33,389 nucleotides of DNA from Bacteroidota bacterium (lineage in GTDB: Bacteria; Bacteroidota; Bacteroidia; Bacteroidales; WCHB1-69): the NCBI GenBank assembly GCA_022708105.1, contig JAKIZI010000017.1, positions 1 to 33,389 of the forward strand. Direction: 5' to 3'. Below, piece by piece: positions 1 to 33,389 of the stretch. The notes beneath the pieces were generated by a model. That model saw nothing but the letters and a program-made list of their open reading frames with translations, was not told the origin of the DNA and did no database searches. How positions within the stretch are numbered: position 1 is the first letter of the stretch; each line of letters begins with the position of its first letter. Both the position numbers and the translations under genes were made by a program.

Positions 1-1141
1 GTACTTGATTCTCGATAGAAATGATTGTTTTATAGTCTTTTAATTGTGACAATACAAACAGATAATCTTCCCAGACGGAATAGCGAGACATGTCAAGAGA
101 AATCACTTTTTCAAGAGCATGGCGTGCATCAGAATATTGTTGATCCAATAATTTCAATGTCGCCAATTGTGCCCATCCTTCGGCAGAGAAGGGGTGTACT
201 TCCGTGATGATATTCGTAATGAAATACATTTGTTCTTTAGAAATATTTATCGAAGAGTTAGGTCTCAAATAGTTAGTGATGAGTGTACGCAAAATCGGTA
301 ATTTATCTTCCAAGGGGAACTCGCGACTTTGGAGCACTTTGATGAGTGCTTCATAACTTGCTTGATGCGCTCCTTTTTTTCGATAATAGTCGAAGAGTGC
401 ATATTGAAGTCCGGCGTGGTTCGGATTAATTGCCAATGCTTTTTGATAGTAAGTCCATGCTTTTTCAGGAAGTTCGTTGGCGAGATAAATATTTCCGGCC
501 TTCACATAGTAATTTGTTTCATTAGGAAATTCAGCAATCAGACGATCAAATTCTCCCACTGCATTGTTAACTTTATTCAAATAGAGCCATATATTTTTTT
601 TAGCTTCCGTAATATCTTCGTTGAAACCCAAGATAATTTCAAGTTTATCATAAACTTTGATAACGTCGGTATATTTTTGTTGATTGAGGTAGGCATCGGC
701 CAACGAAAAGAGATAAATCTCCATTGTCGGTTTGGCTTTACTCAATTCAAGCCATAAAGCTGCAGATTGTTCATAATTTCCGGTTAAATCATAAATTCTT
801 GCTAGTTCTTCTTTATACCAATCATTTTTCTTATCAATTTTTAATGCTTCATTAAGATAGGAAATAGCATCGGAATAATTTTTGTCAAGCACCTTAATTT
901 TGCTTAACATATAAAATGATGTATGGTGTTGATTATTTTGGGCAATTACTTCCCGGAATTTTTTTTCGGCATTGGTATAGTCTGCGGCATAAAAATCTCT
1001 GAGTGCATCGGCAAAAGCAGTAGAGACAGATCTTTCCATTTCTGTTACTTTTGAAGGTGTTTCGGATTTTTGTTTTTGAGCCGCCAAAGGAGAGGCCATA
1101 CTCAACACGCAAAGAGTTATAAATAAAGTAAGGTATCGCAT
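1..1141 (-). CDS. Periplasmic TPR-repeat protein (3' end outside window)
   Basis: The gene reads leftward from an ATG at 1139-1141 and is still open at base 1, so the C-terminus is missing; about 380 residues are visible. The protein begins with a signal peptide (MRYLTLFITLCVLSMASPLA followed by AQ) and then carries repeated helical pairs with TPR-like spacing, for example FYAADYTNAEKKFREVI, LDKNYSDAISYLNEALKID and ELPEKAWTYYQKALAINPNH. I infer an exported scaffold or assembly protein of the periplasm or outer membrane; TPRs bind other proteins, and no partner is evident. The start is supported by a TAnnTTTG promoter box about 28 bases upstream. The specific family is not recognised. Confidence 0.9.
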   Translation of the reverse strand, partial: MRYLTLFITLCVLSMASPLAAQKQKSETPSKVTEMERSVSTAFADALRDFYAADYTNAEKKFREVIAQNNQHHTSFYMLSKIKVLDKNYSDAISYLNEALKIDKKNDWYKEELARIYDLTGNYEQSAALWLELSKAKPTMEIYLFSLADAYLNQQKYTDVIKVYDKLEIILGFNEDITEAKKNIWLYLNKVNNAVGEFDRLIAEFPNETNYYVKAGNIYLANELPEKAWTYYQKALAINPNHAGLQYALFDYYRKKGAHQASYEALIKVLQSREFPLEDKLPILRTLITNYLRPNSSINISKEQMYFITNIITEVHPFSAEGWAQLATLKLLDQQYSDARHALEKVISLDMSRYSVWEDYLFVLSQLKDYKTIISIENQV

Positions 1142-1168
1142 GAGAAAAGCTTTGTTTTTAACAACGTG

Positions 1169-1176
1169 CAAAGATA
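1169..1176 (-). promoter_or_regulatory. Bacteroidetes -7 box for the TPR gene
   Basis: On the minus strand this reads TATCTTTG, an exact match to the Bacteroidetes primary sigma -7 consensus TAnnTTTG. It lies about 28 bases before the ATG at 1141, in the 98-base gap after the stop of the CoA-disulfide reductase gene, so the TPR gene can be transcribed independently. No clear -33 TTG at the usual distance. Confidence 0.6.
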
Positions 1177-1239
1177 ATAATAATTGTTGTAAATTATTAA
1201 AATTAGCTGCAAACAAACACTTTCCTAAAGGAAGAAATT

Positions 1240-3696
1240 TTAGATAAAGAGATTAATATTGGCTTCTTCGGCACGATTCATATAGGTGGCAACCCCGCCG
1301 ATAGTAACTTCATCCATCAATTCTTCTTTTTGGACGCCCATGACATCCATGGACATTTGGCAGGCAATAAATTCCACACCATTATCCAATGCTTGTTGGC
1401 GAAGCGATTCCAAGGAGTCTATCCCTTTTTGTTTCATAATAAGGCGCATCATCCAGCTGCCCATTCCCAGCATATTAAACTTAGATAATTTTAATTTTAA
1501 GGAGTGAGCCGGGAGCATCATGGAAAACATCTTGCCGAAAATATCTTTCTTTACTTTTGGCTTTTTAACTTTTTTGAGCATATTAAGTCCCCAGAAGGTA
1601 AAGAATATTGTCACTTTTTGTCCGGTTGCGGCAGCGCCATTAGCTAATACGAAGGTTGCCAATGCTTTGTCAAGGTCATCACTAAAAAGGATAAGGGTTT
1701 TAGCTTTGCCATCGCAGGTTGTGATGTTTTTGCATGATTTAGGTTCTCCTTTTTGCACGACAACGATAAATTTGCCTGCATCTTCCTTTTTTTGAATCAA
1801 TTTATTACCAGTGGAGTCACACCAAGCACCGGCGTCTCTCAAGAACCCCGGGTCAGTGGCCGTAATTTCCACTTGGTCTCCCTCTTCAATAGAATCAATG
1901 CTTTGTTTTAATTTTAAAATCGGTCCCGGACATTGAATTCCGCAAGCATCTACATTTATAGTTTTCATCTCTTTTTTGTCTTTTATTTCTTGATCATCTT
2001 CATGTTTAATTTGAAAAATAGGAGTGCATCCGGTTTCACACAATTCTATGGGGGCAGTAGCATTACTATAAGTTTTATATCCTCCAGAAAGGTTTCGCAC
2101 TTGTTCGAATCCGTTTTGCATGAGAATTCTAGAGGCGAGGTATCCTCTTAATCCGACGGCACAATAGACAATAATCGGTTTATCGCGGGGAATTTCATTG
2201 AGTCTGTTTCTAAGACTATCGACCGGAATATTAATGGCATTGGGAATAGCGCCCAATCTATTTTCCATTTCTGTCCTTACGTCGATAATTGTATGTGAAG
2301 ATGAGGTGTCATTCAGGAGTTCTCGCCAATATGCCGGTTTCATTTTTCCCGTAAGAATGTTTTGGGCAACATAACCGGCCATGGCGATGGGATCTTTGGC
2401 AGATGAATAGGGTGGTGCATAGGCGTGCTCCACTTGGATGAGGTCTGCAATTGTTCCTCCGTTTTTAATGATGAGTGCAATTTGATCAACTCGTTTGTCT
2501 ACGCCTTCGTAGCCAACGATTTGGGCACCGAACAATTTTCCCGTTTTAGGGGCAAAGGTAATTTTAATTGACATCAACATCGAGCCGGGATAGTATCCTG
2601 CATGGGAGGCGGAATGGGTGGTAGAGCTGATATAGTCAATTCCCATCTTTTTTAGCATTTTTGCAGCCAGTCCGGTTGCAGCTACTGTAATGTCAAAAAT
2701 CTTGGCAATGGATGTTCCGATAGACCCTTCATATCGAATCGAATTGCCGAAAACAAGGTTGTCGGCTGCGATGCGTCCTTGTCTGTTTGCCGGCCCGGCC
2801 AAATAGTTCAACCAGGGTTTTCCCGTAACCGGATGTGGAAATTCAACGGCATCGCCGACTGCGTAAATATGTTCGTCAGAAGTTTGCATATATTCATTTA
2901 CCCAAATGCCTCCGGTTTCACCAAGTTTAAGACCCGCCTTTTTAGCCAATGTAGTTTCAGGTTTTACTCCTATAGACATAATCACCAAATCGGCATCCAT
3001 GGTTTTGCCACTCTTAAAACGAACTTCAATTCCTTCGTCCTTTTTAGTAAATGCTTCTACTGTTTCTCCCAAATAGAGATTAATACTCTTTTGCATCAAA
3101 TGTTGATGGACAATGGAGGCCATTGAAAAGTCGATAGGATTCATCACTTGAGGGGTCATCTCTACGATAGAAACCATTGCTCCGAGATGGTGAAGATTTT
3201 CAGCCATTTCAAGACCAATAAATCCGGCGCCGATTACGACTGCACGGCGAATGGAGTTGTTGGTGGCATATTGCTTAATCTTGTCGGCATCGTCCACATT
3301 ACGAAGGGTGAAAATTCCGGGAGTTTCTACTCCCTGTAAAGGCGGAATAAAAGGGTAAGCACCGGGGGAAAGCACTAATTTATCGTAAGATTCGGTATAA
3401 TCACTTCCATCATTACGACGAATTATTATTTTCTTTTCGTCAGTTATAATATCAATAACTTCATGTTCAACGCGGACATCAACATTGAATCGAAGTCCGA
3501 ATGAAGCGGGCGTTTGTACAAACAATTTATCTCGTTCATGGATTACGTCTCCAATATAATAGGGCAACCCACAATTTGCATAAGAGATGTATTTGCCTCT
3601 TTCCAAAAGAATAATTTCTGCGGATTCATCGTTTCTGCGAATTCGGGCTGCTGTCGTGGCACCGCCTGCTACGCCACCGATAATGATGTATTTCAT
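1240..3696 (-). CDS. CoA-disulfide reductase / rhodanese / TusA / DsrE fusion protein
   Basis: A soluble four-domain protein of 818 residues. Residues 1 to about 445 form an FAD/NAD(P)-dependent pyridine nucleotide-disulfide oxidoreductase: GGVAGG nucleotide-binding loop at the N-terminus, second Rossmann loop VVIGAGFIGLEMA, FAD motif IYAVGDA, and the single redox cysteine of the CoA-disulfide reductase class at about residue 42 (ANCGLPYY). About 455-550 is a rhodanese domain with active-site loop YCAVGLRG. About 575-650 is a TusA/SirA-like domain with CGIQCPGP. About 660-818 is a DsrE-like domain. Known relatives reduce CoA disulfide or CoA persulfide and relay sulfane sulfur. I infer that sulfur is passed between the covalently linked cysteines. 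ATG at 3694-3696 was chosen because the only earlier in-frame start is a TTG three codons upstream. Confidence 0.93.
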   Translation of the reverse strand: MKYIIIGGVAGGATTAARIRRNDESAEIILLERGKYISYANCGLPYYIGDVIHERDKLFVQTPASFGLRFNVDVRVEHEVIDIITDEKKIIIRRNDGSDYTESYDKLVLSPGAYPFIPPLQGVETPGIFTLRNVDDADKIKQYATNNSIRRAVVIGAGFIGLEMAENLHHLGAMVSIVEMTPQVMNPIDFSMASIVHQHLMQKSINLYLGETVEAFTKKDEGIEVRFKSGKTMDADLVIMSIGVKPETTLAKKAGLKLGETGGIWVNEYMQTSDEHIYAVGDAVEFPHPVTGKPWLNYLAGPANRQGRIAADNLVFGNSIRYEGSIGTSIAKIFDITVAATGLAAKMLKKMGIDYISSTTHSASHAGYYPGSMLMSIKITFAPKTGKLFGAQIVGYEGVDKRVDQIALIIKNGGTIADLIQVEHAYAPPYSSAKDPIAMAGYVAQNILTGKMKPAYWRELLNDTSSSHTIIDVRTEMENRLGAIPNAINIPVDSLRNRLNEIPRDKPIIVYCAVGLRGYLASRILMQNGFEQVRNLSGGYKTYSNATAPIELCETGCTPIFQIKHEDDQEIKDKKEMKTINVDACGIQCPGPILKLKQSIDSIEEGDQVEITATDPGFLRDAGAWCDSTGNKLIQKKEDAGKFIVVVQKGEPKSCKNITTCDGKAKTLILFSDDLDKALATFVLANGAAATGQKVTIFFTFWGLNMLKKVKKPKVKKDIFGKMFSMMLPAHSLKLKLSKFNMLGMGSWMMRLIMKQKGIDSLESLRQQALDNGVEFIACQMSMDVMGVQKEELMDEVTIGGVATYMNRAEEANINLFI

Positions 3697-3782
3697 AATG
3701 CTCAAGTGTTTATTTTAAGTTATACTATAATAATATTGGCACAAAAAAAACAAATTAAGTGCTGTTTTGTTCATGAGTTTAG

Positions 3783-3790
3783 TATTTTTG
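3783..3790 (+). promoter_or_regulatory. Bacteroidetes -7 box for the cyclase-family gene
   Basis: TATTTTTG matches TAnnTTTG and lies 28 bases before the ATG at 3819, in the divergent intergenic region shared with the CoA-disulfide reductase gene. No clear -33 element at standard spacing. Confidence 0.6.
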
Positions 3791-3818
3791 CAAAGGTAAT
3801 CTAAAATAAGTCAATAAA

Positions 3819-4394
3819 ATGAAACTATATGATATTTCTCGTTCTCTTTTTGAGGAAAATCCGTTTCCCGGAGATCCTGAACCTGAATTTGAGTTTGTAA
3901 AATTAATCGGAGAGGATTCTAATTATAGTTTGAGTACGTTTTCTATATGTGCCCATAATGGAACTCATATAGATGCTCCGTTACATTTTATTCCTGATGG
4001 AAAAACGATAGGGGAAGTAGATTTGATGCATTGTTACGGTGAAGCATGGGTAGTTGAGTTTGCAGAGATTATCGAAAAAGATGCTTTTATCCGAAAAGTT
4101 CCTCAAGAGTGTAAAAGATTGTTAATCAAAGGAAATGCATTGGTTACTCCGGAAATCGCACAATTGATATGTAATCGAAAAATGCTATTGGTGGGGACTG
4201 AACTTCAAACCATTGGTACGACTGAAACTCTTACGGAAATACATAGGATACTGTTGGGCAATGAAGTTGTTCTATTGGAAAGTATCGATCTCTCTATTGT
4301 TCCGGAAGGTCAATATACATTGGCTGCTTTTCCATTGAAGATTTCACCTCTTGAAGCCTCTCCTTGTCGGGCAGTTTTGATTTCCGAAAGATAG
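3819..4394 (+). CDS. Cyclase-family metal hydrolase (kynurenine formamidase-like)
   Basis: A 191-residue cytosolic protein of the cyclase / arylformamidase (KynB-like) family. The family metal-binding signature HNGTHIDAPLHF is intact at about residues 46-57, with His46, His50, Asp52 and His56 as likely metal ligands or catalytic residues. The N-terminus (YDISRSLFEENPFPGDPEP) is the usual first strand and substrate loop, and length is close to the family norm of about 200. KynB members hydrolyse N-formylkynurenine, but many bacterial relatives act on other amides or lactones and no kynurenine genes are nearby, so the substrate is left open. Monocistronic, with its own -7 box. Confidence 0.88.
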   Translation: MKLYDISRSLFEENPFPGDPEPEFEFVKLIGEDSNYSLSTFSICAHNGTHIDAPLHFIPDGKTIGEVDLMHCYGEAWVVEFAEIIEKDAFIRKVPQECKRLLIKGNALVTPEIAQLICNRKMLLVGTELQTIGTTETLTEIHRILLGNEVVLLESIDLSIVPEGQYTLAAFPLKISPLEASPCRAVLISER

Positions 4395-4483
4395 AAGTTT
4401 CATCCTGTTAACAGGGCTAATTTACAGAATTTTAACTTTATTAATTTTTTTTAGAAAATAGAATATAATACCATATTATTTTA

Positions 4484-4491
4484 TAAATTTG
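4484..4491 (+). promoter_or_regulatory. Bacteroidetes -7 box for the membrane protein-dapF unit
   Basis: TAAATTTG matches TAnnTTTG. It overlaps an upstream in-frame TTG at 4489, so that codon would lie inside the promoter. Transcription would start near 4498 and the real start codon is then the ATG at 4510, leaving a very short leader. Confidence 0.6.
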
Positions 4492-4509
4492 CATATTCAT
4501 ATATGTACA

Positions 4510-5211
4510 ATGGAAAACACAGTTCCTTCTTTAGAAAATCATGATAAATCCCAAAAATGGTTCTTTTTTGTAATCGGTATTTTGCTGGGTTTTGTCTTGG
4601 GAATTTCTACTTATTTTATGGATAAGTATATTTTTAATGAAAAAATTCATTTTTCTTCAACTATTGATAAATTATATAAACCTCTCCAAAAGAATCATAC
4701 CTATTCGGAGAATCATCCCCAATCGGAAGAAAATATAGTTACCGAGGATTCAGAAATAATGGAACAATTAATAGAGACAGATTCTTTGGCAGTAGAGGAT
4801 TCTTTGTCTATTGAAAATTTAGCAGATATGGAGTCGGAAGAGATAGAGGATGATGTGGAATTTATGCTCCCGGAAGAAAAGACCGAAATTAAGAAAGAAG
4901 AAGTGGAGATTGTGACCGATGTTCTCTTAATTGAACAAAGGATGTCCGTACAGTATATTTCGGAAGGACAAGACTCAGTAAAAGCTGCGAAGGATTTTTT
5001 TATGGTACAACAATGGAGTTCTCCTATTCGTAACAGACATACCTATCAATTGAAAAATAAAACGTTGAAATTAAAAGGGGTCGACATTTCTCGTGTATCG
5101 ATAGTGAATTACGAAGGCGATTATTATTTGCTATATAATGAATCGTTTTATAGTTTAAGACCGAATATCAAGTTTGAAAAATTGACAGAAGTTAGCATAT
5201 CCAATGAATAA
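4510..5211 (+). CDS. Single-pass membrane protein of unknown function upstream of dapF
   Basis: A 233-residue protein that I do not recognise. Residues about 17-37 form one transmembrane helix (FFFVIGILLGFVLGISTYF) preceded by a short charged tail. A highly acidic low-complexity linker rich in Glu, Asp and Ser follows (about residues 65-135). The last 80 or so residues look like a compact folded domain containing YQLKNKTLKLKGVD and YYLLYNESFYSL. The arrangement suggests an inner-membrane anchor holding a small domain on a flexible acidic arm. Its last 8 bases overlap the start of dapF (ATGAATAA), so the two are probably translationally coupled. The start is set by the -7 box immediately upstream, which excludes the earlier TTG. 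Confidence 0.8.
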   Translation: MENTVPSLENHDKSQKWFFFVIGILLGFVLGISTYFMDKYIFNEKIHFSSTIDKLYKPLQKNHTYSENHPQSEENIVTEDSEIMEQLIETDSLAVEDSLSIENLADMESEEIEDDVEFMLPEEKTEIKKEEVEIVTDVLLIEQRMSVQYISEGQDSVKAAKDFFMVQQWSSPIRNRHTYQLKNKTLKLKGVDISRVSIVNYEGDYYLLYNESFYSLRPNIKFEKLTEVSISNE

Positions 5212-6007
5212 AGATCTTCACTTTGTTAAATTTCACGGAGCAGGAAATGATTTTATTCTCATTGACAATAGAATTCCTATAACCCTTTCCCACGAAGAGA
5301 TTGCAAAACTTTGTGATCGACATATGGGCATAGGAGCAGATGGACTAATTTTATTGGAGAAGCCCAAAACAAGCGGTACTCATTTTTGGATGCGTTATTT
5401 TAATGCGGACGGTCATGAAGCATCTTTGTGCGGTAATGGAAGTCGATGTGTGGTCGCTTTTGCGAATTCTCTTGGAATTATTTCTAAAAAAGCAATATTT
5501 GAAGCTTTTGACGGGCTACATACTGCCGAAATAATTAACACCTCTGATGGACACTTTTGGCAAATTTCACTTGATATGCATGATGTTTCTGTAATCGAAA
5601 CATTTGAGGATGGTCTGTTTTTAAATACAGGATCCCCACATTTCGTCGTTCCGGTAGAAGAGGTTATCCAATATAATGTTTTTGAAGAAGGTAAAAAACT
5701 TCGTTACGATAGTCGATTTGTCGGAGGTACAAATGTTAATTTCTTCTCTGTATACCAAAACGGAATTTTTGTACGTACGTATGAACGAGGGGTTGAAGCG
5801 GAAACATGGTCATGTGGAACCGGTGTTACGGCAACTGCATTGGCTTGGGCTAAATTACAGAAATTTCCTGATGGAATGCATCATGTTGCAGTGTATGCCC
5901 GCGGGGGAAATTTTGATATTGCTTTTCAAAAAAGAGAAAATCAATTTTCATCAATTGTATTGACCGGACCTGTAGAAAAGGCCTTTTCAGGTATAGCTAT
6001 TCTTTAA
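5204..6007 (+). CDS. dapF: Diaminopimelate epimerase
   Basis: This cytosolic enzyme interconverts LL- and meso-diaminopimelate, giving the meso form for lysine and peptidoglycan cross-links. All family signatures are present in 267 residues: the N-terminal FHGAGNDFILID, the first catalytic cysteine at 76 in ASLCGNGSRC, and the second at 204 in TWSCGTGVTATA, which work as a thiolate/thiol acid-base pair. Length is normal for the family. Its start overlaps the upstream membrane protein gene by 8 bases, and its 3' end overlaps the convergent TPR gene by 11 bases. Confidence 0.97.
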   Translation: MNKDLHFVKFHGAGNDFILIDNRIPITLSHEEIAKLCDRHMGIGADGLILLEKPKTSGTHFWMRYFNADGHEASLCGNGSRCVVAFANSLGIISKKAIFEAFDGLHTAEIINTSDGHFWQISLDMHDVSVIETFEDGLFLNTGSPHFVVPVEEVIQYNVFEEGKKLRYDSRFVGGTNVNFFSVYQNGIFVRTYERGVEAETWSCGTGVTATALAWAKLQKFPDGMHHVAVYARGGNFDIAFQKRENQFSSIVLTGPVEKAFSGIAIL

Positions 6008-7187
6008 TTGATTGCTCACGCGTTTTGAGCAGTTCCATAATTTCTTCCCAGTAGGTGCAAGGACAATTCATGGATTTTATTTGTTGAAAAATATCGATGG
6101 CTTGTTGATAATCACTGGTAATACTTAATTGAAACCCTTTTTTAAATAATTCCTCGCACGATAATGGACTTTGAGTTACCGGAATATCCTCTGTTTCAAT
6201 ATTTTCTTGAATATCTATTTCTTGTTGTATAAATTCGTTTTTATCAGCAAAGCTTTCGGGATTAAGCTTTTGCTTATAGAGTTCAATCTCATGAGCTAAT
6301 TTATTTAATTCCTCTCCGTCTTGAATTTCTTCATGATTGGTCTGTTCATAATCCCGGGCATATTCATAAAAATTCTCAGCAATATCCGGATATCCACGTG
6401 TTAAAGCTACACGGGAGATTTTAATATAGGATTGAAAAACCCCTGTTTTTGAGCGAATTATTCCTTTATAATAATCGTCATTACAATAGTTGGAGGGCAT
6501 ATTCTTACAGAAGTTTTCCAGAATATTAAAGATATTCAACGCTTCTGCTTCCCTTTTATCTTTAAGGAGCGCATCACCTCTATTAAATAGCGTATCATAA
6601 AATTGAAGTGTGAAATCCGAAAGAGTCATCTCATGCGTTCTTGTAAGAGGAGCTTCATTATATATGGTATGGAGCAGACTGACACATGATTCAAATTGGT
6701 GTTCTTCAAAAAGAAGTTGTAGCTTAAGTATCAGTGCATCGGGATTAATGCGGTTGTACTGTAATGCACGTTCTGTATAATAGAGCGCTTCATCTTTATT
6801 TTCTTTAAGAATTTCAAGAAGGGCGAGTTCATAAAAAAGAGTATCTACTTTTTGTTTTTGAATGAATAAAGTATCTTTTAAATTTCGAGCTCGGAATGAT
6901 AAGTCGTCATATCTGGATATGAAATCATTATAAGTTAAATCGGAACAGTTGGGAAAATTAGGATTGACAGACTTGAAAAAATCCACCATCTCTGATTGGA
7001 TATCTTGAATGAGAAAATAGTGTAAAGGAATCAGATTGGGATTGTGGGTGTTTATCTTATCTAATTTACTTTCGTAACTTTGAAATTGAGTTTTGATATA
7101 ATCGCAAGAGATGGCATCTTGGGCCCAACCCGACCAAATCGAAGAAAGAAATAGTAAAATAAAAAGAGTTTTTTTTGACATTTTCAT
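5997..7187 (-). CDS. Exported TPR-like protein
   Basis: A 396-residue protein with a signal peptide (KKTLFILLFLSSIWSGWAQ) and predominantly helical sequence containing TPR-like units (EALYYTERALQYNRINPDALI near residues 136-156, and a second cluster near the C-terminus, YQQAIDIFQQIKSMNCPC). I do not recognise a named family. Its ATG follows the stop of the thioredoxin gene with a one-base overlap (TAATG), indicating translational coupling, so it probably acts in the same envelope thiol-disulfide or protein-folding context. The 3' end overlaps dapF on the opposite strand by 11 bases, leaving no room for a terminator between them. Confidence 0.85.
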   Translation of the reverse strand: MKMSKKTLFILLFLSSIWSGWAQDAISCDYIKTQFQSYESKLDKINTHNPNLIPLHYFLIQDIQSEMVDFFKSVNPNFPNCSDLTYNDFISRYDDLSFRARNLKDTLFIQKQKVDTLFYELALLEILKENKDEALYYTERALQYNRINPDALILKLQLLFEEHQFESCVSLLHTIYNEAPLTRTHEMTLSDFTLQFYDTLFNRGDALLKDKREAEALNIFNILENFCKNMPSNYCNDDYYKGIIRSKTGVFQSYIKISRVALTRGYPDIAENFYEYARDYEQTNHEEIQDGEELNKLAHEIELYKQKLNPESFADKNEFIQQEIDIQENIETEDIPVTQSPLSCEELFKKGFQLSITSDYQQAIDIFQQIKSMNCPCTYWEEIMELLKTREQSIKE

Positions 7188-7717
7188 TATTTAGTCAACA
7201 GCAGATCGGAAATTGCTTTTTCTAATTCCTCCTTAGCAGGGGCACCCTCCATTTTTGCCGGCATCGATTGTGGTTTGAAAAATATTAATGTTGGAATACT
7301 CCTCACTCCGAAAGCTTCAGAGACAATAACAGCTCGGTCGATATTTAGTTTGTATATTATGATTTGACCTTTATATTTTTCTCCCAACTCAACCAATATC
7401 GGATTCAACGCATGGCACGGACGACACCAATCTGCATAAAAATCAACGATACAAGGGATACTTCCTTTATACTGAAATCCTTTGGGGTTATTAATATCGG
7501 TGATGTACTTTATAAATTCTTCCTCTGAGATGGCTTGCAATTTGCCACTAGTGTCAGGGACATAACTCCCTTGTTCATTTGTTGTTATTTCTGTTGATTC
7601 AACTTGTTCGATATTGTTTTCAGGAGATGAAGAATCTTCTTTTTTTTGCGAACAAGAGCTGATTATTAATCCGATAGATATAATAAGGCTAAGTGCTGTA
7701 TGATGAGATGTTTTCAT
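7187..7717 (-). CDS. Thioredoxin-like lipoprotein
   Basis: A 176-residue lipoprotein. The N-terminus is a signal sequence ending in a lipobox (GLIISSC, lipidated Cys22), followed by an acidic Ser/Glu-rich tether to about residue 55 and then a thioredoxin fold. The active site is WCRPC (Cys98 and Cys101) in VDFYADWCRPCHALNP, close to the classical WCGPC, and the cis-proline loop VRSIPTLIFF is present. I infer a membrane-anchored periplasmic thiol-disulfide oxidoreductase, although redox direction cannot be read from the sequence. It is the first gene of a two-gene unit with the TPR protein and has its own TAnnTTTG box. Confidence 0.92.
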   Translation of the reverse strand: MKTSHHTALSLIISIGLIISSCSQKKEDSSSPENNIEQVESTEITTNEQGSYVPDTSGKLQAISEEEFIKYITDINNPKGFQYKGSIPCIVDFYADWCRPCHALNPILVELGEKYKGQIIIYKLNIDRAVIVSEAFGVRSIPTLIFFKPQSMPAKMEGAPAKEELEKAISDLLLTK

Positions 7718-7730
7718 TTTCTTTTTTTTG

Positions 7731-7738
7731 CAAAAATA
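7731..7738 (-). promoter_or_regulatory. Bacteroidetes -7 box for the thioredoxin-TPR unit
   Basis: Minus-strand TATTTTTG matches TAnnTTTG and sits 13 bases before the thioredoxin ATG, in the 62-base gap after aroA. It implies a short-leader transcript separate from the long upstream operon. No obvious -33. Confidence 0.55.
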
Positions 7739-7779
7739 CTAAAATATTACGGATAAGATATTTGGATGAAGTGTTATTT

Positions 7780-9012
7780 CTATATTAAAAAGCGGAATTT
7801 TGTTACATCTTGACTGAAGTTGGGATAGGATTTTTTAACGCATTCTGGATGTGTAATCTCTGTAGAGTAGAAAAAAGAGAATAGTGAAAAAGCCATAACC
7901 AAACGATGATCTCCGTAAGAGTCAAAATAAAGAGTTCTGTTTTTATCTATCTGTCGGGATGTTCCTTTTACAAAGAGTTGTGAGTTATTCTGTAGTTCAA
8001 CGGGGGCAAAAGAAGAGAGTTTTTCAGAAAGAATAGTTAATCGATCAGATTCTTTTAAATTTAAAGAGTTCAATCCGTTTAACACAACATCAAAAGGCAA
8101 AAGGACTGCTAATACGGCAAGGATTAAGGAGATATCCGGGTGAGCAGAAAGATCAAATGTAATAGGTTGAGACAGATTTTGCTTAAATCTATACAAGGTA
8201 ATGCCAGATTTTGTTTCTAGGGAGTCAATGCCGAGAATACGAAACCATTCTGCGACAATGGTATCTCCCTGAAGATCTGCAAACGATAATCCCCGAAGAA
8301 CAATCTTTTTGTCTGGAAATAGTGTGGCAACAGCATACCAAAACGCTGCTGCACTCCAATCTGATTCTTCTTTAATAACAGCTGAATTAATAGTTAAGTT
8401 ATCGTGTGTGAAAGAGTAAGTATTGGCCTTTTTCTCTATATGAAATCCACTTTGAGTGAGCAATGTACAAGTAAGGTCAAGGTACGGATAGGAAAATACA
8501 GGTGAAGTAAGAATTAACTTATTAAGTTTAATTTTTCCGGCTATCAGTAGGAGTGCACTAACCCATTGACTGCTTAATCCACCTTCAATATTGATTTCGG
8601 AGGCAGTAATTTCTTTTCCGTGAATACGAAATCCGGACTCGGTTTGAATAATTTCAGCACCTATATTTTGAAGAGCTTTCATGAGAGGCGCAATAGGACG
8701 ATTTAACAGTCGCTCAGTCCCACAAAGGAACCAATTTCCCTCTGTGACAGACAATAGAGCCATCAAAAATCGAAATGCAGCCCCACAATCTTTAACATCA
8801 ATGCGTGTTTCTGAAAAATTGTTTTTTGATTGTCTCAGTGCGATAAGGTGCAGATTACGATGAACAATATGAACATCTTCCGCATCTTCGGCGGTAATGG
8901 CCCCAATTTTATTTTCATACAGAAATCCAATAATCAATTTCCGAATCAGAATACTTTTTGATCTGGGCAACTGAATAGTTAGGGACGTTAGCTCAGGATA
9001 GATATCCGGCAT
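7780..9012 (-). CDS. aroA: 3-phosphoshikimate 1-carboxyvinyltransferase (EPSP synthase)
   Basis: This enzyme transfers the enolpyruvyl group of PEP to shikimate-3-phosphate in the chorismate pathway. At 410 residues it is slightly shorter than E. coli AroA. Motifs in order: PRSKS at 16-20 (shikimate/PEP-binding Lys-Ser), DCGAAFRFL at 75-83, GTERLLNRPI at 98-107, SSQW at 147-150, PDISLILA (catalytic Asp), LKESDRL, GDHRLVMAF and KSYPNFSQD near the C-terminus. The second motif departs from the usual N-A-G-T-A-M-R form: the Thr after Gly is Ala and the Met before Arg is Phe. That loop lines the PEP/glyphosate pocket. It is the last gene of the long leftward string, its ATG lying two bases past the cdd stop. 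Confidence 0.95.
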   Translation of the reverse strand: MPDIYPELTSLTIQLPRSKSILIRKLIIGFLYENKIGAITAEDAEDVHIVHRNLHLIALRQSKNNFSETRIDVKDCGAAFRFLMALLSVTEGNWFLCGTERLLNRPIAPLMKALQNIGAEIIQTESGFRIHGKEITASEINIEGGLSSQWVSALLLIAGKIKLNKLILTSPVFSYPYLDLTCTLLTQSGFHIEKKANTYSFTHDNLTINSAVIKEESDWSAAAFWYAVATLFPDKKIVLRGLSFADLQGDTIVAEWFRILGIDSLETKSGITLYRFKQNLSQPITFDLSAHPDISLILAVLAVLLPFDVVLNGLNSLNLKESDRLTILSEKLSSFAPVELQNNSQLFVKGTSRQIDKNRTLYFDSYGDHRLVMAFSLFSFFYSTEITHPECVKKSYPNFSQDVTKFRFLI

Positions 9013-9014
9013 GA

Positions 9015-9506
9015 TTATTCTTTGGGTAGAAAACCTGAATGGAATGAACAGGGCAATAATTCGTGAATGCTTTTGAATACATATACATGACCTGTTTCTC
9101 CGGAGAGAATCATTTCAAGGGGTTTATTATATTTTTGTTCATATTCCAATAATACTTGACGACATGCTCCACATGGGGATATCGGCTCATCTAAAGGTTT
9201 TTCAAGATTAATAGCGATAATGGCAATCTTTTTAAAGGGAACATTCGGGTAGAGTGCCGATGCAGAGAAAGCAGCGGTTCTTTCGGCACATATCCCTGAA
9301 GGATAGGCTGCGTTTTCCTGGTTGCTCCCAATCACAATCTCGCCATTTTCCAATAAGATGGCGGCTCCTACTTTAAAACGGGAATATGGGGCGTATGCAT
9401 GTTGAGCGGCTTCATGTGCTTTGTTCAATAATGCAGCGCTCTCTGCCGGTAATTCATTCCGATTTTCATATAGTATAAATTCGGTGTTAAAACTTTTTAT
9501 TTCCAT
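9015..9506 (-). CDS. cdd: Cytidine deaminase
   Basis: This enzyme hydrolytically deaminates cytidine and deoxycytidine to uridine forms in pyrimidine salvage. The zinc site is intact: CAE at 73-75 (ligand Cys73, proton-shuttle Glu75) and PCGACRQ at 111-117 (ligands Cys112 and Cys115). The substrate strand YSRFKVGAAIL precedes it. Three cysteine ligands and 163 residues fit the homotetrameric class, with a short N-terminal extension. Eleven bases separate it from the O-antigen ligase-like gene upstream and two bases from aroA downstream. Confidence 0.95.
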   Translation of the reverse strand: MEIKSFNTEFILYENRNELPAESAALLNKAHEAAQHAYAPYSRFKVGAAILLENGEIVIGSNQENAAYPSGICAERTAAFSASALYPNVPFKKIAIIAINLEKPLDEPISPCGACRQVLLEYEQKYNKPLEMILSGETGHVYVFKSIHELLPCSFHSGFLPKE

Positions 9507-9517
9507 ATATCTTCTTA

Positions 9518-11122
9518 TTAGTGATTATTTGGTTCTATATTTAACTTATGATTTTTGCTTTTATTATGTATTAGCTGAAAATCAGCGGGTTCTTCTGTCA
9601 TTTTTTTAAAATTAAAACAAAAAAGTAAAAATGCATTAAAAAAAGCATAAAAGGTCATTCCTGCTTGTGTCTCTAATGTATCTTCAGTAAAAAAAGAACA
9701 AAAAATGATGATGAAAAAGAATAGATAATTTAAATTTCTTGCATTTTTATGAATAAAAAAAGGAATAAATAGCATGATGATAAAGGCAAGAAGAGGAAGG
9801 AGGCCTCCCATCAGCAGTAAAGTCAAAAATTGGTTATGAGCCCCCATGTTTTTACGTAAGGGGGAATGATCTTTGGTAAGTTGTTGATCAATGGCTTCTT
9901 TGTGATCCCCAATCCCGATACCTGTAAGTAGGTTATTTTGGATGATTTTGATACTGGTTTGCCATAATTCAAACCTTTGCAAAATAGAGGAATGTGTGAT
10001 CTCTTTTGTCTGTTTATAGAGTGAAAGACTGAAAAAAGTAGGATATAACGCTTTTTTAACTCCGATTACTTGTGTGTAAGCAAGATTTGCAATTTTATGT
10101 TCAATATTGTGTATATCCTTTGTGTTTAATGCATAAACACCTTCTCTGTCTTTGAAAAGACCTTTGGAATTTAGATATCTGATAAGAGTAGGTCGTACGG
10201 AATCATAAGGAATATTGCTTCGTTCCGGCCAGCTTTCACGGAGTTCTTTTTCACAAAGATATAACTCTGTATAAGATCCGTTTTCAATAATGGATTTGAA
10301 GTTATGGGTATATGGATTTCCTGAAGCGGTATGCGTGGGAAGTTGTTCCGGAAGATCAACATGATAGTAATTGTATGTGATGATGAATAGATGTCCTATA
10401 AACACAATGATTCCCGTAAAAATACTTACGAGCATAATATTCCGAATTCTTGTTCGCTCTCCGGTAATAAGCATAAATAACAGATAAGTAAATGTAACTG
10501 CAAAAAGGAGGATAATTCCGGTAAATGTTTGAGAAATAAATAGATAGAAGATAAGCCACCCTGCAATGAGAGCGTATAAGATTTTTATAATATGCGAATA
10601 ACTTTTTACTCTTAACGTAAACTGAATTGCAAAAATAATGGCGATGATGACACAGAAACTAAATCGGATGTGTGAAATAAAAAGCGAAATATCCCGAATA
10701 TCCTGAATAGGATGGGTTATCATATAAATGATGGAGATGAGTGTGGATCCCAGCGTGACGAGAATAAATACGGTAAGCACAAGTCTGATTTCCTTGCCGT
10801 TAAGTTTTGATGAAGAAGCTATCACTAATGGAGCGTACAATAGTGGAAGTTTACTCAAAATATTATCCAAGGCGGAATTCCAATTCTCGGTGTTGATCAG
10901 TCCAAATAAGAAAATGAAAAAAAATGAGGATAAAAAGAAAACAGTTCGTTGCTCCTTAAGGCGTTGCCACTTCTCTTTCCAATTCCATTCTGCAACCCAG
11001 TTGGCACACAAAAGCAACCCTCCGATACTCATGCCGAAATTGGATACGGGAATTGAGCCGGCTAATAGGAGCAGTGCACATAGATAAATAATATGATGGA
11101 CTTTCTCTCTTGTCAAAATCAA
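9518..11122 (-). CDS. O-antigen ligase-like (Wzy_C) membrane protein
   Basis: A polytopic inner-membrane protein of 534 residues with about ten hydrophobic helices. A large hydrophilic loop between about residues 255 and 400 ends in the family core, QRFELWQTSIKIIQNNLL then GIGIGD, followed by AHNQF with His429 and a final pair of helices. This layout is that of the O-antigen ligase / polymerase superfamily, whose members move or polymerise undecaprenyl-linked glycans on the periplasmic side. Ligase and polymerase cannot be told apart by sequence. No glycosyltransferases lie nearby; the gene sits among housekeeping genes, one base after the protease stop. Confidence 0.85.
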   Translation of the reverse strand: MILTREKVHHIIYLCALLLLAGSIPVSNFGMSIGGLLLCANWVAEWNWKEKWQRLKEQRTVFFLSSFFFIFLFGLINTENWNSALDNILSKLPLLYAPLVIASSSKLNGKEIRLVLTVFILVTLGSTLISIIYMITHPIQDIRDISLFISHIRFSFCVIIAIIFAIQFTLRVKSYSHIIKILYALIAGWLIFYLFISQTFTGIILLFAVTFTYLLFMLITGERTRIRNIMLVSIFTGIIVFIGHLFIITYNYYHVDLPEQLPTHTASGNPYTHNFKSIIENGSYTELYLCEKELRESWPERSNIPYDSVRPTLIRYLNSKGLFKDREGVYALNTKDIHNIEHKIANLAYTQVIGVKKALYPTFFSLSLYKQTKEITHSSILQRFELWQTSIKIIQNNLLTGIGIGDHKEAIDQQLTKDHSPLRKNMGAHNQFLTLLLMGGLLPLLAFIIMLFIPFFIHKNARNLNYLFFFIIIFCSFFTEDTLETQAGMTFYAFFNAFLLFCFNFKKMTEEPADFQLIHNKSKNHKLNIEPNNH

Positions 11123-11123
11123 T

Positions 11124-12782
11124 TTATTTTTTACCCGTCAAAATTTGGTTGTATTTTTGCGTATTCAATAAAATGTTTTTTGCGGCAACTACATCTGGAT
11201 CACTCTGTATCGAATTAATAATTCGTCCTTTTTGATAATAGTATCGAGTTACGATTTCTGTCCCTAAATATTCCGCAATTTCGTCTTTATATCGGATCAA
11301 ATCGTTTGATTTGTCTGCTCCTAATTGTGCATACATCTTCTCATATAAATCTTTAATGGCGCTGTAATTTTTTTCTTCTTGAGCGACTTCTTTGAGTTTG
11401 TTCAGGATAGATTCAGTTTCGGTTGTATAAGAATACTCTTTATTTTTTAAAAACTCAAGAAATTGTTGATAAAGATTGTCATCAACCTTAAAAATTTCAG
11501 GATTGGCTATGGAATCGTTGGCGGCACGATATTGGTTTGCAAAATCAAAGATTAAATTATTGAGAATCAAAGCCATGAGAATATTACTGGCCATGGAATC
11601 AGGAGTTATGATATCCGGTTCGACGCCACCTTTATCGTACACGATTCTTCCGTTTTTTGTTTTATAAGGAATGGCTAATGAGTCCGGAATATAATGGCGG
11701 ATTGGAGTGGAATCTTTTTCAAAATAGTCAATATTCTGAACACAGCGACCACTGGGGATGTAGTATTTCGAGACCGTGATTTTCAAACTGGAGTTGTAGC
11801 TGAGAGGAATGATATTTTGAACGAGACCTTTGCCGAAAGTTTTTTTCCCGACGATGATGCCGCGGTCAAGATCTTGAAATGCACCCGCCACAATTTCGGA
11901 CGCAGAGGCACTCATGCTATTGACCAAAACAACAACCGGAATTTGTTTATCAATAGGAGCGAAACGTGTTTTATGAATATTCTGTTGCTCTTTTATTTTT
12001 CCTTTGGTTTCTACGATAGTTACGTTTTGATCTACAAAAATATTCATGATATTCACTGCTTCATTAAGTAATCCCCCTCCATTATTTCGTAAATCGAGGA
12101 TAAGGTATTCCATTCCTTGTTCTTTCATTTTCAGGAAGGCATCCTTTACTTCGTTTCCTGCATTTTCAGTAAATTGATCCAATTTAATATAACCTATTTT
12201 TTGATCGATAATACCAAAATAGGGGAGGTTCGGAAGCTTAATTTCTTTACGGGTTACTTTAACAACCATTGGTTTTTCTGTGCCCGGGCGTTTTATTTCA
12301 AGCGTAACCGGAGTCCCCGGTTCCCCTTTGAGAATGGTGCTCACATCTCCGGAAGTTTTTCCGGCAGTTGTTTGATTATTTACTTTGAGAATAACGTCTC
12401 CCGCTCTTAAACCGGCGATTTGTGCCGGCCAACCTTCATAAGGTTCTGCAATGACAATTTCTTTATTTTTTTGTTGAATTAAAGCACCTATTCCTCCGTA
12501 TTGGCCGGTAGTCAGAAGCTTAAAATCTTCAATCTGCGACTCGGGATAATAGACCGTGTAGGGGTCTAATTTCTGTAACATCGCATCAATCGCTGTTTTA
12601 GTTAAATCCCCGGGCGTTATTTCATCGGCATATTTGGCATTGAGTTCTTTAAGGACTGAAATGAAAATATCCACATTTTTAGCAATCTCAAAATCATTTT
12701 GTGCTTTCAAAGAAATTGATAATGCCAAAAAAAGGATAAGTATTTGTACTTTGGCAAAAAAACGAAATGAAGAGGTTCCCAT
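11124..12782 (-). CDS. S41 C-terminal processing peptidase (CtpA-like)
   Basis: An exported serine protease of 552 residues. The N-terminus contains a signal peptide (VQILILFLALSISLKAQ). A PDZ domain covers about 85-180 (GQYGGIGALI, AGLRAGDVILKVNN), and the S41 catalytic core about 190-380. The Ser/Lys dyad is visible as Ser293 in MSASASEI and Lys318, 25 residues on, in TFGKGLVQ, matching the spacing in E. coli Prc. A helical C-terminal extension follows. Known relatives trim C-termini of envelope proteins. ATG at 12780-12782 is preferred because it gives a normal signal peptide and starts 10 bases after the rnpA stop. An in-frame ATG at 12815 would overlap rnpA by 23 bases. Confidence 0.92.
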   Translation of the reverse strand: MGTSSFRFFAKVQILILFLALSISLKAQNDFEIAKNVDIFISVLKELNAKYADEITPGDLTKTAIDAMLQKLDPYTVYYPESQIEDFKLLTTGQYGGIGALIQQKNKEIVIAEPYEGWPAQIAGLRAGDVILKVNNQTTAGKTSGDVSTILKGEPGTPVTLEIKRPGTEKPMVVKVTRKEIKLPNLPYFGIIDQKIGYIKLDQFTENAGNEVKDAFLKMKEQGMEYLILDLRNNGGGLLNEAVNIMNIFVDQNVTIVETKGKIKEQQNIHKTRFAPIDKQIPVVVLVNSMSASASEIVAGAFQDLDRGIIVGKKTFGKGLVQNIIPLSYNSSLKITVSKYYIPSGRCVQNIDYFEKDSTPIRHYIPDSLAIPYKTKNGRIVYDKGGVEPDIITPDSMASNILMALILNNLIFDFANQYRAANDSIANPEIFKVDDNLYQQFLEFLKNKEYSYTTETESILNKLKEVAQEEKNYSAIKDLYEKMYAQLGADKSNDLIRYKDEIAEYLGTEIVTRYYYQKGRIINSIQSDPDVVAAKNILLNTQKYNQILTGKK

Positions 12783-12792
12783 TTTACATAAT

Positions 12793-13209
12793 TTAGTTAG
12801 CCGAAATATTTGCATTTGATAAACGTCTTAATATCGTTATTATTTTATCGTTAACGAATTTATAAGTGGGGATTTCGTTCCCTATAAAGACAAACAGAAT
12901 CTGAAAACGACTCTCTTTCCGAATATCATCGATATCCAATAAATGCTTGTTTAATCGATAAGCTTCACGAGTTAATCGTTTGATTCGATTTCTGTCAACC
13001 GCCAATCGAAATATCTTTTTGGGAACACTTATTGTAATTTGATGAATAATAGGTGGTTGAGAAACATGCTCCACCCGATAATAACATTTATATGGATAAC
13101 AAAATAATGTTTGCTGTTCTTGAATCAATTGATTTAAGACAATTTTAGAACATATTCTCTCTTTTTTTGAAAAAGTGTAAGAACCCTGTTTAGCGTCGTC
13201 TTGTTGCAT
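12793..13209 (-). CDS. rnpA: Ribonuclease P protein component
   Basis: This is the basic protein subunit that helps the M1 RNA mature tRNA 5' ends. The diagnostic RNR signature is present as DRNRIKRLTREAYR at 72-85, preceded by the central cleft strand HQITISVPKKIF and the N-terminal SKKERI element. At 138 residues it is of normal size. The usual partner rpmH is absent; the gene overlaps the 3' end of hemD by 20 bases, so its translation may depend on hemD. No internal methionine offers a later start. Confidence 0.95.
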   Translation of the reverse strand: MQQDDAKQGSYTFSKKERICSKIVLNQLIQEQQTLFCYPYKCYYRVEHVSQPPIIHQITISVPKKIFRLAVDRNRIKRLTREAYRLNKHLLDIDDIRKESRFQILFVFIGNEIPTYKFVNDKIITILRRLSNANISAN

Positions 13210-13957
13210 GATCTTTTAAGAAAAGGTCCATTGCTGCCGTGATTGATGGAGCTTGGGGAGTCGGTGCCAATACGTTTACGGTCCAACCTTCTGCTTCAAT
13301 CGCATTTGCTACAGCATTGCCCAATCCTCCGAGTGCAATATCTTCAGTCTGAACAAAATCAGGAAAATTAAAACGTAATGATTGAACTCCGGCAGGACTG
13401 AATAGCACAATCATTTCGTATTTGCTGATATCTATGTCATTTTTTAAATCAGCAGGAATCGTGTTGAAAACAATTGCAGGAGTATATGCAATATTGTGTT
13501 TTTCTAAAAATTCAGAAAATTGAGACCCGGTAGAATCAGAGCCGCACGGAATTAAATATTGATGCTCTTTGTTTTTTAAAATAAAATCAAAAATACTGTT
13601 AGGATTATTATTCTTCCCGAAAAAAATCTTTCTTTTACGGAATTGAATATATTTCTGTAAATAAAATGCGGTGGACTCTGTCGGACAAAAATATTTCATG
13701 CTTTCTGGCATTTGAATCCGCATTTCCTTGACAATATTAAAAAACTGATCAATGGTGTTTTTACTTGAAAATATAATGGCAGAGTGTTTTAAGATGTCAA
13801 TTTTTGAATCTCTAAACTCACGAACACTAACACTTTCTATTTTAAAAAATTTGTAAAAGTCGATGTTAATACTATATTTTTTCTTTAGATCGGCATAAGG
13901 ACTTTTACCAAAATCTGCCGGTGCCGGTTGTGAAATAAGAATATTTTTGATTTTCAT
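13190..13957 (-). CDS. hemD: Uroporphyrinogen-III synthase
   Basis: This enzyme cyclises hydroxymethylbilane with inversion of ring D in tetrapyrrole synthesis. The 255-residue protein shows the two-domain HemD pattern: an N-terminal ILISQPAPAD strand, the middle FSSKNTIDQFF (a conserved S-x-N region), and the C-terminal EMIVLFSPAGVQSL and LGGLGNAVANAIEAEG segments that form the second nucleotide-like fold, ending in the A-P-T-P element. HemD diverges strongly, so the call rests on these positions together with the DUF4271 neighbour typical of Bacteroidetes hemD loci. The stop lies inside rnpA. Confidence 0.9.
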   Translation of the reverse strand: MKIKNILISQPAPADFGKSPYADLKKKYSINIDFYKFFKIESVSVREFRDSKIDILKHSAIIFSSKNTIDQFFNIVKEMRIQMPESMKYFCPTESTAFYLQKYIQFRKRKIFFGKNNNPNSIFDFILKNKEHQYLIPCGSDSTGSQFSEFLEKHNIAYTPAIVFNTIPADLKNDIDISKYEMIVLFSPAGVQSLRFNFPDFVQTEDIALGGLGNAVANAIEAEGWTVNVLAPTPQAPSITAAMDLFLKDHATRRR

Positions 13958-13992
13958 CGCGTGCCCCTTTCTTTTTTATATTTTGATTTATG

Positions 13993-14709
13993 TTATTTCT
14001 CTAAGGATAAAACTGCTTTAAGCAACACAATATAAGGTAAAATTTCAATTGTGCAAAAATACAAAAAAAATTGGAATTTATTATTATTTTTTATATTCAA
14101 AATGTATAAGCGATAAAAAAGTATTAAAAAAGTTGTTAAGAATATAGGAGCGTATAAAAGTAAAATTAACCATTCTCCCGTGTAAAAAAAACTGATGAGT
14201 ATCGGAAAAAGACAAAAACTATTTAAAGTGATAAATAGTAATTTATAAAGCAAAATAGAATCTCTGTTTTCTTTACAGTCAAAAAGATATGTGAATAAAT
14301 TACTCGTAATGCGTTTAAAGATTCCATCCAATAAAACTAATCCAATTGGAATAAGATATCGCAAGGGTAAAAATAAAGAATTATAGAGATTTGGTAAAAA
14401 TGTGGATAGTAAGGCAAATAGGAAAAGGGCTTGAATAAGATAGCTGACGAGAAACAGGAATATAGAGATACGCTCTTTAATGAGTTTCATGTCTCGAAGA
14501 AGTTGTGAGATAATTCGTTGTGAAAATAGTCCTTGAAGGATAAGGAGAACTTGTTTACGATGCAATACAAATATTAAGGCAATGAGTCCCAAAATAACAA
14601 CCAATATAGTTGTGGTAATGCTGTTTTCCACAATGTTGGAAGGAAGCAATCCATTTTCTCCGGAAGAAGATAACAGATGAGTGTTCAAGAGTGATTTCGA
14701 TTGCCCCAT
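13993..14709 (-). CDS. DUF4271 integral membrane protein
   Basis: A 238-residue membrane protein with roughly six to seven hydrophobic helices, the first at about 33-48 (ILVVILGLIALIFVL) and the rest spread over residues 80-235. Length, topology and position directly before hemD match the Bacteroidetes DUF4271 family, which has no established function. It follows the radical SAM gene by 10 bases and precedes hemD by 35, so it is cotranscribed with them. No catalytic motif is visible; family assignment is from context and hydropathy more than from a signature. Confidence 0.8.
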   Translation of the reverse strand: MGQSKSLLNTHLLSSSGENGLLPSNIVENSITTTILVVILGLIALIFVLHRKQVLLILQGLFSQRIISQLLRDMKLIKERISIFLFLVSYLIQALFLFALLSTFLPNLYNSLFLPLRYLIPIGLVLLDGIFKRITSNLFTYLFDCKENRDSILLYKLLFITLNSFCLFPILISFFYTGEWLILLLYAPIFLTTFLILFYRLYILNIKNNNKFQFFLYFCTIEILPYIVLLKAVLSLEK

Positions 14710-14719
14710 AAATATTACT

Positions 14720-15499
14720 TTAAAATACCGAAGTTTGAAATCCTTTATTTCTTACGCGGATTGCTATTTGTTCTAATTCTTCGCGTGTAAATCTAATCAA
14801 TTCTGTTTGAGGAGTTTCGCGGTCTAAAGAGTAAATCATAACTTGTTTCGGATTGATTTCTTCGAGATTGGAAAGCCATGCACCAATATTATCCTCACTA
14901 CTATTATCAAAATAGAGATTGTCTATTTTTCCTTTTAGGAAAAGAGTTTGAATAATGGCAATTCCACTAAGTTTTTTTAGATTTTGAACTACTTCTTGTT
15001 GTGATACGGAGATAGTTGGTTTATTAATGAGTTGAAATAAAGCTTCGTTTCCGGCATCCAATTTCAGAATGGGATTGTCTATCTTTTTTAAAGCTTCAAG
15101 AACATCTTGGCGGTGTAATTGTGTGGAATTGGAGAGGCAAGTGATAACAGCAGAAGGATAGTACCGTTTGCGTAACAAGAGCAATCCGTCGATAATTTCC
15201 CCGAAAGAAGGATGCAAAGTAGGCTCCCCGTTTCCCGAAAAAGTGATGCTGTCAATGACGCTGTTCTTTTCCCGGCAATCAATAAGTTTATGTTCAATGG
15301 CTTTCAGAATTTGTTCAGCAGGTAAGAAAGAATCCTTGTCCCAATAGGAATTTTCAAGAGTCCATCCGCATTCGCAATAGATACAGTTAAAAGAACAAAT
15401 TTTGGTGTCATTAGGCAATAAATTAATCCCTAATGATTGTCCCAAACGTCTGCTAAATATTGGTCCAAATGCGATAGATTGCCATAAAAATGTGCTCAT
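14720..15499 (-). CDS. Radical SAM protein of the small UPF0026-like group
   Basis: A 259-residue cytosolic [4Fe-4S] enzyme. The cluster motif C-x3-C-x2-C is present as CSFNCIYC (Cys35, Cys39, Cys42), in the context SLGINLLPNDTKICSFNC that marks this group. The SAM-binding GNGEP motif follows (TFSGNGEPTLHP, about residues 88-99). The remainder fits a short TIM-barrel fragment and ends without a second cluster domain. The substrate is unknown; archaeal relatives sharing this N-terminus are tRNA wobble-base modifying enzymes, but that is only suggestive here. The gene lies 35 bases after the dehydrogenase and 10 before the DUF4271 gene. Confidence 0.9.
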   Translation of the reverse strand: MSTFLWQSIAFGPIFSRRLGQSLGINLLPNDTKICSFNCIYCECGWTLENSYWDKDSFLPAEQILKAIEHKLIDCREKNSVIDSITFSGNGEPTLHPSFGEIIDGLLLLRKRYYPSAVITCLSNSTQLHRQDVLEALKKIDNPILKLDAGNEALFQLINKPTISVSQQEVVQNLKKLSGIAIIQTLFLKGKIDNLYFDNSSEDNIGAWLSNLEEINPKQVMIYSLDRETPQTELIRFTREELEQIAIRVRNKGFQTSVF

Positions 15500-15534
15500 A
15501 GCGTAAGAATTTAAGGTCGTGAAAGTCCGTTCAA

Positions 15535-16734
15535 CTATTTTTCAACAGGGAGCGGCTCATCAATTTGCTCATTCCACGGAAGTCCGTATGTGCCAATTTC
15601 GGCCATAAAAGGATCTGGATTAAACTCTTCAACATTAAAAACTCCGGCACCGCCCCACTTGCCTTCCAATAACATTTTCGCCCCTAACATGGCAGGAACT
15701 CCGGTGGTGTAAGATACGGCTTGTGCTCCAATTTCTTTGTAAACCAACGCATGATCACAATTATTCCAAATATAATAGGTGCGTTCTTTCCCGTCTTTAA
15801 TACCGCGAATCTGACATCCGATAGAGGTTTGACCGGTGTAGCCTTCTCCTAATGATGCCGGCTCGGGAAGTACTGCTTTTAAAAATTGTAAAGGAACAAT
15901 CTCTTTCCCCTCGTAATTGATTGGTTTGATGCTTGTAAGACCTACTTCTTGCAATACGTTTAGAACATTGATGTATTTTTGTCCGAAGGTCATCCAAAAA
16001 CGTGCTCTTTTTAAAGTTGGGAAGTTGGCAGTCAGTGATTCCAACTCTTCATGATATAACAAATAAGATTCCTTTTCGCCAATGTTCGGATAATCAATAG
16101 GTTTATGAATAGAAAGGGGATCAACTTCAATCCATTTTCCGTTTTCCCAGTATTTACCTCTTTGTGTGATTTCACGAATGTTTATTTCCGGATTAAAGTT
16201 GGTGGCAAAAGATTTCCCATGATCTCCGGCATTACAATCCACAATATCTAAGTAATGAATTTCATCAAAATAATGCTTGGCGGCATAAGCAGTATAAATA
16301 CTGGTTACTCCGGGGTCAAATCCGCATCCTAAGATACCTGTAATGCCCGCTTGTTTAAATTTATCCCGGTAAGCCCATTGCCATTTATATTCAAATTTGG
16401 CCACATCTTTAGGTTCGTAATTGGCGGTATCTAAATAGTGCGTTTTTGTTGCCAGACATGCATCCATTAAAGATAAATCCTGGTAGGGCAGTGCGACGTT
16501 AATCAGTAAATCCGGATTGTATTTACGAATCAGTGCAATGGTTTCTTCCACATTGTCTGCATCTACTTGGTCGGTAATAACAGGTGTTCCTTTAACTGCG
16601 GCTGCAATTTTATCACATTTTGATTTAGTTCTGCTTGCCAAAACAATTTCGGAAAACACTTCAGGAACCGACGCACATTTATGTGTTACAACTGCACCGA
16701 CGCCTCCTGCTCCTATAATTAATACTTTTGCCAT
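15535..16734 (-). CDS. Saccharopine dehydrogenase family protein, likely carboxynorspermidine synthase
   Basis: A 399-residue NAD(P)-dependent cytosolic reductase. The N-terminal Rossmann loop is VLIIGAGGVGAVV (GxGxxG at about 8-13), followed by LASRTKSKCDKI at the cofactor ribose site. The central DTANYEPKD and GCGFDPGVTSIY segments and full length fit the carboxynorspermidine/carboxyspermidine dehydrogenase branch, which reductively couples aspartate semialdehyde with a diamine in the alternative spermidine route. True saccharopine dehydrogenase is a less likely alternative. The partner carboxynorspermidine decarboxylase gene is not in this window. It is the first gene of the long leftward string. 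Confidence 0.87.
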   Translation of the reverse strand: MAKVLIIGAGGVGAVVTHKCASVPEVFSEIVLASRTKSKCDKIAAAVKGTPVITDQVDADNVEETIALIRKYNPDLLINVALPYQDLSLMDACLATKTHYLDTANYEPKDVAKFEYKWQWAYRDKFKQAGITGILGCGFDPGVTSIYTAYAAKHYFDEIHYLDIVDCNAGDHGKSFATNFNPEINIREITQRGKYWENGKWIEVDPLSIHKPIDYPNIGEKESYLLYHEELESLTANFPTLKRARFWMTFGQKYINVLNVLQEVGLTSIKPINYEGKEIVPLQFLKAVLPEPASLGEGYTGQTSIGCQIRGIKDGKERTYYIWNNCDHALVYKEIGAQAVSYTTGVPAMLGAKMLLEGKWGGAGVFNVEEFNPDPFMAEIGTYGLPWNEQIDEPLPVEK

Positions 16735-16813
16735 GATATGTTTTATTTGATGATTAATGACTTAATAATTATCCGCAATGTATGTAACTTCTTATGAAGT
16801 AAATTTCAATGTG

Positions 16814-16821
16814 CAAAGATA
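16814..16821 (-). promoter_or_regulatory. Bacteroidetes -7 box for the long leftward operon
   Basis: Minus-strand TATCTTTG matches TAnnTTTG, about 80 bases before the ATG at 16734. It is the only exact box I found between the tsaC promoter and the first gene of the nine-gene string, so it is the best candidate for its main promoter. No good -33 seen. Confidence 0.55.
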
Positions 16822-16922
16822 CAAAATTATTGTAAATTGATTGTTGATATTTAAACATCCTTACCCTCGTGAATTAATTTTTTTTAAATGATCTTTCATA
16901 ATTTATAAATTGCAATTTTTTG

Positions 16923-16930
16923 TATTTTTG
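16923..16930 (+). promoter_or_regulatory. Bacteroidetes -7 box for the tsaC-coaD-tlpA-lolD unit
   Basis: TATTTTTG matches TAnnTTTG. Transcription from here would begin near 16937, downstream of an in-frame ATG-like extension that starts at 16910. This rules out the longer reading frame and places the true start at 16955. Confidence 0.62.
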
Positions 16931-16943
16931 CAAAAGATTCCAA

Positions 16944-16948
16944 AGGAG
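16944..16948 (+). promoter_or_regulatory. Shine-Dalgarno-like site deciding the tsaC start
   Basis: AGGAG lies 6 bases before the ATG at 16955. Recognisable ribosome binding sites are rare in this window, so this one adds weight to the short start of tsaC. Confidence 0.6.
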
Positions 16949-16954
16949 TGTATC

Positions 16955-17518
16955 ATGGAAAATGAAATTAAAAGATGTGTTGAAAAATTGTTGTCGGGAG
17001 CGGTAATTCTCTATCCGACAGATACGGTATGGGGGATTGGATGTGATGCAACGAATGAAGAAGCAATCGAGAGAATTTACACCATCAAACAAAGGAATGA
17101 AAGTAAAAGTATGCTTATTCTTTTAGATCAGGAAGCAAAAATTCCCTTATATGTGAAAAGAATTCCTTTAATTGCCTGGGATCTTATTACCCAAACGGAT
17201 CGTCCCACAACGTTCATCTATCCGACAGCGCATAATCTTCCTTCTAAAATTATTCCGGGGGATGGAACCATTGCCATTCGGGTTACCAAAAATGAATTTT
17301 GTAGAAAATTGATTCATGCCCTCGGTCGTCCTCTTATTTCTACTTCTGCGAATGTTTCCGGTACTATTTCCCCCAATACCTATAACGAGATTTCCAAAGA
17401 GATTATCTCTGAGATGGACTATGTGGTGCCTGAAAATTTTGCCGATTCGACCGACTATAAACCATCTAGAATTGTTCGCTTTATTGATGACTATAATTTT
17501 TTGATAATCAGAGAATAA
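16955..17518 (+). CDS. tsaC: Threonylcarbamoyl-AMP synthase (YrdC/Sua5 family, short form)
   Basis: This enzyme makes threonylcarbamoyl-AMP from threonine, bicarbonate and ATP, the first step of t6A37 formation in ANN-decoding tRNAs. The YrdC fold is seen from the start: YPTDTVWGIGCDA at 20-32, KQRNESKSM at about 44-52 (nucleotide-binding KxR...K-S), IAIRVTKNEFCRKLI and the P-loop-like STSANVSG. At 187 residues it lacks the extra Sua5 domain. The ATG at 16955 is supported by the AGGAG site and by the promoter box that would cut off the longer frame. One base separates its stop from the coaD start. Confidence 0.93.
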   Translation: MENEIKRCVEKLLSGAVILYPTDTVWGIGCDATNEEAIERIYTIKQRNESKSMLILLDQEAKIPLYVKRIPLIAWDLITQTDRPTTFIYPTAHNLPSKIIPGDGTIAIRVTKNEFCRKLIHALGRPLISTSANVSGTISPNTYNEISKEIISEMDYVVPENFADSTDYKPSRIVRFIDDYNFLIIRE

Positions 17519-17519
17519 A

Positions 17520-17972
17520 ATGAAAATAGCCCTATATCCGGGTTCTTTCGATCCCATTACAAAAGGCCATGAAGATGTAATTCGTCGTGCACTTCCTCTT
17601 TTTGATAAGCTTTATGTGGCCATTGGAGTGAATGCGGATAAAAAATATCTGTTTCCTCTTAATCAACGAAAGGAATGGATTGAGAATTGTTTTAAAAATG
17701 AGGAGAAGGTGCAGGTCATCATTTATCAGGGGCTCACGGTAGGTGCATGTCGTCAGTATGGGGCGAATTACATCGTTCGCGGTGTGCGTAATATGATTGA
17801 TATGCAAACGGAACAAGATATGGCACAATTAAATAAACAACTCTCCGGTATCGAAACGGTGTTGTTTTTTTCGACACTTCCATTTGTAAATCTATCCTCT
17901 TCAATAGTTCGCGATATATATTTAAATCAAGGTGATTATGAACAATTTATGCCGGAAAATTGCCACCGTTAG
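17520..17972 (+). CDS. coaD: Phosphopantetheine adenylyltransferase
   Basis: This enzyme transfers AMP from ATP to 4'-phosphopantetheine, the penultimate step of coenzyme A synthesis. The nucleotidyltransferase signature is YPGSFDPITKGHEDVI, with the TxGH motif at 14-17. Further family segments are VRGVRNMIDMQTEQDMA (substrate pocket) and LSSSIVRDI at about 127-135, the counterpart of the ISSTxVR loop that contacts the triphosphate. At 150 residues it is slightly shorter than E. coli CoaD. Its 3' end overlaps the start of the TlpA-like gene by 35 bases. Confidence 0.96.
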   Translation: MKIALYPGSFDPITKGHEDVIRRALPLFDKLYVAIGVNADKKYLFPLNQRKEWIENCFKNEEKVQVIIYQGLTVGACRQYGANYIVRGVRNMIDMQTEQDMAQLNKQLSGIETVLFFSTLPFVNLSSSIVRDIYLNQGDYEQFMPENCHR

Positions 17973-19440
17973 GTTGTGGCTTAATATTCGGTTTTTCCAA
18001 ATTCCGGTACTATTTTTATTGTTTCTTGCGGTTCAAAACCTTACGATGGCACAAAAGCAAAATGAGGTGCTTATTACCGGTAAAGCGCCCTTCGCCGCCG
18101 GCAAGGAAATACGTTTGATTATTTTTGACGATCTCTTAACCTATACACCTATTACAGTTGCTACCGATAAGATATCCAAAGATGGTTTTTTTCGATTACA
18201 ATATAAAACCAATCGAATTAAAGTCGCACAATTGGCTATTCAAACTTCAAAAGCTGAATTTTATATCGTTCCCGGAAATCACTACGATTTTATAATAGAT
18301 ATGAATCCTGATCTTTTCCAACTCCTTGATCCGATTTCCTACGGAGGGTTTTTACAGATTCAACCCGCCAACCTTGATACCAATGAACTGAACTTTAAAA
18401 TTAAGAAGTTTGATCTCTTTTTTGAAAAAATTACCGAATCCTTCTATCCGGATATTGTTTTCAGAAAAAATGTCAAGGCTTTTGATTCGCTCTCTCAAAT
18501 TATTCAAACCAATTTTGAGGTGCAATATGAACCCCTTGATTTCTATAAAAGTCATATTTTCTATTCCTATGCTGCATTAGAGCAGATTATGTACCAAAAA
18601 TATCCAGAAAAAATTTACCGGAAATATTTGGATAATGAATATGTTTTATATGATAATCCTGCCTATATGGCTTTTTTCCACTCTTTTTATGATAATTATC
18701 TCTATACTTCTCCCCGCATTTCTAAAGATATTCTAACAAAATACATCAATGAAAATCCTGATTATTTAGGAATTTTTAATGAGGTTGGTAAAGACCCTTT
18801 TTTGGTAAATGAAAGAATTAGAGAGTTGGTGATTATTAAAAATTTAGGAGAGTTTTACGAAGATCATCAATTTAGTAAGAAAAATATTCTTCAGTTATTA
18901 AATTATATAAAAAAGAATACTCGTTTTCCGGAGCACAAGGACATTGTGGAGCATGTCATAAATGTTACCCAGTTATTGCATCCGAATACCGAATTTCCCA
19001 AATGTACATTGAAGGAGGTCAGCGGGGTGGATTTTAAATTAGAGAAACTGAAAGGCAAGTGGGTATATATTCAGTTTTTTACTTCCAATTGTGAGGATTG
19101 TATCCGTGAAATGATGATTCTTAAGGAACTTGCACAAGAATATAAAGACAGTATTGTCTTTGTGAGTGTTTCCCTGGATTTTGATTTTGGGGATTTCTCT
19201 GATTTTAGACAAAGTTATAAAATTTTTGATTGGCAGTTTGTTCATTTCGACTATCAATTTGAGTGGTTGGATGCCTTGGAAATAAATTCGTTGCCCGACA
19301 ATATTCTCATTGCTCCGTCGGGAAAATTGGCACTTCGGGATGTGCTTTCTCCCGAAAAGGGTTTAACTACTTTTTTAAAGAGAAAGTTTACGCCGCAGGA
19401 GAAAGAGTATAATCCGCTGTCTCCTCATAACCAAAATTAA
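17938..19440 (+). CDS. Exported TlpA-like thiol-disulfide oxidoreductase with N-terminal extension
   Basis: A 500-residue exported protein. A signal peptide (IPVLFLLFLAVQNLTMAQ) leads into an N-terminal beta-rich domain (about 45-140), a helical middle, and a C-terminal thioredoxin-like fold. The redox site is Cys385-Glu-Asp-Cys388 in FFTSNCEDCIREM. The cis-proline region is SLPDNILIAPSG near residue 457, where thioredoxins have x-Pro-Thr. This architecture, a long N-terminal half plus a TlpA-like end, is common in Bacteroidetes envelope proteins and is thought to reduce or oxidise exported cysteines. ATG at 17938 is preferred to a GTG two codons earlier. It overlaps coaD by 35 bases and is followed 12 bases on by lolD. 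Confidence 0.87.
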   Translation: MNNLCRKIATVRLWLNIRFFQIPVLFLLFLAVQNLTMAQKQNEVLITGKAPFAAGKEIRLIIFDDLLTYTPITVATDKISKDGFFRLQYKTNRIKVAQLAIQTSKAEFYIVPGNHYDFIIDMNPDLFQLLDPISYGGFLQIQPANLDTNELNFKIKKFDLFFEKITESFYPDIVFRKNVKAFDSLSQIIQTNFEVQYEPLDFYKSHIFYSYAALEQIMYQKYPEKIYRKYLDNEYVLYDNPAYMAFFHSFYDNYLYTSPRISKDILTKYINENPDYLGIFNEVGKDPFLVNERIRELVIIKNLGEFYEDHQFSKKNILQLLNYIKKNTRFPEHKDIVEHVINVTQLLHPNTEFPKCTLKEVSGVDFKLEKLKGKWVYIQFFTSNCEDCIREMMILKELAQEYKDSIVFVSVSLDFDFGDFSDFRQSYKIFDWQFVHFDYQFEWLDALEINSLPDNILIAPSGKLALRDVLSPEKGLTTFLKRKFTPQEKEYNPLSPHNQN

Positions 19441-19452
19441 TTTTATTGCGAT

Positions 19453-20103
19453 ATGATTGTTGTAAAAGATTTAAAGAAAAACTACGGACAATTAGAGGTG
19501 CTCAAAGGAATTAACTTAACGATTGAAGCTTCTAAAATTACGACGGTAGTTGGGGCCTCCGGTGCCGGTAAATCTACGCTGTTACATTTAATTGGGACAC
19601 TTGATAAGCCGAATTCCGGTGAAGTGATTATCAATAAACTTTCTTTATATCAATTATCTGATAAGGATTTATCCGAATATCGGAATAAACATATCGGTTT
19701 TATTTTTCAGTTTCATCATCTTTTACCGGAGTTTACCGCAGTGGAAAATGTGGCGTTGCCGGCAATGATTGGGGGAACTGCCCGGAAAGAGGCTCTAAAA
19801 AAGGCCATGGAACTGCTCGAGTTTCTGCAGCTGTCCGACAGAGCACATCATAAGCCGGGAGAACTCTCCGGCGGAGAACAACAGCGCGTTGCCGTCGCCA
19901 GAGCCCTGATTAATCGCCCCGGACTCATTTTGGCAGATGAACCTTCCGGGAACCTCGATTCTGAAAATGCACGTAAATTACACCAACTCTTTTTTGACCT
20001 TCGCGATCAATTCCAACAAACATTTGTCATCGTTACCCATAATGAGGAATTGGCCCAATTGTCGGATAGGGTTATTACACTTAAAGACGGTTTGGTAATA
20101 TAA
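19453..20103 (+). CDS. lolD: ABC transporter ATP-binding protein, LolD/MacB type
   Basis: A 216-residue ATPase subunit. All ABC motifs are intact: Walker [10 protein letters not shown] at 34-42, Q-loop Gln86 in [18 protein letters not shown] (the FQ-x-HLLPEFT form typical of LolD), signature [13 protein letters not shown] at 138-150, Walker [13 protein letters not shown] ending in Asp-Glu, and H-loop His196 in THNEEL. LolD powers release of lipoproteins from the inner membrane; the MacB and FtsE groups share these motifs, so LolD rests on the Q-loop wording and the short length. No permease gene is adjacent. Last gene of its unit, followed by a strong hairpin terminator. Confidence 0.9.
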
Positions 20104-20125
20104 TTTTTTTATTGGACAACAATAA

Positions 20126-20158
20126 AAAAAGAGAAACCCGAAATGTGTTTCTCTTTTT
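20126..20158. terminator. Bidirectional intrinsic terminator between lolD and the tRNA gene
   Basis: A perfect 12-bp inverted repeat, AAAAAGAGAAAC (20126-20137) and GTTTCTCTTTTT (20147-20158), with a 9-base loop. The arms end in A and T runs, so the RNA from either strand gives a hairpin with a U-tract. It lies between the convergent lolD and tRNA genes and can end both transcripts. Confidence 0.85.
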
Positions 20159-20161
20159 GCG

Positions 20162-20235
20162 TGGTCCCTCTTGGGCTCGAACCAAGGACCCCCTGATTAT
20201 GAGTCAGGTGCTCTAACCAGCTGAGCTAAGGGACC
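20162..20235 (-). tRNA. tRNA with CAU anticodon (tRNA-Met or tRNA-Ile2)
   Basis: The minus strand folds as a complete cloverleaf: acceptor GGTCCCT pairing with AGGGACC, D-arm GCTC/GAGC, anticodon stem CCTGA/TCAGG around loop CTCATAA (anticodon CAT), T-arm CTTGG/CCAAG with loop TTCGAGC, and discriminator A. No CCA tail is encoded. The CAU anticodon allows elongator methionine or, after lysidine modification, isoleucine. The initiator is excluded because position 1 pairs. C4-G69 and C5-G68 resemble tRNA-Ile2, but the anticodon-stem TilS determinants of E. coli are absent, so the identity is open. Confidence 0.96.
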
Positions 20236-20262
20236 TGCTTTTCCTCTATAGAATTGCGGTTG

Positions 20263-20291
20263 CAAAAATACAATATTTTTTTTATCGGCAA
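20263..20291 (-). promoter_or_regulatory. Promoter of the tRNA gene (-33 TTG, -7 TATTTTTG)
   Basis: On the minus strand, TTG (20289-20291) and TATTTTTG (20263-20270) are separated by 18 bases, close to the Bacteroidetes -33/-7 arrangement. The -7 box lies 27 bases before the tRNA 5' end. This is the best two-part promoter in the window. Confidence 0.68.
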
Positions 20292-20346
20292 TATCTTTTT
20301 TTATCTAAACCTTAAAAAAAAGCTATTCGACTGAAATTCAAAAGGA

Positions 20347-22107
20347 TTATCTCTTTTTACCTTTCTTTAAGCTTTGTTCTCCAAATGAGTAAGTTACTCC
20401 GGCCAAAACATTAATTCCGAAGCTGCGATAATCGTAGTATTTGGCATAATATTGTCCGGCAATGTTGTGTACATTCAAGAATGCTGTAAATTGCTTGTTG
20501 ATGAGCCATTCTGCTCCGATACCGAAATCAAGAATTGGTTTCATCAGCTGTGCTTCGTAGGTGGTGGAGGTCTCCGGATCAAGTGCCCAAGCCCAACGTC
20601 CAAAGCCGAGATCGAAGTTGGCATTGAAAACCAAAAAGTCTTTGAAGAAGTATTTTCCGCTGAATCCGAATTCAAGAGCGGGCTTGTACCAAGGTTTTTG
20701 GATGGTGTTGAGGTGATACAACCAATAGTCGCCGTCCAAAGAAAGATGTAATTGATTCATCACTTCCCAATTCATGTTGAGTCCTACGTGCAGATAGCCC
20801 CCGTCATCATATACAACATCGAATTGATTGCGTAAAAGTGCCAATGTGTCTTGTACATAAAAAAGCATATTCTGCGCATACGTGTATTCAGCAAAGATGT
20901 TGTAATTGAGTTTTTTTACTAAATTGCCTTTGATTCCTCCATATACATGAATCCAGTTTTTGGTGTATCGCGTATCCGTGAGTTGCGGCTTGATGAATGG
21001 GTTTTCATACAACAGCTTTTCATACGAATTATACACAAGGTTTCCGTTGACGCCTGCATAAATGCTTAAAATACCGCGGATGAGTCCTAATTGCACTTCT
21101 CCCAACGGATAAATGGCGAAATCTACCTTATTTTGGTTTGTTTTTGAGCCAATCGCGGTTCCCAATCCGACCAAGATGTGATATTCATTAAAGGTCCAAT
21201 GGGCATAGATTTCGGGGTTGAAACGCACTGCGTGACTTGAGGGAAGCAAACTGTCTCCGATTGGTCCGTATTTGTTGTTATAGTAGTCGAAGTTGAGGTT
21301 TAGGCGGTAGAGTTGACTGCCGGAAATTTTAAGCCATCGTGCGTCGTAGGCAAAGAAGGAGGTTAAACCGATATGATTTTCCATATCATGATGACGGGTG
21401 AAGATTCCGTCGTAATTGATCCGGACATCCTGCTTCAGCGCCCGCTCGTCCAAATTGTAATTGGAGCGAAGTCCTATTTCTGCCCGTACATGATGAAAGT
21501 GTGTTTTCAAGGAGTCTTCATACAGGTCGCCACTGTAATAAGTCGGGAGTGGGGTATCGGCAATTTTAAAACCGTAATAACGGGCAGATTGATGATTATA
21601 TCCAACCGAAGAGTATAAAGTCTGTTTCTTGAAAAAACGGGAGAAGAAGAATTCCGATTTGGTGTCGCTGGTAGGGTAGTAGGTGTACTGCTTCATGGTT
21701 TTACCGATGGGCTGTGCCCACGAAGAGAAGTGATGCACGTTGAGCCCAAAGGAGTATTTTTTGTTGCTTCCATTGTGAATGGATAGTTCTGCAAGTGGTG
21801 TGAGCGGATATCCGAACCCAACTTTGATGAAATTGCGGTAAAGTCGTTTCATCGGCTCGGGGGCAATCTTCGTTGCTTTAATCGGGGTAGGACTGAAAGT
21901 AACATCGACCTTTTGCGGCGTAATGTAATAGTCAAATGCGACCTTCTCCTGAGCTGTGTCGGTGATGGTGGCCGGAGTGCTTATTTTTTCAAAATTGAGC
22001 AAATGGGGGACATAATTGAGCTGAAAATAGGCCGTGTCCACAATCTGTGCTTGTAAACCGCCGAACATTATTCCTATGATGTATGCGGAAATTAAATATT
22101 TTTTCAT
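20347..22107 (-). CDS. Outer-membrane beta-barrel protein paired with the TPR protein
   Basis: A 586-residue exported protein with a signal peptide (YLISAYIIGIMFGGLQAQ). From about residue 95 it consists of alternating amphipathic strands rich in Tyr, Phe, Asn and Gly (for example YSFGLNVHHFSSW, DVRINYDGIF, FGISGKYFFKDFLVFN-like turns), which is the pattern of a large outer-membrane barrel similar to the barrel half of TonB-dependent receptors. I see no plug domain, so TonB dependence is not supported. The last strand (INVLAGVTYSF) is followed by a basic tail. It starts 34 bases after the stop of the 1026-residue TPR gene and is probably cotranscribed with it. Substrate unknown. Confidence 0.82.
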   Translation of the reverse strand: MKKYLISAYIIGIMFGGLQAQIVDTAYFQLNYVPHLLNFEKISTPATITDTAQEKVAFDYYITPQKVDVTFSPTPIKATKIAPEPMKRLYRNFIKVGFGYPLTPLAELSIHNGSNKKYSFGLNVHHFSSWAQPIGKTMKQYTYYPTSDTKSEFFFSRFFKKQTLYSSVGYNHQSARYYGFKIADTPLPTYYSGDLYEDSLKTHFHHVRAEIGLRSNYNLDERALKQDVRINYDGIFTRHHDMENHIGLTSFFAYDARWLKISGSQLYRLNLNFDYYNNKYGPIGDSLLPSSHAVRFNPEIYAHWTFNEYHILVGLGTAIGSKTNQNKVDFAIYPLGEVQLGLIRGILSIYAGVNGNLVYNSYEKLLYENPFIKPQLTDTRYTKNWIHVYGGIKGNLVKKLNYNIFAEYTYAQNMLFYVQDTLALLRNQFDVVYDDGGYLHVGLNMNWEVMNQLHLSLDGDYWLYHLNTIQKPWYKPALEFGFSGKYFFKDFLVFNANFDLGFGRWAWALDPETSTTYEAQLMKPILDFGIGAEWLINKQFTAFLNVHNIAGQYYAKYYDYRSFGINVLAGVTYSFGEQSLKKGKKR

Positions 22108-22141
22108 GTCTTTTTCTTTATTGATGTTGGTTCAATGGCTA

Positions 22142-25100
22142 TTATTCTTCTTCAGTATTGGGGGTAACGGGTACGGGTGTTTCTTCTTCTTCTTGCGGCT
22201 TGGGCTGTGCGGCCTCTTCTGCGGCTACAATAACATCGATTTTTCCCTGTGCTACTGCTTTTAAATCTTCCCCCGCATAGTTGTCCACAATGCTCTGGTA
22301 GGTGTGCTTCGCCTGAAAGAGATTGCCATTGGCTGCATACAAATCTCCGTATAAAATGAAGGTGCTGGCATACCAATATTCGGAACTGTAATTGGCCGCC
22401 AGGATTTCATTGATGATTCTCTCACACTCTTTCAAGTCATTATTTTTAAATGCAATAAGCGCTGTATAGTAAGCCGCTTCTGCTGCGATATCACTATTGC
22501 TCTTTTTCGCCAATGTCGTCAGGTTCTGTCTGGCAATATCCAATTCATTCATTTGATAAGCCGTCATCCCGGCAATGAACAGGGATTCATTCTTTAACTC
22601 TTCATCGGCTTGCAGTTGATAGAGAATTACTTCCGCCGCTTTATGGGCAACCGAATATTTCTTCACTTCGTATGCCGAACGCATGATCCCCGAATAAGCA
22701 ATTAAGGTGGTGTTTTCCGATGATGCAATCTCTGCCAATTGACTAAAGTAGGTCAATGCTTTTTCATACTCTTTTTTGTTGTACAAAATAATGGCCGACT
22801 TCCGAAGTGCCGTTTCATTATCCTTGGTGTTGTATTTGTTGATGAGCACTTCATAGTCTGCGAGTGCCGCATCAAAACTATTCATGCCGTACAAACATTC
22901 TGCTTTGTTGAAATGGGCTTTGGCGGCAAATAAACCGTTGGGGAAAGATTGCAAATAGCTCTCAAATCCTTTGATGGCTGCTTCGCAATTGCCTCTTAAA
23001 TACTTGTTCTCTGCCGACTTGTAGGCGGTGGAATCTTGCTTTTCAACACTGATGTTGATATTGCCTTTGTTTTTGATGTATTCGAAAAATTCGCCGGTTG
23101 TTCCAAGTTCGGTGTAGATATATTCTAAGTTGGCCAAAGCATCTTTTGCTTCGCCTGAACCCGGGTAAGTTTCAAATACATATTTGAAGGTCTTTATAGA
23201 AGATTCAATGTCTTGTGTGTTGAGATACGATTGGGCTAATTTGTTGTATGCCTGACGAATGTATGGGCTTTTCGGATATTTGGCTATAAAATTGCGATAG
23301 GCGGTAATAGATGTTGCGTAGTCGTTGCGGGTGTGGTAGCTGGTAGCCAAATCGTATTCAGCGTCATCGCAATAACTCGATTTCGGACACAATAGGACCA
23401 AACGTTCCAGCGTCTCCACTCTTTTACTGTCGTTGTTCAGGTAGCCGTAACATTTCGATTGTTGGTAAATGGCATAATCGAAATTGGCTTGTCTCAAATT
23501 CTCACATGCTTCATAAGTAGCAATGGCCTTTTTCAAATCTTTCTGCATGAAATAACTGTCTGCAAGCCGTGCGGTGGCATCTGCCTGAATTTCTAAGGAT
23601 TCTTCCGTTGTTTCTTGCTTCAGGAAGGTGGCAAAAGCTTGCTCCGCATCTTTGTATTTCTTGATTTTCAATGCTGCATATCCGTATGAGTAATAGGAGT
23701 TGGAATAGTTCGGATCCTTGGGACTATTCTGATTTTTGTAATACGATTGGAATGCGTAATAGGATTTTTGGTAGTTTTCCAAACGATATTCCGTTTCCGC
23801 TTTCCAATATAAGTTGGAAGTGTGGGTAATGGTATTCATCGGATACTTCATCGACTTCTCTATGAGTGTCAGTGCTTCCCTGTAATACTTGTTGTTGATC
23901 AGCTCAAGCGCTCTGAAGTGCGTGCATCTTTGGTAGGCGCGGAGCAAGGTCGGACTCTTCGATTGCAGTTTCTCCAGCGATATAATCGCCCCCTGGTAAT
24001 TCTTGGTAGAGAGATAGATTTTGGAAAGGTAAGAAATGGCCTCTTCCGTGCGGGAAGAGTTCGGGTAGTCATTAATGTATTGCTCTAACGCTTTGATGGC
24101 GGTGTTAAAAGGACTGTTTGACGTCTCATATTGCAATTTTGCATAATTGTAGAGCGCATCTTCCTTAACATCGGAAGAAAAATCAGATTTTGATGCTTCC
24201 AAAAAACTTTGGGCGGCCATGGTCTTTTTGCCGTTCTTCAAGTAGCAATCCCCAATGATATAGTAGCTATTTTGTGCCATTTCATCTTTCTCGAGGGTCG
24301 TTTGGGAGAGATATTGAATTGCTTTGTCGTACTCTTTTTGTTTGTAATAACTATATCCAATGGCAAAATTATCGTTTCGGTCTGCTGTAGTTTTCGCATC
24401 GGCAAGATAGGTTTCAAAATAGGGGAGGGCTTGGGCATATTCGCCGAGATTGTAATGAGCGAGGGCAATAATCCGGTTCATCTCCGTTTTATTGTCGGCT
24501 TTGTCCAACAGCGGAACGGCAACCTCCAACAATTCGCGGTAGCGTGCATTATAGAAATAGATTTGTGCCAGATAGAAAGGCACCGAACGCTCATATTGAG
24601 GATCGTTTTTCAGCAATTCAAAATCTGCGAGGGCCGCTTCATATTGTTGATTATCATAGGCAATGTGCGCCAGATAATAGATGGCCTTTTTCTGATACGG
24701 TCCTTCTTGTTTCCGCACCTCATTGAATAACGGCTTTGCCTCCTCCGTTTTCTTCGTGGCAAAATAGGAATAACCCTTTTTAAATTGGTACTCCGCCAAC
24801 TCCTCTGCCGGAACATTTCGTTCCTGAATATTGTTGAAATTCTCTAAAGCTTGTTTATACTTCTTTTGGTCGTAATAAAATTTCCCCAAATGAAAATAAG
24901 CCTGAGATACTTGCGAATGCACCGGATATTTCCGAATATAATTTCTCAATAAAAAATCTGCATCCTGATTATTGAGCTGGATGGCACAAACCCCCATATA
25001 GTAATAGGAATTTATTTTCATCTCCGACGGCGTGCGTTCATCTTCAAACACTTGTTTGAAATAATCTTGTGCCGAACCAAACTTCTCTTTTTCAAACAAT

Positions 25101-25222
25101 TCCTTAGCCAAAGCATACTCGTAACCGGGCGAATCATAAACCACGGGACGTTGTGCCGACAGGGTTCCGGCGAATGAAAAAATCAGAATCAATAAAAACA
25201 GGTTTTTCTGTAATGAATTCAT
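22142..25222 (-). CDS. Large periplasmic TPR protein (1026 residues)
   Basis: The signal peptide (LFLLILIFSFAGTLSAQ) ends at an ordinary signal peptidase I site, not a lipobox. Nearly the whole protein is a solenoid of TPR units of about 34-40 residues, e.g. AYFHLGKFYYDQKKYKQALEN, FAIGYSYYKQKEYDKAIQYL, AEYDLATSYHTRNDYATSI and AAYYTALIAFKNNDLKECERI, more than twenty in total. It ends in an acidic/proline tail (QEEEETPVPVTPNTEEE). Together with the barrel gene immediately downstream it suggests a periplasmic scaffold for outer-membrane transport or assembly. The type IX secretion TPR lipoproteins PorW/SprE are an alternative, but the missing lipobox argues against them. Confidence 0.88.
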   Translation of the reverse strand: MNSLQKNLFLLILIFSFAGTLSAQRPVVYDSPGYEYALAKELFEKEKFGSAQDYFKQVFEDERTPSEMKINSYYYMGVCAIQLNNQDADFLLRNYIRKYPVHSQVSQAYFHLGKFYYDQKKYKQALENFNNIQERNVPAEELAEYQFKKGYSYFATKKTEEAKPLFNEVRKQEGPYQKKAIYYLAHIAYDNQQYEAALADFELLKNDPQYERSVPFYLAQIYFYNARYRELLEVAVPLLDKADNKTEMNRIIALAHYNLGEYAQALPYFETYLADAKTTADRNDNFAIGYSYYKQKEYDKAIQYLSQTTLEKDEMAQNSYYIIGDCYLKNGKKTMAAQSFLEASKSDFSSDVKEDALYNYAKLQYETSNSPFNTAIKALEQYINDYPNSSRTEEAISYLSKIYLSTKNYQGAIISLEKLQSKSPTLLRAYQRCTHFRALELINNKYYREALTLIEKSMKYPMNTITHTSNLYWKAETEYRLENYQKSYYAFQSYYKNQNSPKDPNYSNSYYSYGYAALKIKKYKDAEQAFATFLKQETTEESLEIQADATARLADSYFMQKDLKKAIATYEACENLRQANFDYAIYQQSKCYGYLNNDSKRVETLERLVLLCPKSSYCDDAEYDLATSYHTRNDYATSITAYRNFIAKYPKSPYIRQAYNKLAQSYLNTQDIESSIKTFKYVFETYPGSGEAKDALANLEYIYTELGTTGEFFEYIKNKGNINISVEKQDSTAYKSAENKYLRGNCEAAIKGFESYLQSFPNGLFAAKAHFNKAECLYGMNSFDAALADYEVLINKYNTKDNETALRKSAIILYNKKEYEKALTYFSQLAEIASSENTTLIAYSGIMRSAYEVKKYSVAHKAAEVILYQLQADEELKNESLFIAGMTAYQMNELDIARQNLTTLAKKSNSDIAAEAAYYTALIAFKNNDLKECERIINEILAANYSSEYWYASTFILYGDLYAANGNLFQAKHTYQSIVDNYAGEDLKAVAQGKIDVIVAAEEAAQPKPQEEEETPVPVTPNTEEE

Positions 25223-25267
25223 GAGTTGTATTATTTAAACTTTTTTATATACCTATCTTAAAATGAG

Positions 25268-25275
25268 CAAATTTA
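25268..25275 (-). promoter_or_regulatory. Bacteroidetes -7 box for the TPR-barrel unit
   Basis: Minus-strand TAAATTTG matches TAnnTTTG and lies 45 bases before the ATG of the 1026-residue TPR gene. No other exact box is present between it and the ATG. A -33 TTG at standard spacing was not seen. Confidence 0.58.
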
Positions 25276-25432
25276 TAAAAATGATTGCTGGACTCCTTTG
25301 AGTTTGCGGGTGAATTTTCAACACCCTGTTTTTAATAACCTAAACGTTTACAGCGGCTAAATAATTGCTCCAAAGTGCATAAACTTTCCGAAAATAAAAA
25401 GGATGATCATCATAATAATATGTTGGGCGTGT

Positions 25433-25537
25433 CGGCTTCGCCGCCGGCGTCCGGCTCCAAGTCCGCAGCCGGTAGTCGTGGGGGCGCAAAGCTGCAAAAG
25501 GAGCTTCCTTCGGTCGCTCTTTTGCAGCAGCGCCCCC
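25433..25537. repeat. GC-rich block with three successive hairpins
   Basis: Three inverted repeats follow one another: CGGC/GCCG (25433-25443, loop TTC), CCGGCT/AGCCGG (25451-25472), and a long imperfect stem whose arms are 25480-25504 and 25516-25537 (GGGGGCGC ... CTGCAAAA ... GAGC against its complement, with two small interruptions). The block is markedly more GC-rich than the flanking genes. It resembles an interspersed palindromic element or a structured RNA more than coding DNA; it could also be a relic of insertion. Genome-wide copy number, which would decide, cannot be seen here. Confidence 0.6.
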
Positions 25538-25705
25538 ATCGCCTCCCGTCTTTGCGGGCTTTCCACCTACCGCCTCACGCTTCGGATGGCAAAATCTTTG
25601 CGTCTTGGGGCCTTTGCGGTGATTTTTTCTACCGGGCTTTTGTCCCTGCCCGAATATTTCCATCTTGCAGGTGCTTGCTTCTTTGCCGCGGGTGCTTGCT
25701 TCAGC

Positions 25706-26104
25706 TTACATTTGGGTTGCTTCAGCTTACATTTGTGTTGCTTCAGCTTACATTTGTGTTGCTTCAGCTTACATTTGCATTGCTTCGACTTACATTTGCA
25801 TTTTCCCCCGTTACATTTGCGTTTTTACCCGTTACATTTGCGTTTTTACCCGTTACATTTGCGTTTTTACCCGTTACATTTGCATTTTCCCCCGTTACAT
25901 TTGCATTTCTACCGCTTACATTTGCATTTCTACCGCTTACATTTCTGTTCCTACCGGTTACATTTGCATTCCTACCGGTTACATTTGCATTCCTACCGGT
26001 TACATTTCTGTTCCTACCGGTTACATTTCTGTTCCTACCGGTTACATTTCTATTCCTACTGGTTACATTTGCATTCCTACTGGTTACATTTGGGTTCCTA
26101 CCGC
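25706..26104 (+). repeat. 19 tandem copies of a 21-bp unit carrying TAnnTTTG boxes
   Basis: Nineteen contiguous units, each exactly 21 bp, consensus TTACATTTGCATTCCTACCGG, with no gaps. The first 8 bases (TTACATTT) are invariant in all 19; the rest varies in blocks: units 1-4 end GCTTCRRC-like, 5-9 end CCCG, 10-11 end CCGC, 12-16 end CCGG, 17-18 end CTGG, 19 ends CCGC. Neighbouring units are most alike, as expected from slippage or unequal crossing-over. Fifteen units (1-11, 13, 14, 18, 19) contain TACATTTG, an exact Bacteroidetes -7 box reading rightward. Substitutions fall on all codon positions in every frame, so protein coding is not supported. A degraded unit follows to about 26122. Confidence 0.97.
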
Positions 26105-26223
26105 TTTCAAATGACTTTTCGGTGATTCAGTTATGGAATAGGATTAAAAAACCAAGTAAGAGTACTTCTTCGTTTTGAAAAAATCATCATCCGAAAGTTC
26201 CGTTCAACAATGAATTAAATCGA

Positions 26224-26259
26224 AACACTTTGAAAGTTATCCATCAAAGTGTTTTTTTT
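26224..26259 (+). terminator. Rightward intrinsic terminator downstream of the tandem array
   Basis: AACACTTTGA (26224-26233) and TCAAAGTGTT (26244-26253) form a perfect 10-bp stem with a 10-base loop, followed by a run of T (through 26259). On the minus strand the hairpin is not followed by a T-run, so it acts for plus-strand transcripts. No plus-strand gene lies upstream within 6 kb; the only obvious source is the repeat array region. Confidence 0.75.
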
Positions 26260-26404
26260 GGGGGGGGCGTGTTTCGTTTAATTCCTATGATGTTACTGGT
26301 GTTCATTCATATACGTCTGTTTGTCATTTATTTAGCTTTTATATTCTTATCATTGTCAATCTGCACCAACCTATCCACGAAGCACAAATTTATTTTGTTT
26401 TTTT

Positions 26405-26522
26405 GAGCGTGGGCAATCCTAAAACCGTCCTGAAAGGCGGTACTTGGGCTGGATTTGCAAGCTCTTTGACAAAGCTTTGGATTGAGCGTTGGCTGGTGCG
26501 GTTTTTAAATGTGCTTGCAAAA
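26405..26522. other. Inverted-repeat-rich segment just beyond hsdM
   Basis: About 118 bases contain nested dyads: TTTGCAAGC (26454-26462) with GCTTGCAAA (26513-26521), a perfect 9-bp pair; CAATCC (26414-26419) with GGATTG (26479-26484); a small hairpin ACCGTCCTGAAAGGCGGT (26424-26441); and CTTTGACAAAG (26464-26474). It begins 13 bases after the hsdM stop on the minus strand, so it may be a structured 3' untranslated region or terminator, or a recombination or integration scar. GTTGGC occurs twice nearby (26488-26493, 26526-26531). No integron core sites in their standard form. Confidence 0.45.
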
Positions 26523-26534
26523 TGCGTTGGCTAT

Positions 26535-28193
26535 TTAAATTGGAGGTAATCCTAACTCATTCAAAAATTCATTGTGTTTATCAGTATTTGTCTTTATGTT
26601 TTCGTTAATTGAAGTCAATTTTTTGTTTACTTCTTTCAAGTCAATTTGAATTTCGTCTTCTGAGGTACTCACGTATCTTGAAATGTTCAGATTGAAGTCA
26701 TTCTTTTTTATTTCGTCCATTGAAACCCGACGAGAATAACGCTCTCTTTCATATCTGAATTTGTAAGTTTCTACGATATTATCTAAATGCTTTTCAGAAA
26801 GTGAATTTTGTCGCTTACCTTTTTCAAATTGTTCACTCGCATTGATAAATAATATATCGTCTTGTTTTTTGCATTTTTTCAATACTAAAATACAAACCGG
26901 AATACCTGTTGAATAAAATAAATTGGACGGCAAGCCTATTACTGTATCAATATGGTTATCTTTTAAAAGCTTTTCTCGGATGCGTGCTTCTGCGCCACCA
27001 CGGAATAAAACTCCATGAGGCAAAATAATCGCCATTGTACCATCCTCAGCTAATTGTCCTTCTGTGCCTAAAAAATGAAAACCATGTAATAGAAAAGCAA
27101 AATCCGCAGCAGACTTTGGTGCTAATCCATAACCTTTAAAACGAAAATCTTCCGCTAATGTATCGTTAGGTTCCCAACGTAAACTAAAAGGTGGATTAGC
27201 GACAATGGCATCGAATTTTATTTTTTTACTTGGATTCATTTCGTTAAAATCATCCCATTGATTCAATAAGGTATCACCGTGGAATATCTCAAACTCAGTA
27301 TCTTTCATACCATGCAGAAGCATATTCATTCGGGCAAGGTTATAGGTGGTGATATTCTTTTCTTGCCCATAGATTTTTCCGATTGTCCCTTTTCCTTTAG
27401 TTTCATTTTTCAATTGTGTACGAACATTCAGTAAAAGAGAGCCTGAGCCACAGGCAAAATCCAGCACTTTGGTCAATTTATCTTTGTACCCTTGTGTTGG
27501 GTCGTGGGAATCCAAAAGTACAATTCGGGAAAGAATGGTTGAAATTTGTTGGGGCGTATAAAATTCTCCTGCTTTTTTTCCTGAACCGGCTGCAAATTTA
27601 CCAATCAAATATTCATAAGCATCACCAAGCGTGTCGGTATCGGTAGAGAAATCTGCAATGCCTTCCGCTATTTTCCTGATAATCTTGCAAAGTTTGTCGT
27701 TTCTTTCTTTCTCAGTTTTACCCAGCTTCTCCGAATTAAGGTTAATTTCAGAGAAAAGACCTTTAAATGTAGTTCCAAATGATTCATCTTCGATGTGACG
27801 AAATCCTTCTCGAAGCGTTTTTAACAATAGATCATTTTGCCTACTTGCCAAATGAGTGATATTGCTCCACAAATATTTTGGTTTGATAACGTAATGTACT
27901 TTTTTACGCATACTGTCCTCAAACTCTGCAATATCATCCTTATTGGCTTTGTACCAGTCTTCCAATGGAGGTGGTACGGTATAATCAAATCTACTATCTT
28001 TTGAACGGCTTGGAGGATAATCTTTTCCTAATTCCTTTTTAGCTGCTTCTTCATAGTTGAAGGACAGGTACCGAAGGAAGAGAAACGAAAGCATATAATC
28101 ACGGAAATCATCCGCATTCATTACCCCTCTCAAATCATTGGCAATGTCCCAAAGTGTATCGCCTAATTTTTTATGTTGTTCTTTTTGTGTCAT
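26535..28193 (-). CDS. hsdM: Type I restriction-modification system methyltransferase subunit
   Basis: This adenine-N6 methyltransferase subunit is needed with HsdS for modification and with HsdR for restriction. It is complete at 552 residues. An N-terminal HsdM helical domain (LGDTLWDIANDLRG, about 10-130) precedes the catalytic domain: FYTPQQISTIL at 211-221, SAM-binding motif I VLDFACGSGS at 243-252, and catalytic motif IV NPPF at 333-336 in DAIVANPPFSLRW. The C-terminus has a coiled-coil-like HsdS-contact region (LKEVNKKLTSINENIK). It is the last gene of the operon, 2 bases after the anticodon nuclease candidate; many type I loci put hsdM before hsdS. Confidence 0.97.
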   Translation of the reverse strand: MTQKEQHKKLGDTLWDIANDLRGVMNADDFRDYMLSFLFLRYLSFNYEEAAKKELGKDYPPSRSKDSRFDYTVPPPLEDWYKANKDDIAEFEDSMRKKVHYVIKPKYLWSNITHLASRQNDLLLKTLREGFRHIEDESFGTTFKGLFSEINLNSEKLGKTEKERNDKLCKIIRKIAEGIADFSTDTDTLGDAYEYLIGKFAAGSGKKAGEFYTPQQISTILSRIVLLDSHDPTQGYKDKLTKVLDFACGSGSLLLNVRTQLKNETKGKGTIGKIYGQEKNITTYNLARMNMLLHGMKDTEFEIFHGDTLLNQWDDFNEMNPSKKIKFDAIVANPPFSLRWEPNDTLAEDFRFKGYGLAPKSAADFAFLLHGFHFLGTEGQLAEDGTMAIILPHGVLFRGGAEARIREKLLKDNHIDTVIGLPSNLFYSTGIPVCILVLKKCKKQDDILFINASEQFEKGKRQNSLSEKHLDNIVETYKFRYERERYSRRVSMDEIKKNDFNLNISRYVSTSEDEIQIDLKEVNKKLTSINENIKTNTDKHNEFLNELGLPPI

Positions 28194-28195
28194 TA

Positions 28196-29257
28196 TTAAT
28201 GAGTTATGAAATTATAAGTATCTTGAATTTTAGTAAAAATATCCTCAAGTAGTTCAGCATCCTTTGGATTTAAATCAGCTGGCTGTGGTCTCGCATCTTT
28301 ATGCGATAAAGAATTTACTTGATTACTTACAAATTCAAGATTTTCTTTATATCCAATTTCTTCTAAAGCTTTCTTAATACTTCCTGTCCCTAGAAAAGAT
28401 GAAATGATTTCCAAAAGTTGACGTAACATAATGAAGTGGTAGCCCATAACTTCTTTATTGGCTATGCATTCCTTTAGAATTTGCATTAAATATAAATGAT
28501 ATAGAAATACATCTTTATCGTGGTTCTTTAATTCTAATTCATCATTAAGTATGCTTAGTATATTGCGTTTAGTGTTGTTTTTATGAGTGCTATTCATCAA
28601 CCTATCCGACAATATTGAGAATAATCCAATATGATGAGTTGTAATAATTATTCTTTTTTCTGACTTTGAAGCTATTTTTTCATCAATTAACTTAATTATT
28701 GAGTTGGCAGTAATGAATAAATTATGGTCGTCCATACTAGATACAGGGTCATCTATGAAAAAATGAGCATCTTGTTCTCCTGTCCAAGCGTCAGCCTCAA
28801 ATAATGCTAGAAAAAAGCACCAAATAAAAATTCTTTCTTCACCTCTAGAAATTTTTATATTACTTACTCCATCTCTTGAAAAGCGAATAGCATCAATCCC
28901 AATCTCTGGGTTGGCATTAATATCAAACTCATAAGTATATCTAGGTAAATAGGGAGAAAGCTTTTCTTCTAATAAGTCGGGGTTTTCAATTATAGAACTG
29001 AAATACGGATTTAAACTACTTTTTAATACTTCAAGTTTCATATCTTCATTTCCATTCTCCTCGTCATTATCCCATCTAAACAAATCTTCACTATAAGCAT
29101 TATAATAAACTCCCGTATGCTTATCATCTTCTCCTTTTGTTATGTTTTTATATTCGACTGATAGTTTCGTCTTTCCTGTTGAGTTAAATGCATAAATCAA
29201 CATTATCGGCTGCTTACTAGCTTTTAATCGTTTTGCTATTTCATTTATTGTTGCCAT
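28196..29257 (-). CDS. prrC: PrrC-type anticodon nuclease candidate (ABC-ATPase plus nuclease domain)
   Basis: PrrC of E. coli is a latent tRNA-Lys anticodon nuclease silenced by its type Ic restriction enzyme and released when a phage inhibits restriction. This 353-residue protein has the same plan. Residues 1 to about 215 form an ABC-type ATPase: Walker A-like LIYAFNSTGKTKLS at about 20-33, signature ISRGEERIFIWCFFLALFE at 136-154, Walker B FFIDDPVSSMDD at 166-177, and H-loop IITTHHIGLF. The C-terminal part shows Arg279-x3-Glu283 (LRQLLEI) and His319 (NSLSHK), matching the Arg-Glu-His catalytic triad and spacing of PrrC (320, 324, 356). It lies between hsdS and hsdM, 3 and 2 bases away. tRNA target unknown. 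A non-nuclease AAA protein remains possible. Confidence 0.82.
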   Translation of the reverse strand: MATINEIAKRLKASKQPIMLIYAFNSTGKTKLSVEYKNITKGEDDKHTGVYYNAYSEDLFRWDNDEENGNEDMKLEVLKSSLNPYFSSIIENPDLLEEKLSPYLPRYTYEFDINANPEIGIDAIRFSRDGVSNIKISRGEERIFIWCFFLALFEADAWTGEQDAHFFIDDPVSSMDDHNLFITANSIIKLIDEKIASKSEKRIIITTHHIGLFSILSDRLMNSTHKNNTKRNILSILNDELELKNHDKDVFLYHLYLMQILKECIANKEVMGYHFIMLRQLLEIISSFLGTGSIKKALEEIGYKENLEFVSNQVNSLSHKDARPQPADLNPKDAELLEDIFTKIQDTYNFITH

Positions 29258-29260
29258 ATT

Positions 29261-30463
29261 CTAATTCTCAGTTTTCGGAAACAAACCCTGCATCAATCCC
29301 TTTTTGTGCTGCTTCAATCGTTCTATTTTCTTCGCTTGTGCTGTAATGAGTTCATCTAAAGCAGAAAGACAAGAAGCGATTTTTTGTTGTTCTTTGGGAT
29401 TCTTAGGGTATAGTATTATAGAATCTTCCAAATCACTTTTTGAAAAGCCTTTAATAGATGTCCCTTGACTTAAAGATTCCAACGCATTTTTATTAGCTGA
29501 ATAATAATACGCAACAAATAAATTTAAAACTTCTGCTGGAATGAAACTTGTAAAATCTTGGCTTGTGCAAAGCTCTTCATTATTGATTGCCAATTTCCCT
29601 ACACCAACTCTAGACACAAATAGAATACTTCCTTTAGGAATTATCTTGGTTGCTGATTCAATAATTGCATTTTCATTTATGTATTGAGAGATAGAAATAT
29701 TATGAATATCATCTTCCTTAATATCCGAACTTGAAATCCACGGGATATTCCCAATCCAGTAATCATCATTCGACCTGCTTGGTGTTCCACCTCCTAAAAA
29801 ATGCCCTAAGTCACCCAATCTCTTTTTTACCCAATCTTCGTCTTCCTCAAACTCCTTAAACCTCAACTTCGGAACTTTTTCACCCTCTTGCGGAAAAAGG
29901 TTTTGCATCAAGCCTTTTTTGTGGTCTTTGAGTAAATCCAACTTTTGGCTGTGTTCTTTAATCAAATCGTCTAAAGATGAAAGGCAGGAGGCGATTTTTT
30001 GTTGTTCAGGAAGAAAATTAGAAATTACAAATTTAAAATTACGAATTGAATTTTGTTGGATGTTTGGTAGACCAGAGCCTACACGTAATCTCATTATATC
30101 TTCTTCATTAAATTTTAAAGCTTGATAGAGATACGACTTATCAATTCTATGGTTAACTACTAATTTATAGCAATGTCCCCCAAGCCAAAACTTAGAAGTC
30201 ATATAGTTTATATAGCCACAAGAATTACCTCCCTCACTAATCGTGATGGTGTTTTCGTTGGTGTTAAATTTATCAGTATAACCAGAAGGGTTTATTCCTC
30301 CATTTTGGCAAGGATATTTTCCTGTTTCTGTTAATTCAATTCTATTTAATTGTTCACCTTTTACAATTTGACTTAAGTAACCCAATGTAACTTCTTTCCA
30401 TTCCCCCTCATTTTTAAACTCAGGAAAACGTATTTCGGGTATTAGTTTTTGTCTGTTACTCAT
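29261..30463 (-). CDS. hsdS: Type I restriction-modification specificity subunit
   Basis: This subunit chooses the bipartite DNA target for HsdM and HsdR. The 400 residues show the classic duplicated plan: target-recognition domain 1 (about 20-150), conserved helical spacer 1 (EQQKIASCLSSLDDLI to KKGLMQNLFP, about 154-190), target-recognition domain 2 (about 210-350; LGGGTPSRSNDDYW, IPWISSSDI), and conserved spacer 2 (EQQKIASCLSALDELI to KKGLMQGLFP). The spacers are nearly identical in protein and close in DNA. It is intact. The start codon immediately follows the stop of the KilA-N gene (TAAATG). Confidence 0.97.
   Translation of the reverse strand: MSNRQKLIPEIRFPEFKNEGEWKEVTLGYLSQIVKGEQLNRIELTETGKYPCQNGGINPSGYTDKFNTNENTITISEGGNSCGYINYMTSKFWLGGHCYKLVVNHRIDKSYLYQALKFNEEDIMRLRVGSGLPNIQQNSIRNFKFVISNFLPEQQKIASCLSSLDDLIKEHSQKLDLLKDHKKGLMQNLFPQEGEKVPKLRFKEFEEDEDWVKKRLGDLGHFLGGGTPSRSNDDYWIGNIPWISSSDIKEDDIHNISISQYINENAIIESATKIIPKGSILFVSRVGVGKLAINNEELCTSQDFTSFIPAEVLNLFVAYYYSANKNALESLSQGTSIKGFSKSDLEDSIILYPKNPKEQQKIASCLSALDELITAQAKKIERLKQHKKGLMQGLFPKTEN
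29364..29392 (-). repeat. hsdS spacer repeat, distal copy
   Basis: Part of conserved spacer 2 of hsdS. This 29-base stretch matches 29979-30007 at 26 of 29 positions in direct orientation; the protein it encodes includes EQQKIASCLS. Such repeats can serve as recombination points that exchange target-recognition domains. Confidence 0.8.
29979..30007 (-). repeat. hsdS spacer repeat, proximal copy
   Basis: Part of conserved spacer 1 of hsdS, matching the copy at 29364-29392 with three differences. The distance between copies, 615 bases, equals a recognition domain plus spacer, so exchange between copies would delete one domain or shuffle domains with another hsdS. Confidence 0.8.
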
Positions 30464-31276
30464 TTACTTTAGGAGTTTTCTGTTTTCCACCTCGTGCAAT
30501 ACCTTCATTTGCTGAATAGCAATTTGGTTTAGTTTTATTAACCGCTCGGGTTGTGGCATATTTTCGTTTATGAAAACTGAATTGAGGTTTTCCATATTGG
30601 CGAGGCAAATCAACTCGTTAATGGTGGCATAATCGCGTATGTTACCTTTTAAGTCGGGGTTTGCATCGCGCCACTGTTTGGCTGTAATTCCAAACATAGC
30701 CACGTTGAGCACATCGGCTTCACTGGCATAAATAACGTTTGTTTGTGTAACGGTAAGTTCTGTCGGAACCAGATTCTTTTTTATGGCATCGGTGTGAATG
30801 TGGTAATTGAGTTTTGCCAGTTCACGTTTGGCAGTCCATCCAAGTAGTTTTTGTTCGTCTTCTTTGAGGCGCTGAAACTCAGTAATCAGGTACATTTTAA
30901 AAGGTACACTAATGGCAGAGCCAAACTCAAAGGCTATGTCTTTATGGGCATAAGTACCTCCATATTTTCCCTTTCTTACTATTATCCCGATGGCATTTGT
31001 TGTTTCAATCCATTCAGTTGCACTAAGCACAAAACTTGGCATACCTGCTTGCATTTTAAAGTGGTCAGATTCCACCACTTTAAAATTGGGATTATTAATT
31101 TGTTCCCAAACACTGAGAAATTCAATAGCATAACGTGTCCTAAGCCAATTTTTGATAATATCGGCAGCCCGACTTTCGCTTTCCTTGGCATTAGCCATAT
31201 CAGTAAGGGATATGTAGTCTTTCTCATCGATAGACAAGACGGTTATTTCTGTGTTCTCTACTTTAATTTTTGCCAT
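30464..31276 (-). CDS. KilA-N domain protein inside the restriction operon
   Basis: A 270-residue protein with a KilA-N DNA-binding domain at about 17-135: YISLTDMANA, IIKNWLRTRYAIEFLSVWEQ, TNAIGIIVRKGKYGGTYAHKDIAFEFGSAIS and FKMYLITEFQRLKE. The KilA-N fold occurs in phage and viral antirepressor-like proteins. The C-terminal half (ELTVTQTNVIYASEADVLN..., ITAKQWRDANPDLKGN) recurs in bacterial proteins of this type but has no known role. It is 11 bases after hsdR and abuts hsdS, so it belongs to the operon. I infer a regulator or accessory DNA-binding subunit of the system, possibly connected with control of the neighbouring nuclease; nothing in the sequence proves this. Confidence 0.88.
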   Translation of the reverse strand: MAKIKVENTEITVLSIDEKDYISLTDMANAKESESRAADIIKNWLRTRYAIEFLSVWEQINNPNFKVVESDHFKMQAGMPSFVLSATEWIETTNAIGIIVRKGKYGGTYAHKDIAFEFGSAISVPFKMYLITEFQRLKEDEQKLLGWTAKRELAKLNYHIHTDAIKKNLVPTELTVTQTNVIYASEADVLNVAMFGITAKQWRDANPDLKGNIRDYATINELICLANMENLNSVFINENMPQPERLIKLNQIAIQQMKVLHEVENRKLLK

Positions 31277-31287
31277 TTTATCAAAAT

Positions 31288-33389
31288 TTACTCATACGCT
31301 GCTAATCCTGAAATTTCACGCCCTTGGGCCAGTTTTTTTAATTGTGGAACTAAATCCTCCATTAACGCTAATTCTTTTGTTCTGCGTTCTTTCCAACTCA
31401 AATCCAACGGTGCTAAAAGGTCAGTCAATTTTTCACCATCAAAAATCATTCGGCTCATAATCTTCTCAATAAACTTTTTCAGGTCAGCCGTTTGCAAGCC
31501 GTGTTTGTTGGCAATAGCGGCTATCTCCTTATTGTATTTATTGTCCTTAAATTGAACTAAATTGAGTTTTAATTCTTCAACTGTTTGACCTATTGACCAA
31601 TCAACTTGCTCAATAAACTCTGCTAAATCTTCATCATCCATTAAATTAGAGTTAGATTTCAACAAGTTAATTATTTGCAGCTTGGTCATTATTTGCTTGG
31701 CAGGTTTCTTTTGCGTGCTATCGGCAATCAAATTCATTATGTAATCATAATCAATCACGGCAGAAGCAAACAATACAAATTCAAAATCAAGTTGTTGAAT
31801 TTCGGGTAGTGCATTTTCGCCTTCTTTTTGCTGTATTTCTCGTAATTGCTTGGCTGTTTCTATATACGAACTGCGGAACTCCTGCAAGGTGTCATCAGGC
31901 AAAATAGCTTTGATTTTCGCCTTTTGTTCTTCGTCCAAATCGGTGTACTGGTCAAGCTGTGTTTTGAGTCGTTGTACTTCCTTAAAGTTTTGTACAAAAG
32001 AAATTCTTGCGGCATCACCCTTCAAATTGTAAACTTCTTGTGGTTCGTTTACCAAATCATGCTCCTGCATAAACAAGCCTAATTTCTCAACTGCTTCTTT
32101 GTACTTGTCAATCATTACAGGTGCCGGGTCAACCAACCAAATTTCTCTGGCTTTACCGTTGTCCTCACCTGAGAACAATGCAATTGCTTGGTTAACAACT
32201 TCCTGTTGTGAACGGAAATCTAAAATATTACCATAAGGTTTTGTGTCGTTTAATACCCGATTAGTTCTTGAAAATGCCTGAATCAATCCGTGGTATTTCA
32301 GGTTTTTGTCCACATACAAAGTATTGAGGTATTTGCTGTCAAATCCTGTAAGCAACATATCTACCACTATGGTAATGTCAATCTTGTTTTCGTGCGGATA
32401 ATCTTTGTTGCTGTATTGTTGGTCTTTGATGCGTCTTTGCACATCTTGATAATACAAATCAAATTCGTTGATGCTATGATTGGTTTTAAATTTCTTATTG
32501 TAATCATCAATAATTTCAGTCAATGCTTTTTTCTTCTCTTCTGGATTTTGTTTGTTATCCTCACGTTCTTGTGTTAAATCTTCCTGCAATTGCTTGATAT
32601 CAGCCGCATTTTTTTGACTTTGCTGGTCTCCTTGTTTTGCAATGAGTTGTGATGGTGGCGAAAACACACAAGCAATGTTTAATGGAACATATTCGGGATT
32701 TTCTGTTTGTTTTTTCTTTTGTAATTCTTTGAAAAGCTGATAATATTCAATGGCATTATTTATAGAAGCCGTAGCCAAAACAGCATTGAATTTTCTTGAA
32801 TTTGTGGCTGCATTGTGTTTGCTTAAAATGGCTTCAACAACAGCCTGGCGTGAAATTACTTCTCCGGGTTTTTGGTTTTTATTTCCCTTGAAATAATCTA
32901 CGTGAAAACGCAATACGTTTTCATCATCAATAGCGTGGGTAATGGTATAAGCATGTAGTTTTTGTTGGAAAATATCTTCTGTAGTTTTATAAGAGGCGTA
33001 TTCACCTTCCCTAATGCTGTAAGTGGCATTTTCATCAAAAATAGGCGTACCCGTAAAACCAAATAATTGGGCATTTGGGAAAAACTCTTTAATCGCTTGG
33101 TGATTATCGCCAAACTGCGAGCGGTGGCACTCGTCAAAAATAAAAACAACACGTTTATCTTTTAATGGTTTTAGTCGCTCCTTGTAAGTTTGAACTCCTT
33201 TTTTAGCTTTCTTTTTATTTCGGATGCTGTTTTCATCCAATGCCAAGCCTAATTTTTGAATAGTGGTAACTATTACTTTGTCAGCATAATCCGTAGAGAG
33301 CAAACGCCTTACTAATGTTTCAGTATTGGTGTTTTCTTCTACACTCCCTTCCTGAAATTTATTGAACTCCTCTCTGGTTTGTCGGTCAA
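31288..33389 (-). CDS. hsdR: Type I restriction endonuclease subunit R (5' end outside window)
   Basis: This is the ATP-dependent translocase and nuclease subunit. The frame is open to the right edge, where it reads DRQTREEFNKFQEGSVEE, so about 700 C-terminal residues are visible and the N-terminal nuclease domain with Walker A (roughly 300 residues) lies beyond. Helicase motifs seen in order: TTIQKLGL (Ia region), Walker B/DEAD-box VFIFDECHRSQFG, motif III FGFTGTPIF, motif V DMLLTGFDSKYLNTLYVDK and motif VI LIQAFSRTNRV, followed by the C-terminal helical region (LMEDLVPQLKKLAQG). The TTG near 33303 is not the start, because coding continues upstream. It is the first gene of the operon read here; its promoter is outside. 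Confidence 0.97.
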   Translation of the reverse strand, partial: DRQTREEFNKFQEGSVEENTNTETLVRRLLSTDYADKVIVTTIQKLGLALDENSIRNKKKAKKGVQTYKERLKPLKDKRVVFIFDECHRSQFGDNHQAIKEFFPNAQLFGFTGTPIFDENATYSIREGEYASYKTTEDIFQQKLHAYTITHAIDDENVLRFHVDYFKGNKNQKPGEVISRQAVVEAILSKHNAATNSRKFNAVLATASINNAIEYYQLFKELQKKKQTENPEYVPLNIACVFSPPSQLIAKQGDQQSQKNAADIKQLQEDLTQEREDNKQNPEEKKKALTEIIDDYNKKFKTNHSINEFDLYYQDVQRRIKDQQYSNKDYPHENKIDITIVVDMLLTGFDSKYLNTLYVDKNLKYHGLIQAFSRTNRVLNDTKPYGNILDFRSQQEVVNQAIALFSGEDNGKAREIWLVDPAPVMIDKYKEAVEKLGLFMQEHDLVNEPQEVYNLKGDAARISFVQNFKEVQRLKTQLDQYTDLDEEQKAKIKAILPDDTLQEFRSSYIETAKQLREIQQKEGENALPEIQQLDFEFVLFASAVIDYDYIMNLIADSTQKKPAKQIMTKLQIINLLKSNSNLMDDEDLAEFIEQVDWSIGQTVEELKLNLVQFKDNKYNKEIAAIANKHGLQTADLKKFIEKIMSRMIFDGEKLTDLLAPLDLSWKERRTKELALMEDLVPQLKKLAQGREISGLAAYE

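Follow-up and report, generated by a model that had tools for sequence, protein, structure and literature searches.

The window analysed here, meaning the whole stretch of 33,389 nucleotides (positions 1-33389), is apparently an entire contig of an assembly that is 76% complete and comprises 274 contigs. The named relatives of its PrrC, and named genomes assigned to the same phylum, place it in Bacteroidota. At one end it carries a type I restriction operon whose genes stand in the order hsdR (running beyond the edge), a KilA-N gene, hsdS, prrC and hsdM; the features are collected in Table 1. The first-pass annotation had placed a PrrC-like gene inside a type I operon, 2-3 bases from hsdS on one side and from hsdM on the other, and this description holds: prrC lies 3 bases from hsdS and 2 bases from hsdM, the PADLOC PrrC model matches, HsdM scores above the TIGR00497 cut-off and the HsdR fragment matches EcoR124_C, EcoR124I being a type Ic enzyme (PMC3014915). 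Against TIGR00348 the HsdR product scores 203 bits, below the cut-off of 285, as is expected of a fragment. A Fluviicola homologue aligns with it over residues 309-1000 at 85% identity, and the first 308 residues were not found elsewhere in the assembly. A close relative of the operon, L060 from a Fluviicola metagenome-assembled genome, has a prrC that is 88% identical and an hsdR frame of 1000 aa. In the gap downstream of hsdM, a 21-base unit is repeated 19 times in tandem (89% match) at positions 25706-26103, beside a G+C-rich stretch at about 25430-25690; a 25-base pattern composed loosely from the repeat had no match in the same genome, which carries no weight as the pattern is not an exact unit.

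Table 1. Genes and protein features of the prrC operon, with positions in the window
Feature	Positions	Strand	Evidence
hsdM, 552 aa, NPPF at residue 333	26535..28193	-	TIGR00497 E=4e-121, above cut-off
prrC homologue, 353 aa	28196..29257	-	ORF intact; PADLOC PrrC E=9e-97
Residues 1-252, ABC-ATPase head of the Rad50/SMC kind	28502..29257	-	
Walker A AFNSTGKT, residues 23-30	29168..29191	-	re-translation
Conserved block NAYSEDLFRWDND, residues 53-65	29063..29101	-	
ABC signature ISRGEE, residues 136-141	28835..28852	-	re-translation
Walker B/D-loop FFIDDPVSSMDD, residues 166-177	28727..28762	-	re-translation
His208, switch ('linchpin') histidine	28634..28636	-	invariant in 106/106
KNHDKDVFLYH, residues 244-254, aligned with the E. 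coli PrrC 284-294 tRNA-contact stretch	28496..28528	-	
Residues 253-353, all-helical C-terminal domain	28199..28501	-	
Triad Arg279	28421..28423	-	106/106
Triad Glu283	28409..28411	-	106/106
Triad His319	28301..28303	-	106/106
hsdS, 400 aa, two Methylase_S stretches	29261..30463	-	
KilA-N protein, 270 aa, accessory, between hsdR and hsdS	30464..31276	-	Pfam KilA-N E=7e-19; PADLOC PDC-S22 E=1e-126
hsdR, off the window end, 699 aa present	31288..33387	-	EcoR124_C E=1.5e-59

The ABC-type ATPase motifs and the catalytic triad that had been reported for the protein were all recovered on re-translation. The profile search that had been proposed as a check gave a match of residues 2-351 to the PADLOC PrrC model PDLC02360 (model positions 19-347 of 372; Table 1), a model that also matches the 396-residue PrrC of E. 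coli. Pfam AAA_13 is the sole family above its cut-off (E=1e-18), and a search of NCBIfam with the protein matched nothing. Of the elements expected of a PrrC, the following are present: Walker A, the ABC signature, the Walker B/D-loop, the linchpin histidine, the Arg-x3-Glu...His triad, a length within the 341-416 residues of published PrrCs (PMC2610378) with no zinc-hook or coiled-coil insert, and a place in a type IC restriction-modification operon (HsdM, HsdS and the HsdR fragment). The C-terminal domain is likely a HEPN-type RNase; Asn315-x3-His319 is found at the position of the HEPN Rx4-6H motif, and the conserved Arg279 sits on an earlier helix. The block at residues 53-65 has the consensus NA(Y/F)(S/T)EDLF.W.ND and, from its sequence, may be the 15-residue 'PrrC box', which the cited passages place in the N-terminal domain and name without giving its letters (PMC2610378, PMC3014915).

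Among solved structures, none was matched by sequence, either with the window protein or with a profile of its C-terminal domain, and whole-protein profiles gave nothing below E=0.001; their best match was the Walker B region of Rad50 (5da9_A, E=0.0016 and 0.08 in two runs). That PrrC and RloC are missing from the fold lists does not count against either. E. coli PrrC gave weak matches, the best to 9hxn_A (E=0.027) over residues 290-356, which is its triad region; 9hxn_A is the solved structure of an antiviral defence protein named Ec1Ap, and by sequence the two may share a nuclease domain.

An alternative is that the gene encodes an RloC-type nuclease (Rad50-like, with a zinc hook), or another AAA_13 protein that lies in the operon by chance. 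The AAA_13 match and the Rad50-like head would fit such a reading, and RloC has an ABC head and a triad in the same order. However, RloC proteins are 658-897 residues long, with a zinc-hook coiled coil, and are rarely tied to restriction genes (PMC2610378), whereas the window protein has 353 residues, with cysteines at 147 and 264 only and no CxxC; identity with RloC is ruled out by these features. In addition, the PrrC model is matched over the full length of the protein, and the next gene is hsdM or hsdR in all 105 loci of the sample described below (97 and 8, respectively), so that this alternative is barely credible.

Homologues at E<=1e-5 numbered 3409 proteins among 5128 candidates; a tblastn search at E<=1e-3 against 50,697 phage records gave no match. 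A sample of 105 loci with 106 PrrC proteins was compared, made up of the window, 6 plasmid loci (fetched from 114 records with a match), 18 loci from a Bacteroidota profile search (22 fetched, of which L049, L053, L054 and L057 were dropped as duplicates of named loci) and 80 genome loci, one locus (L095) contributing a second prrC. The genome loci are the best 80 of at least 562 relatives found with two peptide patterns, with the window protein as the confirming sequence. These patterns lay in the P-loop (Walker A) and in the 53-65 block, and the conservation of both is therefore partly by construction; the triad lay in neither. Start codons were guessed by script, and 15 of the 106 rows that were unmatched by the P-loop expression were kept from stop to stop. 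In this sample Asn25, Gly28, Lys29 and Thr30 of Walker A are invariant in 106/106, partly by construction, and the Arg, Glu and His of the triad are likewise invariant in 106/106. It could be argued that the protein is catalytically dead and serves the restriction enzyme as a regulatory ATPase subunit, for which nothing speaks but the low overall identity; the invariant triad and the intact reading frame argue against this, making it very improbable, and a degenerate nuclease is ruled out by the triad.

prrC lies right behind hsdS in 102 of the 105 loci, the three exceptions having upstream another prrC (L095), an hsdM match (L043) or no recognised gene (L136), and in 84 of the 87 loci where both ends were placed by script no more than 30 bases separate its start from the stop of hsdS (median +2). 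Since the loci were not picked by neighbourhood, this linkage is far beyond chance. At L095, from a Halomonas metagenome-assembled genome, a tandem prrC pair lies between hsdS and hsdM, a copy of branch C (branches are defined below) followed by one of branch B, and may possibly be a double anticodon nuclease. The hsdR-hsdS gap is a variable slot. Both genes were seen in 90 loci, and in 25 of these the gap measures at least 300 bases; this count is an upper bound, because in some cases (e.g. L006) the hsdR end is broken or was missed. The KilA-N protein (PDC-S22) was recognised in the window and one further locus (L119) alone among the 105; in nine other loci the slot holds ten proteins, namely RhuM, Bro-N (two), PDDEXK_3, YhcG/DUF1016 (two), GIY-YIG, AAA_21, SLFN_AlbA_2 and HATPase_c, and TrlF was found there beside AlbA.

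E. coli PrrC belongs to the EcoprrI type IC locus. Protein QMN83571.1 (locus L003) was taken as E. coli PrrC because its landmarks fit the published numbering: 396 residues, Asp287, Arg320, Glu324 and His356. Its KYGDSNKSFSY is the stretch that we take to be residues 284-294. The window protein shares with it the ATPase motifs, the triad, the PADLOC model and a type IC-like operon in which prrC comes after hsdS, at 32% identity; the gene order is hsdM-hsdS-prrC-hsdR in E. coli but hsdR-hsdS-prrC-hsdM in the window. The window protein lacks E. coli PrrC insertions before the P-loop, after the P-loop and before Walker B, which make up most of the 43-residue difference in length. The P-loop reads A-x-x-S as opposed to A-x-x-G, and the tRNA-contact stretch differs between the two.

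In the first-pass annotation a shorter length, the P-loop serine and a Glu-His distance of 36 rather than 32 had been offered as reasons why tRNA choice and triggering might differ. The contrasts with E. coli PrrC (396 aa, AFNGTGKT, Glu-His 32) are real, but all three features are ordinary in the family, and because the family ranges include them they do not single out the window protein. Its length falls inside the published range given above, and the homologues span 349-416 residues with script-guessed starts. The Glu-His distance is 32 in 7 rows, 33 in 7, 35 in 69, 36 in 14 and 37 in 9. At P-loop position 26 the 106 homologues have Ala (39), Gly (38), Ser (27) or Thr (2); the notion of a 'usual' glycine stands for two reference branches, where it is found in 19/19, and fails for the branch of the window, where it is found in 19/87.

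These branches come from a maximum-likelihood tree of the 106 rows (support as ultrafast bootstrap/SH-aLRT; midpoint root for drawing only; RloC rows left out), which shows three, supported at 100/100, 100/99 and 100/100. Branch A has 8 rows including E. coli PrrC, with the order hsdM-hsdS-prrC-hsdR; branch B (100/99) has 11 rows including Klebsiella plasmid proteins, with hsdR-hsdS-prrC-hsdM; branch C has the gene order of B and 87 rows including the window, from Bacteroidota, Pseudomonadota, Bacillota, Spirochaetota, Cyanobacteriota, Campylobacterota and other phyla. The sizes 8/11/87 are not prevalences, since the rows were recruited by pattern with the window as confirming sequence.

A tested system with the gene order of the window is PrrC170 of Klebsiella quasipneumoniae (HsdR, HsdS, PrrC, HsdM), reported as 35% identical to E. 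coli PrrC, blocking T1 and T7, arresting growth and targeting tRNA-Lys (PMC11555353). A K. quasipneumoniae plasmid homologue (L002) probably stands for PrrC170, which probably belongs to branch B. This homologue resembles the window protein in gene order, size (371 aa) and triad; the two are 31% identical and fall in separate branches (100/99), and L002 carries TrlF and AlbA genes where the window has KilA-N. The PrrCs of H. influenzae and S. mutans are reported active (PMC3014915); their orthologues were not among the best 120 of 8000 scored in a search with E. coli PrrC. According to a 2022 paper, tests of the predicted HEPN-restriction couples had not gone beyond E. coli (PMC9296519), and among the entries listed in the searches there was no tested member of branch C. 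The window gene is intact and, within the known PrrC family, ordinary; the analysis shows its protein family, the ATPase motifs, the invariant triad, the predicted ATPase-head fold and the tight placement behind hsdS in a type IC-like operon.

PrrC is a textbook example of a reserve defence that backs up a restriction enzyme. By analogy with the tested homologues it is considered probable that the window protein is predicted correctly to be latent on the type I enzyme of its operon and that, once a phage inhibits this enzyme, it likely cuts the anticodon loop of a tRNA, most likely tRNA-Lys. Judging from E. coli PrrC and PrrC170, the Hsd complex would hold the nuclease latent until an anti-restriction protein or a nucleotide signal frees it, with NTP hydrolysis; the released nuclease would then cut the anticodon loop, most likely of tRNA-Lys, and translation would be halted before the phage matures. 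The second-line defence proposed in the first-pass annotation is retained, by homology, as what the gene would most plausibly provide.

Alternatively, the set could be mainly an addiction module, in which HsdM/HsdS act as antitoxin and the nuclease is freed when the operon is lost, not when a phage inhibits the enzyme. The tight coupling of prrC to hsdS would suit this, as would the patchy presence of the gene: PrrC was found at E<=1e-20 in 23 of 395 genomes of the phylum, its own counted, and in 0/23 further genomes from its own genus or family, the latter being as expected for a mobile restriction locus. The PrrC170 set is moreover named a toxin-antitoxin system in its report (PMC11555353). 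The tested homologues nevertheless act on phages, and the two roles are compatible; that addiction is the main one is considered quite unlikely, and the phage-triggered nuclease is preferred.

Within this preferred reading, substrate choice is singled out as the question since the counterpart of the contact stretch in the window's branch has a consensus of its own. In E. coli PrrC the 11-residue peptide 284-294 cross-links to analogues of the tRNA-Lys anticodon stem-loop, and the same review states that differences in this sequence may lead to different PrrC substrates (PMC3014915). The stretch reads GDSN.SFSYH in 8/8 rows of branch A and has Thr249-Pro250 in 11/11 of branch B, while branch C has Val250 in 78/87, Leu252 in 79/87 and Asp249 in 47/87; His254, directly after the branch-specific consensus, is invariant in 106/106. 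In the window, residues 244-254 lack the E. coli letters and follow the consensus of their own branch, in an alignment that is gapped there. This stretch, which the first-pass annotation did not name, is a better basis for a possible difference in substrate than the three contrasts above.

It is therefore conceivable, although unlikely, that the protein is a PrrC-type anticodon nuclease whose branch, owing to its diverged recognition stretch, cuts not tRNA-Lys but another tRNA, or one that is modified differently. Three strongly supported branches, each with its own consensus before His254, and the variability of substrates allowed for in the review point in this direction. Set against them, PrrC170 is about equally far from E. 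coli PrrC and still targets tRNA-Lys, and its probable stand-in, L002 (33% identical to E. coli PrrC), also lacks the GDSN stretch; should PrrC170 indeed sit in branch B, targeting tRNA-Lys does not require the E. coli letters. The 30 tRNA matches listed for the window's own assembly include one tRNA-Lys, with anticodon CUU, and no tRNA-Lys UUU gene was found in this incomplete assembly. Somewhat more doubtful still is the fuller proposal that the window lies in a third major, cross-phylum PrrC branch, marked by a KDVFLYH-like stretch and a P-loop relaxed at its fourth position (Ala, Ser, Gly or Thr), whose members cut some tRNA besides tRNA-Lys in its place and respond to a different trigger. 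The nuclease most likely directed at tRNA-Lys remains the favoured interpretation.

In the branch to which the window belongs, the coupling of prrC to restriction genes spans many phyla, with prrC nearly always behind hsdS, and the tested PrrCs that could be placed fall outside this branch. Should it prove true that the branch cuts other tRNAs, phages would have a wider set of tRNA targets to guard, and the branch would be a source of new site-specific tRNases.
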